A stretch of DNA of 64,000 bases, from assembly GCF_000403435.2 (NCBI RefSeq), contig NZ_KE159703.1:1171033-1235032 (forward strand), given 5' to 3'. A program made the position numbers and the translations under genes. Below, in pieces: positions 1 to 64,000 of the stretch. Source of the stretch: Oscillibacter sp. 1-3 (GTDB lineage: Bacteria; Bacillota; Clostridia; Oscillospirales; Oscillospiraceae). The notes beneath the pieces were generated by a model that searched no databases, was not told where the DNA came from, and was given only the letters and a program-made list of their open reading frames with translations. Position 1 is the first letter of the stretch. Each line of letters begins with the position of its first letter.

Positions 1-9
1 TTTGCTGTC

Positions 10-42
10 CCATAAGACGCCGCGCGTCACGGCATCTTATGG
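10..42 (-). terminator. Hairpin downstream of the tRNA pair
   Basis: A 13-bp inverted repeat (CCATAAGACGCCG / CGGCATCTTATGG, one G-U pair) lies just 3' of the tRNA-Glu gene on the minus strand. It is placed where the tRNA transcript should end. No U-tract follows, so intrinsic termination is likely but not certain. Confidence 0.55.
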
Positions 43-44
43 AA

Positions 45-119
45 TGGTGACCCGTACGGGATTCGAACCCATGTTACAGCCGTGAAAGGGCCGTGTCTTA
101 ACCACTTGACCAACGGGCC
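45..119 (-). tRNA. tRNA-Glu (UUC)
   Basis: The minus strand folds as a complete 75-nt tRNA that begins GGCCCGT and ends ACGGGTCA-CCA, with the CCA encoded. The anticodon loop reads CTTTCAC, giving anticodon UUC. The T-arm has the canonical GGTTCGAATCC core. It is about 170 bp from a second tRNA on the same strand and probably cotranscribed with it. Confidence 0.97.
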
Positions 120-289
120 GTTATTAGAGCGAAATCCGCTCTATTCCGTATCCGCTCTTTGGCGAAAACTGTGTTGTGCTCTCTTGCTCCCCTCTGCTCT
201 AACCCCGCCTTGTCAGGATCTCAACGCAACAGGTACAGAAGAACATTTTTTATAGAGTCCATGAAGCGCCCAGCGGCGCTCCATGGATT

Positions 290-366
290 TGGTAGCGGCA
301 CCTGGATTTGAACCGGGGACACTGCGGGTATGAACCGCATGCTCTAGCCAACTGAGCTATGCCGCC
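290..366 (-). tRNA. tRNA-Met (CAU), elongator type
   Basis: A 77-nt minus-strand cloverleaf starts GGCGGCA, carries the loop TTCATAC (anticodon CAU), the T-arm GGTTCAAATCC and an encoded CCA. The first acceptor pair is G-U, not the C-A mismatch of initiator tRNA, so it is an elongator Met tRNA; a lysidine-modified tRNA-Ile cannot be excluded by eye. A sigma-70 promoter lies 28 bp upstream. Confidence 0.93.
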
Positions 367-393
367 ATAACTCGCCCGTAACGGGCAAAAATT

Positions 394-423
394 ACTATAC
401 CAGAAGAGGCTGCTTTTTGTCAA
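394..423 (-). promoter_or_regulatory. Promoter of the tRNA operon
   Basis: On the minus strand TTGACA is followed after 18 bp by TATAGT, about 28 bp before tRNA-Met. This is a near-consensus housekeeping promoter. A short GC-rich hairpin (CGCCCGTTACGGGCG) lies between it and the tRNA and may be a processed leader. Confidence 0.75.
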
Positions 424-503
424 GTCCTTCCGGCAAAAAAATCAAAAAAATTTTCCGTTATCTCCGACAGGCAGAAACATCCGGCAAATCCAGCCCCGCT
501 TGA

Positions 504-669
504 CTAGGCCTTGTTTGAAAAAAGGCGGAATGCCCAACGGCGAGAGATTTTTTCGCCAGTTAAGGCAAATTTTTGCAGGCGGACTGACGCCCGGTAAGAA
601 AATTTAACGCAGAGTGGCGGATAAAGATCCACCGTTTGGGCGTTTTGTCTTTTTTCAAACATGGCCTAG
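504..669 (-). repeat. MITE-like inverted-repeat element, copy 1
   Basis: About 166 bp bounded by near-perfect terminal inverted repeats (GGCCTTGTTTGAAAAAA) and flanked on both sides by CTAG. Two further copies lie at 34816-34981 and 50172-50333; this one is inverted relative to them. It has no coding capacity. It abuts the IS5-type transposase remnant, whose visible end GGGGTTGTTTGAAAG shares the TTGTTTGAAA core, so the element is probably mobilised by such a transposase (inference). Confidence 0.85.
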
Positions 670-698
670 GGGTTGTTTGAAAGAATGAAACAGTAGTG

Positions 699-1232
699 CT
701 AAATCAACAGGACGGCAATAGCGGCCATATAGACAAAAACGAGAAGAGAAGCATCGAGCTCGTTGTAGCTGGCAGCAATTCTGCAAAACCATTTGATTTT
801 CTGGAAGAAGCACTCGACTAAATGACGTTCCTTGTATAAATGCCAATCCACAGGCCAAGGGTCAGAAACATTGATTTTGGGCGGAATCACATAGCTGGCC
901 CCATGCCCTCAAAATATAGGTTTGGATGGACGCAGCTCCATAAACTCGGTCTGCCAATACGCCGCTGATGATGTTGACCTGTTCCAGCGGTTGGAAGGCA
1001 TGAGTAGAATCGTGGTCACTTCCTGCTGAAGGAAGAAAAGCCACCGGATTTCTCAGGACATCCACGATCGTGTGTAACTTTGTATTCAGCCTGCTTCTTC
1101 TGCGGCCGATGCCTAAAATATCCTTTTCAGCGTACCGCCATCTTGTCGTTTGGCAAAAGGACATACACGGGCTGCCAGGGGCCACAAGCCTCCAGCAATT
1201 CCCGCCATTGTGCGCTACTCCGGACGATCCGG
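699..1232 (-). pseudogene. IS5-family (IS427-like) transposase remnant
   Basis: Translated pieces in different minus-strand frames give, in order, a GPWQPVY segment, GRRRSRLNTKLHTIVD with ADRVYGAA (the catalytic-core region of IS5-type transposases) and the C-terminal IPPKINVSDP...YKERHLVECFFQKIKWFCRIAASY block. The last two are separated by a frameshift near 890-910 and the N-terminus is missing or scrambled, so no active transposase is made. CTAG target duplications are usual for this IS group, which fits the flanks of the neighbouring repeat element. Confidence 0.8.
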
Positions 1233-1296
1233 AGCGTCCCCTTCAACATTGTCCGGTATCCTTCCTGGGACGGCCTTTCTGGTGGTATCTGTGTAG

Positions 1297-1695
1297 ATGT
1301 TTATGGTCGTGGCAACATCCGAAGTATCCCAACAGGCAGAGAAGACGGTCATGTTCTTGCAGGAAAACTGCCAGTGCGAAAATAAAGGAGATTTTGAACT
1401 GCAAAAACACATCGACGCTTACAGTCAGACACGGGAGATTTATGCAAATTATCGAAAATTGACCGGCCGAAAGCAGGCTGAATTTTAAGAACAGCATACC
1501 AGAGAAATCATGACCTGCCAAGCGGTGAAGCGGTACTTTGATTCTCTGAAACAGGAATATGCCGCTTTGCAGGCTGAGAACAAAAAGCGGTATCCAGAGT
1601 ACAAGCAGGCCAAGGCAAACATGATAGAACTGCTCACTGCCCAAAACAACGTGGAACGGATTTTGGGTGTGGCGGAGAAAGAGAAAAATTCGTAA
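1297..1695 (+). pseudogene. Relaxase/mobilisation protein C-terminal remnant
   Basis: One frame reads as the lysine- and glutamate-rich helical tail seen at the end of clostridial mobilisation relaxases: a HIDAYSQTREIYANYRKLTGRKQAEF segment in two parts, then a TAA stop at 1486-1488 where such proteins usually have an aromatic residue, then QAVKRYFDSL, QAENKKRYPEYKQAKANM and LTAQNNVERILG up to 1695. The relaxase catalytic domain is absent. It implies that a mobilisable element once lay next to the tRNA pair. The family call rests on recall of homologues and is moderate. Confidence 0.6.
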
Positions 1696-1769
1696 CCGCC
1701 AGCAGGAGGTACATTGATTGATGATTTTTCTCTTCCTGCGGGTAACAGCAGACGTCGGAGGCGGCTTAA

Positions 1770-1797
1770 AAATCCGGGCGCAAGCGCGCCCGGATTT
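1770..1797 (+). terminator. Intrinsic terminator after the relaxase remnant
   Basis: AAATCCGGGCGC-AAGC-GCGCCCGGATTT is a perfect 12-bp hairpin with a tetraloop, ending in TTT. It insulates the following ZIP operon from the mobile-element debris. Confidence 0.75.
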
Positions 1798-1936
1798 ACA
1801 GGGATTTGGGGACAGTTAGCCACCAACAAGCACGCGCTGGGTATATACCGGCGCCTTGCTTGCCGGTACCCGGTACCAGTATGAGAACATTTGGCGCCAA
1901 GGTGATTCTTGTGGGGCATTTTTCTTGCGTGTTGGA

Positions 1937-1965
1937 TTGACAACAGTAAGGGTTTGTTATAATAT
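1937..1965 (+). promoter_or_regulatory. Sigma-70 promoter of the ZIP operon
   Basis: TTGACA (1937-1942) and TAATAT (1960-1965) are separated by 17 bp, a near-consensus housekeeping promoter. An overlapping TATAAT at 1958 is an alternative -10. The operator at 1970-1991 lies on the expected start point. Confidence 0.75.
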
Positions 1966-1969
1966 AAGT

Positions 1970-1991
1970 ATAGTTAGTAATATCTAACTTT
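1970..1991 (+). promoter_or_regulatory. Operator-like dyad, copy 1 (ZIP promoter)
   Basis: ATAGTTAGT-AATA-TCTAACTTT: an imperfect dyad immediately downstream of the -10 box. It matches the perfect dyad at 7736-7757 in 20 of 22 positions. Its place over the transcription start suggests a repressor site. The binding protein is unknown; the TetR protein of 7101-7715 is a candidate. Confidence 0.7.
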
Positions 1992-2006
1992 TGAATTGGA
2001 GGAAAC

Positions 2007-2789
2007 ATGACAGCAGAATTGATGCAGGGGATTTTACTTCCATTCTTTGGAACAGTGTTGGGAACTGCTTGTGTGTTTGTGATGCGCGGCACACTCCATA
2101 TAACAGTCCAACGCGGCTTAACTGCTTTCGCGGCTGGGGTCATGGTGGCAGCATCCGTATGGAGCCTTTTGATCCCCGCTATGGAGCAGGCATCTGGCAT
2201 GGGACACTGGGCATTTTTCCCGGCTGTGACGGGTTTCTGGTTCGGTATTCTGCTCCTGCTGGTACTGGACAGAACAATCCCTCATTTGCACCGGAACAGC
2301 GATGAACCGGAGGGGCCTCATACACAGTTGAAACGAACCACTATGCTGGTGCTGGCCGTCACCCTCCACAATATCCCGGAAGGTATGGCAGTAGGCGTGG
2401 TGCTGGCGGGTTGGATGGCTGGAAATGAGACGATCACCGTCACCGGCGCATTAGCCTTGTCGATTGGCATTGCGATTCAAAATTTTCCGGAGGGGGCCAT
2501 TATTTCCATGCCGCTCCGGGCAGAGGGAGCCAGAAAGGGGAGGGCTTTTCTCTATGGCGTCCTGTCCGGTGTGGCGGAACCGCTGGCCGCTGTGCTGACC
2601 ATTTGGGCGGCTGGCCCGATTCTCCCAGCGCTGCCTTATCTGCTCAGTTTTGCGGCTGGGGCTATGATCTATGTTGTGGTAGAGGAACTGATCCCGGAAG
2701 CATCTGCCGGGACGCACTCCAACATTGGGACGCTGTTCTTTGCGGCGGGATTTACCATTATGCTGGCGCTGGATGTGGCGCTGGGATAA
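2007..2789 (+). CDS. ZIP-family divalent metal transporter
   Basis: 260 residues, the usual size for bacterial ZIP (GufA/ZupT-type) proteins, with about eight predicted membrane spans. The metal-site helix carries the hallmark HNIPEG (near residue 119) and a second helix carries the paired QNFPEGA motif. ZIP proteins carry Zn2+ and other divalent metals into the cytoplasm. A GGAGGAAAC ribosome site lies just before the ATG. It heads a plus-strand run of genes and its promoter carries the operator-like dyad also found before the MATE exporter, which suggests common control. Confidence 0.9.
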   Translation: MTAELMQGILLPFFGTVLGTACVFVMRGTLHITVQRGLTAFAAGVMVAASVWSLLIPAMEQASGMGHWAFFPAVTGFWFGILLLLVLDRTIPHLHRNSDEPEGPHTQLKRTTMLVLAVTLHNIPEGMAVGVVLAGWMAGNETITVTGALALSIGIAIQNFPEGAIISMPLRAEGARKGRAFLYGVLSGVAEPLAAVLTIWAAGPILPALPYLLSFAAGAMIYVVVEELIPEASAGTHSNIGTLFFAAGFTIMLALDVALG

Positions 2790-2799
2790 GCGGGAACGC

Positions 2800-3684
2800 A
2801 TGATGAGATTACTGATTTACGGTGCCGGGGTCATCGGCAGTTTCTATGCGGCGCTGTTCAGCAGAGCTGGATACAATACGACTGTGTATGCGCGGGGGAA
2901 GCGGCTGGAGATGCTGAAAAGGGCCGGTTTGCTATATGAACATGAGGGCCGACTTCATTCGGCTCATGTGGAGGTCATTGACCGTGTCGCGAATGAGGAG
3001 CACTTCGATTTTATCTTTTTAACAGTCAAAGAAAATCAGGTGCATGCTGCGTTAAGGGAGCTTCGTTCCAATTGCAGCCCGAATATCGTGACCATGGTAA
3101 ATACCCTTGAGCCATATGGCAAATGGGAAGAACTCTGCGGGACGGGACGCATTATTCCCGCTTTTCCAGGCGCTGGCGGCAGCTTTCAAGGAGATGTTCT
3201 GAAAGCCGCGCTGACCCCGAAGATCATCCAGCCTACGACCTTCGGGGAAATAGACGGAAAGAAAACAAAGCGACTGCAGGAAATATCCCTGCTATTGAGA
3301 AAAGCGGAGATCCCTTATCAGATCGCAAAAAATATGCACGATTGGCAGCTGTGCCACCTTGCGATGGTAGTCCCGATTGCCGACGCTTACTATGTGGCAG
3401 AGCATCCCAAAGAGGCATGGCGGGAGAAAGCGGTGATGCTCAATACGGCAAGGCGGCTGAAACGCAACTTCAAGACGCTTCATGCTCAGGGAATCCACCT
3501 CTCCCCTTGGAAGATGAACCTGCTTTGTCTTGCGCCCGTGTGGCTTTTGAAAGCCGGGATGACTGCGGTTTTCAAAAGCAGTTTTGGAGATGTGTTTATG
3601 TATCAGCATTCCATGAACGCGCCCGATGAAATGCGGCAGCTGCACACGCAGTTTTATCGGTATATTGCGGATGCGGCAGAGTGA
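2800..3684 (+). CDS. Ketopantoate-reductase-family oxidoreductase
   Basis: About 294 residues when started at the tandem ATGs (2800/2803); the longer frame upstream lies inside the ZIP gene. The N-terminus reads MRLLIYGAGVIGSFYAALFSRAG, a GxGxxG dinucleotide fold of the ApbA/PanE superfamily, followed by the FIFLTVKENQ strand and a C-terminal helical domain. These NAD(P)H enzymes reduce 2-oxo acids such as ketopantoate. Context (methyltransferases, hydrolases, exporters) suggests a secondary role rather than pantothenate synthesis. No strong ribosome site is visible. Confidence 0.8.
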   Translation: MMRLLIYGAGVIGSFYAALFSRAGYNTTVYARGKRLEMLKRAGLLYEHEGRLHSAHVEVIDRVANEEHFDFIFLTVKENQVHAALRELRSNCSPNIVTMVNTLEPYGKWEELCGTGRIIPAFPGAGGSFQGDVLKAALTPKIIQPTTFGEIDGKKTKRLQEISLLLRKAEIPYQIAKNMHDWQLCHLAMVVPIADAYYVAEHPKEAWREKAVMLNTARRLKRNFKTLHAQGIHLSPWKMNLLCLAPVWLLKAGMTAVFKSSFGDVFMYQHSMNAPDEMRQLHTQFYRYIADAAE

Positions 3685-3701
3685 GGAACGGGGGGAGCGT
3701 G

Positions 3702-4370
3702 ATGAAATATACCTGTTGCGAGCGGCTCATGTGGCACATCATCGCACCCGCCTCCCTCCGCTTTCTCTCGGCGCAGGGCTGGGATGTTTCCGATCTGAAA
3801 AAGAAGGCCAAAACGATTTACCGCCAAATGGCGGCACACACACCGGGCATCGGCGGGCTGAGCGGCAATTCCCTTCACATCTGCCTCGTGGCCGGGATGA
3901 TCTGGCTGTCCGTCTATGAGGCGGCGGAGGGCAGAATGGGCGAGTCGTGCTTTGCAGGTATGGTGAAGGCCGGGATGGAAAGCCCCATGGTCAAAGCGTC
4001 CTTTACCGGAAAAGCAAAGACCTCCTTTACACGGACGGCACAGCAAAAGCGGGCAGTCAAGGCGGTGCGGGACAACGCCGCCCCCGGCGGGCCGTTCAAC
4101 TGGCAGGCCGAGGTCATCCTGGGCCGGGACGCGGAGGAATACACCATCCTCTACCGCCAGTGCGGCTTGTGCGCCCTGGGCCGACAGGAGGGACTGCCCC
4201 ACCTGGTGCCTTATCTGTGCGCGCTGGACACACTGTCCATCGACTGGATTGGAGGAAAGCTCCGCCGCACCAAAACGCTGGCCTCAGGCGGGGACTGCTG
4301 CGATTTTTATATCTGCAAAAAAGGTTCAAAATGGGACAGAGAGCATAAAACAGGAGGAGTATCATGCTGA
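3702..4370 (+). CDS. L-2-amino-thiazoline-4-carboxylic acid hydrolase family protein
   Basis: 222 residues from the ATG at 3702, which has a strong GGGGGGAG site; a GTG at 3681 lacks one. The pattern (N-terminal helical part, then a C-terminal alpha/beta part with GPFNWQAEVILG, QCGLCALGRQEG and the ending GGDCCDFYICKKGSKWD) matches the ATC-hydrolase fold family, which cleaves cyclic C-S/C-N substrates or has unknown roles. The paired cysteines near 200 are typical of the family. It overlaps the next gene by 7 bp, so the two are translationally coupled. Confidence 0.75.
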   Translation: MKYTCCERLMWHIIAPASLRFLSAQGWDVSDLKKKAKTIYRQMAAHTPGIGGLSGNSLHICLVAGMIWLSVYEAAEGRMGESCFAGMVKAGMESPMVKASFTGKAKTSFTRTAQQKRAVKAVRDNAAPGGPFNWQAEVILGRDAEEYTILYRQCGLCALGRQEGLPHLVPYLCALDTLSIDWIGGKLRRTKTLASGGDCCDFYICKKGSKWDREHKTGGVSC

Positions 4371-4612
4371 AAATCACTGTGCAAGTAGACGGAATGATGT
4401 GTGGAATGTGCGAGGCCCATGTGAACGATGCCGTTCGCAAAGCGTTTCCGGTGAAAAAGGTCACGTCCTCCCACAGCAAGGGACAGACCGTTATCCTCAC
4501 GGAAAACGACATTGACGAGGGCGCCCTGAGCGCTGCGATCAACGCCACTGGTTACGCGGTCAATGCGGTATCTAAGGAGCCCTATGAGAAGAAGGGGCTG
4601 TTTCACAGATGA
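4364..4612 (+). CDS. Heavy-metal-associated (HMA) domain protein
   Basis: 82 residues forming a single ferredoxin-like HMA domain. The metal-binding loop GMMCGMCEAHV gives MxCxxC at residues 10-15. Such small proteins chaperone Cu+ or Zn2+ to P-type ATPases or enzymes. It overlaps the gene before it by 7 bp and its stop overlaps the start codon of the broken methyltransferase (ATGA), marking an old operon. Together with the ZIP gene it points to metal handling in this island. Confidence 0.85.
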   Translation: MLKITVQVDGMMCGMCEAHVNDAVRKAFPVKKVTSSHSKGQTVILTENDIDEGALSAAINATGYAVNAVSKEPYEKKGLFHR

Positions 4613-4914
4613 TCCGCCGCGTTGCGATTCAACACGACTACCAAGGTTTAGGCAAAGACGCTGCTCCAGGCGGATATTACCTGTCTGGACTACTCCCCGG
4701 ACATGATGTCCACCGCCCGGCAGCGGACAAGGCGGCAGACCTGAACAATGTGCGGTTTCGGCAGGGCGATGTGAGAGCGTTGCCCTTTGAGAATGATAGC
4801 TTTGATCTGGCGCTGTCCCTCAATGGCGTTCATGCTTTTCCGGACAAAGAGGCAGCTTACCGGGAAATTCATCGCGTTCTTCGTCCGGACGGAATATTCT
4901 GCGGCTGCTTCTAG
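4609..4914 (+). pseudogene. Class I SAM methyltransferase, internally deleted and frameshifted
   Basis: The start codon overlaps the HMA stop, but the glycine-rich motif I is missing. Another frame carries ADITCLDYSPDMMSTARQR (motif II region), then the reading shifts near 4725 into NVRFRQGDVRALPFENDSFDLALSLNGVHAFPDKEAAYREIHRVLRPDG, the motif III-V block of a UbiE-type methyltransferase. It ends at 4914 soon after that block. At least one deletion and one frameshift make the product inactive. Confidence 0.75.
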
Positions 4915-4957
4915 ATGATATGGGCAGCCGCTGCCCCCGTTTAATCTCCAAAGCTCT

Positions 4958-5094
4958 TTACCTCGGCGCCAGAGGATATTCAGGCTGCGGTAACGGAACA
5001 TAGGGAGCGGTTTCCAGGAGCAGAGCATTGGGGTTGTTTTTGCTCTGCGTTTTACTGTTTTTGGAAATCTCGAATTGGTATGACAGAATTGTGA
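4958..5094 (+). pseudogene. Short degenerate coding remnant
   Basis: One frame is open for about 45 codons (TSAPEDIQAAVTEHRERF, then PGAEHWGCFCSAFYCFWKS) and stops at 5092-5094. The amino-acid content looks protein-like, but there is no start codon of its own and the family was not recognised. It is probably the tail of a gene whose front was lost together with the methyltransferase. Confidence 0.3.
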
Positions 5095-5104
5095 TTGGCC
5101 GGCT

Positions 5105-5260
5105 ATGGGTGGCCGCAGTATGTTCTGGATTCTGCCCGGTATAGAAGATATTCCGTTTGTGAAGTCGTGGAGAGAGATTTTAGTGAAGCGGACGATCTTG
5201 TCTGTGATCTGGTTCGTTGTCGCGGCGGTGATTACACTGCTGGGTATTCTGATTTTCTGA
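5105..5260 (+). CDS. Possible 51-residue membrane peptide
   Basis: An ATG-initiated frame of 51 codons: a polar N-terminal half (SMFWILPGIEDIPFVKSW) then a single hydrophobic span (TILSVIWFVVAAVITLLGIL). No clear ribosome site was found. It ends just before the broken hydrolase gene. It could be a real small protein or the C-terminal end of a decayed membrane protein. Confidence 0.3.
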   Translation: MGGRSMFWILPGIEDIPFVKSWREILVKRTILSVIWFVVAAVITLLGILIF

Positions 5261-5263
5261 GGA

Positions 5264-6164
5264 ATGGGTGTGAAGCTAATGAATCGGAACGCAGCATATC
5301 GCGTCAAGACAGACGGTTTTCACGGTGATCTGTTTTGTCCTGTCCGGGACGCATATCCGGGAAAAGCGCTGATCTGCTTCAGCGGCAGCGATGGGAGGCT
5401 TGAGCTGACCCGGATGCTGGCGGCAGTCTTTCAAGCCCACGGGTTGACGGTCCTGGCGCTGGCCTATGTGATGGAGGAAGGGACTGCCCGATCAGTTTTA
5501 CCATGTCCCCATCGACACGTTGGAGGCGGCGGCAAAGCGGCTGCATGATATGGGCTATGAAAAGGTGGGGCTGTGGGGAATCTCCAAGGGTGCGGAGCTG
5601 GCGCTGACGGCGGGAAGTCTCCTGCCGGGGCTTGTCAATGCGGTGGCAGCGGCAGCGCCGATCAGTACCGTTTGCCAGGGCTTCACAAAGAAAAAGGGTA
5701 TCACGCTCTTGCCGGGGAGCAGTTGGAGGTTTCACGGAGAAGAACTCCCCTATACCAGCTTCGGGCTGAAAAAATTCCCGCTCGGCCATGTACTGCAAAA
5801 AAGCCTCATTGCGCGGGAGTTGACCATGTATGACCTCTACCTGCCCGTAGTACAGAAGCCGAACCCCGCTGCAGTAATCAAAGCGGAGAAGATCACCGGC
5901 CCCGTCCTGCTGATCTCATCCGGGATGGATACGATGTGGACCTCTGAACTGGCCGCGGAACAGGTGATGGACCGGCTGCGGCAGCATAGCTTTCCATACT
6001 TCTGCCAGCATTTGCGTTATGATTATGGCGGCCGCCTGTTTGTCCCGGTGGAATTTTGGATGACAAAACTTTTCAAGGGTGATCGGGGACAGAATAGGGA
6101 GCCAGGGCGAAAGGCCCGGATGGATTCGCTCACAAAAACGCTGGAATTTGTTTCGCAGTGGTAA
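5264..6164 (+). pseudogene. Acyl-CoA thioester hydrolase/BAAT-type alpha/beta hydrolase, frameshifted
   Basis: The N-terminal part (DGFHGDLFCPV, KALICFSGSDG, LTVLALAYVMEEG) and the C-terminal part (LPDQFYHVPIDTLEAAAKRLHDMGYEKVG, LWGISKGAELAL nucleophile elbow with the active Ser, AAPIS) join perfectly if one base is removed near 5481-5484 (an extra A in GGACTGCC). Without that base the protein would be about 295 residues, a normal size for the BAAT C-terminal family. Either a real one-base insertion or a sequencing error. The start may be 5264 or 5279. Confidence 0.75.
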
Positions 6165-6176
6165 GGCAGTGAAAAA

Positions 6177-6998
6177 ATGGAACTAAAAGAAAATACAGTC
6201 CAGCAGACCCTCTGTTTGCCGCTCTGCGGACGGATGATCGCGGCACGAAAATACCCCGACCTGTTTCCGGATCGGGACGCGGAGCGTATTGTCCGCGAGT
6301 TGGGACAGGATATTTCCGGGCGGGCGATGTACCGTCTGCAATATATGTGGATCAACTGCGTCATTCGCCAGTACAATCTTGCGTGGGAGATCACCGAATA
6401 TCTGAAAAAACACCCGAGGGCCGCTGTAGTGGAGCTGGGGGCGGGCCTTTCCTGCCTGCGGCGGCAGATGAGCAGCAACGCAAATCCCTGGTACTGCCTG
6501 GATATGGAGAACGTGATTGCCCTGCGGGAAAAACACATTCCCCCGGGAGAGCATGAACATAATGTGGTCTGTGACCTCGACGATTTTTCCTGGTTTGATA
6601 AAATCGACTTCAACCCAGCGGAGGGTATCGTCTTTACCGCCGGAGGGCTGTTCTACTATTTTGAGAAGGACCAGGTGCGCCGTCTGCTGTGCGCTATGGC
6701 GGAGCGGTTCCCTGGAGGCATGATTACCTTTGACGCAGTAAATTCCTTGGGACTGAAGGGTGTCAATGCAGAGGTAAAGCTGGCGGGAAATAACCGTACA
6801 AAATCCTTTTTCTCATTAGAACATCCTGAGAAGGAGCTGGAAAGCTGGTCTGACCGTATCATCAATGTGTCAGAGAAGGACTATGCGGACGGTTATCTGA
6901 AGGGCGGCTACCGAAAATCATTCATCACCCGTGTGTTCAACTGGACTATGCGGACATTCCATATGGGCTTTATGCTTCATGTGGAGTTCAAGCAGTGA
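6177..6998 (+). CDS. Leucine carboxyl methyltransferase-family SAM enzyme
   Basis: 273 residues. The front carries the fold signature (ARKYPDLF, DISGRAMYRLQYMW, then AAVVELGAGLSCLRRQM as the SAM-binding motif I), followed by WYCLDMENVI and the conserved FTAGGLFYYFEKDQV block. These place it in the Tcmp/LCM family of O-methyltransferases that act on small carboxylates or polyketide-like compounds. The substrate is unknown. It is followed directly by a strong hairpin, so it closes the ZIP-led transcription unit. Confidence 0.8.
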   Translation: MELKENTVQQTLCLPLCGRMIAARKYPDLFPDRDAERIVRELGQDISGRAMYRLQYMWINCVIRQYNLAWEITEYLKKHPRAAVVELGAGLSCLRRQMSSNANPWYCLDMENVIALREKHIPPGEHEHNVVCDLDDFSWFDKIDFNPAEGIVFTAGGLFYYFEKDQVRRLLCAMAERFPGGMITFDAVNSLGLKGVNAEVKLAGNNRTKSFFSLEHPEKELESWSDRIINVSEKDYADGYLKGGYRKSFITRVFNWTMRTFHMGFMLHVEFKQ

Positions 6999-7010
6999 CA
7001 TCCATAAAGA

Positions 7011-7048
7011 CAAGAAGCTCTGTCATTTAGACTTGACAGAGCTTCTTG
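7011..7048 (+). terminator. Intrinsic terminator after the LCM methyltransferase
   Basis: Perfect 15-bp arms (CAAGAAGCTCTGTCA / TGACAGAGCTTCTTG) with an 8-nt loop. The right arm contains the -35 box of the TetR promoter, so terminator and promoter share bases. Confidence 0.8.
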
Positions 7049-7061
7049 ATTGTGCTAATAT
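7033..7061 (+). promoter_or_regulatory. Sigma-70 promoter of the TetR gene
   Basis: TTGACA (7033-7038), 17 bp, TAATAT (7056-7061): a near-consensus promoter with the same two hexamers as the ZIP promoter. The -35 lies inside the terminator stem of the upstream gene. Confidence 0.8.
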
Positions 7062-7074
7062 AACACTGTTATAT
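7058..7074 (+). promoter_or_regulatory. Operator-like palindrome at the TetR start
   Basis: ATATAACA-C-TGTTATAT is a perfect 17-bp palindrome that begins in the -10 box and covers the expected start point. This is the classic position for TetR-family autorepression. It differs in sequence from the dyads before the ZIP and MATE genes. A GTTATA...CGGG direct repeat follows. Confidence 0.65.
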
Positions 7075-7100
7075 ACGGGCGTTATACGGGAGGCAGGTAC

Positions 7101-7715
7101 ATGGAAGAATACAGTGATACTTTGGGGCGTATTCAACAGGCGGCTATGGAGGAGTTTTTAGAAAAAGGTTTTGCGGACGCTTCCCTGCGGCAGATTGTCA
7201 AGAATGCCGGTGTGACCACTGGAGCCTTTTACGGCTATTATTCCAGCAAGACAGCCTTGTTTGCCGCTTTGGTGGAGCCTCACGCCGCCGCTGTGATGGG
7301 GATGTTTATGCGGGCGCAGACGGCATTTTCTGCGTTGCCGGAACAGGAGCAGCCCGCCCATGTGGGAGTAGAATCAAAGGACTGCGTGACAGAAATGCTC
7401 GACTACATCTACCAGCATCCAAAGCCGTTTAAGCTGCTGGTCTGCAAGGCTCAGGGAACCGGCTATGAAGACTTCATCCACAACATGGTCGAGATCGAGG
7501 TGGAGTCGACCCGGCGATTTATGGATGTCCTTCGCAGGCAGGGACAAAGAATGCCTGATCTGGACGATCAGCTCTGCCACATTATTGCCAGCGGAATGTT
7601 CCATGGGATATTTGAGGTCGTGGTTCACGATATGCCCTATGACCGGGCAAAACAGTATGTTCAGCAGCTCCAGGATTTTTTTCTTGCAGGCTGGCACAGC
7701 CTGATAGGGGTCTGA
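7101..7715 (+). CDS. TetR/AcrR-family repressor
   Basis: 204 residues. The N-terminal DNA-binding domain is clear: a helix with IQQAAMEEFLEKGFADASLRQIVKNAGVT, then TGAFYGYYSSKTALFAALV, the typical TetR recognition helix and following turn. The C-terminal ligand domain is diverse. GGGAGG lies before the ATG. It sits between two transporter-containing units and in front of the MATE gene, as usual for a repressor of efflux. It probably represses itself through the palindrome at 7058-7074 and may act on the shared dyads at 1970 and 7736. Confidence 0.9.
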   Translation: MEEYSDTLGRIQQAAMEEFLEKGFADASLRQIVKNAGVTTGAFYGYYSSKTALFAALVEPHAAAVMGMFMRAQTAFSALPEQEQPAHVGVESKDCVTEMLDYIYQHPKPFKLLVCKAQGTGYEDFIHNMVEIEVESTRRFMDVLRRQGQRMPDLDDQLCHIIASGMFHGIFEVVVHDMPYDRAKQYVQQLQDFFLAGWHSLIGV

Positions 7716-7725
7716 GACCCCTATC
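7703..7725 (+). terminator. Hairpin overlapping the TetR stop codon
   Basis: GATAGGGGTC-TGA-GACCCCTATC: perfect 10-bp arms whose loop is the TetR stop codon. Only a weak T-rich tail (AATTT) follows, so it may be a terminator or an mRNA 3' end structure. Confidence 0.55.
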
Positions 7726-7735
7726 AATTTGCCAA

Positions 7736-7757
7736 ATAGTTAGTAATAACTAACTAT
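7736..7757 (+). promoter_or_regulatory. Operator-like dyad, copy 2 (MATE promoter)
   Basis: ATAGTTAGT-AATA-ACTAACTAT is a perfect dyad with 9-bp arms, 66 bp before the MATE start. It covers the -35 region of a promoter with -10 TATAAG (7762-7767). It differs in two positions from the dyad at 1970-1991. Confidence 0.75.
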
Positions 7758-7822
7758 CGGGTATAAGAGAGTGTCCGCGGCGCTCTCTATATCATATATC
7801 ATTTGCTTACAAGGAGGTTGTC

Positions 7823-9199
7823 ATGATGACGCAGAAAACAGATACACGCACAAAATTGCTGACGGCTCCGCCGTTTCGGCTTATGCTCTCTCTGAGTATT
7901 CCCGCCATCATTGGGATGGTAGTCGTTGGTCTGTATAACTTTATGGATCGGGTTTTTGTGGGGCAGCTTATCAGCGAAGTGGCGATGGGGGCGGTTTCCG
8001 TTTCCTACCCCTTTACGTTGATTAACACCGGTGTTTCCACGTTGATCGGCGTTGGTTCAGCCTCGGTCCTGTCCCGCGCCATTGGGAAAAAGGACCAAAT
8101 GACCGTTGACAAGATCATGGGCAATCTGATTGCCATGAATCTGCTCCTGGGAGCGGTTATCACAGCTCTCGGTATGATGTTCACCCGGCCGCTTTTGTCC
8201 CTGAGCGGTGCGGAGGGCGAGATTCTGAACCATGCGGAGCGTTATCTCCATATCATTTTCGCGGGTTCTCTGTTTGTCAACTTCGCGCAGTCTGCAAACA
8301 TGATTATGCGCGGAGAGGGCATTTTGAAAAAAGCGATGCTGATTACCGGCACCGGAGCGGTTCTGAATATCATTCTTGATCCAATGTTCATTACGCTGCT
8401 GAATGCCCAGGGCAAGGGAATTGAGGGCGCAGCCTATGCCACCGTCGCCTCACAGATTGTAACCGCTGCGATTACACTGTGGTATTTTCTGATGAAAAGC
8501 AAGGTTGTCCGTATTCACGGGATTCGGCTGGAAACCTCTCTGATTTCTGAAATTTTGGGAGTAGGCTTCTCCGCCATGCTCATGCAGGTCATGACAATGG
8601 TCCAACAGACCACCCTGTACCATGTTGCGGCCAGACACGGCGGCGACACCTGGCAGATCATTTTGGGCGCGGCGCTGAGCATCCAGTCCTTTACGATGAT
8701 TCCTCTGTGGGGAGCTGGTCAGGGGTTCCAGCCTGCCGCCGGAACGAACTATGGAGCAAAGCAGTATGACCGGGTGAAACAAATCACAAGGGCTTTTATG
8801 ATGGGTGTTACAGTGCTTAGTTTGATTTTCTATATCCCCATCCAGCTTGCGCCGGAAACCATTCTATCCTGGTTCATCAAGGATGCCGGAATCGTCAGCC
8901 AAGGCGTGACGGACTTCCGCATCCTGTTCAGCACCTACATTGTGCTTGGCTTTGTCCTGATGGTGATTACCCTGATGCAGTCCCTTGGAAAAGCGTCCAA
9001 GGCAAGTGTGTTGGTCATAATGCGTCAGATCATTCTGTTTGTTCCCCTGGCCATCCTCCTGCCCCGGATTGGCAGTCTGGGTGTGCATGGCGTATTCCTC
9101 GCCCCGGCTGTGACTGATTTGATTATTTTGGTTCTGGCAGTCGTTATGCTGACTGGGGAGTTTCATGGCCTGTCCCGGCTGGCAGCGCAGAAAAAATAA
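7823..9199 (+). CDS. MATE-family multidrug/metabolite exporter
   Basis: 458 residues, the usual MATE length, with about 12 hydrophobic spans. The first helix (PFRLMLSLSIPAIIGMVVVGLYNFMDRVFVGQ) and the GAGQGFQPAAGTNYGAKQYDRV loop at the start of the second half are family signatures (DinF/NorM-type). MATE proteins expel cationic or organic compounds using Na+ or H+ gradients. AAGGAGG sits before tandem ATGs at 7823/7826. It is cotranscribed with the two ABC half-transporters that follow at 17 bp, behind the operator dyad and the TetR gene. Confidence 0.93.
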   Translation: MMTQKTDTRTKLLTAPPFRLMLSLSIPAIIGMVVVGLYNFMDRVFVGQLISEVAMGAVSVSYPFTLINTGVSTLIGVGSASVLSRAIGKKDQMTVDKIMGNLIAMNLLLGAVITALGMMFTRPLLSLSGAEGEILNHAERYLHIIFAGSLFVNFAQSANMIMRGEGILKKAMLITGTGAVLNIILDPMFITLLNAQGKGIEGAAYATVASQIVTAAITLWYFLMKSKVVRIHGIRLETSLISEILGVGFSAMLMQVMTMVQQTTLYHVAARHGGDTWQIILGAALSIQSFTMIPLWGAGQGFQPAAGTNYGAKQYDRVKQITRAFMMGVTVLSLIFYIPIQLAPETILSWFIKDAGIVSQGVTDFRILFSTYIVLGFVLMVITLMQSLGKASKASVLVIMRQIILFVPLAILLPRIGSLGVHGVFLAPAVTDLIILVLAVVMLTGEFHGLSRLAAQKK

Positions 9200-9216
9200 C
9201 TTGAGGAGGGATTCAC

Positions 9217-10992
9217 TTGAAGAAAAACAGCAATCTCAAAGAACTCATGGGCTATGCCGGTGGACACAGGTATCTGACTTACTTATCCCTGCTGCTGTCC
9301 GCTGCCAGCGCGGTTCTGGCCCTTTTTCCTTTCGTGTTCTTATTTCGAATCATCCAAGAGGTCATTGCGGTGGCTCCCAATTATGCGCAGGCCACCCATA
9401 TTGTCCGCAATGGCTGGATGGCGGTGGGCTTCGCATTGGTGTCCATCGTGATCTATGTCTGCGCCCTGATGTGCTCCCATCTGTCGGCGTTCCGCATTGC
9501 CGGAAATATCCGCAAGGCGCTGATGGCCCACATCGCCCAGCTCCCCCTGGGCTTTATCGGAGAGATGGGCAGCGGGAAAATCCGCCGCATCGTCAATGAC
9601 AGCAGCGCGGCCACGGAAACGTATCTTGCCCATCAGCTCCCGGATATGTCGGCGGCAATCACCACGCCGGTCTGCATGGTTGCCATGCTGTTCCTGTTCG
9701 ACTGGCGGTTTGGTCTTGTCAGCCTCCTGCCGATCGTCCTGGGGTTCGCCGCCATGTTCAAAATGGCCGGTCCCAGCATGGCGGTGGACATGAAAAATTT
9801 TAACAACGCCCTGGCGGATATGAACAATGAGGCGGTGGAGTATGTGCGGGGAATCCCCGTAGTCAAAACCTTTGGTCAGACCGTCCACTCCTTCAAACGG
9901 TTCAAAGGCACCATTGACAACTATTACAGGTTTTGTGTGGGCTATTGCAAAAAATGCCGCCCGCCTATGCTGATGTATACGGTGTTCATCAACAGCGCCT
10001 TTGCGTTTCTCATTGTGCTGGCGCTGATCCTCGCGGGCGGCGGGCCGGTGGCACAGCCTGTCCTGCTGAATTTCATCTTCTATGTGATCTTCACGCCTAT
10101 CATTGCCACGGCCATGTCCAAGGTCATGTACATGAGTGAGAACGGGATGATTGTGGCGGACGCGCTCTCCCGCATCCACTCCATTTTGGATGCGGAGCCG
10201 CTGCCGGAACCCTATCGGGGTAAAGTGCCGGCTGACAACTCGGTTACTCTTGAAAACGTAACATTCCGCTACACAGGCGGGACATCAGACGCGCTCCATG
10301 ATGTGACCATCCGTGTGGGCGCTGGGGAAACCGTGGCCCTGGTAGGGCCTTCCGGCGGCGGCAAGACCACTGTGGCAGGGTTAATTTCCCGGTTTTGGGA
10401 TGCAACCGGCGGAGCCATTCAAATCGGCGGCGTCAATGTGAAGGACATCCCCAAAGAAGAGTTAACGGACACCGTGGCCTATGTGTTCCAGGACAGCCGC
10501 CTGCTGAAAACCTCCATTCTGGAAAATGTACGGCTCTCCCGGCCCAACGCCTCCCGGCAGGAGGTGGAGCAGGCGCTGCATGAGGCACAATGTGATGACA
10601 TTATTGCCAAACTGCCCCAGGGTATTGACACAGTGATTGGCACAAAGGGCGTATACCTCTCCGGCGGAGAACAGCAGCGCATCGCCATTGCCCGCGTCAT
10701 GCTGAAAAACGCGCCCATCCTCATTCTGGACGAGGCCACCGCTTTTGCAGACCCGGAGAACGAAGCGCTGGTACAGCGGGCTTTTGAACGGCTCTCCAAA
10801 GGAAAAACCGTCATTATGATCGCGCACAGGCTGACCACCATCAAGAACGCCGACCGTATTTTTGTGCTGCGGGAGGGCCGTGTGGAAGAGAGCGGGACCC
10901 ACGATTCTCTTGTGGCCGGGGGCGGCCTCTACGCCAAAATGTGGAAGGATTATCAAACCTCTGTGAGCTGGAAGGTAGGTGCGGCAAAATGA
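9217..10992 (+). CDS. ABC half-transporter, permease-ATPase fusion (first partner)
   Basis: 591 residues from a TTG start with a strong GAGGAGGG site. An N-terminal six-helix type IV exporter-fold membrane domain (about 20-310) precedes the ATPase: Walker A GPSGGGKTT, Q-loop YVFQDSRLL, signature LSGGEQQR, Walker B ILILDEATAFADPENE, H-loop IAHR. The DEATAFADPENE variant recalls the IrtA/YbtP-type group, some of which import metallophores although they look like exporters. It forms a heterodimer with the next gene (ATGA overlap). The nearby ZIP and HMA genes make a metal-related role possible, not shown. Confidence 0.88.
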   Translation: MKKNSNLKELMGYAGGHRYLTYLSLLLSAASAVLALFPFVFLFRIIQEVIAVAPNYAQATHIVRNGWMAVGFALVSIVIYVCALMCSHLSAFRIAGNIRKALMAHIAQLPLGFIGEMGSGKIRRIVNDSSAATETYLAHQLPDMSAAITTPVCMVAMLFLFDWRFGLVSLLPIVLGFAAMFKMAGPSMAVDMKNFNNALADMNNEAVEYVRGIPVVKTFGQTVHSFKRFKGTIDNYYRFCVGYCKKCRPPMLMYTVFINSAFAFLIVLALILAGGGPVAQPVLLNFIFYVIFTPIIATAMSKVMYMSENGMIVADALSRIHSILDAEPLPEPYRGKVPADNSVTLENVTFRYTGGTSDALHDVTIRVGAGETVALVGPSGGGKTTVAGLISRFWDATGGAIQIGGVNVKDIPKEELTDTVAYVFQDSRLLKTSILENVRLSRPNASRQEVEQALHEAQCDDIIAKLPQGIDTVIGTKGVYLSGGEQQRIAIARVMLKNAPILILDEATAFADPENEALVQRAFERLSKGKTVIMIAHRLTTIKNADRIFVLREGRVEESGTHDSLVAGGGLYAKMWKDYQTSVSWKVGAAK

Positions 10993-12722
10993 TTGATAAG
11001 CTGATGAAACGCTTTGCCCTCTCCCGCGAGGGAGCAAAGGGGCTGGTGCGGGCCGTTGCCGCCTGCACTGTGGCTGACCTGGCGCTGATGTTCCCCGTTG
11101 GGCTTCTCTATCTGCTGGTCAGTGATTTTCTGCGGGCCGGCCGGTCCTTCGGCAGCTATGGACTTTATGGCCTTGGAATCGCTGCGGCGCTGGTTTTAAT
11201 TTGGCTCACCGAGTTTTGGAAGTACAACGCCACCTATTTTTCCACTTACCGGGAATCCGGGGCCTGCCGTATCCGGCTGGCGGAAAAACTGCGGCAGCTT
11301 CCGCTGGCCTTCTTCGGCAAGAAGGACTTGGCCGATCTGACCAATACCATCATGGGAGACGTGCAGACAACCGAGCAGATGTTTTCCCACTATGTCCCGC
11401 AGTTCTATGGTTCCATCATCTCCACTTGCCTCGTGGCGATCAATTTGCTGATTTATGATTGGCAAATGGCCCTTGCCGCGCTATGGGTGCTGCCGGTGGC
11501 GCTGCTGCTGGTTGGCCTGTCCAAAAAAACACAAAATTATTTTTCCCGCCGTCAGAATGACGCCCTGGTCGCTGTGGCAGATGGCGTGCAGGAGTGCCTG
11601 GAGACCATCCGTGATCTGAAAAGCAGCAAAGCGGAGAGAAAATACCTTGACGGGTTGGGAGAGAAAATTGACGCTCTGGAGGTGCGGCACATCAAGAGTG
11701 AGCTGGGCACGGCCATGTTTGTGGTGCCGGCGCAGATGGTTTTGAAGCTGGGGATCGCCTCGGTCGCACTGGCGGGCAGTATGCGCCTGATGAGCGGGGA
11801 GCTGTCCCTCGTGACCTTCTTCCTGTTCCTGCTTGTGGTTTCCCGCATCTATGAGCCGATGAACTTCTCCCTGCAAAATCTGGCGGCTATGAACTCCCTG
11901 CAAATCAATATTGACCGCATGAACGAAATCAATGAAACCTCATCTCAAAGCGGCGAAATGGCCTTTTCTCCCAAGGGCTGCGACATCGCCTTTGAACATG
12001 TGGGCTTTGCCTATAACAGCGGCGAAACGGTGCTGAAGGACGTCTCTTTTATCGCAAAGCAGGGCGAGGTCACAGCACTGATTGGTCCCTCCGGGGGCGG
12101 CAAGTCCACCGCTGTAAAATTGGCAGCGCGGTTCTGGGATATAGACCGGGGCCGGATCACAGTCGGCGGCGTGGATGTGAGCAAGGTTGACCCGGAAAAG
12201 CTCCTGACTGCTTACTCCATTGTGTTCCAGGATGTGACGCTGTTCAACAACACCGTGATGGAGAACATCCGCATTGGCCGGAAAAACGCCTCCGACGCAG
12301 AGGTCATCCAGGCGGCAAAAGAGGCCATGTGCGATGAATTTATCGCCAAGCTCCCCCAGGGGTATCAGACCATGATCGGGGAAAACGGTTCTACCCTCTC
12401 CGGAGGCGAGCGGCAACGGATTTCCATAGCCCGCGCACTTCTGAAAGACGCGCCCATCATCCTGTTGGACGAGGCCACCGCCTCTTTGGACGCGGAGAAC
12501 GAGACGGAAATTCAGCAGGCCATCTCCCGGCTGGTAGAGCGAAAAACGGTGCTGATTATCGCTCACCGTATGCGGACAGTGGAGAACGCCGACAAGATTG
12601 TGGTGCTGTCCGAGGGAACGGTGGCCGAGATGGGGACCCCGGAGGAGCTGATGCGGAAGAACGGGGCCTTTGCCCGGATGGTAAAGCTGCAAACCGAGAG
12701 TCAGAATTGGGCGCTGGAATAA
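10989..12722 (+). CDS. ABC half-transporter, permease-ATPase fusion (second partner)
   Basis: 577 residues from the ATG that overlaps the stop of the first partner (ATGA), so the two are translationally coupled. The membrane domain covers about 20-300. The ATPase has Walker A GPSGGGKST, Q-loop IVFQDVTLF, signature LSGGERQR, Walker B IILLDEATASLDAENE and H-loop IAHRM, all intact. Both partners keep complete catalytic motifs. The pair resembles IrtAB/YbtPQ-type heterodimers or drug exporters; the sequence alone does not decide direction. The operon ends at the hairpin 12767-12805. Confidence 0.88.
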   Translation: MIDKLMKRFALSREGAKGLVRAVAACTVADLALMFPVGLLYLLVSDFLRAGRSFGSYGLYGLGIAAALVLIWLTEFWKYNATYFSTYRESGACRIRLAEKLRQLPLAFFGKKDLADLTNTIMGDVQTTEQMFSHYVPQFYGSIISTCLVAINLLIYDWQMALAALWVLPVALLLVGLSKKTQNYFSRRQNDALVAVADGVQECLETIRDLKSSKAERKYLDGLGEKIDALEVRHIKSELGTAMFVVPAQMVLKLGIASVALAGSMRLMSGELSLVTFFLFLLVVSRIYEPMNFSLQNLAAMNSLQINIDRMNEINETSSQSGEMAFSPKGCDIAFEHVGFAYNSGETVLKDVSFIAKQGEVTALIGPSGGGKSTAVKLAARFWDIDRGRITVGGVDVSKVDPEKLLTAYSIVFQDVTLFNNTVMENIRIGRKNASDAEVIQAAKEAMCDEFIAKLPQGYQTMIGENGSTLSGGERQRISIARALLKDAPIILLDEATASLDAENETEIQQAISRLVERKTVLIIAHRMRTVENADKIVVLSEGTVAEMGTPEELMRKNGAFARMVKLQTESQNWALE

Positions 12723-12766
12723 AGTTGGGGAGAACTGTCAAATTTTATAGCATCTGAATATAGAAA

Positions 12767-12805
12767 AAGCTGGGAAATAAGCAGTCGTTTCTTATTTCCC
12801 AGCTT
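12767..12805 (+). terminator. Terminator of the MATE-ABC operon
   Basis: Perfect 15-bp arms (AAGCTGGGAAATAAG / CTTATTTCCCAGCTT) with a 9-nt loop, A-rich before and with a short T-rich tail. It could work in both directions. Confidence 0.8.
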
Positions 12806-12891
12806 CTATTTGTATGAGATTCCACTCGCATCTCCGAATAAAAGACGAAGATGACAAGAGAAAAAACTCACATTCCCCCTTGACAACATCT

Positions 12892-13086
12892 TTAGAAGCA
12901 GTATATCTCAGATTTCAAAATTCGCCCAAAGCCCTCCATAGGCGCATTATCCAGACATTTGCCTGGACGAGACATGCTTCGACAGATTCCGGCCTCTTTC
13001 ATTCTCCTCTGAAAAGCGCGGCTGGTATATTGAGCGCCTCGGTCAATGTGGACCAATGGACACGCATCATGATACCGTTGGAACAC
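12892..13086 (-). pseudogene. IS3-family transposase fragment
   Basis: About 64 residues of the C-terminal catalytic core: LVHIDRGAQYTSRAFQRRM (second catalytic Asp) and MSRPGKCLDNAPMEGFGRILKSE (catalytic Glu). Everything before and after is lost. The stretch 13087-13386 holds no recognisable gene; it may be further decayed IS sequence. Confidence 0.8.
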
Positions 13087-13386
13087 CTGCTTGAGACAGA
13101 GTCCAAGTGTGGGCTGAATTTACACATCGAATGTATGAGAAGCCTGATACCATGTCAGACAGAGGAGAAACCCATGAACCGCAACGGCAGCAGGGGTTCA
13201 AATCCCGCATTTTACACGTTTTGCACCTTGATCTTGAACTGTCTGCTTTTGGCCGGTGACATATGGTGTCCTGAGTTGAAAAACTGTAACCCTTGACATA
13301 CAAGGGCTGCAGGTAAAGAATGCCCCCACCTGGGCCATGTTTGAACAACTGACAACTATTTGTTCAGATTGGGCAGGGTCATTCAA

Positions 13387-14817
13387 TTAAAGCGCCTTTA
13401 GAATCCTGCGAATCAGTTTGTCCGCCGTTCCCACGGAGGTGATGCTCAAATTCTCCCGCGGGGAATGCGGATCGTTCAGCTCCGGTCCATAGGAGATGGC
13501 GTCCGTAAATCCGAGCTGCTCCATGAGAATTCCGCATTCAAGTCCACCGTGGAGAATTTTGAACGACGCGGGAGACCCGGTAACAGCCTGATAGGCCTCC
13601 ATGGCCAGCGTACGAATGGGAGATGCGCGCCGGAATTCCCATCCTGGATAGAAATCCGCCTCCTCCAGCTCTGCGCTGCATAAGCCGGCGAGTATACGCA
13701 GCTGAGGAAGGAGCCAGGAGGTAAGATGCGCAGGGATTGTGCTGCGGACGCTGCAGCGGACGGCCAGGCAATCGTTTTCCACACGGCAGGAACCGATGTT
13801 CATGGAGGTCACGGTAAAATCCATAGCGTGGTCCCGAGCCAAAACTCCGTTGGGAAGCAGTATGAGAAATTGCTTGACGCAGGCAGTGGAGGCAGAAGTC
13901 ATTCTGAGCGCCTCGGGTTCGGAGCTGGTAATACAGATCTCCAGTTCTGGGTCCACAGATTCATATTCCCGCCGCAGAGCGTCGTTTTGCTGTGCGATCT
14001 GGCTGTGAAGCGCGGATATATCTGCGCAGCTCAGTACGGCGTATGCATTGCGGGCAATTGCGTTATCCTTGCCGCCGCCTCCCATGGAAATCAGCCGCCA
14101 CTCCGCAGTCAGATTGTTTAGAACACGTGCCAACACCTGATTGGCGTTTGCGCGGCCAAGGTGGATCTCAGCGCCGGAATGGCCGCCCAAAAGGCCGCGC
14201 ACATCGATGCGGAAGCAAGGGTCCGCATTGCTTTCCCGCTCAATAGGGATACGGAAGACCGTGCGGCCGCCGCCGGCCGCGCCGGCAATAAAAACGCCTT
14301 CCCAGCCGCTGTCGAGATTGATTAGGGTTTTTGACTCGAATGCCCAGCCGGAGCTGGACAGCTGCCGGGCGCCGGTCATACCGGCCTCTTCCCCGGCGGT
14401 AAAGAGGACTTCCAATGGAGGGTGCTCGGCATTGGGATCGTCCAGAACAGCCATAATGAGGGAGACACCGATTCCGTTATCGGCGCCGAGTGTGGTGCCG
14501 TCCGCGACAAGGTATCCGTCACGGACTTGAATGGAGATGGGGTCGCTTTGAAAATCATGAGCGGACTCCGGTGTTTTTTCGCAGACCATATCCAGATGAG
14601 CCTGCAAAAGAATCGGGGGATGATTCTCTTTTCCTGGAGAGGCGGCCTTCTTTATAAAAACATTATTTGCAGAGTCCCTTTCCGCAAACAGATTTCTGGC
14701 GGACGCCCATGAAATCATGTGCGCTGCAATTGCCGCCTCGTTGCCGGAACCGCGGGGAATTGCGGAAATCTCCTCAAAAAATGAAAATACAGCCTGAGGC
14801 TCCAACGATAATGCCAT
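13387..14817 (-). CDS. pepD: Xaa-His dipeptidase (aminoacyl-histidine dipeptidase)
   Basis: 476 residues from the ATG at 14817, which has an AGGAAAGGAG site; the longer frame would begin inside the promoter palindrome. M20/M28-type zinc ligands are all present: LQAHLDMVCEK (His74, Asp76), LGADNGIG (Asp113), FTAGEEAGMTGA (Glu143-144). Length and order match PepD, which splits carnosine-like and other dipeptides in the cytoplasm. It is transcribed from the leftward half of the sigma-54 palindrome with a leader of roughly 40 nt and stands alone, so dipeptide cleavage is wired to the same signal as the transporter and M24 peptidase on the other side. Confidence 0.92.
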   Translation of the reverse strand: MALSLEPQAVFSFFEEISAIPRGSGNEAAIAAHMISWASARNLFAERDSANNVFIKKAASPGKENHPPILLQAHLDMVCEKTPESAHDFQSDPISIQVRDGYLVADGTTLGADNGIGVSLIMAVLDDPNAEHPPLEVLFTAGEEAGMTGARQLSSSGWAFESKTLINLDSGWEGVFIAGAAGGGRTVFRIPIERESNADPCFRIDVRGLLGGHSGAEIHLGRANANQVLARVLNNLTAEWRLISMGGGGKDNAIARNAYAVLSCADISALHSQIAQQNDALRREYESVDPELEICITSSEPEALRMTSASTACVKQFLILLPNGVLARDHAMDFTVTSMNIGSCRVENDCLAVRCSVRSTIPAHLTSWLLPQLRILAGLCSAELEEADFYPGWEFRRASPIRTLAMEAYQAVTGSPASFKILHGGLECGILMEQLGFTDAISYGPELNDPHSPRENLSITSVGTADKLIRRILKAL

Positions 14818-14860
14818 ATCGATACTCCTTTCCTGACTGAGCGGGGCGCCCAATAAGCGC

Positions 14861-14912
14861 ATATGAGCAAGAAACGCGCCAATATTAATATTGGCGCGTT
14901 TCTTGCTCATAT
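14861..14912. promoter_or_regulatory. Perfect 52-bp palindrome with divergent sigma-54 promoters
   Basis: Two 26-bp arms with no loop, identical by eye at every position. Rightwards it contains TGGCGC-GTTTC-TTGCT (14892-14907), the -24/-12 spacing of sigma-54 promoters (GG-N10-GC); by symmetry the same promoter faces left. The centre is GCCAATATTAATATTGGC. Expected starts are about 14917 (DUF819 operon) and 14856 (pepD). The same upstream box occurs at 17965-17995 and, inverted, at 32452-32483. Confidence 0.85.
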
Positions 14913-15006
14913 ATCCTTCAGCCGAATGAGTGTCTTTTGAAAATGCGGAGCACCGTTGGCAAAATAACTGAGGGCAAGTCCTTCAACAAAAAGGAGAAGA
15001 GAGAAA

Positions 15007-16164
15007 ATGATTACAACGGGTGTGGGCTTCTTGGCGTTTATCACGTTTTATACGGCCATAATTCTATGGCTGGCACGGAAATACCCACTAAAACTTTACA
15101 AAGTATTTCCGCCCATTCTGATGATCTATCTGCTGACGATGGTGCTTTTTACCTGCGGCGCATGGACAATGACGGAATCCATCACCGCGACAAAAACAGC
15201 GTTGGTTAACAACATGGTTCCCTGCATGGTATTTTTGATGTGCCTGAACTGCAATGTCAAGAGCATCTTGAAGCTGGGGCCGAAACTGTTGGCGGGCTTT
15301 TTCTGCGCGACCGCTACCATCTGCCTTGGATTCGTGGTTTCCTATCTGCTGTTTGGCCGCGCTTTGGGCTTCCCCGCAGCCGAGTTCGGCGCGGTGTGCG
15401 CTTCCTGGGTTGGCGGCATCCAGAACTTCCTGGCGGTCAAACAGTCCATGAATGTCCCTGACTCTGTGATGTCCAATATCATTTTGATGATTAATATCAA
15501 CTATTCCTTCTGGATCATGATTCTGGTGGCAATGTCTTCCCTGGCCCCCCGATTCAACAAGTGGACCAAGGCGGACGTGGCACAGATCCACGAGATTTCC
15601 CGCAGACTGGAAGAAGATGAGACAGAGGAGAGCGGCAGGATTGATAGTCTGAGCGTTTTGATGGTAATTGGCATCGGTCTGATGGTTGTGGCAATTTCCA
15701 GATTTGCAGCTGTCAAAATGCCCACCATTGCGTTTATCAACGCCAGTGTTTGGGAATACGTCCTTGTCAGCATTGCCGGCCTGGCATTGGGGGTGACCAG
15801 GCTGGGCGGACTCCGCGGGGCAAACCTGGTTTCCGATGTGATGCTGACTCTGGTCATGACCCTGCTGGCAACCGAGCTCAATCTCCTGCAGATTGCGGAC
15901 GCATGGCTCTATATCGCTGCCGGCGCAGTGGTACTGATCGTTCACGCGGTTTTGTATATTCTGCTGGCAAAGGTGTTCAGGCTGGATTTGCACACCTGCG
16001 GCACCGCGTCTATTGCCAATGTCGGCGGTCATTCGTCCGCCCCCATTATTGCGGCCACCTATCATCGCTCCTATGTGTCGATCTCTGTCATTATGTCCAC
16101 GGTGGGATGTGTGACCGGTACCTTTATTGGTCTGCTTGTCTCCCAGCTGCTGGCAATGCTCTAA
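15007..16164 (+). CDS. DUF819 (YjcL-like) membrane transporter
   Basis: 385 residues with about ten hydrophobic spans and a cytoplasmic loop near 190-210 (KADVAQIHEISRRLEEDETEESGR). The family pattern includes MVPCMVFLMCLNCN, FGAVCASWVGGIQNFLAVKQ and CGTASIANVGGHSSAPIIAATYH near the end. DUF819 proteins are secondary carriers of unknown substrate. AAGGAG precedes the ATG. It is the first gene of the rightward sigma-54 unit and is followed by a peptidase, so import of a dipeptide or amino acid derivative is a reasonable guess (inference). Confidence 0.85.
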   Translation: MITTGVGFLAFITFYTAIILWLARKYPLKLYKVFPPILMIYLLTMVLFTCGAWTMTESITATKTALVNNMVPCMVFLMCLNCNVKSILKLGPKLLAGFFCATATICLGFVVSYLLFGRALGFPAAEFGAVCASWVGGIQNFLAVKQSMNVPDSVMSNIILMININYSFWIMILVAMSSLAPRFNKWTKADVAQIHEISRRLEEDETEESGRIDSLSVLMVIGIGLMVVAISRFAAVKMPTIAFINASVWEYVLVSIAGLALGVTRLGGLRGANLVSDVMLTLVMTLLATELNLLQIADAWLYIAAGAVVLIVHAVLYILLAKVFRLDLHTCGTASIANVGGHSSAPIIAATYHRSYVSISVIMSTVGCVTGTFIGLLVSQLLAML

Positions 16165-16178
16165 ACTGCAAGCGGCTT

Positions 16179-16868
16179 ATGTACGAAGACGAAAAAGTTT
16201 TCGGAGTCCGGTATGCTCAGCGCCATGCCGAGCGTGCCATTTCCGAGATGGAGCAGTATCTGCGGCCCGGAATAACGGAGCGGCAGGCGGCCGCGAGGCT
16301 GAAAGAACTCTGCGCAAATATCCCCGGCGTGGAGCAAGCGCTCACGGATATGGTGATTTCCGGGCCCAACAGCGCAGAATATCACAATTTTGCCTCGGAC
16401 CGTGTGATTGGCAGAGGAGAACTGATCCTGATCGATTTCAGCATCGTGGTCAATGGCTGGTACAGTGATATGACCCGGATGTTCTCGCTGGGCGAGCCGG
16501 AACCGGAGGCACGGCGCATTTGCGGCATTGTCGCTGCGGCCAAGGAGCGGGCTGCGGCCGCGGCGTATCCTGGTGCGCCGGCCTCGGCTCTGCACCGGGA
16601 AGCCGCCGGAATTATCGAAAACCACGGATACGGGAACTGTTTTCCCCATGGACTTGGTCATGGAATCGGCCGTGAGATGCACGAACCGCTCCGGCTGAAT
16701 GAGGAGAGCCGGGACTGTCTGACACCGGGAACGGCATTCTCCATAGAACCGGGAATTTACCTCCCGGGACGTTTCGGAGCACGGCTTGAGGATCTTTACT
16801 ATATGAGCGGGGAGGGGATCGTCTGCTTGAATGAAAGACCGGCAGTCCTGAAAATATTGCCTGTATAA
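16179..16868 (+). CDS. M24-family metallopeptidase (Xaa-Pro peptidase type)
   Basis: 229 residues from the ATG at 16179; the reading frame is open further upstream but lies in the transporter gene. All five metal ligands of the pita-bread fold are present: LIDFSIVVNGWYSDMTRMF (Asp86, Asp97), HGLGHGIGREMHEP (His161), FSIEPGIY (Glu190), ARLEDLYY (Glu204), with His69 as a substrate-site residue. The N-terminal creatinase-like domain of prolidases is absent, so the size is that of a methionine aminopeptidase, but PGxxxxAL and HEP features are prolidase-like. No strong ribosome site; coupling to the transporter is likely. Confidence 0.88.
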   Translation: MYEDEKVFGVRYAQRHAERAISEMEQYLRPGITERQAAARLKELCANIPGVEQALTDMVISGPNSAEYHNFASDRVIGRGELILIDFSIVVNGWYSDMTRMFSLGEPEPEARRICGIVAAAKERAAAAAYPGAPASALHREAAGIIENHGYGNCFPHGLGHGIGREMHEPLRLNEESRDCLTPGTAFSIEPGIYLPGRFGARLEDLYYMSGEGIVCLNERPAVLKILPV

Positions 16869-16891
16869 TTTTGAAAAAAGGAGACGTTGTC

Positions 16892-17263
16892 ATGAACAAT
16901 TCAGTTGAAGAAGTGCGCGAAGTTTTGGAGCGGTATATCAAGGGAACCTATACCGCGGATATTCCCATGCTGGAAAGCGTTTTTCACATAGAGGCCCGGA
17001 TGACGGGCTATCTGGGGGATCAGCTGTTAATCGGCACTCCGGCGCCCTTCATTGAAGATATGGGTTCGCAGGCTTCCATGAAGGAGCAGGGAATCCCCTA
17101 TCAGGCAGAGGTCCGTGATGTGGAGGTGAATGGCAGTGTGGCGAAGGCGACCGTTCACGAGACCGGCTTTCGCGGCTCTGCGGAGCTGGTCGATCATTTC
17201 CACCTGCTCTGTGAGAATGGAGAGTGGAAGATTATTTCCAAAACCTTTACCACGATAGGCTGA
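16892..17263 (+). CDS. NTF2-like (SnoaL/lumazine-binding type) protein
   Basis: 123 residues from the ATG with AAAGGAG at the right distance. The order of elements (N-terminal helices VREVLERYIKGTYTADIPMLESVFH, then strands ending VDHFHLLCENGEWKIISKTFT) matches the NTF2-like fold in the putative lumazine-binding subfamily. Members act as small hydrolases or isomerases or only bind ligands. It lies in the DUF819-M24 operon between the peptidase and a C_GCAxxG protein. No catalytic residues can be named. Confidence 0.75.
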   Translation: MNNSVEEVREVLERYIKGTYTADIPMLESVFHIEARMTGYLGDQLLIGTPAPFIEDMGSQASMKEQGIPYQAEVRDVEVNGSVAKATVHETGFRGSAELVDHFHLLCENGEWKIISKTFTTIG

Positions 17264-17329
17264 ATCTGCATTTCATTTCCGCGCCGGACGATCCGGTCTG
17301 AATTGGCGCAGACGTCAAGGAGAGAGACT

Positions 17330-17800
17330 ATGAGCAGTATGGAAGAATTAAAACGCATGGATGAGGCGGAACAGCGGGGACGGGAATATTTTCGCCAGGG
17401 CCTGAATTGTACGGAGTGCGTTTTGCGCACATTCATGGATATGCACGAGACAGAGCTTCCCGATTCTGTTGTGAAGCTGGCTTCCGGCTTTGGACTTGGC
17501 ATAGGAAATACGAGAAACACCTGCGGCGCCGTTATCGGAGCGATCATGGCGCTGGGTGCTGCAAAAGGGAGAGACCCCCTCCCAATCGGGACGCCTGCCG
17601 AGCGGATCGCCCAGCTGAACGAAGAGGTATATCCCCCTGCCGGTTCCTTAATACATGAGGTTGAGCGGGACTTTGGGACGATTATCTGCAGGGAATTCAG
17701 CGCGCCGCACGGTGATTTTGACGGCCGTATGAGAAAGAAAGGCTGTCAGCAGTTTATCGGCTATTGCTGCCGTTTGGCTGAAAAATATAGCGCAGATTGA
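17330..17800 (+). CDS. C_GCAxxG_C_C family protein (first copy)
   Basis: 156 residues from the ATG that follows AAGGAGAG. The family pattern is visible: an early cysteine (GLNCTECVLRTF), the helix ASGFGLGIGNTRNTCGAVIGAIMALGA with the glycine-cysteine core, a later Cys (FGTIICREF) and CC near the end (FIGYCCRLAEKY). These proteins are thought to be redox-active or to bind metal or FeS; function is not established. It closes the DUF819 operon, and a paralogue (18062-18592) opens the next one. Confidence 0.85.
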   Translation: MSSMEELKRMDEAEQRGREYFRQGLNCTECVLRTFMDMHETELPDSVVKLASGFGLGIGNTRNTCGAVIGAIMALGAAKGRDPLPIGTPAERIAQLNEEVYPPAGSLIHEVERDFGTIICREFSAPHGDFDGRMRKKGCQQFIGYCCRLAEKYSAD

Positions 17801-17856
17801 TTGTCACAGAAGAGATTGCCCAATCAGATTATCCGCAGACGAATACAGATCTTTTT

Positions 17857-17895
17857 GCCTCAGGCAGCACGGCTTCACACCACGCTGCCTGAGGC
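17857..17895 (+). terminator. Inverted repeat after the first C_GCAxxG gene
   Basis: Perfect 12-bp arms GCCTCAGGCAGC / GCTGCCTGAGGC with a 15-nt loop, 57 bp after the stop codon and followed by GCTTATTA. A terminator is the simplest reading. It also lies 85-125 bp upstream of a sigma-54 promoter, the usual place of an activator site, so it could be both. Confidence 0.6.
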
Positions 17896-17964
17896 GCTTA
17901 TTATGCCGGCCGGAGCGGGGGCGGCCTCCCCTGGGACATGCGGCTGAACTTCGCGCGGAATATA

Positions 17965-17995
17965 GCCAGATATTAATATTGGCACAGTCTTTGCT
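17965..17995 (+). promoter_or_regulatory. Sigma-54 promoter of the CoA/redox operon
   Basis: TGGCAC (17980-17985), AGTCT, TTGCT (17991-17995): an almost ideal -24/-12 promoter. It is preceded by GCC-AG-ATATTAATATTGGC, the same box as in the 52-bp palindrome. Predicted start near 18006, about 55 nt before the second C_GCAxxG gene. Confidence 0.85.
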
Positions 17996-18012
17996 ATTGT
18001 AAAAGACTGTGC
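17982..18012 (+). promoter_or_regulatory. Dyad overlapping the sigma-54 promoter
   Basis: GCACAGTCTTT and AAAGACTGTGC form perfect 11-bp arms around a 9-nt spacer. The dyad runs from the -24 box past the expected start point, so a protein bound here would compete with RNA polymerase. It may also be a hairpin at the very start of the transcript. Confidence 0.5.
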
Positions 18013-18061
18013 AACAGATGCAAAAGAGATCTCAAAACGGTATTTTAAGGAGGATATTGTT

Positions 18062-18592
18062 ATGGAAAACACCAACACCGTGAGCAAAAAAGAGGCCTGC
18101 AGAAACGAGCTTGTCCAGCGTGCCGGAGAACTGGCCATGTACTATTACCGCGAGAAAGGCTTTCACTGCCCCGAAGCGACAATCCGCGCCTGCTCCGATG
18201 CGCTGGATCTCCGGATTCCTGAGGATGTGATTCGCGCCGCGTCCGGCTTTATGGGCGGCGGCGGCGGTATGGGAGAGCGCTGCGGCGTCGTGGAGGCCGG
18301 CTGCATGATTCTCTCGTTCATCTTTGCCCGTGTGGCCCCCTTTCAGGAGCCCTGGCCCAATAATCATCTGATCCGTGTGATGCATGGCCGTTTTGTGGAG
18401 AAAATCTCCTGCCTGCGCTGTGCCGATATTCAGGCCAAAGAGGAGGCGGAGGGAATCGCTCCCGAAAAGATGTGCGACCGCACCATTGCGGAGGGCGCCA
18501 AAATCATTGCCGGTGTGATCTTTGACTCGGACGATATTTTCAAGGCCGTCACACCCGCGGATTATGAAAACGACCCGAAGCCCTTTGAATAA
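18062..18592 (+). CDS. C_GCAxxG_C_C family protein (second copy)
   Basis: 176 residues, longer than the first copy. Core motifs: HCPEATIRACSDAL, AASGFMGGGGGMGERCGVVEAGCMILSFIF, then KISCLRCADIQ and EKMCDRTIAEGAKIIAG, so the full set of cysteines is present. The ATG follows a GGAGG site. It is the first gene behind the sigma-54 promoter and lies 28 bp before a CoA-disulfide-reductase-like flavoprotein, which supports a thiol/redox role (inference). Confidence 0.87.
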   Translation: MENTNTVSKKEACRNELVQRAGELAMYYYREKGFHCPEATIRACSDALDLRIPEDVIRAASGFMGGGGGMGERCGVVEAGCMILSFIFARVAPFQEPWPNNHLIRVMHGRFVEKISCLRCADIQAKEEAEGIAPEKMCDRTIAEGAKIIAGVIFDSDDIFKAVTPADYENDPKPFE

Positions 18593-18620
18593 CTACATTT
18601 TTCAGAAAAGAGGACTCTAT

Positions 18621-20321
18621 ATGAAGGTTGTCATTGTGGGCGGCGTTGCCGGCGGCGCCTCTGCCGCGGCGCGAATCCGCCGCTTGGATGAGCAGGCTGA
18701 AATTATCGTTCTGGAGCGCGGCAGGCACGTCTCCTTTTCCAACTGCTCCCTGCCCTACTATCTGGGCGGCGCAGTAGAAAACAGCGACTGGCTGGTGATG
18801 ATGGGGCCGGACGACTTCAAGTACCGGCACAACATCGAGGTGCGCACGCAGAGCGAGGTCACAAAGATCTGCCGGGACAGGAAAGAAGTGGTGGTGCGTG
18901 ATCTGAACAGGGGCACGGAGTACACGGAGTCCTATGACAGGCTGGTGCTTGCCACAGGGGCGTCCCCTGTCGTTCCCAAGAGCATTCAGGGCGTGGACGC
19001 CGGACATGTTTTCACGATCCGCAGCGTTACGGATGTCTGCGGGGCGAAGGATTATATCGACTCTTCCGGCGCGCAGAACATTGTGGTAGCCGGCGCGGGC
19101 TTTGTCGGCGTTGAGGTGGCGGAAAACCTGAGGTCCGCAGGGAAAAACGTCAGCATTGTGGAGGGCGCCGATCAGGTTATGGCTCCTTTCGACTACGATA
19201 TGGCGCAATACCTCCATAAGGAGCTGACCGACAAGGGCATTCACCTCTATCTGTCCAGCATGGTCACAGCCATTACTGCCGGCGCCGTGACAGCGGTGAG
19301 AAACGGAAAAACCGTGGAGATTCCGGCGGATGCGGTCATCCTTTCCATCGGCGTGGCGCCGGAAACCGGACTCGCTGTCCAGGCCGGCCTGGAGCTGGGT
19401 GCGTCCCGCGCCATCCGGGTGAATCACAACTATCAGACCAGCGATCCCGATATTTATGCCGTGGGTGACGCGGTTGAGACCTTCAGCCGTGTTGGCCGGG
19501 CATACGGCTCCTTCGCGCAGGCAGGTCCCGCCCAGCGGCAGGCCCGCGCCGCGGCGGACCATATCTGCGGGATGTATCATAATAACAAGGGCTACATCGC
19601 CACATCCTGCCTGCGGGTGTTTGAGCAGAATGCCGCCGTCACCGGCATGAATGAAAAAGCCCTGAAAAAAGCGGGGATTCCCTATGACGCCGCATTTGTG
19701 CTGCCCTTTGATAAAGTGAGCATCATGCCGGACGCCCACTACATGGCCTTCAAGCTGCTCTTTGAGGTGCCGACCGGCAGAATCCTCGGCGCGCAGGCCA
19801 TCGGCCGGGGCGATGTGGTGAGGAGAATTGACGTCATCGCAGCGCTGCTTACCATGAACGGCACGCTGGATGACCTGAAAGAGATGGAGCTGTGCTACTC
19901 CCCGGTCTATGGCACTGCGAAAGACGTGGTAAACATGGCGGCATTAGTAGGTCTGAACATCCTGTACGGCCGGGTCAGACAGGTGCGGATAGAGGAGGTA
20001 AGAGGCCTGGTGGAATCCGGGGCCTGCATCGTCGATGTGCGGGAGCCCGAGGAGTTTGAGAGCGGGCACCTGAAAAACGCCGTGAATGTGCCGCTGACGC
20101 AGTTCCGGGCCCGGATGCATGAAATTCCAAAGGATGTGCCGGTATATCTGCATTGCCGGACTGGCCAGCGCAGCTACTATGCGCTCTGTGAGCTGCTTGG
20201 AAACGGGTACCGCAATGTATACAATATCAGCGGTTCCTTCCTGGGAATCTGCAGCTATGAGTATTATAACGACATTACAGACGGCAGAGAGCCCATTGTC
20301 ACCGCCTACAACTTTTCCTGA
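18621..20321 (+). CDS. CoA-disulfide-reductase-like flavoprotein with rhodanese domain
   Basis: 566 residues from the ATG behind an AAGAGGA site. FAD domain VVIVGGVAGGASAAARIRRL at the start, active Cys42 in SFSNCSLPYYLGG, NAD domain IVVAGAGFVGVEVAENL, and YAVGDAVET closing the FAD site. The C-terminal rhodanese domain (about 460-560) keeps its catalytic Cys512 in HCRTGQRS. This is the CoADR-Rhd/Npsr type that reduces CoA-disulfide, persulfide or polysulfide with NAD(P)H. With the C_GCAxxG partner it may protect the CoA pool used by the two enzymes downstream. Confidence 0.9.
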   Translation: MKVVIVGGVAGGASAAARIRRLDEQAEIIVLERGRHVSFSNCSLPYYLGGAVENSDWLVMMGPDDFKYRHNIEVRTQSEVTKICRDRKEVVVRDLNRGTEYTESYDRLVLATGASPVVPKSIQGVDAGHVFTIRSVTDVCGAKDYIDSSGAQNIVVAGAGFVGVEVAENLRSAGKNVSIVEGADQVMAPFDYDMAQYLHKELTDKGIHLYLSSMVTAITAGAVTAVRNGKTVEIPADAVILSIGVAPETGLAVQAGLELGASRAIRVNHNYQTSDPDIYAVGDAVETFSRVGRAYGSFAQAGPAQRQARAAADHICGMYHNNKGYIATSCLRVFEQNAAVTGMNEKALKKAGIPYDAAFVLPFDKVSIMPDAHYMAFKLLFEVPTGRILGAQAIGRGDVVRRIDVIAALLTMNGTLDDLKEMELCYSPVYGTAKDVVNMAALVGLNILYGRVRQVRIEEVRGLVESGACIVDVREPEEFESGHLKNAVNVPLTQFRARMHEIPKDVPVYLHCRTGQRSYYALCELLGNGYRNVYNISGSFLGICSYEYYNDITDGREPIVTAYNFS

Positions 20322-20404
20322 CCGGGACAAGCAATGGACTTGAAAGGAAAGGACATGGCCGTCCGCCGTGTCTGGAGCCGTGACTTTATATGAGGAGAAT
20401 TGAT

Positions 20405-21793
20405 ATGGATAATCAGACATTGGTCAACCAGCTGGTGGCAAACGCACGCAGGGCTCTGGCCGAGCTGGAGCCGTACACCCAGGAGCAGATCGACGAGCTG
20501 TGCCGGGTGTGCTGCGAGGCGTTCCGGGAGCACGCGGAGGAGCTGGCGGCGGAGGCCGTGGCGGAGACAGGTCTGGGCAATGTGCCGGATAAAATTGTCA
20601 AGAACACCGGCTCCCCGGACGGTGTGTGGTATGCCGTCAAAAACAAGAAGTCCGTCGGCGTTATCGGGCATGACGAGCGACGGCACCTGACTTTTGTAGC
20701 CCACCCGAAGGGGATTATCTCCTGTGTCATCCCCACCACCAACCCCAATATTACCATCCTCTTCAACGGCGTGTACGCCCTGAAGGGCCGGAACGTCATC
20801 CTCTGCGCCCCCCATCCCCGGGCCAAGCGGTCCACGGTCCATACCTGTCAGATCTTCAACGAGGCGCTGAGAAAGGCGGGCGCTCCGGATCATATCTTCC
20901 AGTATGTGGAAGAGCCCAACATTGAGCTGACACAGATGATGATGGCCGCCTCCGACACGGTGCTGGGCACCGGCGGTCCCAACATGGTCAAGGCCGCCTA
21001 CTCCAGCGGAAAGCCCGCCTACGGCGTGGGTCCCGGCAACTCCCAGACCATCTTTGACCCCGCTTATGACAATCTGCCCATGGCCGTTGGGCAGACCGTG
21101 TTCGGCTGCAAGTTCGACAACGGCATTATCTGCGCGTGCAACCGCTCCTTTATTACGCCGAAATCCATCTCTGCGCAGGTGGTGGAGCTGATGAAGGCGG
21201 AGAAGGTCTACTACACGGACGACCCCGCCGTCCGGGATCGGGCCAGGGCGCTGCTGTTTCCAAACGGCCTGGGCGCCATCAACGGAAAACCCGTAGGGCA
21301 GAGCGTCCAGGATATTGCCGGGATGCTGGAGCTGGATATTCCCGCGGACACTTCCATTATCGTCGTCAAAGTAGACAAGTACGGCCCGGAAGAGCCTCTG
21401 TGCCGGGAGAAGATGGTGCCTCTGGCCGTCCACATCGAGTGCGAGGACGTGGAGGAGGCGATCCGGATTGCTAAGGCCAATCTGCTGATGGAGGGCGCAG
21501 GTCACTCCTCCGTCATTCACACCAACAGCCAGGCTCTGGTTGAGAAGGCCGCCTGCACGCTGCCGGTGTCCAGAATGCTGGTGAACTGTCCCGGTGTGTT
21601 CTCCGCCAATCCGGCGCTGGCAAACGGCCTGTGCCCCACGGCCACCCTGGGCTGCGGCTCCTGGGCCGGATGCTCCGTGTCCGAGAATCTGGGCTTTGAG
21701 CAGCTGATTAATATCTCCCGCGTCGCATATGTGTACCCGGAGGGCGAGATCCCGGATCATGCGGCGGTTTGGAACGGCGCCGCGGAATTTTGA
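20405..21793 (+). CDS. Acylating aldehyde dehydrogenase (CoA-dependent)
   Basis: 462 residues from the ATG at 20405, seven bases after AGGAG. The catalytic Cys243 sits in FDNGIICACNRS, aligned with the AdhE/SucD-type FDNGTICASE; PAYGVGPGNSQTIFD is the nucleotide-site loop of the acylating class. It interconverts an aldehyde and its acyl-CoA with NAD+. Members include acetaldehyde, succinate-semialdehyde and sulfoacetaldehyde enzymes; the substrate here cannot be told. With the MFS carrier and CoA-transferase next to it, a route aldehyde to acyl-CoA to acid plus acetyl-CoA is likely (inference). Confidence 0.88.
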   Translation: MDNQTLVNQLVANARRALAELEPYTQEQIDELCRVCCEAFREHAEELAAEAVAETGLGNVPDKIVKNTGSPDGVWYAVKNKKSVGVIGHDERRHLTFVAHPKGIISCVIPTTNPNITILFNGVYALKGRNVILCAPHPRAKRSTVHTCQIFNEALRKAGAPDHIFQYVEEPNIELTQMMMAASDTVLGTGGPNMVKAAYSSGKPAYGVGPGNSQTIFDPAYDNLPMAVGQTVFGCKFDNGIICACNRSFITPKSISAQVVELMKAEKVYYTDDPAVRDRARALLFPNGLGAINGKPVGQSVQDIAGMLELDIPADTSIIVVKVDKYGPEEPLCREKMVPLAVHIECEDVEEAIRIAKANLLMEGAGHSSVIHTNSQALVEKAACTLPVSRMLVNCPGVFSANPALANGLCPTATLGCGSWAGCSVSENLGFEQLINISRVAYVYPEGEIPDHAAVWNGAAEF

Positions 21794-21845
21794 GTGACTG
21801 CGCGGGGACGGCGTGCTGTCCCCGCGCTGATTCTAGGAGAACGAT

Positions 21846-23048
21846 ATGAATGTAGAACGAGCAAAGAAGGCCCGTTGGGGATATTTGATTCTGGGCGTTG
21901 CCCTGCTGCTCTGCCTGGGACTGATTTACGCCTGGAGCGTGTTTCGCGCGCCGCTGGAGGAGGAGTTCGGCTGGAGCAAGGCCCAGACCTCCGTCACTTT
22001 TTCCGTCTCCATGACGATGTTCTGCCTGGGCGGGCTGGTCAGCGGCGTGGTTACGGGGAAGCGGGGGCCGCGCTTCACGCTGGCGGCCTGCGCCGCCTTT
22101 TTGCTGGCGGGATTTTCGGCCGCCTCCCAAATCCATACCTTGCCGGGAATCTATGTGACCTACGGAGGCTTTTGCGGCTTCGGCGTGGGCCTGGGCTACA
22201 ACGCCGCCATTTCCACCGTAATGCGCTGGTTTCCCGACAAGCAGGGACTTGTCTCCGGCATCACGCTGATGGGCTTTGGTTTTGGCGGGATGCTGCTGGG
22301 TACGTTAGGAGCCGGTCTGATTACGGCTCTGGGCTGGCGAACCACCTTTTTGATCTTTGCCGCTGCTTTCGCGGCAATCATGCTGACAGGCGCCCTGCTG
22401 CTGCGGACGCCGGAGGAAGGCTTTTTGGCGGCGCTGTCCGCCGGTGGAAAAAAGGGAGAGGCCGTGGAGGAGATCCCCTGGCGGGAGATGCTGCGCCGAA
22501 GAAACTTCTGGCTTTGCTTTATCTGGGCTGTGATCCTCTCCGCTGCCGGCCTTGCCATCATCAACGAGGCCACAACCTACGCCGCGCCCTTTGTGGGCGG
22601 AGATTTGACCCGGGCCGCCGCTCTGGCGGGCATGGTGTCGATTGCCAACGGCATGGGGCGGGTCCTATCCGGGCAGATGTTTGACATGGCGGGCTATCGG
22701 ACCGCCATGCTGAGCGTCAGCGTGATCTATGCGGCGGCGGCCGCCGCCCTCACGGCATCCCTGAAAACCGGGAGCGTCCCTGTACTGGCGGCCGCTTTTT
22801 TGCTGGTTGGGCTTGCCTATGGCGGCGTACCGCCCACAAACTCCGCGTTTGCAGCCCATTTTTTTGGCCGGAGACATTATGCGCTGAATTTCAGCATCAT
22901 CAATCTGAATCTGATCGCCGCCTCCTGTCTGGGCCCGCTTTGCGGCGGCGGAAGCTACATGGGTATTTTTGCCGCGATTTTTGCTTTTGCAGCCATTGGC
23001 GCGGCGCTGACGCTGCTGGTAAAGCGGCCTGAGAAAGGAGCGGCATGA
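21846..23048 (+). CDS. MFS transporter, oxalate/formate antiporter-like
   Basis: 400 residues with twelve hydrophobic segments. The first part ([48 protein letters not shown]) is the typical OFA-family start, with [34 protein letters not shown] as the loop 2-3 region. OFA members exchange small organic acids. AGGAGA precedes the ATG, and its stop overlaps the start of the CoA-transferase. It probably carries the acid substrate or product of the operon. Confidence 0.88.
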
Positions 23049-24391
23049 ATATTTTTGAGGAGTATCAAAAAAAGCTGGTCTCTGCGGAGGAGGCCGTCCG
23101 GCTGGTGAAAGATGGGGACTGGGTGGATTACAGTCAGACCTGTTCCTTTCCGGAGGCTCTGGATGAAGCTCTGGCGGCCCGGAAAGGGGAACTGCGGGAC
23201 ATCAAGGTCCGCAATGCCATCGCCATGAAGCCCATACAGGTGGTGGAGCAGGACCCGGAGCATGAGACCTTTACTTACAACGCCTGGCACTGCTCCGGCC
23301 TGGACCGAAAGTACGTGGACAGGGGCTGGGCGTATTACTCGCCCATGCTGTTTCGGGACTGCGGCTCCTATTACAGCCGCGGCTACGCGCCGGTAAATGT
23401 GGCGATGATCTCTGTGGCGCCCATGGACAAGCACGGCTATTTCAGCTATGGCCTGACCAACTGCTGTATGCAGGAGATGCTGGACGCGGCGGAGCATGTC
23501 ATTCTGGAGGTTAATGAGAACATGCCGGTGATCTATGGTGTGGAGGGCGACCACATCCATATCTCCCAAGCGGACTATGTGGTAGAGGGCCATCGGGATA
23601 TTTGTCTGGCCCCCGGCGGTGACGCGGGGGAGGTGGACCGAAAGATTGCAGCCAACATCTTCCCGTATCTCTACGACGGCGTCACGCTCCAGATCGGCAT
23701 TGGGGGAATGCCCAACGCCCTGGGCGGCCTCATTGCGGAGTCTGATCTAAAGGACCTGGGAATGCACACGGAGCTGATGAGCGACGGCTATCTGAAGCTC
23801 TATCAGGCCGGGAAGATCACCAATAAAAAGAAGAAGCTGAACCGGGGCAAGGGCGTGTTTTCCATCTGTTCCGGTTCCCGGGAGCTGTATGAATTCCTGG
23901 ACCGGAACATGGACATTCTCTCCGCGCCCATGCGGTACGTGAACAGTCCGGAGACCATCCGGCAGCTGGACGACTTCGTGTCCATCAACGGCTGTATTGC
24001 CGCGGACCTGTATGGGCAGGTGTGCTCCGAGACCTCCGGCACCCGCCATATCAGCGGCACCGGAGGTCAGCTGGACTTTGTCACCGGCGCATATATGGCG
24101 GAGCACGGCCAGGCGTTTCTGGCCATGCCCTCCACCTTCCGGGACAAGCAGGGGGTTCTGCACTCCCGCATTCTCCCCAGATTTACCGAGGGAGACGTCA
24201 TCACCACGCCGCGGACGCAGACGCCGAGTCTGGTAACGGAGTACGGTGTGGCCCGGCTCTCCGGCCTTTCCACCTGGGAGCGGGCGGAGAAGCTCATCAG
24301 CATCGCCCATCCGGACTTCCGGGAAGCCCTCGTCGCGGCTGCGCAGGAACAGAAGATCTGGAGAAGATCCAACAAGCGGTGTGTTGGATAG
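23045..24391 (+). CDS. Acyl-CoA:acetate CoA-transferase (But/AbfT family)
   Basis: 448 residues, the usual length of the butyryl-CoA/4-hydroxybutyrate CoA-transferase family. The likely catalytic Glu243 lies in [20 protein letters not shown] and [14 protein letters not shown] are the CoA-site glycine loops. The start overlaps the MFS stop (ATGA). It moves CoA between an acyl-CoA and acetate. Its partner acyl-CoA is presumably made by the aldehyde dehydrogenase two genes upstream. A paralogue with the same motifs is at 43930-45261, in the IorAB operon. Confidence 0.88.
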
Positions 24392-24452
24392 GGCGATATG
24401 ACGCTTTGCAGCCTGGCTGCGCCGCGGACATGGGGATCAAGGGGGATGAGAT

Positions 24453-25211
24453 ATGAAAAAGGTGTGTCTTTTAGGCTGCGGGCGGCTGGGGCGCATCATA
24501 GCCGAGGCGCTGCTCGCCGGCGCTGTGGAGGGCGCAGAGCTGGCAGCTGTGTTTACCCGTTCTGCAGACAGGGCGGACAGGCTGCGCGGGGAGCTGTCCT
24601 GTCCGGTGAGTGCTGATATTCACGCTCTGCTGGCGGAAAGGCCGGACTATGTTGTAGAAGCCGCCGCAGCAGCCGCGGTAAAAGAATACGCCATTCCCAT
24701 TATGGAGGCGGGAGCGGATTTGATTGTTCTCTCCACCAGCGCCTTGGGCGATCCGGAATTCTATGGGCGGGCCCTTGCGGCGGCGGAGAGCTTCGACCGG
24801 CGCATTCATTTGGCGCATGGCGTAACCGGCGGTCTGGATGCCGTGGAAGCAGCGGCCATGATGGGCGCTTTGTCCGCGAGCATTACAAAGCGGAAGTTTC
24901 CCAAGGGCTCGCCGCAGAGCGATCCGGCGCTGGATATGCTGGCGGACGGCTTCCGCGGCACGGCAGAGGACGCGCGTCTGCGCTATCCGAACCAGCTGAA
25001 CGTGGCGGTGTCCCTGGGGCTGGCGGCGGGAAGCATGCGGGGGACAGATGTGTTTGTAGAGTCCGGCAGCTGTGTGGATTTTACCATTACCTGTGAAGGG
25101 GCCTTTGGAAAAGGCGTCTTTCACACAGAACTGGGGGCATATGGCCCGGACTTTGCCGCCTGGAGCGCCCTTGCGGCGCTGCGGCGGCTGACAGATAGAA
25201 TTGTTTTCTGA
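24453..25211 (+). CDS. Aspartate-dehydrogenase-like (NadX-type) oxidoreductase
   Basis: 252 residues. The N-terminal GCGRLGRIIAEALLAG dinucleotide loop is followed by VVEAAAAAAVKEYAIPIMEAGADLIVLSTSAL and the RIHLAHGVTGGLDAVEA segment, which matches the DUF108/L-aspartate dehydrogenase family; VSLGLAAG follows in the C-terminal part. Such enzymes reductively aminate oxaloacetate or oxidise aspartate; some use related amino acids. It is the last gene of the sigma-54 operon and ends 7 bp before a strong terminator. A real role in aspartate metabolism is not proven. Confidence 0.8.
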   Translation: MKKVCLLGCGRLGRIIAEALLAGAVEGAELAAVFTRSADRADRLRGELSCPVSADIHALLAERPDYVVEAAAAAAVKEYAIPIMEAGADLIVLSTSALGDPEFYGRALAAAESFDRRIHLAHGVTGGLDAVEAAAMMGALSASITKRKFPKGSPQSDPALDMLADGFRGTAEDARLRYPNQLNVAVSLGLAAGSMRGTDVFVESGSCVDFTITCEGAFGKGVFHTELGAYGPDFAAWSALAALRRLTDRIVF

Positions 25212-25218
25212 AAAGATA

Positions 25219-25260
25219 CCAAAAGATCTGGATGTGTCCATACACATCCAGATCTTTTGG
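25219..25260. terminator. Shared terminator of convergent sigma-54 operons
   Basis: Perfect 19-bp arms (CCAAAAGATCTGGATGTGT and its complement) with a CCAT tetraloop. It lies between the plus-strand operon ending at 25211 and the minus-strand operon ending at 25277, so it can serve both. Confidence 0.85.
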
Positions 25261-25276
25261 CATAAATGAAAATGTC

Positions 25277-26005
25277 CTAACCCGCTTGATAAGGCGTTCG
25301 GCCAAGAGTGCCAAGGCCGGGCAGGGGCTCCTGATAACCCATATGCCGCAGAGCGCACCAAATCGTGGCCTGGTTGCTGGTCAAAACAGGGATGCCTTTG
25401 ATTTTTTCCAGGGGCTCGATCAGATCCATGGCACAGATGCCCGTGCAGCTGATGAAAAGGGCGTCTGTATCCGGAGAGGCGTCCTGCTCCAGCGCCAGCC
25501 TGAAAAGCTCTTCAGGCCGGACAAAAGGGAGAACGGATGTATCCTCAATGCCCAGGCCGCGGATAGCGGCGGTGTCGCAGCCTGCGGCGGCGAGAAACTC
25601 CGTTTCCAGCTTGTTCAAAGCGTCGCTGTACGGAGTTATGATGGCCAGCTTCCGCAGGCCCAGAAGAGAAAAGGCCTCCAACAGGGCGGTGCTGGTGGTA
25701 ACCGCGGGAATGCCGCTGGCCTCCTCCATCTGCCGGACCAGCGTTTTGTCAAAGCCGGGTCCGCCGACCATGCTGCCGGTAGTGCAGGCAAAGACCAGGA
25801 TATGAAACGGGAATCCGCGGTACATCCTGGCGTATTCCGTTACCTGACTGGACATTTTGGAGAGCCCCTCCAGCGTGACCTGCCCATATGGAAGCGCGGC
25901 GGTGGCCAGGGCCATACCGTCAGGCAGGTGTCTGTGAAAATCCATTTCCGGCGAAGGCGTGATGCCGGGCCGGATTAAGCCGATACGGCCCTTATCGCCA
26001 TACAT
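25277..26005 (-). CDS. Asp/Glu racemase/maleate isomerase family protein, both cysteines present
   Basis: 242 residues. Both catalytic cysteines of the superfamily are in place: Cys74 (LVFACTTGS) and Cys187 (LFISCTGIC). VTTSTALLEAFSLLGLRKLAIITPY is the conserved middle part. The two-cysteine pattern fits an amino acid racemase or a maleate cis-trans isomerase. It is the last gene of the TRAP operon, behind a paralogue that lacks both cysteines. Substrate unknown; a dicarboxylate or amino acid is implied by the transporter and the family. Confidence 0.85.
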   Translation of the reverse strand: MYGDKGRIGLIRPGITPSPEMDFHRHLPDGMALATAALPYGQVTLEGLSKMSSQVTEYARMYRGFPFHILVFACTTGSMVGGPGFDKTLVRQMEEASGIPAVTTSTALLEAFSLLGLRKLAIITPYSDALNKLETEFLAAAGCDTAAIRGLGIEDTSVLPFVRPEELFRLALEQDASPDTDALFISCTGICAMDLIEPLEKIKGIPVLTSNQATIWCALRHMGYQEPLPGLGTLGRTPYQAG

Positions 26006-26074
26006 GTAAAAATGCCTCCCTTCGCTTTGCCTGTAAATACCTGGGCAGCGGGGCTTTAGCTGCCGCAGTCCGAT

Positions 26075-26824
26075 TCATGCGCTGTTTATGGGAGAGGGCT
26101 CCTGCCGGAAAATCCATCCCAGCGAAGGAATCGGGCGGTACTGTCCCAGATATTCCAGAGCATATAAAAGCGTAAATTGTTCGGAAATCAAAACGGGAAT
26201 TCCGAGGATTTCCTCCATCTGCGGGATTTTATCCACGCCCTGAAGGCCTGAGGACCCGAAGAGCAGAATTTCCGCGCCGGATGCCTTCACCTCCCCGGCA
26301 TCCAGCTGACGCCAGAGCTCCTCCCAGCGCAGATCCTGTATTTCGCGGATAGACTGGCAGGCGGTTCCGTCAGACTGGACGAGCTGCTTAGTATAACACA
26401 CGTCAATCCCATGCTTTAACAGCGTCGCCTTGAAGAGGATGTTCAGTTCCTCCTGATAGGGGGTCAGCACCGCCAGCCGGTGCTTCCCGCAGCGGTTCAG
26501 CAGGTTCACCAAAGCCAGAAGAGATGTTACGCAGGGAATGCCCGTGCGCTGTTCCACACAGTTTTGCAGCATGGCGTCCCGGAAGCACCCCAGCGTCAGA
26601 CTGCTGGAAATCAAAACATCTGGTTCGGCATGACAAAGATCTACCGCAGCCTGCTCGGTGTGGGGCAGCAATTCCTCCAGCGTCTGCACGGAGAGCCGGT
26701 TGAGAGAGATGCGGTTGGTCGCCACCGCGATTTCCTCGGGCATAAACTGGTGATATGCGGCTTCAATGTTGACGTCAGAGGAGGGCACAATCAGGCCGAC
26801 GGTCTTGACGTAGTGATGATACAT
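26075..26824 (-). CDS. Asp/Glu racemase family protein lacking both catalytic cysteines
   Basis: 249 residues, same fold signals as its neighbours (KTVGLIVPSSDVNIEAAYHQ, VTSLLALVNLLNRCGKHRLAVLTPY). At the two catalytic positions it has Ser (LISSSLTLG, residue 74-75) and Gly-Ser-Ser (LLFGSSGLQG, residues 190-192). It is therefore unlikely to act as a racemase; it may bind the same ligand as a partner subunit, or catalyse another reaction. AAAGGAG lies before the ATG. It follows the TRAP large permease by 43 bp. Confidence 0.83.
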   Translation of the reverse strand: MYHHYVKTVGLIVPSSDVNIEAAYHQFMPEEIAVATNRISLNRLSVQTLEELLPHTEQAAVDLCHAEPDVLISSSLTLGCFRDAMLQNCVEQRTGIPCVTSLLALVNLLNRCGKHRLAVLTPYQEELNILFKATLLKHGIDVCYTKQLVQSDGTACQSIREIQDLRWEELWRQLDAGEVKASGAEILLFGSSGLQGVDKIPQMEEILGIPVLISEQFTLLYALEYLGQYRPIPSLGWIFRQEPSPINSA

Positions 26825-26867
26825 AGCAGCGCTCCTTTCCGCTGAATCGGAGTTCCGAAAGAATGCC

Positions 26868-28142
26868 TCACACGCCCATCATCAGATTCGGCAGCCACAG
26901 GGACAACTGGGGGACAAACGCGATGAGCAGCATGCAGAGAATCAGAATGACCATGTAGGGCAGCGTAGAGGACGCTACGTCGCCCAGGCTGCGCTTGGTC
27001 ATGTTCATGGTGACAAACAGGTTCATGCCAAAAGGCGGCGTCACATAAGAGACCTGCGCGGCCATGATGCAGATGATGCCGAAGTGAATGGGGTCGACGC
27101 CATAGGAGGACAGCGTGGGAGCCAGAATGGGGCCGAGGATAATCATCAGCGCCACCAGCTCCATGAAACAGCCGGCCACAAAGAAGATGCCCATAATGGC
27201 CAGCAGAAATACAGCGGGAGAGCTGATCGTCTCCACAATCCATCCGCTGATAATGGAGGGCAGGCGCTGGGTGGTGATAAACCAGGTCAGCAGCTGCGAC
27301 GCGGAGATGATAAAGGTGATGCCGGCGGAGTTGGTCAGGCTCTTTACAAAGGCCTCAAACATCTCTTTCGGCGTGGAGGTCCGGTAGAGAAACAGCTCGA
27401 TAAAGACCACATAGATGATGGAGACAGCCGCGGATTCCGTGGGCGTTGCCAGTCCGCCGTAGATGCTGCCCAGAACAATAACGGGATACATCAGGGCGGG
27501 GATGGCTTTCACCAGAACGGCGCGCGCTTCCGACGCGGTATATTTTACGGGAACTCCGTATTTCTTGAAAGAGCAGATGAGGAAGGTGTACACGCCCCAG
27601 GCAAGCGCCAGCACCAGGCCGGGAATGACGCCCGCGATAAACTGCCTGCCGACAGAGGACCCCAGCGCCACGCACAGGGCGATCATAGGCGCACTGGGTG
27701 GAATCAGGACGCCGATGGAGCCGCCCGCTGTAATGACGCCGACGGACATCTTGTCCGGGTACTTCTGCTCCGCCAGAGCCGGCAGCATGATGCTGCCGAT
27801 TGCAACGATGGTGGCGAAGGAGGAACCGGAGATCGCCGCGAAAAACGCGCAGGACGCAATGGTGGCAATTACGCTGCCGCCGCGCATACGGCCGAAGATG
27901 ATGGTCATGACCTGGGTCAGGTATTTGGCGGTGGAGCCTCTGGAGGCGATGGTGCCGGAGATGATGAAAAAGGGAATGGCCAGCAGCACGTAGTTGTTCA
28001 GGCCGCTGAACATCTGCTGGACAACGATCTGCAAAGGCGTGGCGGAGTAGCACAAAACGCCCAGCGTAGAGGCGCCCAGGACCACCATGGAGATGGGAAT
28101 TCCCAACAGCAGCAGGATAAAAAATGCAGCAATTACAATCAT
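26868..28142 (-). CDS. dctM: TRAP transporter large permease (DctM type)
   Basis: 424 residues of mostly hydrophobic sequence, the usual DctM length. Signatures include LLLGIPISMVVLGAS, FFAAISGSSFATIVAIGSIMLPAL and GGSIGVLIPPSAPMIALCVALG. It forms the Na+-coupled channel part of a tripartite importer with the DctQ and DctP proteins encoded just upstream. The start overlaps the DctQ stop (ATGA). Part of the operon headed by the MmgE/PrpD gene. Confidence 0.93.
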   Translation of the reverse strand: MIVIAAFFILLLLGIPISMVVLGASTLGVLCYSATPLQIVVQQMFSGLNNYVLLAIPFFIISGTIASRGSTAKYLTQVMTIIFGRMRGGSVIATIASCAFFAAISGSSFATIVAIGSIMLPALAEQKYPDKMSVGVITAGGSIGVLIPPSAPMIALCVALGSSVGRQFIAGVIPGLVLALAWGVYTFLICSFKKYGVPVKYTASEARAVLVKAIPALMYPVIVLGSIYGGLATPTESAAVSIIYVVFIELFLYRTSTPKEMFEAFVKSLTNSAGITFIISASQLLTWFITTQRLPSIISGWIVETISSPAVFLLAIMGIFFVAGCFMELVALMIILGPILAPTLSSYGVDPIHFGIICIMAAQVSYVTPPFGMNLFVTMNMTKRSLGDVASSTLPYMVILILCMLLIAFVPQLSLWLPNLMMGV

Positions 28143-28642
28143 TCTGCAGCGCCTCCTTTTTCAGCTGTGCCGCTCAGGCTGCGGACGCTCTGGCAGACCA
28201 GACAGAGGTAGCGGATGCCGGACACCAGCATCCCCAGGGGGATAATCAGGTAAGGAACATACAGGGGCACGGGTAAGGAGGACGCCATGGCGCCGTTGGC
28301 GATCATCCTCAGAATCTGTTGGCAACCGTAATAGGCCACCACCAGGCTCAAACCTGCGCAGAAGAGATTGCCCACGATCTTCAGGACCAGACTCGCCCCG
28401 GCGGGGACCGCGTCGGTAACGGCGGTCATTTTGGGATGCTGGTCGCTTTCGACGGCAATGCTGGCGCCAAGGAAGGTGCTGAATACAAAGGCGTAACGGC
28501 TGAACTCCTCCAGCCAGGAAATACCGCTCTGGAAAAATGCGCGCATCAGGATATTGATGAAAATGCAGATGCACAAAAAGGCCATGGGAAGCACCAGAAG
28601 GACCTTTTCCAGCGTGCGGAACAGATCAAGCGCTTTTTTCAT
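28139..28642 (-). CDS. dctQ: TRAP transporter small permease (DctQ type)
   Basis: 167 residues from the ATG at 28642; the longer frame would run through the intergenic hairpin-rich region. Four hydrophobic spans and the conserved segment SGISWLEEFSRYAFVFSTFLGASIAV identify DctQ. A GGGAGG site lies 12 bases before the ATG, slightly far. It couples the binding protein to DctM in the membrane. Confidence 0.9.
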   Translation of the reverse strand: MKKALDLFRTLEKVLLVLPMAFLCICIFINILMRAFFQSGISWLEEFSRYAFVFSTFLGASIAVESDQHPKMTAVTDAVPAGASLVLKIVGNLFCAGLSLVVAYYGCQQILRMIANGAMASSLPVPLYVPYLIIPLGMLVSGIRYLCLVCQSVRSLSGTAEKGGAAE

Positions 28643-28726
28643 AAGTGAATCAAACCTCCCAACAGGTCGTACAGGGCTTGCGGCAGAGCCAGGGCGGCAG
28701 GCATCCTGCCGCCCCGGCCTCGTCAA

Positions 28727-29803
28727 TCAGCTGCGATAGGCGTCGATTCTGCCGCAGACCAGCTCATAAACGGAAGCGTCAATCTGGGGGACGTAGACAT
28801 CATATACAGAGCTGGTCGCGTCCTTGAACGCCTGGAATTCGCTGTCACTCAGCTCGACGATCTCCACGCCGGCCTCCTTGGCGGACTGCACGGAGGAGGC
28901 CAGCTGATCCTCCATAAAGGTCAGATAGTTGTCGCCCCAGGCGGCCTCGGCCTCGCGGATGGCGCTCTGCTGGTCGGGAGACAGCTTGTTCCAGACCTCG
29001 GTGCTGATCATCAAGGGATTGCTCTGAATCATATGGTTCAGCATGGTGTGATATTTTTCCACCTCGGCAAACTTCATCTTTGTCAGCATATCGGCGCCGT
29101 TGTCCTCGGCATGGATGACGCCCTGCTGCAAGGCGGAGTATACCTCGCTGAAAGCCATGGTGGAGGGGACGGCGCCCAGCGCTTCAAAGGTATCCACATA
29201 GATGGCGCCGGCCTGGATACGGACCTTCTGGCCGATAATATCGGCGGGGGAGTGGACGGCATGCTGCGTGTTGGAGTAGCCGCGGCACTCGCCGGTGGGG
29301 AAGCCGATCAGGGTGATTCCCTTGGTATTCATAATCTCGTTGGCCTTGGCGGTGACTTCTGCCTCGCGGGCGACGGTGATGAATTCGTCCAGACCGCTGA
29401 ACAGGAAGGGCAGGCAGAAGACATAGAAGTCAGGCAGCATGGTGGCAATTTCGTTGCAGCCGACCATGGCCATCTCCAGCGTGCCGTTGGACAGGCCGTC
29501 CAGCATGACGACGGCGTCGCCCAGCTGAGACTGGGGATAGACCTCAATGACGACCGCGCCGCCGGTTTTGTCCAGAACATCGGCGGCAATGGCCTCGGCG
29601 GCGATCTGCAAAGAGGAGTTGGGAGGGCCGACATGGCCCAGCTTCAGGGTAACGGGCTTTTCAGCGGTGGGATAGTCGGCGCTGTCGGCGGGCTTGCCGG
29701 AATCAGCCGCGGGGCCGGAGGAATTGGAGCCCGGGGCGCCGCCGCAGGCGGCCAGCGTGAAAACCATTGCCAATGTAAGCAGGAGGGCAAAAAACTTTTT
29801 CAT
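28727..29803 (-). CDS. dctP: TRAP transporter substrate-binding lipoprotein (DctP type)
   Basis: 358 residues. The signal peptide MKKFFALLLTLAMVFTLAAC ends in a lipobox with Cys20, so the protein is anchored outside the membrane. After a Ser/Gly/Pro-rich linker comes the DctP domain: LKLGHVGPPNSSLQIAAEAIA, IEVYPQSQLGD, and KVRIQAGAIYVDTFEALGAVPSTMAFSEVYSALQQGVIHAEDN, the specificity and dimer region. DctP proteins bind carboxylates. The neighbours (opine dehydrogenase, MmgE/PrpD, racemases) suggest an amino-acid-derived acid (inference). Confidence 0.93.
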   Translation of the reverse strand: MKKFFALLLTLAMVFTLAACGGAPGSNSSGPAADSGKPADSADYPTAEKPVTLKLGHVGPPNSSLQIAAEAIAADVLDKTGGAVVIEVYPQSQLGDAVVMLDGLSNGTLEMAMVGCNEIATMLPDFYVFCLPFLFSGLDEFITVAREAEVTAKANEIMNTKGITLIGFPTGECRGYSNTQHAVHSPADIIGQKVRIQAGAIYVDTFEALGAVPSTMAFSEVYSALQQGVIHAEDNGADMLTKMKFAEVEKYHTMLNHMIQSNPLMISTEVWNKLSPDQQSAIREAEAAWGDNYLTFMEDQLASSVQSAKEAGVEIVELSDSEFQAFKDATSSVYDVYVPQIDASVYELVCGRIDAYRS

Positions 29804-29866
29804 GGGTATCTTCCTTTCTTTTATACCTCTTTTTCCGGATTCTATGTGAGAAAGCCGCGCTTGGGA

Positions 29867-30940
29867 TTACAGAGTGCCCTCCTGCAGATACCGGTTGATC
29901 TGCTCGGCGGTCATGCCGGCCATGCCCAGCTTGTCCATGGTGCGGCCGGAGGCATAGAAATCAGTGCCGTTAATCGCGGAGGCGATGGTAACGAACGCGC
30001 GGGCCAGCGGGGCGGACAGGCCGATGGTCTCAGCCAGGGAGTGTAGGAACGCGGCGCCGTTCTGGGCATCTTCAAAGATGTAGCGGTCCTGCATGGTCAG
30101 GGGACCCTCCAGACTGCGGAAGCCGCTGAACTGTGGGAACTGCTCCTTGTCGGCCAGCTGCTGCATGAAGCCCACGGAGGACCGGACGGTGTAGCCCAGC
30201 TTATGGGAGATCGCGTCGCGCTCATTGCCCAGCGCTTCAATGACCTTCAAAACGGAGGGAGTCAGGCCCTGATCGTAGAAGCAGAAGTTCTCCGTATTTT
30301 CCACGGCGCCGGTGTTCAGGATAGAGCCGCCCAGATGAACGATGATGTTGGAGGCGTTCAGCGTGGTCTCAAATACGTTCACGGCGGGCACACACTTGTA
30401 GAATTCGCCGATGACCGCACACAGCTTTTCCGTGTCCTTGGCGGGGAAAGCGGCGATGGTCTTGGGCTTGCCGCCAGGCATGCCGATGAAGCCGGAGGCA
30501 TTGGGGCGGATGCGGCAGGGGAACATATTGCCCTCCAGCTCGCCGGCAACAACGCTGGCCCCACAGCCCTTTTCGGCCATTACCCTGCGCAGAATCATGG
30601 AACCGCAGCTGCCGGCGGAGAACAGGATCGTCTGACCATCCCGCAGGTAGGGAACCATGGCCTCGGCAAGAGCCTCGTGACGGGTGGAGAGGGCGGTGAC
30701 AAAAATAACCTCGGCGCTGGAGACGGCCTTTTCAAAATCATTGGTCACCTCGGCAATTTCGGCGTAGCCGGTGGTGGCAAGGCCAGTCAGTTCAAAGCCG
30801 CCGCGTGCCCTGATGGCAGCCAGATTCTCCTCGCACCACCCCTCCTGCTCACACAGTGTAACCTGGTTGCCCAGCAGGGTCAGTTCGGCGGCCGTGCAGC
30901 AGCCGGTGCCGCCGGCCCCCACAACAGTGATTTTTCTCAT
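29867..30940 (-). CDS. Octopine/nopaline dehydrogenase family protein
   Basis: 357 residues from the ATG at 30940, ten bases after AAAGGAAG. KITVVGAGGTGCCTAAELTLLGNQVTLCE is the NAD(P) site; the C-terminal domain carries ETTLNASNIIVHLGGSILNTG with the His-Asn pattern of opine dehydrogenases. These enzymes join or split an amino acid and a 2-oxo acid at a secondary amine (D-opines). Placed between a TRAP importer and an MmgE/PrpD enzyme under sigma-54 control, a catabolic use on an imported opine-like compound is plausible (inference). Confidence 0.82.
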   Translation of the reverse strand: MRKITVVGAGGTGCCTAAELTLLGNQVTLCEQEGWCEENLAAIRARGGFELTGLATTGYAEIAEVTNDFEKAVSSAEVIFVTALSTRHEALAEAMVPYLRDGQTILFSAGSCGSMILRRVMAEKGCGASVVAGELEGNMFPCRIRPNASGFIGMPGGKPKTIAAFPAKDTEKLCAVIGEFYKCVPAVNVFETTLNASNIIVHLGGSILNTGAVENTENFCFYDQGLTPSVLKVIEALGNERDAISHKLGYTVRSSVGFMQQLADKEQFPQFSGFRSLEGPLTMQDRYIFEDAQNGAAFLHSLAETIGLSAPLARAFVTIASAINGTDFYASGRTMDKLGMAGMTAEQINRYLQEGTL

Positions 30941-31011
30941 TGCAAATACACTTCCTTTCAAAATTTTAATCTCATATATTATCCGCTGATCTGCCGGTTT
31001 GTGCGGCGGGC

Positions 31012-32394
31012 TCAGTACAGGATTTCACCGACGGCAGTCATGTCCTCCAGATTTTCAATATTCATCAAGGTATTCAGCACCGCCTCCGCCTTCTCCGGGC
31101 TCAGGGCGTTGCGGGTCTGGACGCGGAAGCGCTCGCAGACCTCTTCCATTGTGAGCTGGTTTTTCGGATGTCCCTTGGGATAATACAAAGAGCGGCTCAG
31201 CACACGGCCGTCCCGGCACTTGACCGTAATGGTTTTGCTGACAAAATCGCCGTCCTGGAAGGTATTGAAGGATTCCTGCAGGTCCTGTTCAGCAGAGGGA
31301 CCGGGTTTCACCTTGGAGGCCAGAGCCAGCAGCTCAGGATCGTGCATCCGCTCAGCGGTGTACCACTGGGGACCGGGGGTGGGGTCCAGCAGCAGGGCGG
31401 CAATGCAGTAGGGAATACTGTACTGGGCCTCAATGATCTTATCGTAACCTTCGGGACGCAGGGTCATGCGTCTTTCCGTGGGGGGATCGACGATAATCTC
31501 CTCAATGTCGGCGGCAGTGACGCCGTCCTCCTTCATGAAGGCATCCATAATATCCAAAGACGCCTGCACCCACATATTGGTGGGCCAGTGTTTCAGCAGA
31601 GTCTCCATGATGAGCCAGCGGCTGCCCAGCTCCTTCTGATACCACGCAGTCTCCTGGGCGGACACCAGGTGGTGTTCTCCGAACCCGTTAGGGCCGTCAA
31701 AGGCGCCGTTCATGCCGTCCACGCCGTGCTCGGCCAGCATGGCGCTGAGGACGCCGTCCTGTGCGCAGAAGCCGTGCTGGTAATGGTAGACATTGGACAT
31801 GGTGTAATGTACCAGGCTGTTGGGAACTGCCATCAAAACGCCCGCAATGCCCAGGGCCTGCTCGTACTGCTCCGCGGTGAGGTCCATCATTTTGGCGGCG
31901 GGCGCGCAGCTGGCAAAAATCTGCCAGCTGGTCAGGCCCCAGCCGATGTTGGACTTGAAGCCCCTGGGCGGCTGGATAACCATGGCGATGCGCTGATAGA
32001 CCTCAAAGCCGGCGACAATGGCCGTCAGAAAATCCTTGCCGGACTTCCCGCGGGATTCGGCCAGCGCCAGAGCGGCGGGGATCAGTCCCGCGGAGGGGTG
32101 GCCTGTCCAGCTGCAGTCCTCCCAGTCAATGTTATCGGCGATGATGCTGTTGGCAAATACTGCGCCCAGCAGAGAAGTCTTTCCTCCGTCAAGCATTAAA
32201 GTGGCGTCGGACGGGCCGGTGCTGTACTTTTTGGAAAAGTCCAGAACACTCTGGGTGAAGTCCATTTCCTTGCTGGCCAGAGCGGCGCCGATGGTCTGTA
32301 TCGCCATCTTTTTGGCCATTTCTGTGACTTCAGCGGGGATGTCTTCGTATTTCAGATTGACCGCAAATTGAGAGAGGGCCGTGCTGTTGTTCAT
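31012..32394 (-). CDS. MmgE/PrpD family protein
   Basis: 460 residues, normal for the family. N-terminal helical domain with IADNIDWEDCSWTGHPSAGLIPAALALAESRGKSGKDFLTAIVAGFEVYQRIAM, then the lid domain with CAQDGVLSAMLAEHGVDGMNGAFDGPNGF, and the C-terminal small domain. Known members include 2-methylcitrate dehydratase, cis-aconitate decarboxylase and iminodisuccinate epimerase. AAGGAGG precedes the ATG. It is the first gene behind the leftward sigma-54 promoter. In view of the opine-dehydrogenase neighbour, an epimerase acting on an imino-dicarboxylate is worth considering, without proof. Confidence 0.88.
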   Translation of the reverse strand: MNNSTALSQFAVNLKYEDIPAEVTEMAKKMAIQTIGAALASKEMDFTQSVLDFSKKYSTGPSDATLMLDGGKTSLLGAVFANSIIADNIDWEDCSWTGHPSAGLIPAALALAESRGKSGKDFLTAIVAGFEVYQRIAMVIQPPRGFKSNIGWGLTSWQIFASCAPAAKMMDLTAEQYEQALGIAGVLMAVPNSLVHYTMSNVYHYQHGFCAQDGVLSAMLAEHGVDGMNGAFDGPNGFGEHHLVSAQETAWYQKELGSRWLIMETLLKHWPTNMWVQASLDIMDAFMKEDGVTAADIEEIIVDPPTERRMTLRPEGYDKIIEAQYSIPYCIAALLLDPTPGPQWYTAERMHDPELLALASKVKPGPSAEQDLQESFNTFQDGDFVSKTITVKCRDGRVLSRSLYYPKGHPKNQLTMEEVCERFRVQTRNALSPEKAEAVLNTLMNIENLEDMTAVGEILY

Positions 32395-32451
32395 AAAACA
32401 ACCTCCTTGTGTTTAATTCATGCGGCAGTTTTGCATGTTGATATTTTACGA

Positions 32452-32483
32452 AGCAAAAAATCTGCCAATATGAATATTACGGC
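32452..32483 (-). promoter_or_regulatory. Sigma-54 promoter of the MmgE/TRAP operon
   Basis: On the minus strand TGGCAG, 5 bp (ATTTT), TTGCT gives the GG-N10-GC spacing of sigma-54 promoters. Directly upstream is ATATTCATATTGGC with GCC further out, the third example of the box found at 14861-14912 and 17965-17995. Expected start near 32441, about 47 nt before the MmgE/PrpD ATG. Confidence 0.8.
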
Positions 32484-32660
32484 CTGCGGTCCGAGCAAGG
32501 AGCGCATTTTGCGCTGCGCCCGTGCGCTTCATAAAGACAGCGGACGGAACGCCGCGCCTTTTGCTTTCAGCGCATGGGGGGGGGGATAACAGCGTTTTGC
32601 GGGTACGGCGGCATGAGGCGGCAAACCGGATTGGAGTATTCACAGTGCTGAAATCGCAAT

Positions 32661-32690
32661 TTGACAAAGTCCATTGCCCTATGTTATAAC
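32661..32690 (+). promoter_or_regulatory. Sigma-70 promoter of the regulator unit
   Basis: TTGACA (32661-32666), then TTATAA/TATAAC after 17-18 bp. It drives the racemase-family gene at 32774 and the LevR-like activator behind it, independent of sigma-54. Between it and the sigma-54 promoter lie a run of ten G (32576-32585) and a small GCGCA-TTT-TGCGC dyad. Confidence 0.65.
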
Positions 32691-32773
32691 GGGAATAAAA
32701 GAAGAAACTGCGACCCGCAAAATTCTAAGAATTGAATATGCGGGCATCGTATACAAGAGTTCGGAGAAACGAT

Positions 32774-33481
32774 ATGGGATACGAGAAACAAATTGGCATT
32801 ATCGTGCCGTCATCGGGAATAGTCACCGAGATGCTGTTCCACCGCTATGCGCCGCCTTATATCGGCATTTCCACGGCGCGCGTAAAATTCAACCACATCT
32901 CTTTTCAGGGCTTGAGTGATATGCTGGAGCTGGTTGGCGGTGTAGCGGCAGATTTATGCTGCGTGGAGCCGAATATCATTGTTTTCAGCAGCATTATGGC
33001 GGGAGCGATTAATGGAAAATCGATCACGAATATTGTGGAGCAGTCCTCGGGCACCCCTTGTATTACGGGGTTTTATGCGATGCTGGAGGCAATCCATATG
33101 CTTGGGATCAAACGCCCTGCCGTCATCTCCCCCCACACCGAAGAGCTGAATTTGCTGTTTAAGCGGAAGATGCTTCAAAACGGGGTGCGAATTGGGAATA
33201 TATACCAGCTTTCGCATCCGGGGATTGAGAGCAGCATCCGCATGATGGAACAGATTTGTATGGAGGATATTCTGAAGTCCTTGCAGAATGTGAACCTTGC
33301 CGACGCGGATGCGCTGATTTTGAACACGGCCTGTACGCAGGGGATCGACAGGCTGAAGGATATAGAGTCCTCTCTTGGCATACCGGTTCTTCAAGGCGAT
33401 CAGGTCTCTTTGTGGAGCGCTCTGCGCGCAATCCATGACACGACTAATATCCCGAATCTTGGACGAATTTTTGAGGTATAG
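32774..33481 (+). CDS. Asp/Glu racemase-superfamily protein, decarboxylase-like (single cysteine)
   Basis: 235 residues from the ATG at 32774 (GGAGAAAC site); upstream in-frame ATG at 32732 lacks one. IGIIVPSSGIVTEMLFHRY starts the fold. At the first catalytic position it has Ser-Ile (VFSSIMAG, residues 72-74), at the second Cys187 is kept (LILNTACTQGID). A single Cys at this place is the arylmalonate decarboxylase pattern, not that of a racemase. It is expressed with the sigma-54 activator 6 bp downstream, so its product or ligand may be the signal (inference). Confidence 0.83.
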   Translation: MGYEKQIGIIVPSSGIVTEMLFHRYAPPYIGISTARVKFNHISFQGLSDMLELVGGVAADLCCVEPNIIVFSSIMAGAINGKSITNIVEQSSGTPCITGFYAMLEAIHMLGIKRPAVISPHTEELNLLFKRKMLQNGVRIGNIYQLSHPGIESSIRMMEQICMEDILKSLQNVNLADADALILNTACTQGIDRLKDIESSLGIPVLQGDQVSLWSALRAIHDTTNIPNLGRIFEV

Positions 33482-33487
33482 AAGTCC

Positions 33488-34819
33488 ATGGAAAATAACA
33501 ATAAATTATCAAGGCGGGAGCGCGTATACCAGCAGTTGTCTGAACTGACACAGCAGATTACGCTCAAACGCATCAACAGCGCTGACTTCCGGGAATATGA
33601 CGCTGCCGGCATCGGAAAGTGTTTGAATATCACTATGAATAACACCTGTATGGAGTTGAACGCGCTGGTAAAAGACGGTCTCGTAGTGAAAATTTTAGGA
33701 CGTCCGGTCTATTTCTTTGCCAAGGAGGATTTGGAAAAGGTTACCGGCGTTAACGTCTCTCAATGTATTTGGGAAAATTACGCCCAATTTAAGGAGGCCC
33801 TCAATGCGCCGGAGCCCCCATATGCGGAGGGAAAATATCAGCGGCCGGAGGCGGACAGCCGCAGGCAGCCGTTACTGGGCAAAAGCTTTGCCGGCTTTGT
33901 TGGCGCGGATCAGAGTTTGAAAAAGTGCATTGACCAGGCAAAATCGGCTATTTTGTATCCGCCGAATGGTTTGCATACGCTGATTACCGGCGAAACAGGA
34001 ACCGGCAAGTCGCATTTTGCGGAGGCGATGTATGACTTTGCCGTGGAAACAGGCCTTTTGGACAGCGGCGCAAAGTTCGTGATCTACAATTGCGCCAGTT
34101 ATTCTGAAAATCCGCAGCTGCTTCTCTCTCAGCTTTTCGGCTATAAAAAGGGGGCGTTTACCGGCGCGGACAAGGATACGCCCGGAATCATCGACCAGGC
34201 GGATGGCGGCGTCCTGTTTCTGGATGAGGCCCACCGGTTATCTCCGGAGGGACAGGAAAAAATGTTTTTGCTGATCGACAAGGGAATTTTTCAGCGCCTC
34301 GGCGAGACCCGGGATTACCGGCGGGCAAAAATCCGAATTATCGCAGCGACCACAGAAGATCCCCAAAACGCGCTGCTGTCTACGTTTTTGCGGCGCATAG
34401 CGGTAGCAATCAATATTCCTCCCCTGGAAAAACGAAGTTTTGATGAACGGATACAGTTTGTGTTTCGTTTTTTGTGGGAAGAGTCCGAAAATATCGGAAA
34501 ACCGTTCTGCGTAGATCTGGAGGTTATAAAGGCGCTGACTCTATACAAGTGTCAGGGAAATATCGGACAAATCCGGGGAGATATACGCTGCCTCTGTGCC
34601 AGCGCCTATTTGGACTATTATTGTCAAGATCCCAAGGCGGAACAAGTGGTGATCGAGCTGACACATCTGCCGGACAGCGTAGAGCGCGGATTATGTGAGG
34701 TGTCTTTTTCAGGAAACGCTCTATTCCGGCGATATGTGTTTTATCAAAATCCTTTTACCATTGTGGATGCGGCCAAAGGCGACTATGAAAGTCTGGTATG
34801 TCAAATTGCAGACGTCTAG
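33488..34819 (+). CDS. LevR-like sigma-54-dependent activator, 3' end lost to a repeat element
   Basis: 443 residues. N-terminal winged helix (about 8-80), then a sigma-54 AAA+ domain (about 130-390): Walker A GETGTGKS (168-175), the sigma-54-contact loop GAFTGA (222-227), Walker B VLFLDE (242-247). LevR/ManR-type activators normally continue with PTS-EIIA-like and PRD sensor domains. Here the reading stops at TAG in CTAGGCC, the exact border of repeat copy 2, so the sensor part is gone. The truncated protein might still be active, even constitutively, since AAA+ and DNA-binding parts remain. Target: probably the sigma-54 promoters nearby. Confidence 0.85.
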   Translation: MENNNKLSRRERVYQQLSELTQQITLKRINSADFREYDAAGIGKCLNITMNNTCMELNALVKDGLVVKILGRPVYFFAKEDLEKVTGVNVSQCIWENYAQFKEALNAPEPPYAEGKYQRPEADSRRQPLLGKSFAGFVGADQSLKKCIDQAKSAILYPPNGLHTLITGETGTGKSHFAEAMYDFAVETGLLDSGAKFVIYNCASYSENPQLLLSQLFGYKKGAFTGADKDTPGIIDQADGGVLFLDEAHRLSPEGQEKMFLLIDKGIFQRLGETRDYRRAKIRIIAATTEDPQNALLSTFLRRIAVAINIPPLEKRSFDERIQFVFRFLWEESENIGKPFCVDLEVIKALTLYKCQGNIGQIRGDIRCLCASAYLDYYCQDPKAEQVVIELTHLPDSVERGLCEVSFSGNALFRRYVFYQNPFTIVDAAKGDYESLVCQIADV

Positions 34820-34981
34820 GCCTTGTTTGAAAAAAGTCAAAACGCCCAAACGGTGGATCTTTATCCGGCACTCTACGTTAAATGTTCTTGCCGGGCGTCA
34901 GCCCGCCTGCAAAAATTTGCCTTGATTGGCGAAAACATCTCTCGCCGTTGGGCATTCCGCCATTTTTCAAACATGGCCTAG
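34816..34981 (+). repeat. MITE-like inverted-repeat element, copy 2
   Basis: 166 bp with the same ends as copy 1 (GGCCTTGTTTGAAAAA and complement) and CTAG on both sides. By eye it agrees with copy 1, inverted, at the great majority of positions. It lies at the 3' end of the LevR-like gene and supplies its stop codon. Confidence 0.88.
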
Positions 34982-35405
34982 GGAGGAATAGCGGCGGCAG
35001 CGGCTGCGGGCATGACAGTAAAGCACCTGCCCGGTCTTCAAACAGGAAAACTCCGACTTGCCGGCGCCAGTGTCCGTTTCAAAACCGGCAGGATGGCGGA
35101 TTGACGCTCGCGGCGTATTCCGGCGCCGTTCCGCCGGCTTGTGCATGGGATGACCAATATTTGTTCCGGCGTTCCAGCAGACCTACGTGAGCATCCATTA
35201 TGGTCCGGATTGCAGGACGGTATCACCGGATGAATATGAACGAAAACTCCGTCGCGATAGCGGACTGGATTACAGACTGTTACGGCAGACGGGACTGCGC
35301 GTATGTTTATCGGCTGCGTCTCTGGCACAAACTGTATTTGTCGCCTCCCGGCTGGGTACTGCCCTGGCGAGTGATCTGCGTGCAGCCGGCGCCCCGTAAG
35401 ATGTC
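34982..35405. other. Non-coding or decayed stretch after repeat copy 2
   Basis: About 420 bp that should hold the rest of the LevR-like regulator if the repeat were a simple insertion. No frame gave a recognisable EIIA, EIIB or PRD segment; several short frames (for example one of about 70 codons from 35187) have no known likeness. Probably decayed sequence left after a deletion. Confidence 0.5.
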
Positions 35406-35454
35406 ATGATGCAGTCAGGAAGCAAGCTTACAGCTTGCTTCCTGACTGCATCAT
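35406..35454. terminator. Strong terminator between convergent units
   Basis: Perfect 23-bp arms starting ATGATGCAGTCAGG, with a TAC loop, then TTTT. It separates the truncated regulator (plus) from the dihydrolipoyl dehydrogenase (minus) and is long enough to act in both directions. Confidence 0.85.
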
Positions 35455-35542
35455 TTTGACTGGAAAGAATTCTTTTGTTGATAAGGAGGAAAACGACAAG
35501 GCCGGCAGTCCGCTGCTGTTCCATTGCCGCAGCGGATTTCGC

Positions 35543-36946
35543 TCAGCGGTGCGAGACAATATGTACTGCCCGTCCCAACACATCCAGCGCGGCTTCCCGC
35601 ATGGTCTCGCTGACGGTGGGGTGGGAGTGAATCGTGGAGATCAGTTCATCCATCGTGGCCTCTACGCGGATTGCTAAGGCTCCCTCGGCGATCAAATCGG
35701 TCGCCCGGGGCCCGATAATGTGCATGCCCAGCACTTCGCCGTACTGTTTCCCCGCAATGATCTTTACAAGGCCCTCTCCGCCGTTAAGGATCAGCGCCTT
35801 GCCGTTTGCTGTCATGGGGAACTTGCCCGCGATGTAGTCAATGCCTTTGGCTCGCGCCTGCTCCTCCGTGAGACCCACAGAGGCCGCCTCCGGTTCCATA
35901 TATACACAGGTAGGGTTTGTGCTCTCATCGTATACGGCAGAAATCCCCATAATATTCTCTGCGGCCACCTCGCCCATTGCGCTGGCCGTGTGGGCCAACT
36001 GGGCATACCCCTTCACGCAGTCGCCGATAGCGTATACGCCGGAGATATTGGTCTCCATCTTCTCATTGACCAGGATATAGCCTTTTTCATGCCTGATGCC
36101 GCAGGCATCCAGATGCAGAGAATCGGTATTCGCCCGCCGGCCTGTCGCCACAAGGACCTTCTCCGCCTCAAAGCTCACTGTTTCACCGGCTTTGTTCCGG
36201 CAGACGACCTTTGCGCCCGCGGGAGAGGCCTCCACAGCCTGCACGGGACACTCCAGATGAAACTCCATCCCCATCTTCTTCATATGGGCCACGCCCACCT
36301 TCGTCAGATCGCCGTCCAGCATGGGCAGCATGTGGTCCATTGCCTCCACCACGGTGATCCTGGTGCCGAAGGCCGCATAGGCGCAGGCCAGCTCCAGGCC
36401 GATGACGCCTCCGCCAATCACCACCATGGACTTGGGCAGGGTCTCCAAAGACAGCGCGCCGGTGGAGTCGATGCAATTGGGGTTTTCCCTCATGCCCGGG
36501 ATGGGGGGGACCGCGTTAACAGAGCCGACAGCCAGGATATACGCGTCCGCAGCCAGATCCTCCTCCGTCCCGTCGCTTTTCAGGACCTTCATCCGGCGCG
36601 GCCCTCCAAAATAGGCCTCGCCGTCGATCTTTTTGACCTTGTTGGCTTTCAGAAGCCCGGCGACTCCGCCTGTCAGCTTTTGGGAAATCGCATTCTTGTG
36701 CCGGATCACCTGCGGAAAATTCACCCGTACGTCAGATGCCTCGACGCCGATTTCCTCTCCCTGCTCCTTAAGCGCAGAGACAAGCTCGGCGCTGTGCAGC
36801 AGGCATTTGGTGGGGATACAGCCAACGTTCAGACACGTTCCGCCAAGATACTGCTTTTCCACCAGCACCACATCCGCTCCCAGCTGAGCGGCACGGATTG
36901 CGGCGACATACCCGCCGGGGCCGCCGCCGACAATTGCAATTTTCAT
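35543..36946 (-). CDS. lpdA: Dihydrolipoyl dehydrogenase (E3)
   Basis: 467 residues. FAD site IAIVGGGPGGYVAAIRAAQLGADVVLVE, redox pair Cys38/Cys43 in GGTCLNVGCIPTK, NAD site VVIGGGVIGLELACAYAAFG, YAIGDCVKGYAQLAHTASAMG, and the C-terminal catalytic HSHPTVSE. All catalytic parts are intact. It reoxidises the lipoyl arms of the E2 encoded 19 bp upstream. Last gene of the TRAP/2-oxoacid dehydrogenase operon. Confidence 0.95.
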   Translation of the reverse strand: MKIAIVGGGPGGYVAAIRAAQLGADVVLVEKQYLGGTCLNVGCIPTKCLLHSAELVSALKEQGEEIGVEASDVRVNFPQVIRHKNAISQKLTGGVAGLLKANKVKKIDGEAYFGGPRRMKVLKSDGTEEDLAADAYILAVGSVNAVPPIPGMRENPNCIDSTGALSLETLPKSMVVIGGGVIGLELACAYAAFGTRITVVEAMDHMLPMLDGDLTKVGVAHMKKMGMEFHLECPVQAVEASPAGAKVVCRNKAGETVSFEAEKVLVATGRRANTDSLHLDACGIRHEKGYILVNEKMETNISGVYAIGDCVKGYAQLAHTASAMGEVAAENIMGISAVYDESTNPTCVYMEPEAASVGLTEEQARAKGIDYIAGKFPMTANGKALILNGGEGLVKIIAGKQYGEVLGMHIIGPRATDLIAEGALAIRVEATMDELISTIHSHPTVSETMREAALDVLGRAVHIVSHR

Positions 36947-36965
36947 GATCTGTATTCCTCCATAC

Positions 36966-38546
36966 TCAAGCCAGAATCATCTCCGGATGCTCAATATAAT
37001 ACTGGGTATCCTTGAGAATCCGGCCGACCTCCAAGCCGTCCAAAATCTGATGATCAAAGGTCAGAAACACATTCATCATAGAACGGGGAACAATGGAGTC
37101 ATCCGGCATCACAACCGCTTTGCGCACCGTTCTGCCAAATCCGAAGATGGCGGTTTGAGGCGGATTGATCACAGGCGTTCCAATATCGATGGGGAACATG
37201 CCCACATTGGTGATTGTACAGGTTCCGCCGGCCTGCTCGTCAGGCTGCAGCTTCCTTTCTTTTGCGCGAGCCGCCAGATCCCGGACCCTCTCGCTGATCT
37301 CACGCAGGCTCAACTGATCGATGTTCTTTACCACCGGCACCAGCAGGCCGTCCTCAGCGCCCACAGCCACGCAGAGGTGGACATGCTTATGTGTATAAAG
37401 GGTCTTTCCGTCAAATGTGGCGTTTGCGTATGGATGCTTCGGGAGGATCTTGCCAAGCATTTTGCACAGCAGATCGTTCACCGTGATCTTGCAGCCGAGC
37501 ACATCCTTGTCCTCCACCAGCTTTGCACGCAAAGACAAAAGCTCGGTTGCGTCGACTTCGCACACACAGGTGCTCTGCGCCATTTGCTGCATACTGTTGA
37601 ACATATTGCGGGCAATCGTCTTGCGGACCCCGGTCCAGGGGATCTCCGTCACCTCATCCTCGACAGAGGGAACCGCAGCAGCAGCCCGGGGGCGGTCCAA
37701 ATACGCTTTGACGTCTTTGGCGACAATGCGCATACCGTTTGGCCCGCCGGAGGGCGCAACAGCCGCCAGATCGATTCCCGCTTCACGCGCCATCTTCTTC
37801 GCCAAGCCGGAGGCGCGGATTCTCCCTGTCACAGGCGGCGCCTCGGGGGCGGCGGCGCTTGTGTGCACACAGGTGGGGCAGTTTCTTGCGCAGCCCTTTT
37901 CCGCTTCGCCGTCTTCCGCGGAGGAATGAGCGGCCGCGGCGGCGCCGTTGGAAGCGATCAGCTGTTCATACTGCTCTTTGGTGTCCGTCACATAGGCAAT
38001 GGGAGCGCCCACCTGGATGGTCTCGCCCTCCTGAGCGACAATGTGCAGGAATCCGCCGTGCACGATCTCGTATTCAATGGAGTTCTTCTCATTTTCATAC
38101 TCCATGACGGCCTGGCCCTTGACCACCTCCGTTCCCTCTGGAACGATCCACCTTGTAATCGTGCCCTCCACCATAGTTAAGCCGGCGCGCGGCATCTCAA
38201 TCTCGGTAACAGCGCCGTCGGCTGCGGCGGCAGGCGCCGGTGCGGCTGGTGCGGCCGGTGCGGCAGGCGCCGGCGCAGCTCCGCCTTTGACGATTGCGTC
38301 ATATTCCGCCTGATCGTCGGCCAGAACAGCAATGAGCGCTCCGACCTTGACAGTGTCGCCTTCCTTGGCAAGAATGTGAAGAGTTCCGGATGACAGCGCC
38401 TCGTACTCGATCATATTTTTTTCATTCTCGTACTCCATGATCGTGTCGCCCTTGTTAACATGTGCGCCCTCGGCGGCTTTCCAGGTGCCGATTGTTCCTT
38501 CCACCATGGTCAGGCCAGCCCGGGGCATTACGATTTCAACGCTCAT
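36966..38546 (-). CDS. Dihydrolipoamide acyltransferase (E2), two lipoyl domains, cysteine-rich linker
   Basis: 526 residues. Two lipoyl domains with modified Lys43 and Lys154 in near-identical MEYENEKNxIEYE loops, joined by Ala/Pro linkers. A peripheral subunit-binding domain follows (RASGLAKKMAREAGIDL, about 243-280), then the catalytic domain ending with FDHQILDG, the DHxxxDG motif. Unusual: between the second lipoyl domain and the binding domain lies GCARNCPTCVHTS with Cys219, Cys223 and Cys226 (CxxxCxxC), not part of ordinary E2 linkers. It is the core of the complex formed with E1 alpha/beta and E3. Confidence 0.92.
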   Translation of the reverse strand: MSVEIVMPRAGLTMVEGTIGTWKAAEGAHVNKGDTIMEYENEKNMIEYEALSSGTLHILAKEGDTVKVGALIAVLADDQAEYDAIVKGGAAPAPAAPAAPAAPAPAAAADGAVTEIEMPRAGLTMVEGTITRWIVPEGTEVVKGQAVMEYENEKNSIEYEIVHGGFLHIVAQEGETIQVGAPIAYVTDTKEQYEQLIASNGAAAAAHSSAEDGEAEKGCARNCPTCVHTSAAAPEAPPVTGRIRASGLAKKMAREAGIDLAAVAPSGGPNGMRIVAKDVKAYLDRPRAAAAVPSVEDEVTEIPWTGVRKTIARNMFNSMQQMAQSTCVCEVDATELLSLRAKLVEDKDVLGCKITVNDLLCKMLGKILPKHPYANATFDGKTLYTHKHVHLCVAVGAEDGLLVPVVKNIDQLSLREISERVRDLAARAKERKLQPDEQAGGTCTITNVGMFPIDIGTPVINPPQTAIFGFGRTVRKAVVMPDDSIVPRSMMNVFLTFDHQILDGLEVGRILKDTQYYIEHPEMILA

Positions 38547-38615
38547 AATTCAAAATCCTGCCAGGACCCTTCCGGGTCCTGAACATGCTCCTCCTTCTCA
38601 AATGATTTGATCCGA

Positions 38616-39596
38616 TCAAAGCATTCCACGGATCGTCTCCACGATGTTGTTGGCGTCCGGAATGGAATAATGCTCCATAGAAATGTTGTAAGGCATGGGG
38701 ACATCCAAAGCGGCAATCCGCGCTACAGGACCGTCCAATTCGTCATACAACTCCTCCTGGAACTGCGCCGCCAGTTCCGCTCCAATACCGGCTGTCTTAT
38801 TGCCCTCTTCGACAATGGCCGCCCGATGGGTCTTGCGAATAGACTGGTAGATGGTGTCTTTGTCCAGGGGAGCAATGGTGCGGGGGTCGACCACTTCCAC
38901 CGAGATTCCCTCCGCAGCCAGTTTTTCCGCTGCCTCCAGCGCCCGCGGAACCATCAGGCCAATCGCAACCAGAGTAACGTCCGTCCCCGCGCGTTTGACA
39001 TCGGCCAGCCCCAGGGGGATGGTGTAATCGCTGTTATAAATTTCGTCAGGGATCTCCTGCTTGGACTGATAGAGCAGCTTCGGTTCACAGAAAAGCACGG
39101 GGTTGTCGGACCGGATCGCGGACTTCAAAAGGCCCTTCGCATCGTAGGCGCAGGACGGGGTCACAATCGTCAGACCGGGGGAGTGCATGAACAGGCTCTC
39201 CACGCAGTTGGAGTGCTCGGAGCCCGCGCCGTTCGCACTGCCGGAGGCGTTGCGGATCACCAGCGGCAGCTTATACTCAGGCCCGTGCATATATCTCCAT
39301 TTCGCAACGCAGTGGTAAATTTCGGCGAAGCAGACCGTCGTAAAGTCCGAGTACATCAGCTCAATGCAGGGACGCAGGCCGGTCTCAGCCGCGCCGATGG
39401 CGCTTCCAATAATTGCCGTTTCGGTAATGGGGGTGTTGCGGACCCGCTTGGGTCCATATTCCTCCAGCATTCCGCGGGTGAGGCCAAAAATATTGCCGAA
39501 CTCAGCGACATCCTCGCCATAAATGATGACCTTGCTGTCTCTGCGCATCTCCTCATTCAGCGCGTCGCTGATTGCTCTGCCAAATGTGACTTTCAT
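38616..39596 (-). CDS. 2-Oxoacid (acetoin-type) dehydrogenase E1 beta subunit
   Basis: 326 residues with VTFGRAISDALNEEMRRDSKVIIYGEDVAEFGNIFGLTRGMLEEYGPKRV, ETAIIGSAIGAAETGLRPCIELMY, and the C-terminal transketolase fold HRAAIVEEGNKTAGIGAEL. It makes the TPP-dependent E1 heterotetramer with the alpha subunit. The size and the order alpha-beta-E2-E3 match acetoin dehydrogenases (AcoABCL) as well as branched-chain 2-oxoacid dehydrogenases. GGGGAGG precedes the ATG. Confidence 0.92.
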   Translation of the reverse strand: MKVTFGRAISDALNEEMRRDSKVIIYGEDVAEFGNIFGLTRGMLEEYGPKRVRNTPITETAIIGSAIGAAETGLRPCIELMYSDFTTVCFAEIYHCVAKWRYMHGPEYKLPLVIRNASGSANGAGSEHSNCVESLFMHSPGLTIVTPSCAYDAKGLLKSAIRSDNPVLFCEPKLLYQSKQEIPDEIYNSDYTIPLGLADVKRAGTDVTLVAIGLMVPRALEAAEKLAAEGISVEVVDPRTIAPLDKDTIYQSIRKTHRAAIVEEGNKTAGIGAELAAQFQEELYDELDGPVARIAALDVPMPYNISMEHYSIPDANNIVETIRGML

Positions 39597-39613
39597 ATTT
39601 TCATCCTCCCCTA

Positions 39614-40579
39614 TCAGACATAAAGAAAATCATAAATTTCATCAGCTGTCATCTCAGGAGCAGCCTCAGCATGCGCGATGGCCTCTTCCATTTTGCTGTC
39701 GAAGTCCTCTCGCATCTTCTTCGCCTGTTCTGCCGTCAGGACCCCCTGCTCGATCAAGGTCTTTTCAAAATTCTTGACGCAGTCCTTCTCCTGAATCCAC
39801 TTCTCCGTAACCGCCGGGTCCCGGTAGGCGCACTGGTCGCCCTCAAAGTGGCCTCTCCAGCGGTAGCATTTGCACTCGATCACCGCCGGGCCGTTACCGG
39901 CGCGGACGCTTTCAACGATTTTGGACGCGCCCTCATAAGTCTGCAAAACGTCTGTGCCGTCTACCACCACAGAGGGCATATTATAGCCCGCCGCCTTGTC
40001 GGCCAGGACATTGGGAACCGAGGAGGAATAGACGGCCGGCGTAGAAATAGCGAATTCGTTATTGACGCAGACGAAGACCACCGGCAGCTTCCAGTCGGCA
40101 GCCAGAACCATCGCCTCGTAGACGGGGCCGCGGTTTGCCGCGCCGTCTCCTACGAAGAAGAAGGCGACATTGTCCCGTCCTTCCGCCTCAATCGTCATTG
40201 CCGCGCCGACGGGAATGGCCGCGTCGCAGCCAAGCGTACCGGACATGCCCAGGACGCCGTCGCACAGTCTGCCCAAATGGTTAATGCCGCCGCGTCCCCC
40301 GGAGTTGCCGGTTTTCTTCGCCAGAATTTCGCCAAAGAAGGTGTCAAGAGGATCGCCGACAAGATACGCCGAAGCAACGACCCGATGGGGCAGCTTAAAA
40401 TAGTCTCCCGGTTTTCTTGTGGCCAGCACGCCCGCGAAGGCGGCTTCCTGCCCTGTGCCGCTGTGGATATGTCCGGGCACTCTGCTCTCGGCATAGAGGT
40501 CCGTCATCTTTACCTCTAACAGCCGTGTCTCCAAAATGTCTTTGTAGAGCTTCAGAAGAAAATCATTTTCGTATTTCAT
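39614..40579 (-). CDS. 2-Oxoacid (acetoin-type) dehydrogenase E1 alpha subunit
   Basis: 321 residues. The TPP-binding motif GDGAANRG...VCVNNEFAIST is complete, as is GTGQEAAFAG and the YRWRGHFEGDQ region near the C-terminus. The usual GRGGSMH of the family reads GRGGINHLG here. With E1 beta it decarboxylates the 2-oxo acid (or cleaves acetoin) and reduces lipoyl groups on E2. The TRAP importer at the head of the same operon probably supplies its substrate or a precursor (inference). Confidence 0.92.
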   Translation of the reverse strand: MKYENDFLLKLYKDILETRLLEVKMTDLYAESRVPGHIHSGTGQEAAFAGVLATRKPGDYFKLPHRVVASAYLVGDPLDTFFGEILAKKTGNSGGRGGINHLGRLCDGVLGMSGTLGCDAAIPVGAAMTIEAEGRDNVAFFFVGDGAANRGPVYEAMVLAADWKLPVVFVCVNNEFAISTPAVYSSSVPNVLADKAAGYNMPSVVVDGTDVLQTYEGASKIVESVRAGNGPAVIECKCYRWRGHFEGDQCAYRDPAVTEKWIQEKDCVKNFEKTLIEQGVLTAEQAKKMREDFDSKMEEAIAHAEAAPEMTADEIYDFLYV

Positions 40580-40635
40580 AGTAACCTCCTCAATTCCGTA
40601 AAATTTTTAATGAAAAGATCGGATGTAACAGGCGC

Positions 40636-41913
40636 TTAGCCGGCCAGATGCAGAATTCCAACCGACAGCTGAGGGACAAATGTCAGCAGAAGCAGGACGA
40701 TGATTCCGCCGAGCACAAAGGGGATCACCTTCTTCACCAAGCTGGAGACCGTGACGCCCGCAATTCCCGCGCCCACATAGAGGTTGATTCCAATCGGCGG
40801 CGTAATCAGGCCAATCGCAATGTTCACTGTGATGAAAACGCCGGCCTGTACCAGATCCACATCCAACGCCTGCAGAATCGGCAGAATCACGGGCAGGAAA
40901 ATGTAATAGGCGGAGCTTCCGTCCAAAAAGCAACCGGCGATCAAAAAGACCACGTTTACCAGCAGGAGCAGAATAATTTTATTATTGGAAATAGACATCA
41001 TCGCGTCGGACAAGTCCGTCGCCACATGCGAGGTCGTCAAAATCCACGCGAAAACCGACGCGCAGGCGACCACATACATGACTGTGGCGGAGGAAATCGC
41101 CGCGCTCCGCAAAACTGTCAGGATATTTTTCATCGTAATCTTTTTGTAGATAAAGATACCCACAATCAGTCCGTAAATCACGGCTACCGCGGCCGCCTCC
41201 GTGGGTGTAAAGATGCCGCCGTAAATGCCGCCCAGGATGATAACCGGCATCAGCAGTCCCCAGAAGGCATCCTTGAAGGCGTCCCATCTCTCCTTTCCGC
41301 TGGCCGGCTCGTGACGAATGATCTCGTGATTGTTTCTGGAGAGCCATACGGCGACAACGATATAGGAAACCCCCAGCAAAATGCCGGGAATGATTCCGGC
41401 GAGGAACAAATCGCTGACGGACACGTTCACAATCGAGGCGTACACCACATAACCGATGCTCGGCGGAATGATGATGCCGATTGCTCCTGACGCGCTTACC
41501 AGGACAGAGGACATTCCCCTGTCGTATTTCGCGTCCACCATGGCGGGAATCAGAATTCCGCCCAGAGCGGCCACAGCCGCCGCGCCGGAGCCGGAGATCG
41601 CCGCAAAAAAACAGGAGGTTATAACGACCACCGTAATCAGGCCGCTTTTCCGATGGCCCACACAGGTATCCGCAAAGTGAATCAGTTTTTCGGAGATACC
41701 CGCGTACTCCATAATGGCGCCTGCCAGCACGAAAAAGGGAACCGCCAGCAGGGCATACTTACAGACGGAGGCGTAGATCGTATCCGGAAGCATCCCCAAG
41801 TCGAAGCCGCTGGCCAGCAGCCCGACAACGGAGGACAGTCCCAAAGAAATACAAATTGGAACACCTAAAATCAACAATACGGCAAAGGAACCAAATAGTA
41901 AAATTCCAGTCAT
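40636..41913 (-). CDS. dctM: TRAP transporter large permease (second system)
   Basis: 425 residues, hydrophobic throughout, with LLILGVPICISLGLSSVVGLL, FFAAISGSGAAAVAALGGILIPAMVDAKYDRGMSSVLVSASGAIGIIIPPSIGYVVYA and VFITVNIAIGLITPPIGINLYVGAGIAG, all DctM signatures. Its start overlaps the DctQ stop. It lies 56 bp before E1 alpha in one operon, an unusual pairing that links import directly to 2-oxoacid oxidation. Confidence 0.93.
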   Translation of the reverse strand: MTGILLFGSFAVLLILGVPICISLGLSSVVGLLASGFDLGMLPDTIYASVCKYALLAVPFFVLAGAIMEYAGISEKLIHFADTCVGHRKSGLITVVVITSCFFAAISGSGAAAVAALGGILIPAMVDAKYDRGMSSVLVSASGAIGIIIPPSIGYVVYASIVNVSVSDLFLAGIIPGILLGVSYIVVAVWLSRNNHEIIRHEPASGKERWDAFKDAFWGLLMPVIILGGIYGGIFTPTEAAAVAVIYGLIVGIFIYKKITMKNILTVLRSAAISSATVMYVVACASVFAWILTTSHVATDLSDAMMSISNNKIILLLLVNVVFLIAGCFLDGSSAYYIFLPVILPILQALDVDLVQAGVFITVNIAIGLITPPIGINLYVGAGIAGVTVSSLVKKVIPFVLGGIIVLLLLTFVPQLSVGILHLAG

Positions 41914-42404
41914 GTGTTCTGCCTCTCTTTCCTCAGGGTTGCCAGAAATCCCTCAACCGAGCGTATAATCATGAAAAACGCTCCAATCGGAACGGCGGCC
42001 CCCTGAAGGGCTTGGGGGATATGCAATGTCGGCAGTATTCCATTGAACGAGATCTGGTTTGTTACCATTTTAATTCCGGTAACAAAGAGCAGAATGCTGA
42101 ACAGTACATTAAAGATCAGAATTACCGTACCCAGGATAATATGCCGGGTCTTTCCTCCGGACTCTGAGAGCAGGCCCATGTTAAAATGGCTCCCGCGCTT
42201 AAAAGCAATGGCGGCGCCCGCCATGGTGGCCCACAGAAACAGCAGCAGCGTCAGCTCATCCGCCCAGGCGAGAGGGTGCCTGAACACAAATCTGCCCACC
42301 ACATTGGCAAAATTGATGACTGCCATAATCAGGATAATGACTGCCGCGGCCGTCTCCTCGAGATGCTCCCAAACATACTTGAATCCCTTTTTGTCCATGT
42401 ACAT
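41910..42404 (-). CDS. dctQ: TRAP transporter small permease (second system)
   Basis: 164 residues with four hydrophobic spans and the DctQ signature RHPLALADELTLLLFLWATMAGAAIAFKRGSHFNMGLL. A GGAGATG site precedes the ATG. It is separated from the binding-protein gene by 149 bp that hold a hairpin, so it is probably expressed at a lower level than the binding protein. Confidence 0.9.
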   Translation of the reverse strand: MYMDKKGFKYVWEHLEETAAAVIILIMAVINFANVVGRFVFRHPLAWADELTLLLFLWATMAGAAIAFKRGSHFNMGLLSESGGKTRHIILGTVILIFNVLFSILLFVTGIKMVTNQISFNGILPTLHIPQALQGAAVPIGAFFMIIRSVEGFLATLRKERQNT

Positions 42405-42449
42405 CTCCTTCTTATACTCTCAACCTATTCAAGGTGACATATTGCAGGC

Positions 42450-42484
42450 GGGACTGTTGCAAAGCCAGCTTTCGCAACAGTCCC
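42450..42484 (-). terminator. Attenuating hairpin between dctP and dctQ
   Basis: GGGACTGTTGC / GCAACAGTCCC, 11-bp arms extended inside by AAAG/CTTT around a CCAG loop with one bulge. There is no U-run on the minus strand. Such hairpins after binding-protein genes commonly protect the upstream mRNA or let only part of transcription continue to the permease genes. Confidence 0.65.
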
Positions 42485-42553
42485 ATCATCGGTTACTTTA
42501 TTAATGAAAACCTGCGAAAAATGAAACTATTTGATGATAGGAGGAGATCTCTG

Positions 42554-43612
42554 TCAGTTGAATTCATAGCCAAAAGCGGCATAGACGTCCTCGCCCATGG
42601 TGTCCCGGTACTTTTCATACACAGAGGCGCAGGCCTCCGCAAAGGCCGCCTGCTGTTCAGCGGTCAGCTCTGTAATCTGCACGCCGGCATCCTCGACGAT
42701 CTTCCTGAAGCCGTCGTCGGCCTCGCGGGAGGCGGCAATCTCAGCCGCGCAGGCCTCCTTGCCGCACTCTTCGAAGATTGCCTTGTCCTCGTCGCTCAGG
42801 CTGTCCCAGACCTTGCCGCTGGCGTTGATTACAAAAATGTCGTAGGAGTAGTTCCACATGGTGACATACTTCTGCACTTCCTCGAACTTGCCGGTCACCA
42901 TGGCGCTCAGGGGATTCTCCTGACCGTCGATGGTTCCCTGCTGCAAAGCCGTGTAAACCTCAGAGAAGCTCATGGGAGAGGCGCTGGCGTCCATCGCGGC
43001 GAACGCGTCGATCAGCATGGAGGTCTGCGGAACACGGAACTTCATGCCCTTGATGTCGTCCGGGGTGAGAATCTCCTTTTTGGAGTTGGACAGCTGCCGG
43101 AAGCCCTGCTCCAGAATGCCCAGCGTGTGGACGCCCTTCTCTCCCAGCCAGCCCTCAATCAGCTTGTAGCCCTCGGACTCGGGGTCCAGAACCAGCTTGT
43201 CCGCCTCATCATAGCTGGAAAACAGGAACGGCGTGCTGACCACCTGAATTTGGGGCACATACGTCCCCCAAAGGGAGCCCGCGTGCATTCCAATATCAAT
43301 GGTGCCGTTCATGGTCATTTCCACGGCCTTCATCTGCTCGCCGGAGGAAAGCTGGTCGTTGGTATAGATCTCGATTTCATAGCGGCCTTCCGTCCGCTCC
43401 TCTACCAGCCGCTTAAACTCCGAAAGAGCGACATATGTAGGAGACGTCTCGTTGCCGCTCATGCCGGCTTTCAGAGTGATCGTCCCCGCGCTGCCCGAGC
43501 CTTGTCCGCTGCCGGAGTCCCCTCCACTGTTAGAATTGCCAGGACTGCCGCCGCATGCCGCTAAAGAGAGAAGCATGAGGAAGACCAACATCATTGCTAA
43601 AAACTTCTTCAT
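42554..43612 (-). CDS. dctP: TRAP transporter substrate-binding lipoprotein (second system)
   Basis: 352 residues with signal peptide MKKFLAMMLVFLMLLSLAAC, lipobox Cys20 and a Gly/Ser-rich linker. The mature part has ITLKAGMSGNETSPTYVALSEF, YEIEIYTNDQLSSGEQMKAVEM and KFRVPQTSMLIDAFAAMDASASPMSFSEVYTALQQGTIDGQENPL, the DctP core. GCGGAGG precedes the ATG. It heads the operon TRAP, E1 alpha, E1 beta, E2, E3. The ligand is unknown; a 2-oxo acid, hydroxy acid or acetoin-related acid is suggested by the downstream enzymes. Confidence 0.93.
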   Translation of the reverse strand: MKKFLAMMLVFLMLLSLAACGGSPGNSNSGGDSGSGQGSGSAGTITLKAGMSGNETSPTYVALSEFKRLVEERTEGRYEIEIYTNDQLSSGEQMKAVEMTMNGTIDIGMHAGSLWGTYVPQIQVVSTPFLFSSYDEADKLVLDPESEGYKLIEGWLGEKGVHTLGILEQGFRQLSNSKKEILTPDDIKGMKFRVPQTSMLIDAFAAMDASASPMSFSEVYTALQQGTIDGQENPLSAMVTGKFEEVQKYVTMWNYSYDIFVINASGKVWDSLSDEDKAIFEECGKEACAAEIAASREADDGFRKIVEDAGVQITELTAEQQAAFAEACASVYEKYRDTMGEDVYAAFGYEFN

Positions 43613-43636
43613 AAAAATCCTCCGCTTTTAGATTTT

Positions 43637-43665
43637 TTGAGCATTGCATATACAGCAATGCTCAA
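43637..43665 (-). promoter_or_regulatory. Operator-like dyad in the TRAP/2-oxoacid dehydrogenase leader
   Basis: TTGAGCATTGC-ATATACA-GCAATGCTCAA: perfect 11-bp arms with a 7-bp spacer, just downstream of the predicted start point of the operon. It could bind a repressor or form a leader hairpin. Confidence 0.6.
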
Positions 43666-43677
43666 ATTGTATTGTGT

Positions 43678-43686
43678 ATTATAGCA
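43678..43686 (-). promoter_or_regulatory. Extended -10 promoter of the TRAP/2-oxoacid dehydrogenase operon
   Basis: On the minus strand TGCTATAAT gives a perfect -10 box with the TG extension; no good -35 hexamer is seen at 17 bp. Start expected near 43671, about 59 nt before the dctP ATG. This operon does not have the sigma-54 box. Confidence 0.65.
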
Positions 43687-43851
43687 TGGTTCCCTTTTTT
43701 TATTTGTATAATTTTATTCATTTCAAATGGAATAAATCCAAATTTTTACCCCAATCTCCGTCACTTTTCACAATGGCACATCCACAGCCCTGGGCCGCCG
43801 CGGCAGCGGACGCCCGGCTGTTTTTAAGCGGATTTTCAGCTCGGACCGACA

Positions 43852-43907
43852 TACATTTCAAACGGGTCCGGCGGCAGTTATCTGCCGCCGGACCCGTTTG
43901 AAATGTA
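43852..43907 (-). terminator. Long hairpin after the IorAB/CoA-transferase operon
   Basis: Perfect 26-bp arms beginning TACATTTCAAACGGG, TTAT loop, 23 bp past the CoA-transferase stop. No U-run follows on the minus strand, but the stem is long and GC-rich. The remaining stretch 43687-43851 shows no gene. Confidence 0.7.
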
Positions 43908-43929
43908 CGTATTCCCGGTGCCTCCGGTA

Positions 43930-45261
43930 TTATCGTCTGTTGGAGTTCCGCCAGATCTTCTGCCGCTCGGCGGCGGCGATCAGCTCCTCCCGGAAATCCG
44001 GGTGAGCGATTGAGATGAGCCGCTCCGCCCGCTCCCAGACAGAACGGCCCGCCAGATTCACAGCTCCATATTCCGTGACAAGGTAGTAGGCCTGGCTGCG
44101 GGGATCGGTGACGATGTCTCCGCCGAAGTGAGGAAGGACGCGGGAACGGCGGACGCCGGTCTTATCTGTAAAGGAGGACGTCATACAGATAAAAGCCTTT
44201 CCCCCCTTTGACATCGCCGCGCCGGTGAGATAATCCAGCTGGCCGCCGGTTCCACTGATCTGCCGCAGTCCCGCGCTTTCAGCGCAGACCTGTCCATAGA
44301 GGTCCGCGGCGATACAGCTGTTGATGGAGATCATGTTGTCCAGCTGCGCGATAACCTCCGGCGCGTTGACGTATTCCAGCGGGGCGGCCACGACGCCGGG
44401 ATTCTGATCCACCCAGTCGTACAGCGCGCGGGACCCAAAGACAATGCCGGTCATTCCCTTGTGGCGGTGAATGTTTTTGCGGGCGTTTGTCAGCTTTCCG
44501 GCCCGGAAGAGTTCATAATAGGCGTCGCCGCACAGCTCTGTGTGCATTCCCAGGTCCTTCAAATCCGACTGGGCCAGCAGGGAGCCTACCACATTGGGCA
44601 TACCGCCGATGCCCAGCTGCAAGGCGGCGCCGGAGGGAATATGCGGAATCAGGAGCTCCGCGATCTTTCGATCCTCGTTTGTGGGCGGAGCAACCGGAAA
44701 CTGCGGCAGGGGCGCATGCTCGCCCTCCACCACATAGTCCACGTCGCTGAGGTGAATGGACTCGTCGAAGCCGCCCAGAATGCGGGGCAGGTGCTCGTTG
44801 ACCTCCAGAATGACAATATCCGCCTTTTCCAGGATGCCGCGGGCGATGCCGGAGGCGCAGGAGAGGTTGAAATACCCGTGCCTATCCATGGGAGGGACGC
44901 ACATCATGGCCACATTCACCGTGAGAAAATGCCGGTAATAGGGCACGACATTGCGAAAAATCATGGGGATATAGCTGCACTGTCCCCTGTCGCAGAGCTT
45001 TCGCTCATAGGCGGAACAGTGCCAAGAGTTGTAGGTGAAGTGCTCCCGGCCGGGATCGCACTCCACGATCCGGATCGGGCCAAAGCACAGGTTGCCCCGT
45101 ACCTTTACGTCGGTCAGCTCGTCCCTGCGCGCTGCCAGAGCCTGGTCCAGCAGGGTGGGAAAGCACACATTGGAGGTGTAATCCACCCAGTCGCCGCTTT
45201 TCACGGCCTTGACGGCCTCCTGCGGGGTCCGGAGCTTCTGCCGGTATTCTTCAAGCAGCAT
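43930..45261 (-). CDS. Acyl-CoA:acetate CoA-transferase (second copy)
   Basis: 443 residues from the ATG at 45261, placed five bases after GGAGGTGC; a GTG at 45270 lies within that site. The catalytic Glu242 (GMHTELCGDA) and glycine loops GIGGMPNVVG and [14 protein letters not shown] match the paralogue at 23045. It follows iorB by 18 bp, so the natural partner is the aryl- or acyl-acetyl-CoA made by indolepyruvate:ferredoxin oxidoreductase. CoA is passed to acetate, giving acetyl-CoA for ATP formation (inference from pathway logic). Confidence 0.88.
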   Translation of the reverse strand: MLLEEYRQKLRTPQEAVKAVKSGDWVDYTSNVCFPTLLDQALAARRDELTDVKVRGNLCFGPIRIVECDPGREHFTYNSWHCSAYERKLCDRGQCSYIPMIFRNVVPYYRHFLTVNVAMMCVPPMDRHGYFNLSCASGIARGILEKADIVILEVNEHLPRILGGFDESIHLSDVDYVVEGEHAPLPQFPVAPPTNEDRKIAELLIPHIPSGAALQLGIGGMPNVVGSLLAQSDLKDLGMHTELCGDAYYELFRAGKLTNARKNIHRHKGMTGIVFGSRALYDWVDQNPGVVAAPLEYVNAPEVIAQLDNMISINSCIAADLYGQVCAESAGLRQISGTGGQLDYLTGAAMSKGGKAFICMTSSFTDKTGVRRSRVLPHFGGDIVTDPRSQAYYLVTEYGAVNLAGRSVWERAERLISIAHPDFREELIAAAERQKIWRNSNRR

Positions 45262-45279
45262 TCTGTGCACCTCCGTTTA

Positions 45280-45852
45280 TCAAACGGCTTCCCGGCCCGC
45301 CCGGTATGCCGCCAAATTCAGCTCCAGAGATCGGGGGGGCACGGTATCGCGGATCACGGCCTCCCAATCAATGCCGTCCATCTCAAGGGCCCGCGTCATG
45401 GCGCCAAACAGCACTACGTTCATACATTTGGCATTCCCCAGGCCGATGGCAATCTGCCCGGCGTTCAGGGTAAAGCACTTAAAGTTGGCCTCCATGGCCT
45501 CCAGACAGCCCTCCGGGTACTGGCACAGCCCTGCGGCGATGGTGGAGGAGGGGATCTCATAGTCGTTGATGACGGCTGCGCCGTCGGGTTTGAGAAACGC
45601 GGCGCAGCGGACAGCCTCCATCTTCTCGAAGGCCACCACGATGTCCGCGGCGCCTTGGCCGATCACAGGGGAATAGACCTTGTCGCCCCAGTGTACCTGG
45701 GTGGAGACGCTTCCGCCCCGCTGGCTCATTCCATGGACCTCGGACATTTTCACATCGCAGCCCGCCCGCATCAGGCCCGCTGCCAGGATCTTTGCCGTAA
45801 GAATGGCTCCCTGACCGCCGACGCCTGCCAAAAGCGCACTTTTCCGTTCCAT
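45280..45852 (-). CDS. iorB: Indolepyruvate:ferredoxin oxidoreductase, beta subunit
   Basis: 190 residues from the ATG at 45852; the longer frame lies inside iorA. The gamma-type domain is clear: LLAGVGGQGAILTAKILAAGLMRAGCDVKMSEVHGMSQRGGSVSTQVHWG. Together with IorA it oxidatively decarboxylates arylpyruvates to aryl-acetyl-CoA, reducing ferredoxin, in the cytoplasm. The gene starts 2 bp after the iorA stop. Confidence 0.93.
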   Translation of the reverse strand: MERKSALLAGVGGQGAILTAKILAAGLMRAGCDVKMSEVHGMSQRGGSVSTQVHWGDKVYSPVIGQGAADIVVAFEKMEAVRCAAFLKPDGAAVINDYEIPSSTIAAGLCQYPEGCLEAMEANFKCFTLNAGQIAIGLGNAKCMNVVLFGAMTRALEMDGIDWEAVIRDTVPPRSLELNLAAYRAGREAV

Positions 45853-45854
45853 AC

Positions 45855-47609
45855 TCAGCTCTCCTTTCTGGTGATTGCGCCCACAGGACAGACCTGGGCG
45901 CAGACGGTGCAGCCTACGCACTGGGTGGGATCGATAAAGGACTTGCCGCTCTTCATCATAACAGCGGGACAGCCCACCTTCAAACACTTTCTGCAGCCGA
46001 TGCATACGCCGCTGTCCACATGGCAGAGGCCGGTGTCATGCTTGATCCGTTTAATCAGCAGGCAGGGGCGGCGGGTGATGACAGCGGCCGGCACCTGAGA
46101 GGCCAGCGCGTCGTCTATGGCCTTCTGCATGGCGGCCAGATCCTGCGGATCTACAATGATAATATTCTGATAGCCATAGGCCCTCAGCACATCCTCGATT
46201 TTGATGGCGGCAGCTGTGCCGCCCTGGAGAGTATAGCCGCTGCCGGGGTTATCCTGGTGGCCGGTCATGCCGGTGATGGAGTTATCCAGCACTACGGGAA
46301 TCATATTTCCCTGATTGTAGAGAATCTCGGCGGCGCCGGTCATGCCGCTGTGAAAAAACGTGGAGTCCCCCAGAACGCCAAAGACCTTTTTTTCAGTCTG
46401 CCCGGTCACCTTAAAGGCCTTGGACATCCCCATCCCGACGGAGAATCCGCCTCCCATGCAGACGCAGGTATCCATGGCGTTCAGCGGAGGCGCCGCGCCC
46501 AGGGTATAGCAGCCGATGTCGCCTGTAATAACAAAGTCTTTCCCCTTGGACATAGTGTAGAAAAATCCCCGGTGCGGACAGCCCGGGCACAGAGCCGGCG
46601 GCCGGGATACCGCCGATACCGGCAGCTCCTTGACCTGCGGCTTGACGCCGAATACCATCTCCCGCAGCCGCTGAGGATTCAGCTCATAAAGACGGCTGAC
46701 CAGCTCCTTTCCGGTGCAGGGGATGCCGGCGGCCTTGATCTGTTCCTCCATGAAGGGTTCCAGCTCTTCGATGATGTACAGTTTTTCCACCTTTGAGGCA
46801 AACTCCCGGATCAATTTCATTGGGAGGGGATGGGTCAGCCCCAGCTTCAAAAACGAGGTGTCCTCCGGAAAGACATCCTTGGCGTACTGATACGCGACGG
46901 ACGCGGTGATGACGCCCGCCTTGGTTCCTCTCAGCTCCATCCTGTTGAGCGGGGAGGTGCAGCCATATTCCTCCAGCGCCGCCAGATTCCGCTCTGCTTT
47001 TGGGTGATTTTCATAGGCGTTGGCGGGAGAGGAGACGAATTTCTTTTCATTCCGGCGGTAGGGAACTGCCGGGATTTCCTCCCGCGTGCCAAGGGTCACG
47101 ATGCTCTTGGAGTGAGAGACGCGCGTGGTGGTACGATACAGCACGGGCATATCAAATCGCTCGGAGATACAATAGGCCTCTTTCAGGAAGTCGATGCATT
47201 CCTGGGAGTCGGAGGGCTCTATCAGCGCCAATCGGGCGGCCTTCGCGTAATATCGGTTGTCCTGTTCATTTTGGGAGGAATGCATACTGGGATCATCGGC
47301 CGTCACTACTACAAACCCGCGGCCCACGCCGTTGTAGGCGGCGGTAAAAAGAGGATCGGCCGCCACGTTCAGACCCACATGCTTCATGGCGCACAGGCTG
47401 CGGACGCCGGCAATGGCCGCGCCATAGGCCACTTCGGCGGCGACCTTTTCGTTGGGCGCCCATTCACAGTACAGGGCGTCTTGATATTGGGGAAGATTCT
47501 CAAAGATTTCTGTGCTGGGAGTGCCGGGATAAGCGGAGCACACCTGGACGCCCGCCTCGTACGCGCCGCGGGCAATCGCTTCATTTCCGGAAAGCAGATA
47601 ACGTTCCAT
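45855..47609 (-). CDS. iorA: Indolepyruvate:ferredoxin oxidoreductase, alpha subunit
   Basis: 584 residues from the ATG at 47609 with an AAAGGTGG site. N-terminal pyrimidine-binding domain (YLLSGNEAIARGAYEAGVQVCSAYPGTPSTEIFE), TPP-binding domain with VITGDIGCYTLGAAPPLNAMDTCVCMGGG and GDSTFFHSGMTG, and two C-terminal [4Fe-4S] motifs: CIGCRKCLKVGCP and CVGCTVCAQVCP. The enzyme takes aromatic 2-oxo acids from amino acid transamination. It heads the iorA-iorB-CoA-transferase operon, divergent from LysR, with a weak -35 and TACAAT -10 (47670-47675), consistent with activation. Confidence 0.95.
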   Translation of the reverse strand: MERYLLSGNEAIARGAYEAGVQVCSAYPGTPSTEIFENLPQYQDALYCEWAPNEKVAAEVAYGAAIAGVRSLCAMKHVGLNVAADPLFTAAYNGVGRGFVVVTADDPSMHSSQNEQDNRYYAKAARLALIEPSDSQECIDFLKEAYCISERFDMPVLYRTTTRVSHSKSIVTLGTREEIPAVPYRRNEKKFVSSPANAYENHPKAERNLAALEEYGCTSPLNRMELRGTKAGVITASVAYQYAKDVFPEDTSFLKLGLTHPLPMKLIREFASKVEKLYIIEELEPFMEEQIKAAGIPCTGKELVSRLYELNPQRLREMVFGVKPQVKELPVSAVSRPPALCPGCPHRGFFYTMSKGKDFVITGDIGCYTLGAAPPLNAMDTCVCMGGGFSVGMGMSKAFKVTGQTEKKVFGVLGDSTFFHSGMTGAAEILYNQGNMIPVVLDNSITGMTGHQDNPGSGYTLQGGTAAAIKIEDVLRAYGYQNIIIVDPQDLAAMQKAIDDALASQVPAAVITRRPCLLIKRIKHDTGLCHVDSGVCIGCRKCLKVGCPAVMMKSGKSFIDPTQCVGCTVCAQVCPVGAITRKES

Positions 47610-47684
47610 CTCATTTCCACCTTTCTGCAAGCGCATTCCGCCATGGGGGACGCTTGTTTTTATGCTCCTATTGTACAAACAGAC

Positions 47685-47713
47685 TTGCAAAAATGGAAAT
47701 ATCATTGTAAAAT
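47685..47713 (+). promoter_or_regulatory. Promoter of the LysR gene
   Basis: TTGCAA (47685-47690), 17 bp, TAAAAT (47708-47713). The LysR-type dyad starts two bases later, on the transcription start, which suggests autorepression. Confidence 0.65.
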
Positions 47714-47714
47714 G

Positions 47715-47739
47715 CATCCATAAGCGTTGGTTATGGATG
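47715..47739. promoter_or_regulatory. LysR-type dyad (T-N11-A) between iorA and lysR
   Basis: CATCCATAA-GCGTTGG-TTATGGATG: perfect 9-bp arms with a 7-bp spacer, containing the T-N11-A LTTR pattern. Its centre is about 64 bp upstream of the predicted iorA start, the classic LTTR recognition position. Confidence 0.75.
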
Positions 47740-47755
47740 AGGGAGATGAATCGGC

Positions 47756-48676
47756 ATGACCATTACACAGATATTATACGTGCTGGAGACGGCGCGGCAG
47801 CATAATGTGTCCAAGGCGGCTGAGAACCTGTATGTCTCTCAGCCGGCCCTGTCCGCTCAGATCAAAAAATTGGAGGAAGAGCTGGGTTGTGAGCTGTTTC
47901 GGCGGGAGCACCAGGGCGTGTCCCTCACCGCGGCCGGCAGAACGTTTTGTGAGGCCTCCAAATCTGTGGAGGCGGCGTGGAAGAAGCTGCAGGAGGAGAC
48001 CAAATATCTGCAAAATGCCGTTTGCCGCCAGGTGCGGATCGGCGTGGGGCCCCGGGCCTTTTCCACCGGGCTGGTGGATGCGCTGATCTTTTTTTTCAAT
48101 CAGCACCCGGATACGGAGGTCGCCTTCATCACCGACAGCGGCGAGAACACGCTCGCAGCCCTGGAGAAACGGCAAATGGATCTGGCGATTGACCGCTTGC
48201 CGCCCGCTCCGCTGTTTCAGCACCAGGAGCGGTTCTCCGCCTTCACATTGCTGAAAGAGCGGCAGTGCGTGCTGCTTCCCCTGGAGGATTCGCGCTCTGG
48301 CTGGGAGAGTTTTCCCTTTCAAAAATTGCAGGGGGCAACGGTGGTGTCGGGCTCCGAAGGGTCCTTGGATGATCTGATCATGCGGGAAAACTGCCGAAAA
48401 TACGGTGTGCAGCCCGGCAGAGTCTACCGTGCGGACAATCTGGACGCGGTGATGTCTTTGATCCAGCGCGGGAAGGGCATTGCCCTGGGGCCCCGGTCCT
48501 TTGCGAGACGGTATCAAGTTGCGGCCGTCCCCGTTCTGCCCGCAACAGAAGTTGATCTCTGCCTTATCTGCCTGCGGCAGAATCAGCGGAACTCCCTTGT
48601 TGTGCGTTTGAAACGGTACCTGCACGGCTATCTGTCCGCAAACCCCATGGAAGATCATCAGGAGGGACGGAAATAA
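47756..48676 (+). CDS. LysR-family transcriptional regulator
   Basis: 306 residues. N-terminal winged helix-turn-helix MTITQILYVLETARQHNVSKAAENLYVSQPALSAQIKKLEEELGCELFRRE is a textbook LTTR start; the C-terminal periplasmic-binding-like effector domain spans about 90-295 (IGVGPRAFSTGLVDALIFFFNQHPDTEVAF). GGGAG precedes the ATG. Divergent from iorA and with a dyad between them, it very likely controls the iorAB-CoA-transferase operon in response to an aromatic or other 2-oxo acid (inference). Confidence 0.93.
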   Translation: MTITQILYVLETARQHNVSKAAENLYVSQPALSAQIKKLEEELGCELFRREHQGVSLTAAGRTFCEASKSVEAAWKKLQEETKYLQNAVCRQVRIGVGPRAFSTGLVDALIFFFNQHPDTEVAFITDSGENTLAALEKRQMDLAIDRLPPAPLFQHQERFSAFTLLKERQCVLLPLEDSRSGWESFPFQKLQGATVVSGSEGSLDDLIMRENCRKYGVQPGRVYRADNLDAVMSLIQRGKGIALGPRSFARRYQVAAVPVLPATEVDLCLICLRQNQRNSLVVRLKRYLHGYLSANPMEDHQEGRK

Positions 48677-48882
48677 AATGAGAGCTGCCAGCATGAGGAG
48701 CTGGTCAGCTCTGGAAGAAAGCGTACGCTTGTCCATAGGTTCTCCATAGGTTCAGCGGCGCTTTGACGGTTTGAAAGCAAACTCCGGCGCCCTGCCGGTA
48801 AGACCGTCCAAAATGTCCGTGCTCAAAAGCGCAAATATCCCGCCTGAGAGATGTCCGGACTTTTGGGAAATCCGGTGAGAGC

Positions 48883-49542
48883 TCAATCCGGCTTATCTGA
48901 AAAGAATCCGACGGAATTAAAAACCTCAGCCAGGCGGGAGGCAGACAGGATCTTGATGTGCCGGTAACCCAGCGAGAGGATCTTTTCCTTGGAAAAATCG
49001 TTGAGAATGCGGTTGACAGAAATCCGGTTGACCCCGGTGATGGCGGCAATCTGCTCGTGGGTATACGGGACGACGGTGCCTGAGCGCTTATAACAGGTAT
49101 ACAAAAAATATGCGATGCGTTTATTGCTCTCATGAAAATGGGAGCACAGGATATATTCATGATATAGAATAATTCGATCTATGACATGAGAGAACAGGGT
49201 TTCAAAGACCAATTCTTTAGACGGTACAACCTGCAAAAACTTTTCTGCCGAGAGTGTATAGAAGTCCAGAGGGGTGATTGCCTGCCCGTCCTGAATGATG
49301 ACGGAGTTTGGAAGAAGCGCTTCATTATATATAACGTTGTTTTCGGAAATATAAAAGAGAGTAATGTCTTCACCGTCATAGCCGGCGCAAAAGGCTCGAA
49401 TAATCCCTTTTGTAATGTACCAGAGTTCTGTTGCGGGACTCCCGCGCTCTAACAAATACTGATTTTTATCCAGGTGCCTCTCCGTGCCGTATGTCAAAAA
49501 AATATCTCGATATTGACTGGACGGACCCATGTTCTCTTCCAT
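48883..49542 (-). CDS. Crp/Fnr-family transcriptional regulator
   Basis: 219 residues. Cyclic-nucleotide-binding-type beta roll (about 20-130: YLLERGSPATELWYITKGIIRAFCAGYDGEDITLFYI), a long helix, and a C-terminal helix-turn-helix YTHEQIAAITGVNRISVNRILNDFSKEKIL. No N-terminal cysteine cluster, so it is not an oxygen-sensing FNR. The ligand is unknown. It stands alone; 48677-48882 between it and LysR holds no gene. Confidence 0.9.
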   Translation of the reverse strand: MEENMGPSSQYRDIFLTYGTERHLDKNQYLLERGSPATELWYITKGIIRAFCAGYDGEDITLFYISENNVIYNEALLPNSVIIQDGQAITPLDFYTLSAEKFLQVVPSKELVFETLFSHVIDRIILYHEYILCSHFHESNKRIAYFLYTCYKRSGTVVPYTHEQIAAITGVNRISVNRILNDFSKEKILSLGYRHIKILSASRLAEVFNSVGFFSDKPD

Positions 49543-50171
49543 TCCAATTTACACCCCTATAAAACCATGTGATTAGAATTGCGGCTGACCGAAAAAACGC
49601 TTCAATGACCGCGGAATTTGCGATAGATCACCTTATCGTTGAGCTTACAAATATCTTTTTCCCGATGGTCTGTTCACGTTTAGCGTATGTAAACAGGCCC
49701 TGATATGATACGCCCATGACATATGCAGGGCGGGATCCGCATATTTGAAACAAAGCCTGCGGATGTTCGGAGGGCGCTTTCTAAAGAGCCTGATCGACAA
49801 AAGCAATAGGTGCAATTTTCCGCAGACCGTTTGGAAGAGGCGTGTTAAACGATTTCGCTTTTGGAGATTCTCGCGCAGAGTTACTTTCACTTCTTTTATC
49901 AGCATAGCATATATTGGCGGGTTTGTCGAGAATATAAGTCGTCCATAAAACACAAAAATTTCTCCTCATATTCCCATGCCCATGTCAAAGCGGCTGTTCC
50001 CTGTTAACGGGGCGGCCGTTTTTCTTTTCGCTCCAATCATTCAAATTTCCATCAAATTGCGGCTCCTCCGCAAACGGCCAAAGGGGGAAGGGCCCCGCTG
50101 GCAGCTATACTTGCCCAGGCGGATTTTTTCGCACTGACCTGTGAAAAGGAGGATCGAGTGGAGCTAGGGCT
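49543..50171. other. Intergenic stretch, no recognised gene
   Basis: About 630 bp. Frames of up to about 100 codons exist on the minus strand (49645-49953) but have no family likeness and no ribosome site. At its right end GGAGG precedes GTGGAGCTAGGG, which could be the start of a gene cut off by repeat copy 3 a few bases later. A terminator lies at 49991-50023. Confidence 0.5.
49991..50023 (+). terminator. Intrinsic terminator facing right, without a visible gene
   Basis: CGGCTGTTCC / GGGGCGGCCG pair over 10 bp with three G-U pairs and a 8-nt loop, followed by TTTTT. A plus-strand transcript should end here, but no plus-strand gene was found in the 450 bp before it. It may belong to a lost gene or an unrecognised small RNA. 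Confidence 0.6.
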
Positions 50172-50333
50172 TAGGCCTTGTTTGAAAAAAGACGAAACGC
50201 CAAACGGTGGATCATTATCCGCCACTCTGCGTTAAATTTTCTTGCCGGGCGTTAGCCTACCTGCGAAAATTTGCCTTGATTGGCGAAAATATCTCTCGCC
50301 GTTGGGCATTCCGCCTTTTTTCAAACAAGGCCA
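50172..50333 (+). repeat. MITE-like inverted-repeat element, copy 3
   Basis: About 162 bp, same orientation as copy 2, with inverted ends GGCCTTGTTTGAAAAAAG and CTTTTTTCAAACAAGGCC. The left flank is TTAG and the right CTAG is not kept. A few short deletions relative to the other copies are visible near the left end. It marks the left border of the AT-rich sigma factor/ABC operon. Confidence 0.87.
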
Positions 50334-50457
50334 AAATGTGCCATGAGGGGTATCCGCTCTACACAAGCCTATGTGGGAAAAATTGTTTTCAAAAATATTT
50401 CAAAAACCTTGTAAGATTTTTTGAAATGCGAAGTCTTATAAGGGAGGAGGTGAGAAA

Positions 50458-50961
50458 GTGGCAGGTTCCAAAGATGAATTTGAGGAAATCTATATAAGGT
50501 ACTTTAATGATGTATTTCTCTTTCTTAAAAAGCTATCAAAAGACGAAGGTCTGGCGGAGGAGATCACAAGCGAAACATTCTTCAAAGCAATGCGCTCAAT
50601 AGATGCTTTTTGCGGCGATACAGATATTCGCGTTTGGCTTTGTCAAATTGCAAAAAACTGTTACTTTTCTCACTTGAAAAAGCAACAAGGGCTTGTAGAT
50701 ATTGATGATATTGAATTTACAGATAACATAGACACCATTGAGGAACAGATAATAAACCGAAGTGATGCTATGCGAATACATCTGCTGTTGCACAATTTAG
50801 CCGAACCATATAAGGAAGTTTTTATGCTGCGGGTTTTTGGAGAGTTGAGTTTCAAGCAAATCGCAAAAATTTTCCAAAAGACAGATAACTGGGCCTGTGT
50901 CACTTATCACCGGGCAAGAAACAAAATATCGGAACAAATGGAGGCCAATAATGAGCGATAA
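50458..50961 (+). CDS. ECF-type sigma-70 family sigma factor
   Basis: 167 residues from a GTG start with a very strong GGGAGGAGGTG site. Region 2 (DEFEEIYIRYFNDVFLFLKKLSKDEGLAEEITSETFFKAM...VWLCQIAKN) and region 4 (LHNLAEPYKEVFMLRVFGELSFKQIAKIFQKTDNWACVTYHRARNKI) are complete and nothing else is present, as in ECF factors. The anti-sigma gene starts inside its last codons. It probably directs its own operon in response to a cell-envelope signal (inference). The DNA is clearly AT-richer than the flanking catabolic genes. Confidence 0.92.
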   Translation: MAGSKDEFEEIYIRYFNDVFLFLKKLSKDEGLAEEITSETFFKAMRSIDAFCGDTDIRVWLCQIAKNCYFSHLKKQQGLVDIDDIEFTDNIDTIEEQIINRSDAMRIHLLLHNLAEPYKEVFMLRVFGELSFKQIAKIFQKTDNWACVTYHRARNKISEQMEANNER

Positions 50962-51862
50962 ATGCAATTTAATCAAAGACATACTTCCGCTTTATGTAGA
51001 AGATATGGTAAGTGCAGACACAAGGGAATTTGTTAGCAAACATCTTGAGCATTGCGCGGAGTGCCATGCGGAGTTTGAGCGTATGCAGAAAGCTACGCAT
51101 TTCATCCCTGATGCTGCCCCTGATACTGATATTGTGCCGTTAAAAAGGGTAAAGAGGGACTTATTTATCAGGCGCTTGCAGACTATTTGCTTCACGGCGA
51201 TCTTGGCCTGTGCTATCGTGACGATTATTTTCGGGATTTTGACATCACCTAAATTTTTCCCCTATTCTGATAACCTGCTCAATGTGATTGATGTCCCTGA
51301 TGGGAGCGTTATCATCACCTTTGATAGCGAGGTGACAGGGTATAGCTGTAATGAAGTGTTTGACAATAAAGCAGAAACGGCAATTTATCGCATAAATGCT
51401 TGGACTACCACTTGGGACTTACATTTGTCTAATCGAGGAAAACAAAATATGGTGATACCTTTTGACCGTGAAACTGAAATTCAGATTTTCTATGCTCAAA
51501 ATGATGGCTCCGAGGATGTACTGATCTATGGGGCAAATCAAAACACGGAAGAAAACGGCGTAACCCTGCCAAGGCTGATCCTGATGCCGTATTTCCTATT
51601 AGCTTTTCTTGCCCTACTTGTCCTTGCAATTCTACGAGTGCTATTAAGAAATAAGCAAGCAATCGCTGTTTGGATTGACAGGGCTATACCGTTCCCGATT
51701 TCCTATATGGCAGCGCAGCTTTGCACAAAAGGATTTAACTTCACGACATATTCATCGCAACGAGATTTTTGTATTATTATCCTGGTTGCTATACTGCTTT
51801 ATTTTGCAATGCTGACGGGAAAATCTCTTTATAAAGCAAAGCTGAACACTTCGAGGCGATAG
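50951..51862 (+). CDS. Anti-sigma factor with zinc-finger (zf-HC2) domain
   Basis: 303 residues from the ATG that overlaps the sigma factor stop by 11 bp, the usual coupling of sigma/anti-sigma pairs. The N-terminal motif HLEHCAECHAEF (His31, Cys35, Cys38) is the zinc-binding anti-sigma domain. A membrane span (about 79-100) leads to an outer domain, followed by more spans near the C-terminus. It should hold the sigma factor inactive until an outside stress is sensed. Confidence 0.87.
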   Translation: MSDKCNLIKDILPLYVEDMVSADTREFVSKHLEHCAECHAEFERMQKATHFIPDAAPDTDIVPLKRVKRDLFIRRLQTICFTAILACAIVTIIFGILTSPKFFPYSDNLLNVIDVPDGSVIITFDSEVTGYSCNEVFDNKAETAIYRINAWTTTWDLHLSNRGKQNMVIPFDRETEIQIFYAQNDGSEDVLIYGANQNTEENGVTLPRLILMPYFLLAFLALLVLAILRVLLRNKQAIAVWIDRAIPFPISYMAAQLCTKGFNFTTYSSQRDFCIIILVAILLYFAMLTGKSLYKAKLNTSRR

Positions 51863-51872
51863 AGGAAAAGGC

Positions 51873-52319
51873 ATGAAAAAATCTCTGTTTAGGTTAACGG
51901 ATATGTTCGAGCTAAGTATTGTATATATTTTTTGCTTTTCTCTCAATTTGCTTTTGGATTATGCAAGGGCTTTGGATTTGGACGCCTATATTCTAAAGGC
52001 TTTTTTGAAAAATTTCATTGATTACCAGCCATTGATTGTTTTGCTGTTTACATTCATTGTGATAGTGTTCCATTATCAAATGCTGGAGAGGAAAAAGACA
52101 GAAATATTTTGCAGAATACTTGTAGGCGGTACTGTGTTTAGCATCACCATTCGATATGTGCTGGACTGTCTCACAGTACTAATTTTCGTTAATCTTTTAT
52201 CGGCTTTGGTAAATCTCCATTTTGGTTTCAATTTAGCCAACAATTTTTATTTAGTCCCTATTTTTGTCACATACATACTAATCAGCGCAAGGCGGGTACG
52301 GAAATATGAAAATATTTAA
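51873..52319 (+). CDS. Four-span membrane protein, unknown family
   Basis: 148 residues with about four hydrophobic segments (ELSIVYIFCFSLNLLLDYA, PLIVLLFTFIVIVFHYQM, YVLDCLTVLIFVNLLSALV, FYLVPIFVTYILIS) and a basic cytoplasmic end. AGAGG precedes the ATG. The last 14 bp overlap the next gene. The family was not recognised; its place suggests an accessory part of the ABC transporter or a sensor for the sigma/anti-sigma pair. Confidence 0.75.
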   Translation: MKKSLFRLTDMFELSIVYIFCFSLNLLLDYARALDLDAYILKAFLKNFIDYQPLIVLLFTFIVIVFHYQMLERKKTEIFCRILVGGTVFSITIRYVLDCLTVLIFVNLLSALVNLHFGFNLANNFYLVPIFVTYILISARRVRKYENI

Positions 52320-53523
52320 GTTCATTGTTTCAAAGATATTTTTGAGAAAAGCGATACTTGGTATCGGTATCATGCTGTTGCTTCTCATGGCGAATTACAT
52401 AACCTTTACTGCTGCTCGTTCCATTTTGTCAACATTTCAAGGGTATCAGGAAACAAAGTATGTAAATCAAGAGGGAGTTTACATCGCCAACTTAGACCCA
52501 AACAGTCATATTGATATGAGCATAGTTCGCGAAAGCGGAACACAAGCAGTATACGACTATTTGAACAGCAGCTTTAAGTATGCTTTTTATACAGACGGGT
52601 TTATCGTATCTGTTCCCAACGGCGATGATATGAAAATATCATTGGGCTATCTGAACGAGCAGTATTATAGATTAAATGAATTTGAACTTTCACAAGGGAC
52701 AGATTTGGGCTTTGATTACCAATTAGACGGGGAAATCCCTGTTTTAATAGGAAAAGGGTTAAGCAAAACATATCCCGTTGGAGCAACAATAGAACTGGAA
52801 GAATCTGTTCTTGGTCGGCCTTTGACGCTAAAGGTTCAGGGCGTGTTGAAGCAAAACGCCTGCCACTCTAATTTCTATGCCCTCAACTCTAAGGCATACT
52901 ATAATTTCTCAATCCTCTTTCCAGTGAATGAGGAATTTATCAATCATGCGAACATGGACATCAAATTTAATGGCCTCATGGACATTATACTTTTGGACAC
53001 CTCAAAAGAAGAAATAGCGGATTTGAGTGAGGTTATCAAAGATAATTTGGGTCTAAGTTTCAATTTCTTTAGCCAAAAGGAAAACTACGATTATTTCAAC
53101 GAATACTATCTTCACTCACTAAAAATTATATTCATAACGACCATTATTCTGCTGATCGTCATAACTTGTCTTTCTGTTTGGAACGCATTGGTTAGTGTTC
53201 GCTTAATGCTGAAAGACTTTACGATCAATCTGTTGGTTGGATTAAGCTACTCAAAGCTGAAAAGAATTTTTTATGGTTACTTTGGGATGCTCTCCTTTGT
53301 TAATGTAGCACTGATTGCCACATTCACCGCTTTTAACCGATACGGGTGCTGGTTAAGGAAAGACGCTACCTTTGCCACTTACGGATTGTTTGGTTTGATA
53401 GGAATGGACTGGCTGGCTTTGTTGCTGGTTGTCGTTTCTGATATTGCTATCGGAATAATTGTTGTCGAAAGTATGTTGTGGAAAATCAAAAAGGTTCCAA
53501 TCTCCTTGGGGGTATTGCAATGA
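52306..53523 (+). CDS. MacB/FtsX-like ABC transporter permease
   Basis: 405 residues: an N-terminal span (ILGIGIMLLLLMANYITFTAA), a large extracytoplasmic domain (about 45-265), and three more spans in the C-terminal third (IIFITTIILLIVITCLSVWNALV and following), the layout of MacB-type permeases. Sequence likeness to named families is weak. It overlaps the ATPase gene by 4 bp. Such transporters act in peptide or antibiotic export or resistance. Confidence 0.8.
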   Translation: MKIFKFIVSKIFLRKAILGIGIMLLLLMANYITFTAARSILSTFQGYQETKYVNQEGVYIANLDPNSHIDMSIVRESGTQAVYDYLNSSFKYAFYTDGFIVSVPNGDDMKISLGYLNEQYYRLNEFELSQGTDLGFDYQLDGEIPVLIGKGLSKTYPVGATIELEESVLGRPLTLKVQGVLKQNACHSNFYALNSKAYYNFSILFPVNEEFINHANMDIKFNGLMDIILLDTSKEEIADLSEVIKDNLGLSFNFFSQKENYDYFNEYYLHSLKIIFITTIILLIVITCLSVWNALVSVRLMLKDFTINLLVGLSYSKLKRIFYGYFGMLSFVNVALIATFTAFNRYGCWLRKDATFATYGLFGLIGMDWLALLLVVVSDIAIGIIVVESMLWKIKKVPISLGVLQ

Positions 53524-54191
53524 CGAAGATTATTGATCTAAGCGTTAAAGAAAAAATCTATAAGAGCAAAAAGGCGCAGATTTCAATACTAAATGATTTT
53601 AGGCTTGAAGTCACCGCCGGTGAAAAAATCGCTATTGTAGGAGAATCGGGAGCAGGCAAGAGTTCTTTGCTCAATATCATGGGATTGCTTGATCGAAATT
53701 ATTCCGGTGAATATACGCTTTTCGGTTCTCCGACAGATCAGTTACATACAAGTCAGTTGGCGCAATGGCGAAATCAACGGATTGGCTTTGTTCTTCAAGA
53801 GTCAGCGCTCATTAACTCTTTGACGGTTGAAGATAACATCAAACTGCCGTTTCTTTATGCCAGCCCTGACAAAAAGGGTGCCGGGGAGATTGAGGATTTC
53901 GATACTGTCGTCAGCGCGATTGGGATCAGATACATACTAAAAAAGAAACCTCTTGAATGTTCCGGCGGAGAAAGAGCCAGAGCCGTATTTGCCAGAGGAA
54001 TCATCATGAAACCTCAAATTATTTTGGCAGATGAACCTACGGCATCCCTGGATGTGGAGAACAGAGAAAGAATTGTAACCTTGCTTTTTAGCATGAACAA
54101 AGAGTTTAACACCACCATCATTACTGTAACTCATGATTTGGAAATAGCCAATCGCCATAATAGAGTAATCCGTCTTGAAAGGAGTAAATAA
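53520..54191 (+). CDS. ABC transporter ATPase (LolD/MacB type)
   Basis: 223 residues from the ATG overlapping the permease stop (ATGA). Walker A GESGAGKSS, Q-loop FVLQESALI, signature CSGGERAR (Cys in place of the usual Leu), Walker B IILADEPTASLD, H-loop THD. All catalytic positions are present. It powers the permease just upstream. The operon design (sigma, anti-sigma, permease, ATPase) resembles envelope-stress or antimicrobial-peptide resistance units. Confidence 0.9.
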   Translation: MTKIIDLSVKEKIYKSKKAQISILNDFRLEVTAGEKIAIVGESGAGKSSLLNIMGLLDRNYSGEYTLFGSPTDQLHTSQLAQWRNQRIGFVLQESALINSLTVEDNIKLPFLYASPDKKGAGEIEDFDTVVSAIGIRYILKKKPLECSGGERARAVFARGIIMKPQIILADEPTASLDVENRERIVTLLFSMNKEFNTTIITVTHDLEIANRHNRVIRLERSK

Positions 54192-54192
54192 A

Positions 54193-54348
54193 ATGGGATT
54201 TTTTGCAATGATTGCGTCAATGCTGCTGGGGATATTGTTTGTTGCAATCGGGATTTCCCGCAGAAAGCAAAAGGGGTGGCCTATCATCCTTATCGCACTC
54301 GGAATTGTGTTTGTCCTCATTGCGGTTTATTTGGGATGGCCTAAATAG
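54193..54348 (+). CDS. 51-residue membrane protein at the operon end
   Basis: ATG nine bases after AGGAG, 1 bp after the ATPase stop. Two hydrophobic spans (FAMIASMLLGILFVAIGI and WPIILIALGIVFVLIAVYLG) are separated by the basic turn SRRKQKG, a typical small hairpin membrane protein. No named family recognised. Its ribosome site and tight spacing make it a real gene, possibly a transporter subunit or immunity peptide. Confidence 0.75.
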   Translation: MGFFAMIASMLLGILFVAIGISRRKQKGWPIILIALGIVFVLIAVYLGWPK

Positions 54349-54368
54349 AAGTCAATAAAAACCAAGTC

Positions 54369-54405
54369 TGCCCAGCGGCAGAAAAGAAAAAAACGCTGCT
54401 GGGCA
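54369..54405 (+). terminator. Hairpin after the sigma/ABC operon
   Basis: TGCCCAGCGGC / GCTGCTGGGCA, 11-bp arms with one mismatch around an A-rich loop. It follows the small membrane protein by 21 bp. No U-run; a second and stronger terminator follows at 54439. Confidence 0.5.
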
Positions 54406-54438
54406 GGCCGATTCCTCATGTCCAAACGCTCTTTCCAG

Positions 54439-54471
54439 CGGCGGTTTTGATTATTCAAAGCCGCCGTTTTT
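54439..54471 (+). terminator. Strong intrinsic terminator
   Basis: CGGCGG-TTTTG / CAAAG-CCGCCG around ATTATT, then TTTTTAT. A classical terminator, placed between the operon and the IS256 remnant. Confidence 0.85.
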
Positions 54472-54479
54472 ATATCCAC

Positions 54480-55310
54480 CGGCGGGAGAGCAGTGTAGAG
54501 GAGGCTCTCATCGAAATGTACCTGGCCGGCGTCTCGGTGCGCCGGGTAGAGGACATCACGGAGGCTCTGTGGGGAAGCAAGGTGTCCCCGGCCACCATCA
54601 GCGAGCTGAATAAGAAACCATATATCCACATTGAGGATTGGCGGAATCGTCCCTTGCAGTGTGGCCGCTACCCTTACGTCTATGTGGACGGCATCTACCT
54701 GCGCCGCAACTGGGGCGGAGAGTACGGAAATGTAGCTATTCTGGTGGCAATTGCGGTAAATGAGGACGGATACCGTGAGGTTTTGGGTGCTGCTGAGGGT
54801 ATGAAGGAGGACAAGGCCAGCTGGGTGAACTTCTTCCAGTGGCTCCGCAGTCGTGGCTTGGATGGGGTGAAGCTCATTGTTGGGGACAAGTGCCTGGGAA
54901 TGCTGGAAGCGGTGGGCGAGGTGTTCCCCGAAGCCAAGTACCAGCGCTGCCATCCGGGAAGCAGCCCACCACGCGGGTGCGGCGGCGGATTCCCCGGTTG
55001 AGCCGTTCTATGACGTTATTGGTACGGATGCGCGTCCAGTGTTCGCGGGGAAAATCGCAGTAGGTAAGCGTCTCTTCAATACCATCTTCTACCTTCTTGG
55101 CGGCTTCTTTCAGTTTCGTGGAACGAAGTTCCTCTACGACTGCTTTCACTTTCTCCCGGGCAGCTTTCGTGTTCTCTTGAGCATGGATTGCCTTGAGCAT
55201 CTTAGCTGCCAGCTTTACCATTCTGTGAACAGTATTAAAAAGTCCTTGACAACTCGTCACAGGGTCAGCGCGAATTTGCAGATTGGCAGGGAGCACATGG
55301 AAAAACTGAA
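54480..55310. pseudogene. IS256-family transposase with internal inversion
   Basis: Plus strand 54495-54950 encodes the middle part of an IS256-type transposase (LIEMYLAGVSVRRVEDITEALWG, GRYPYVYVDGIYLRRNWGG, DGVKLIVGDKCLGMLEAVGEVFPEAKYQRC). The next part of the same protein (VKLAAKMLKAIHAQEN, EELRSTKLKEAAKKVEDGIEETLTYCDFP, RIRTNNVIERLNRGIRRRTRVVGCFPDG) is on the minus strand, 55240 back to 54955. A short tail (SARICRLAGSTW) is again on the plus strand from 55265. So about 300 bp have flipped. The first about 100 residues are missing as well. Confidence 0.87.
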
Positions 55311-55617
55311 TAAATGGGTAAAAACATCAGAGCCACACCATCACGGTGAAACCGTCTTTGAAATAATAGGTGTTCGTCCAATGTCCATCTGGAGCAAACG
55401 CCCACTTTCGAACCTTGGCCATGGAGGGGGGAAGATTTCATTTGCAGCAGAAAAAACTTTATTGCACTAAGGTTTCCTGAGTTTTCCCAGTTTTTATTGG
55501 GTGATCCTGACCCGTAAAGAGAATTATATATTCGTTCTCGTATTTTCTATCCGAAAACGCAGAGATTATGTTGCTCTTCTGGAGTATCTATGTTATCATG
55601 GCTTATGAGGTGACTAT

Positions 55618-55842
55618 ATGGCTGTCAGCTATAAAAAGCTATGGAAACTGTTGATCGACAGAGATATGAAGAAGAAAGATCTTCAAAAATTGTCCGGTAT
55701 CAGCGCATCTTCTGTTGCCAAATTAGGGCGAAACGAAACCGTGACAACACAAGTCCTTGAAAAAATATGTGTTGCGCTGAACTGCGAACTTAGCGATATT
55801 GCGGAAATTCGTAATGACCGCAAAGAAGGTACCGGTGAATAA
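55618..55842 (+). CDS. XRE-family regulator, possible controller of the restriction system
   Basis: 74 residues forming one Cro/C1-type helix-turn-helix (YKKLWKLLIDRDMKKKDLQKLSGISASSVAKLGRNETVTTQVLEKICVALNCELSDIAEI). GAGGTGAC precedes the ATG and a weak TTGCTC-16-TTATCA promoter lies upstream. It ends 1 bp before the methyltransferase start. Small XRE proteins in front of type II systems often control timing of methylase and endonuclease expression, but this subfamily is also common on mobile elements. Confidence 0.85.
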   Translation: MAVSYKKLWKLLIDRDMKKKDLQKLSGISASSVAKLGRNETVTTQVLEKICVALNCELSDIAEIRNDRKEGTGE

Positions 55843-55843
55843 T

Positions 55844-57478
55844 ATGAATTTCAAAGCAAATGAAGATGAGAAAAAACTGAAAGGCAGTTATTATACACCG
55901 GATTGGTTAGCAGGCTTTGTCGCGCGTTGGATAAAATATTATAGCGTTTGCTCTGTCCTTGAACCCAGTTGTGGAGACGGTGTTTTTTTTGACGCGGTCA
56001 TAAGAGAATCGTCCGTTAAAAAATTAGAATTACTCGGTTTTGATATTGACTCTTGTGCTCTTGATACATGCCGCAGGAAATCATTTGTGTCGAACGCCAC
56101 GCTGTCTTTACATCATCAAGATTTTCTTGCGTGGGCAATTGATAATATACAGTCTAAATCACCGCAAAAATTTGATGCGGTTGTGGGCAATCCTCCTTTT
56201 GTAAGATACCAGTATCTTGAAAAGGAGCAGCAGGCAAATGCTCAGAAGATATTTGACTTGCTGGAGATGAAGTTTACCAAACACACAAATTTGTGGATTC
56301 CCTTTGTGGTCAGTTCTATAGAGTTTCTTGTTCCGGGCGGTGTGATCGGAATGGTCATTCCATCGGAAATCCTCCATGTGCTATATGCGCAGGGCCTTCG
56401 AAAATATTTATTGTCATCGTGCAGTAAAATACTTCTGATTGATCCAGAGGATCTTTGGTTTGATAACACCCTGCAGGGCGCTATGCTGCTTATGGCCCAG
56501 AAGAAGGGTGACCCTGGCGAGGAATCCCATGTTGGTATTATTCGCACAAGGGGAGTTGATTTTGCAAATGGCAATCCGTATGAGCTTTTTGAACATGCGG
56601 AGTATATTCCCGGACATTTACTGCCTGAAAAGTGGACGTATGCACTCTTGTCCAAAGAAGAATTTGCCGCTTACAAAAGAGTATGTACATCTGATGCAAT
56701 GTTTGCGTTCCGTGAACTTGCCAATGTAGACGTGGGTATTGTGACTGGAGCCAACAAATTTTTTCTCGTATCTGATGCAGTCGTTCAACGGTACTCTTTA
56801 TCTGCAAAGGCCCATCCCATGTTTGGCCGCAGCGAACACTGTCCGGGAATTATTTATGATTATAATCAGCACAATGAAAATAGAGAGAAGGGATACCCAA
56901 GCAACTTTTTATACTTTGACAGTGAGCAGGATGGCGATGTATATGGGGAGTATTTAGCGATTGGCATCTCCCAAAATATTCCGTCACGGTACAAGTGCCG
57001 GATCAGAAGTCCCTGGTATAAAGTGCCCTCCGTGTTCTCCACTCCTGTGAGTATGCTTAAGCGGAGTAATGGAATGCCCAGATTAATATTAAACAGGATG
57101 AACGCATACACAACGGATACCGCTTATCGCATTACGCCGGATGTAGATGTTGACGCCGCAACACTTGTGGTCTGTTTTTTGAATTCCGTTACTGCTTTGA
57201 GTGCGGAGCTTGAAGGCCGTTTTTATGGCGGCGGGGTTCTGGAACTGGTCCCCTCTGAAATTGAACGCCTAACTGTACCGTATATGGAGGGTGTGGGGCA
57301 AAATATTGATGAGCTGAATAAAGACGTCCGTCAGATGGAGGGAAGGACACTTTTAGAAAAACAAGATGAACTCTTATTTTCAAATATTTCTGACATAGAC
57401 ATGGCTGACATCGCTATTTTGAGAAAAGCACTTTTTAGATTGCAGCTGCGCCGTCAACGAATTGCCACAGATAGATAA
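55844..57478 (+). CDS. DNA N6-adenine methyltransferase (TaqI-like) of a restriction system
   Basis: 544 residues from the ATG at 55844, chosen because it follows the XRE stop; an ATG at 55814 is possible. GSYYTP (14-19, motif X), LEPSCGDGVFFD (39-50, SAM-binding motif I), and NPPF (116-119, motif IV for N6-adenine) are in gamma order. The C-terminal half (about 250-540) looks like a target-recognition domain with QNIPSRYKCRIRSPWYKVPSV as in TaqI/Eco57I-type enzymes. It protects host DNA from the endonuclease encoded convergently. Confidence 0.9.
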   Translation: MNFKANEDEKKLKGSYYTPDWLAGFVARWIKYYSVCSVLEPSCGDGVFFDAVIRESSVKKLELLGFDIDSCALDTCRRKSFVSNATLSLHHQDFLAWAIDNIQSKSPQKFDAVVGNPPFVRYQYLEKEQQANAQKIFDLLEMKFTKHTNLWIPFVVSSIEFLVPGGVIGMVIPSEILHVLYAQGLRKYLLSSCSKILLIDPEDLWFDNTLQGAMLLMAQKKGDPGEESHVGIIRTRGVDFANGNPYELFEHAEYIPGHLLPEKWTYALLSKEEFAAYKRVCTSDAMFAFRELANVDVGIVTGANKFFLVSDAVVQRYSLSAKAHPMFGRSEHCPGIIYDYNQHNENREKGYPSNFLYFDSEQDGDVYGEYLAIGISQNIPSRYKCRIRSPWYKVPSVFSTPVSMLKRSNGMPRLILNRMNAYTTDTAYRITPDVDVDAATLVVCFLNSVTALSAELEGRFYGGGVLELVPSEIERLTVPYMEGVGQNIDELNKDVRQMEGRTLLEKQDELLFSNISDIDMADIAILRKALFRLQLRRQRIATDR

Positions 57479-57480
57479 TA

Positions 57481-57513
57481 AAATGATGCTGCCGCTTTAG
57501 GGCAGCATCATTT
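57481..57513. terminator. Bidirectional terminator between methylase and endonuclease
   Basis: Perfect 13-bp arms AAATGATGCTGCC / GGCAGCATCATTT with a 7-nt loop, touching the stop codons of both convergent genes. The A/T-rich ends give a T-run in either direction. Confidence 0.85.
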
Positions 57514-57514
57514 G

Positions 57515-58699
57515 TTATTCATCGTCGTCAAATATCAAGGTATAGACATTGCTTCCTTCTTCTGGCGCATAAAGCGTAAGAATGCAGCCCAGCAGATCCT
57601 CGTGTGCAATTAACGGTTTAACGGTTGTGCCCCAATGGATTTGCGTCATACTATTGTGCTGTTCGTACGCCCGGGTGTCTGTTCTTGAATTGTGGGAGAG
57701 CCGCAGCTCGTGGACCCCGTAATCGACACCTTTAATGATGATGTTAAATCTGCACAGACAACGTTCCATGTGAGCGGTAGCTGGGGCAGTATCATGTACC
57801 CAATTTTCGCTGGCAAATACAATTCCTCTAAAATAACTCCGCGGATCAATGTCCTGTGTTTCATCTCCCTTTTTGAATAACATAGATCCTGTTGGATTCG
57901 TTCCTGCCGCTGTTGGGATATTTAGATCCCGCCGGGTCAAGCCACGGCTTTTCCAAAGAAGCCGGTCATTTCTAACCGTGACAATTCCTGTTGGAGAACC
58001 TTGAATTTGGACTCTTTCGGTATTCTGCCGCACGGTGCGGGTGATTCCTGGAAGGGTTCTTGTGCGCAGCTGCATTCTCCTGCGGATATCTGTCCGTGCG
58101 AAACCGGTTGCCCTCATTCGGGTACGATACTGTGTATTATTTTGGTCAATTAATATTCCCTGCGTCACAAATGTGTCCAGGTCAGTTTCGGGAGAAATTT
58201 GAAATACATTTTCAGGAAACCTTGAAAGCAATTCTTCAAATGAATTCAGTATCTTATCTGTAACGTTTACCTCATTGGGGTCATGCATATTCAATTCCGC
58301 GTATAGACTGGCTTCAATGTTCCTGATCAATCCCCCTGTCGTCGCGTTTGCGCTGCCAATGATCAAACGGGCCTGTTCAGCATTGCGAGTCAAATATACT
58401 TTGGGATGGAATATAAAAGCCTGTGTTGCCGTATCAACCAGAATGGGACAGATGCCGTCACTGACAAGCGTTTGGATTGCCTGTAAAGTTGTGACATCGT
58501 TCCGGACGCCTACAAACACCTTTATGCGATCAGAAAGCGGCGCTACCATTTCCGCGATGATACTTGCTCCGGCCGCGTTCATAAATGCAGAAGCAACAAT
58601 GCCGGTCGTTACATTGGGCAACGAAAAAACATGATGTGTAGACGCAAAGTGATCTTCTGTAGCGGATAATCCTTGAAGAATAAAATCTAAGTCTGCCAT
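57515..58699 (-). CDS. Phospholipase-D-type restriction endonuclease (NgoFVII/BfiI-like)
   Basis: 394 residues. A single HKD-type active site is visible: FHPKVYL (His98, Lys100), then LIIGSANATTGG (Ser116, Asn118). One such motif per chain is the BfiI/NgoFVII pattern; two chains form one site, and these enzymes cut without metal ions. The C-terminal half (about 200-394), rich in Arg and polar residues, would recognise the DNA. Convergent with the methyltransferase, so the pair makes a complete system. The specificity cannot be read from sequence. Confidence 0.85.
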   Translation of the reverse strand: MADLDFILQGLSATEDHFASTHHVFSLPNVTTGIVASAFMNAAGASIIAEMVAPLSDRIKVFVGVRNDVTTLQAIQTLVSDGICPILVDTATQAFIFHPKVYLTRNAEQARLIIGSANATTGGLIRNIEASLYAELNMHDPNEVNVTDKILNSFEELLSRFPENVFQISPETDLDTFVTQGILIDQNNTQYRTRMRATGFARTDIRRRMQLRTRTLPGITRTVRQNTERVQIQGSPTGIVTVRNDRLLWKSRGLTRRDLNIPTAAGTNPTGSMLFKKGDETQDIDPRSYFRGIVFASENWVHDTAPATAHMERCLCRFNIIIKGVDYGVHELRLSHNSRTDTRAYEQHNSMTQIHWGTTVKPLIAHEDLLGCILTLYAPEEGSNVYTLIFDDDE

Positions 58700-58887
58700 A
58701 TATGTCCCCGCCTTCTATATAATTTTTAACATAAGTATAACATGGAGAGAAGCAATAGTAAATGATTATCTCGTTTTCTGTGTTCAAAATCCCGCATTTT
58801 CAAATTTTATTTTCACTTTTTACGTTTTTTATGATTCCAACCTAAATAACCGGTTTTTCAAAGGCCTTGATTTGCAAGGCTTTAAGC

Positions 58888-58940
58888 AAAAAAAACCAGC
58901 GTTGATTCTCGATAAAACAGTTCGAAAATCAAGGCTGGTT
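58888..58940 (-). terminator. Terminator of the two-component operon
   Basis: AACCAGCGTTGATT / AATCAAGGCTGGTT, near-perfect 14-bp arms, followed on the minus strand by a run of eight T. It ends the response-regulator/kinase transcript 60 bp after the kinase stop. The rest of 58700-58887 is AT-rich and empty. Confidence 0.85.
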
Positions 58941-59000
58941 CATTTTTCTCCGCGTTTTTTGCATTTTATCACTGACACTGCCGCTTCGTCCGCCACCATC

Positions 59001-60329
59001 CTACCTCCCGCTCAGGGGAATGCAGGCCACCAGCTCGAAGCGGCCGCTTCCCGTCCGGGTTTCCAGGCTGCCGCCGCAGCGCTCGGCAATCTCCCGCATG
59101 CCGGCCAGACCAAAGCCGTGGACGGACTTGTCCGCCTTGGTGGTGGCAAGGTCCGGGCGGACTTCGCCTTCCACTGCGTTTTCCACCCGCAGCATGAAAA
59201 GGCCTTTATCCACACGGCAGCGGATGGTGATCTGCTTGTCCTCCGCCTGTACCGCGGCCTCTATGGCATTATCCAGGGCGTTGCCCAGCAGGGCGCACAG
59301 GTCCATGTCCGCGATGGGCAGTATCTTGGGAAGGGAAACGGCAAAGTCTCCTGTGAGCCCCGCCTGCTCCATGGCCTCCGCTTTGGAGGCCAGGACAATA
59401 TTGGCCGTCTCATTCTCACAGAGGATCCGTCTCCCGCCCATGGCGGGAGACGCCGCTATCTCTCCGAGATAGCGGGCGGCTCCGTCGGTCTCCCCCTGCT
59501 CCAGCAGGCCCTGGACCACCGTCAGATGGTTGCGCAGGTCATGGCGGAGGGTCTGCACCTGCCGCTCCTCCCGCCGGAGGCCCTGGTAGTAGCTCTCCCG
59601 CAGGGAGGCCAGCTTATCCGCCTCCTCCAGCCGCTCATGGTCCTCCAGAACCCGGATGGCGTACAGCAGGGCCAGGGAGGTCAAAAACACAAAGGGCAGC
59701 ACCACCAGTCCCAGGTTCATAATCAGGCCGTGGAGAAGAAAATCGGAGTACAGATAATCCTCTTGAAGAAGCGGCAGGAGCACCACCGCCAGCAGGGAAC
59801 TGAACGGCATGGCGGCTAAAAGCAGCACCAGCTTCCACAGCCGGGGGGAAAGCCGGGGCGGGCGCTCCGGCAGGCGTTTCCGGGAAGTCAGGTACAAGAG
59901 GCCCCAGCTTCCGCTCCGGATTAATTTTTCAGAATAATAGTACACATTGTCCAGATCAAAATGGGCCATGGCGGGGGCGTAATAGGTATCCAGCACGGCG
60001 TTGACAGGCATGATGAGGCAGAAGAAAATGACTGTCACCGCCAGCCGTCCCACCCGGTCCCCCTTGGAGGACAGTAAAAGCACGGGGAAAAACACCAGCA
60101 GAGTGAACAGTAAATTGGTATCCCCCAGCCAGATAATCGTGGCGGAAACAGGGCCCAGAAACAGGGTCAGGGCAACCCGCCAGCCCCGCCGGGGCCTCAG
60201 CGGCAGAAACGCGAACACAAGCCGGGAGAGAAAAAAGCCGCTGACAAGCACCGGGATGAACCAGAACCAATTCTGAAGCGTGATCAGCACATATTCCGCC
60301 GTCCGGACGAGGACCGTCATCAGAGACAT
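59001..60329 (-). CDS. AgrC-like sensor histidine kinase (GHKL type)
   Basis: 442 residues. Six or seven hydrophobic spans occupy the first 225 residues, then a coiled linker, the phospho-acceptor His263 in LRHDLRNHL, and a GHKL ATPase with LLGNALDNAIEAA (Asn350) and HGFGLAGM (404-411). This is the AgrC/ComD class that usually senses peptides outside the cell. It starts 3 bp after the response regulator stop. A peptide gene (AgrD) was not found nearby. Confidence 0.9.
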   Translation of the reverse strand: MSLMTVLVRTAEYVLITLQNWFWFIPVLVSGFFLSRLVFAFLPLRPRRGWRVALTLFLGPVSATIIWLGDTNLLFTLLVFFPVLLLSSKGDRVGRLAVTVIFFCLIMPVNAVLDTYYAPAMAHFDLDNVYYYSEKLIRSGSWGLLYLTSRKRLPERPPRLSPRLWKLVLLLAAMPFSSLLAVVLLPLLQEDYLYSDFLLHGLIMNLGLVVLPFVFLTSLALLYAIRVLEDHERLEEADKLASLRESYYQGLRREERQVQTLRHDLRNHLTVVQGLLEQGETDGAARYLGEIAASPAMGGRRILCENETANIVLASKAEAMEQAGLTGDFAVSLPKILPIADMDLCALLGNALDNAIEAAVQAEDKQITIRCRVDKGLFMLRVENAVEGEVRPDLATTKADKSVHGFGLAGMREIAERCGGSLETRTGSGRFELVACIPLSGR

Positions 60330-60332
60330 GGC

Positions 60333-61043
60333 CTAGCCCTCCAGCGCCGTCCGGGCCAGGGCGGCCAAGGCCGCTGAGCGGTGAGCCCTGCTGACGGGCA
60401 GGACCTCCTCTCCCAAAAAGATCTGGCCTCCATCCATCCGCTCCACGGCTCCGGCCCGCACCAGATACCGCTGGTGGACCCGGACAAAGCTGTCTCCCAC
60501 CGTGCGCTCCACCTCGTCCAGCTTGCCGTAAAAGGTATAGGTCCTGGCGGTGGAGACGCAGGAGACCTGCCGCCGGTCGGAGGAGAAATAGAGGATGGCC
60601 TTTTTGGGAATGCGGTACATCGTCTCGCCGCTGCGGCAGAGAAAGACCTTGTCCTCCTCCCGGAGACGGGCCTCCAGCCCCCGGTCCAGCACCTCGTCCA
60701 GCCGCTCCGGCTGGGCCGGCTTCATGAGATACCCCAGCGCCCCCACGGAATATCCGTCAAAGACGTAATCCGTGTATCCGGTGACAAAGACCAGCTGCAG
60801 CCCCTCGTCGGCGGCGCGGAGGCGGCGGGCGGTCTCCATGCCGTCCAGCTCTCCCATCTCAATGTCCAGAAAGACCATATCCAATTCCCCGGCGTGCTTC
60901 TCCAGCCAGCGGAGGAGTCCCTCGCCGGAGGAGAACTCGAAGAACGTTCCCGCTCCCCGCCGCCGGTCCAGGGCCCGCTCCAGGGCTGCCCGGAGGGCAA
61001 TCCGGGCGTCGGCGCTGTCGTCGCAGATGCCGATTCGCAGCAT
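60333..61043 (-). CDS. LytTR-family response regulator (AgrA-like)
   Basis: 236 residues from the ATG at 61043; the longer frame has no ribosome site, whereas AAGGAG precedes this one. Receiver domain with acidic pocket Asp8/Asp9 and phospho-acceptor Asp60 (MVFLDIEMGELDG), followed by a LytTR DNA-binding domain (about 137-236: GETMYRIPKKAILYFSSDRRQVSCVS, DSFVRVHQRYLV). It works with the kinase downstream. Two candidate LytTR binding repeats lie just upstream of its own promoter. Confidence 0.92.
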   Translation of the reverse strand: MLRIGICDDSADARIALRAALERALDRRRGAGTFFEFSSGEGLLRWLEKHAGELDMVFLDIEMGELDGMETARRLRAADEGLQLVFVTGYTDYVFDGYSVGALGYLMKPAQPERLDEVLDRGLEARLREEDKVFLCRSGETMYRIPKKAILYFSSDRRQVSCVSTARTYTFYGKLDEVERTVGDSFVRVHQRYLVRAGAVERMDGGQIFLGEEVLPVSRAHRSAALAALARTALEG

Positions 61044-61072
61044 CAAATCACTCCTTGTTGTTTGCTGTGCCC

Positions 61073-61179
61073 ATTGTACCATATCCGGCGGGATTCTCCA
61101 AACCAAACTTGACGGCAAAGCCTCCAAAAATGACATCGCGAACCCTCCCGCCGCCAAACTTTACAACAAAACCGCCAAA
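61073..61179 (-). promoter_or_regulatory. Two-component promoter with paired LytTR-like repeats
   Basis: Minus-strand TTGGAG (61096-61101), 17 bp, TACAAT (61073-61078). Immediately upstream two 26-bp direct repeats (61103-61128 and 61154-61179) agree in about 21 positions; on the minus strand each contains AAGTTTGG, close to the AgrA/LytTR half-site. Spacing start to start is 51 bp. Autoregulation is likely. Confidence 0.65.
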
Positions 61180-61183
61180 GGAT

Positions 61184-61212
61184 ACGGCCCCGTTTGCGGG
61201 GGCCGTTTTTTT
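61184..61212 (+). terminator. Terminator in front of the TraX gene
   Basis: ACGGCCCC / GGGGCCGT stem with a short loop and seven T residues, pointing right, 42 bp before the TraX ATG. No plus-strand gene precedes it. It may end a short leader RNA, so TraX could be controlled by antitermination. Confidence 0.75.
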
Positions 61213-61254
61213 GCGCTAATCTGGACCCAGAGAAACAAAAGGAGGAACTTTCCC

Positions 61255-62013
61255 ATGAATATCCCAGCCATCCGGCACGCTTTGACCACTCCGGCGGCGG
61301 TCCCCGAAACCGGGCCCCGGCTGAAAACCAACCTGGACACGGACCTCTTGAAGCTCGTCGCCATCGTCTCCATGTTTGTCGACCACATCGGCGGCGCTTT
61401 CTTCCCGGAGGTTGGAGCCTTCCGCTGGATTGGGCGGCTGGCGTTTCCGATTTTCTGCTACTGCATGACCGTGGGCCTGCTGTACACCCGGGACGTCAAG
61501 CGGTATTTGGGCCGCCTGGCGGTGTTCGCCCTGGTCTCCCAGCCCTTCTACGTCCTGGCCTTCCACCCCCATGACTGGATGGTGGACCGGAACTGGACCA
61601 ACTGGAACATCTTCTTCACGCTGTTTCTCTCCCTGCTTGCCATGTACGGCTTCAAGGAGCGGAAGTGGTGGCTGTTCCTGGGGGCCTTCTTCGCGGTGAG
61701 CTGGTGGAACTTCGACTATTCCGGCATCGGGATTCAATTGATGCTGATTTTCTTCCTCTGCCGGAACCACCCCAAAATTGGCGCGGCCCTCTATGTGCTG
61801 ACCTACCTGCCCTGCCTCTGGGGCGGCTATCTGGAGGACCCGCTGGCCTTGAAGCTGGGCGGCTTCGCCGTGGACTGGGCTGTGTTTGCCCTGCTGGCCG
61901 CGCCGCTGATCTTCCTCCCCACCCGCTCCGGGCTGAAAATCCCCAAGTGGTTCTTCTACGCCTTCTACCCCGCCCATCTGGCAGTCATCGCCGTGATCCG
62001 CTTCCTGCTGTGA
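61255..62013 (+). CDS. TraX-family membrane protein
   Basis: 252 residues from the ATG behind AAAGGAGGAA. Start of the family pattern: TDLLKLVAIVSMFVDHIGGAFF, then FRWIGRLAFPIFCYCMTVGLLYTRDVKRYLGRLAVFALVSQPFYVLAF, with a total of about eight spans. TraX of F plasmid acetylates pilin; chromosomal homologues in Firmicutes are probable acyltransferases of unknown target, often beside Agr-like kinases, as here. No conjugation genes are near. Confidence 0.88.
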   Translation: MNIPAIRHALTTPAAVPETGPRLKTNLDTDLLKLVAIVSMFVDHIGGAFFPEVGAFRWIGRLAFPIFCYCMTVGLLYTRDVKRYLGRLAVFALVSQPFYVLAFHPHDWMVDRNWTNWNIFFTLFLSLLAMYGFKERKWWLFLGAFFAVSWWNFDYSGIGIQLMLIFFLCRNHPKIGAALYVLTYLPCLWGGYLEDPLALKLGGFAVDWAVFALLAAPLIFLPTRSGLKIPKWFFYAFYPAHLAVIAVIRFLL

Positions 62014-62108
62014 GGCGGTTCCCGCGGTTCCATCCAAGCGGCTCCCCGAATCTCTGCGGCAGTCCCTTCCATCATCTTTACGCTGTTGTTCAGAAAGGAA
62101 TGAATGCT

Positions 62109-62858
62109 ATGTTAACGGTTGAAAATCTGCGCAAATCCTATCAGGTTGGAAAAATCTCCTACGAGGTCCTCAAGGGCGTGTCTCTGGCGGTGGATAAGGG
62201 AGAGTTCGTGGCGGTCATGGGCCCCTCCGGCTCCGGCAAGACCACCCTCCTGAACTGCATCTCCTGTTACATCCCCGCGGACTCCGGCAGCATCCGCCTG
62301 GGAAAGACGGAACTGGCCCGCCTGGACGAGAACGCCCTGGCAGAGGTGCGGAACAAGCAGCTGGGCTTTGTCTTTCAGGACTTCCTCCTGCTGGACGGCC
62401 TGACGGTGCGCCAGAACATCCTCCTGCCCGCTATCATCGGCGGACAGGTCTCCGATCTGGTGGAGAACCGTGCGGACCAGCTGTGCGAGGTCTTCGGCAT
62501 CCCGAACATCCGGGACAAGTATCCGGCGGAGATCTCCGGCGGCGAGAAGCAGCGCACCGCCGTGGCCCGGGCCCTCATCAATCACCCCCTGCTGATCCTG
62601 GCCGACGAGCCCACGGGAAACCTGGACAGCAAGTCCACCCGGGCCGTCATCCGCTCCTTCGAGCAGGCGAAAACCGCCCTGGAGGCCACCATATTCATGG
62701 TGACCCACGACTCCTACGCCGCCTCCTTCTGCGACCGGGTGGTGATCCTCCGGGACGGCGTGGTGTGGAAGACGCTGGAGAAGGGCGGCACGGAACGGGA
62801 GAAATTCCAGGACCTGCTGCTGGACGCCATCCGGGAGATGGGGCGCGGGGAGAATTAG
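62109..62858 (+). CDS. ABC transporter ATPase (BceA-like)
   Basis: 249 residues from the ATG at 62109, nine bases after AAAGGA; the ATG at 62100 is too close to that site. Walker A GPSGSGKTT (38-46), Q-loop FVFQDFLLL, signature ISGGEKQR, Walker B LLILADEPTGNLD, H-loop THD. It belongs to the MacB/LolD/BceA group and pairs with the FtsX-like permease 290 bp downstream. Bce-type transporters with two-component systems sense and resist peptide antibiotics. Confidence 0.92.
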   Translation: MLTVENLRKSYQVGKISYEVLKGVSLAVDKGEFVAVMGPSGSGKTTLLNCISCYIPADSGSIRLGKTELARLDENALAEVRNKQLGFVFQDFLLLDGLTVRQNILLPAIIGGQVSDLVENRADQLCEVFGIPNIRDKYPAEISGGEKQRTAVARALINHPLLILADEPTGNLDSKSTRAVIRSFEQAKTALEATIFMVTHDSYAASFCDRVVILRDGVVWKTLEKGGTEREKFQDLLLDAIREMGRGEN

Positions 62859-63149
62859 GAATGAGGAATTATAACGGGATTCAAAAGTGCCGATCACTGG
62901 GCGGCCCGCTGTCCGCAAACTGCAGACTGCTATAGGAATTTTCTGGGACCGAACGTCCCAGGGCCTGTTCACAGAAGCCCAAACGCAGGGCTTGCCGGAA
63001 AATTTTTTCAGCTGCTGCGTGAATGATTTTTGACGTACGCCAGTACACCTGCAAATTTTGGCATTGCATCCGGCAAAATTCGTCCGGAAATCCCCATGTT
63101 TGTCTTCTGCGAACCGGCTCTGACTCCTAATTGAGGAAAGGTGATTAAA
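62859..63149 (+). other. Intergenic stretch between ATPase and permease genes
   Basis: About 290 bp without a gene, unusual between two subunits of one ABC transporter. It contains small dyads (TGGGAC-CGAAC-GTCCCA near 62945) and ends with the permease ribosome site GAGGAAAGG. It may be an inserted repeat or a regulatory leader; no second copy was noticed in the window. Confidence 0.5.
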
Positions 63150-64000
63150 ATGAAACATTTTTCTGAGGTCTACGCCCTGATGCGCCGGAAGAACAAGAAG
63201 CAGTACGCGCTTCTGGCCGGCTGCTGCTTCTTCTCCGTGCTGCTGATTACGGCCTACGTCTGCATGATGCGGGCCCCCACCATCCTGAACGTCCTCCCTG
63301 AGGGAGGCGACAGCCGGAAGCAGATCATGATGATTTTTGCCCTGGCGGTTCTGGGCTGCGCCGTCTTCACCACCTACGCCTCCGGCCTCTTCTTCCGGCA
63401 AAAGTCCCGGGAGACCGGCGTATTCCTGGCCCTGGGGGCCTCCCGGTCTCAGGTCCGCAGGGAGCTGTACCGGGAGCTGGGGGTGATCTCCCTGGGCTCC
63501 TGCGCCGCCGGGGCCGCCCTGGGCGGGCCCCTGGCCTGGGTGCTGTGGCAGGTGTTCCGCCTCTGCGTGGTGGATACGGAGGAGATGCGCCTGGTGTTCA
63601 ACCCCGCCGCCTACGTCTGGTCCCTGGCCTTCTCCGCCTTTGTGATTGTCATGATGTTCCTTCTGGGGAGCCGGTCCGTGAAGCGGACCAACATCATTGA
63701 CATCGTCCAGGAGTCCCACAAGTCCGAGCCCATCCGGGATGTCCCCCGGTGGTACGGGCCCGTTGGCATCGGCCTGCTGGCCCTGGGGGGCTTTCTGGGC
63801 TATATGTCCTCCTTCTTCTTCATAAGCGTTCTCCACTGGTATCCCCCCGAGGGGCTGACCGCGGTCTTTTACGTCCCCGCTTTGATTGGTCTCTATATGA
63901 TTCTCCTGCACACGGTGGTCAACGGCTGGAACGGGAAAAAGAGGCTCTACAAGGACCTGATCGCCACCAGCCAGATGCGCTTTCAGGGCCGCCAGACAGT
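63150..64000 (+). CDS. FtsX-like ABC permease (BceB-like), partial at window end
   Basis: The ATG follows GAGGAAAGG, and the frame stays open for 283 codons to the end of the window. The first span (QYALLAGCCFFSVLLITAYVCMM), the conserved RQKSRETGVFLALGASRSQVRRELYRELG loop after the second span, and further spans near 115-135 and 195-215 match the FtsX domain at the front of BceB-type permeases. Full-length proteins of this type have about 650 residues, so more than half lies outside. It pairs with the ATPase upstream. Confidence 0.88.
   Translation, partial: MKHFSEVYALMRRKNKKQYALLAGCCFFSVLLITAYVCMMRAPTILNVLPEGGDSRKQIMMIFALAVLGCAVFTTYASGLFFRQKSRETGVFLALGASRSQVRRELYRELGVISLGSCAAGAALGGPLAWVLWQVFRLCVVDTEEMRLVFNPAAYVWSLAFSAFVIVMMFLLGSRSVKRTNIIDIVQESHKSEPIRDVPRWYGPVGIGLLALGGFLGYMSSFFFISVLHWYPPEGLTAVFYVPALIGLYMILLHTVVNGWNGKKRLYKDLIATSQMRFQGRQT

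Follow-up and report, generated by a model that had tools for sequence, protein, structure and literature searches.

Divergent sigma-54-dependent promoters were reportedly described by Lutz et al. in 1990 for the hydrogenase-3 cluster of E. coli. Further examples are zraP/zraSR and the VnfA1 targets Avin_02430/02450 of Azotobacter (PMC4987338, PMC9542535; partial texts). For bidirectional sigma-70 promoters, Warman, Grainger and co-workers reported that sequence symmetry gives rise to divergent transcription and that the two polymerases are mutually exclusive (PMC12825309, partial text); the words sigma54, RpoN and sigma factor are absent from the main text of that work. Template switching, also called quasipalindrome correction, makes the arms of inverted repeats identical (PMC8604942, PMC7202029; partial texts). 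In the main text of two sigma-54 surveys (PMC6615313 and PMC12316311), no word starts with "divergent" or "palindrom", and in the literature searched, which was covered in part, we recognised no description of a palindromic sigma-54 promoter pair. Here, we analyse a palindrome that, as judged from its sequence, is probably a mirror-symmetric form of the divergent arrangement already known for sigma-54 promoters.

A perfect palindrome with two sigma-54-type cores

The window, that is the whole 64-kb stretch of DNA analysed, carries a 52-bp palindrome at positions 14861-14912. As originally predicted, it is perfect and spacerless: its arms (14861-14886 and 14887-14912, 26 nt each) are 100% complementary with 0 nt between them. 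No other perfect palindrome in the window exceeds 16 bp, and one of this size lies far beyond chance: from base composition, only ~2e-11 perfect palindromes with a length of 52 bp or more are expected in the 64 kb. A dispersed repeat or the end of a mobile element was also considered and rejected, since a search of the assembled genome (12 contigs, ~95% complete, 4,467,686 bases) with 22 arm bases revealed no second copy of the arm at up to three mismatches.

Each arm reads TTGGCGCGTTTCTTGCT, i.e. GG-N10-GC, which corresponds to the predicted TGGCGC-N5-TTGCT. The rightward core is located at 14891-14907 on the plus strand (GG at 14893-14894, GC at 14905-14906), and the leftward core, identical in sequence, at 14866-14882 on the minus strand. 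For comparison, the sigma-54 motif in print for Clostridiales is TTGGCATNNNNNTTGCT (PMC6615313, partial text). Both arms conform to the core type TGGCAC-N5-TTGCW, their single departure from the best core being an A to G change (TGGCGC). The identity of the 26-bp arms extends beyond the core consensus to the bases of the N5 spacer. The centre of the palindrome is formed by an AT-rich, self-complementary upstream element, ATATTAATAT (14882-14891), which is common to both arms.

In sigma-54 promoters, the C of the GC element is counted as position -12. By this rule, transcription is predicted to start at ~14918 on the plus and at ~14855 on the minus strand, that is 63 bp apart, with predicted leaders of 89 and 38 bases, respectively, and with the palindrome spanning positions -6 to ~-57 relative to these starts. 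The palindrome would consequently be part of neither transcript, and the mRNA hairpin envisaged in the original prediction is not expected. A sigma-54 closed complex covers approximately positions -34 to -5. The footprints on the two arms would thus overlap by a few bases, making it likely that one polymerase is accommodated at a time. A scan of positions 14500-15300 for sigma-70 promoters, requiring a -10 plus a -35 element, returned three matches as compared to 1.0 expected, all of them outside the palindrome.

The genes on either side are arranged as anticipated, with pepD starting leftward and the DUF819-M24 genes rightward from the palindrome. Behind the leftward arm lies a gene for a pepD-like aminoacyl-histidine (beta-Ala-His) dipeptidase of 476 aa (13387-14817, minus strand; TIGR01893, 452 bits, cut-off 344). 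Its best start is 14817, which is preceded by AGGAAAGGAG, and TIGR01893 aligns from residue 5 of this version; a 507-aa open reading frame reaching into the palindrome (14910) represents the pepD frame extended upstream. The first gene behind the rightward arm encodes a DUF819 membrane protein (15007-16164, plus strand; PF05684, 258 bits), whose start is preceded by AAAGGAG, and is followed by a gene for an M24 metallopeptidase (16179-16868, plus strand). The starts of pepD and of the DUF819 gene both possess a ribosome-binding site, and none of the genes flanking the palindrome is a regulator.

Rarity of the pattern, rpoN and candidate activators

The genome encodes one rpoN (PF04552, 177.6 bits, cut-off 22.8, E 4e-52) and yields ten strong matches to enhancer-binding activators (EBPs), none of which adjoins the palindrome. 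The strict pattern TTGGCRCRNNNNTTGCW occurs five times in the 4,467,686 bases, as compared to 0 matches for the reversed control. Two of these matches are the arms of the palindrome, one is located at 17979 on the plus strand and the remaining two reside on other contigs within ~1 kb of an EBP gene. Within the genus, the strict form is present in 71 of 86 genomes, mostly with one to few matches each, while the reversed control is mostly, though not always, 0. Allowing one mismatch in a looser pattern produced seven matches in the window versus 4.0 expected, which is no clear enrichment, and the case for sigma-54 therefore rests on the strict form. Taken together, the exact spacing in both arms, the rarity of the strict pattern in the genome and the presence of a single rpoN bear out the prediction of two sigma-54 cores placed back to back.

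The two arms belong to a local family of four promoter-like sites. ATATTNATATTGGCRNNNNNNTTGCW, which comprises the core plus the upstream element, has four exact matches in the genome, all of them in the window: both arms, 17979 on the plus strand and 32452 on the minus strand. With up to three mismatches, two more genomic sites were retrieved (2 and 3 mismatches), as compared to one for the reversed control. A search of the window with ATATTAATATTGG, allowing one mismatch, returned the same four places versus 0.04 expected. The upstream-extended core ATATTNATATTGGC fits the four sites without mismatch and fits none outside the window; the upstream extension is missing from the two strict matches on other contigs. 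The third site, TTGGCACAGTCTTTGCT (17979-17995, plus strand), shares the upstream element and is followed by two genes, one encoding a C_GCAxxG_C_C protein and the other being CoA-disulfide-reductase-like. The fourth, TTGGCAGATTTTTTGCT (32452-32468, minus strand), has nearly the same upstream element and precedes an MmgE/PrpD-family gene; further along the same strand, an octopine-dehydrogenase-like gene is found together with TRAP-transporter genes.

The third site lies between two consecutive genes for C_GCAxxG_C_C redox proteins (17330-18592), the second of which could be the first gene of a separate operon. An 11-bp perfect inverted repeat, GCACAGTCTTT, with a 9-base loop (17982-18012) overlaps the -12 element and the predicted start region of this site, and a 12-bp inverted repeat (17857-17895) is present upstream of it.

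The EBP gene nearest to the palindrome, at a distance of 18.6 kb, is a candidate for the regulator of the promoter cluster (33488-34819, plus strand). Its product resembles the first 370 of the 938 residues of DagR and lacks the DagR C-terminal region. The gene retains the sigma-54-interaction AAA+ domain with its GAFTGA motif and stops short of the portion that would correspond to the DagR C-terminus; on its 3' side, the same strand contains just short open frames (up to 102 aa) as far as ~35.5 kb. An enhancer site of the type TGT-N10-12-ACA was absent from the four stretches searched near the palindrome and the other two promoters. Two 9-base words, GCCTGAGGC and GCGCTTATT, are common to 14700-14862 and 17800-17978.

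Back-to-back sigma-54 pairs in other genomes

A scan of related genomes upstream of pepD orthologues, as suggested along with the original prediction, turned out to be uninformative. Searches for DUF819 in 86 genomes of the genus (8 matching at E 1e-40, own included) and for pepD in 300 genomes of the family, few of which belong to the same genus (10 matching at E 1e-100, own included), provided no close orthologue. At the 17 loci with distant homologues (31-44% identity) that were obtained outside our own genome, flanks of up to 1.5 kb contained no sigma-54-like site by the pattern used. Thus, no conservation argument can be made for the palindrome locus.

We also searched for outward-facing sigma-54 cores 2-32 bases apart, which are present in 5 of 300 family genomes, own included. 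A scan of the class for the paired pattern returned one of 393 genomes, i.e. our own, and the reversed-pattern control also hit one genome. Among the five family sites, the window palindrome and the loci L024 and L027 form inverted repeats that are perfect throughout, N5 spacer included, while at L023 and L025 five and one of six variable positions are matched, respectively. A public genome collection yielded 101 loci with back-to-back sigma-54 cores, and here L097 is the same site as L024 and L068 the same as L025. The pairs at L024/L097 and L027 are located between genes for a short-chain dehydrogenase and an acetyl-CoA hydrolase/transferase, and an EBP gene adjoins the dehydrogenase gene; the gene families of this junction were tested on L097, and the EBP of L027 is an edge fragment known by likeness. 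The junction occurs in 2 of 400 family genomes. At L127, a Massilibacillus MAG, a perfect pair separates a ketopantoate-hydroxymethyltransferase gene from an HMGL-like one, and an EBP gene is found at a distance of 2.5 kb. The mirrored pairs that are perfect, are flanked by divergent genes and have an EBP gene within 2.5 kb are thus L097 (=L024), L027 and L127, and as L097 and L027 are homologous, the independent cases number three at most, the window included.

Ten of the 101 loci are fully symmetric. In addition to L097 and L127, these are L082 and L115 beside glnK-type genes and six loci in other or undecided contexts, several of them at gene ends (L065, L088, L089, L101, L118 and L125). 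An EBP motif was detected by script in 6 of 104 loci, among them L068, where it accompanies an asymmetric pair. The automatic flag "divergent" (64 of 104) overcalls by accepting any open frame of ~95 codons and was not used as a count. At L101 (325-362), from a Spartobacteria MAG, a perfect sigma-54-like palindrome is found 40 bases before a gene that by eye is rpoN-like; it stands behind a gene on the same strand and may be either a terminator or an autoregulatory site. At L074 (1882-1932), from Paenibacillus, a sigma-54 pair is located between genes for proline dehydrogenase and aldehyde dehydrogenase. Its inner arms of 13 bp enclose a 7-base loop and its spacers differ, i.e. the symmetry is confined to the inner part; the pair at L046, a like junction, is not symmetric.

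Controls on symmetry and a concerted spacer change

Of the 101 loci, 37 belong to one or the other of two junctions that recur in proteobacteria. At the more frequent one (25 loci), the arms lie between YQAYQ-type (PHA-depolymerase-like) and SSKNY-type (GST-like) genes, as identified by eye, and none of the 25 pairs is fully matched. This junction includes L029, L033, L037, L041 and L059 and occurs mostly in Betaproteobacteria and Bradyrhizobium; a full-text literature search for PHA depolymerase in combination with sigma-54 found no paper. The other junction (12 loci: L031, L034, L038, L042, L045, L055, L067, L076, L081, L082, L084 and L115), hosted by Reyranella and other Rhodospirillales-type records, lies beside a gene that by eye is GlnK-type. 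Here, two pairs are fully matched versus 0.41 expected from arm shuffling (P 0.04), and the mean arm match shows no excess. Back-to-back sigma-54 pairs consequently need not be symmetric. The contrast that the original prediction drew with ordinary divergent pairs, which were taken to be two separate sequences, stands in part: tight back-to-back placement is not unusual (37/101 loci), whereas identity of the spacer bases is.

Arm shuffling was also applied to a hand-picked set of 11 mostly Firmicutes loci (the window, L097, L027, L127, L023, L068, L074, L046, L043, L087 and L094; L097 and L027 are homologous). Four pairs of this set are fully matched versus 0.37 expected (P 0.0002), and without the window three versus 0.30 (P 0.0009). 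The other 56 loci are of mixed character, hairpins at gene ends among them, and here full matches are in excess too, with six versus 0.18 expected. When 300 family genomes were scanned with the wrong spacing (N6 for N5), four matches with two perfect hairpins were obtained (L148, and L150 between gene ends), as compared to five and three, respectively, with the right spacing. These numbers are so close that counts alone do not separate N5 from N6. The hairpin background is thus real, and true pairs are identified by the orientation of the genes and a nearby EBP gene rather than by symmetry; symmetry as proof is ruled out by the wrong-spacing hairpins and by hairpins in unrelated contexts.

Further information is provided by the pair of homologous loci. 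L024 and L027 encode coenzyme A-transferases that share 83% identity. In both arms, the junction reads GTTGGCAC-CTGAT-TTGC at L024 and GTTGGCAC-GGCTT-TTGC at L027, that is four of the five spacer bases differ between the loci, identically in both arms, and in the alignment little else is shared between the arms and the genes. Either the arms have repeatedly been made alike by template switching or matched arms have been selected. The inner-only symmetry of L074 and the asymmetric pair at L046 would suit a patchy homogenisation. Among the loci compared in this respect, the gaps measure 9-22 bases in fully symmetric pairs versus 20-32 in other pairs, although the numbers are small.

Alternative explanations

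It is conceivable that one arm alone works as a sigma-54 promoter and that the other one, a by-product of a local inverted duplication, drives nothing useful. One promoter could have seeded a fold-back copy, given that the self-complementary ATATTAATAT also precedes the single promoters at 17979 and, with one base changed, at 32452, and that the 17979 site overlaps an 11-bp inverted repeat as well. However, each side of the palindrome has its own divergent gene, whose ribosome-binding site is fittingly spaced, and mirrored pairs recur between divergent genes elsewhere, which makes a single working arm unlikely. Another possibility is that the palindrome serves as the operator of a dimeric transcription factor, either a repressor or an activator acting at the AT-rich centre, and that its likeness to sigma-54 promoters is incidental or secondary. 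The exact -24/-12 spacing in both arms, the rarity of the motif genome-wide, the extension shared with two other sigma-54-like sites and the lack of regulators among the neighbouring genes all speak against an operator and render it decidedly improbable, even though operators are usually palindromic and located between divergent genes and the core ATATTAATAT is a palindrome by itself. In Desulfovibrio, an AT-rich palindromic EBP site has indeed been predicted, but upstream of the promoter (PMC4641369, partial text).

A bidirectional terminator or another RNA hairpin would account for the fact that the 140 bases around the palindrome are predicted to fold strongly (z ~ -8), and some perfect matches of the same pattern elsewhere are found at gene ends. 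The palindrome, however, is located between the starts rather than the ends of genes and outside both predicted transcripts. It contains no terminator-like site, neither arm is followed by a T run, and at gathering scores Rfam matched two tRNAs only in the whole window and nothing at the palindrome; we therefore deem an RNA hairpin very improbable. Equally little weight is given to an artefact of assembly or amplification, with one arm being a fold-back copy made in vitro. Errors of this kind do produce perfect spacerless palindromes, and no close relative was found for comparison, but the palindrome sits inside a 1.3-Mb contig, its arms stop at 26 bp with ordinary genes continuing on both sides, and similar mirrored pairs are present in other assemblies.

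Discussion

We favour, with a probability of roughly 0.7, the interpretation that the palindrome consists of a single sigma-54 promoter unit plus its mirror image, together serving pepD and the DUF819-M24 genes. Each arm would provide a complete -24/-12 core and share the AT-rich centre ATATTAATAT with the other one. Sigma-54 RNA polymerase would bind to either arm as a closed complex, which would then be melted by an EBP, the leftward arm directing transcription of pepD and the rightward arm that of the DUF819-M24 genes. In this manner, a dipeptidase, a putative transporter and a peptidase may answer one signal. As the cores stand back to back and their predicted starts are separated by 63 bp, binding of two holoenzymes would probably be mutually exclusive. 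The balance between left and right, which the original prediction took to be equal by virtue of the symmetry, may instead be set by the position of the enhancer. The symmetry probably originated from nascent DNA that folded back at the self-complementary centre, thereby copying one arm onto the other through template switching, and both copies may have been kept because both were useful.

A broader view, which is tentative and appears doubtful at present, would regard mirror-symmetric sigma-54 pairs as a distinct two-way switch whose arms evolve in concert, even the spacer bases beyond the -24/-12 consensus remaining identical, either through repeated template switching or because matched strength is selected for. 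Each holoenzyme would be dealt singly to one side or the other, with the EBP setting the balance, and at the locus studied here ATATTNATATTGGC would mark four promoters within 18 kb as a regulon of their own. The concerted spacer difference between L024 and L027 would be a rare instance of promoters evolving through homogenisation of their arms. Closed complexes of sigma-54 polymerase stay on the DNA until an activator acts on them, and a mirrored pair would therefore offer a clean natural test of competition between identical promoters, in which the enhancer and the downstream context alone should decide which side fires.

Compared with known systems, the palindrome resembles zraP/zraSR and the Azotobacter VnfA1 targets in that sigma-54 promoters firing in opposite directions would share one intergenic region. 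Unlike those pairs, which are not described as one palindrome in the partial texts at hand, the cores in the window abut and are identical base for base. The phaZ-like/GST-like and glnK-type pairs of proteobacteria (genes named by eye; 25 and 12 of the 101 loci, respectively) have the same geometry as the pair in the window, but their arms are mostly unlike each other, whereas those in the window are identical. Bidirectional sigma-70 promoters use one shared symmetric -10 element for both strands, and their starts are most often 18 bp apart (PMC12825309, partial text), within a range of ~10-23 bp. In the palindrome, by contrast, two whole sigma-54 cores are mirrored, the predicted starts are 63 bp apart and an EBP would be needed. 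Finally, quasipalindrome correction is a mutational process that equalises arms (PMC8604942, PMC7202029; partial texts), and its tie to sigma-54 promoters is one that we infer here. Divergent sigma-54 promoters as such are already known; what is unusual about this locus is the mirror symmetry, which includes the spacer bases.
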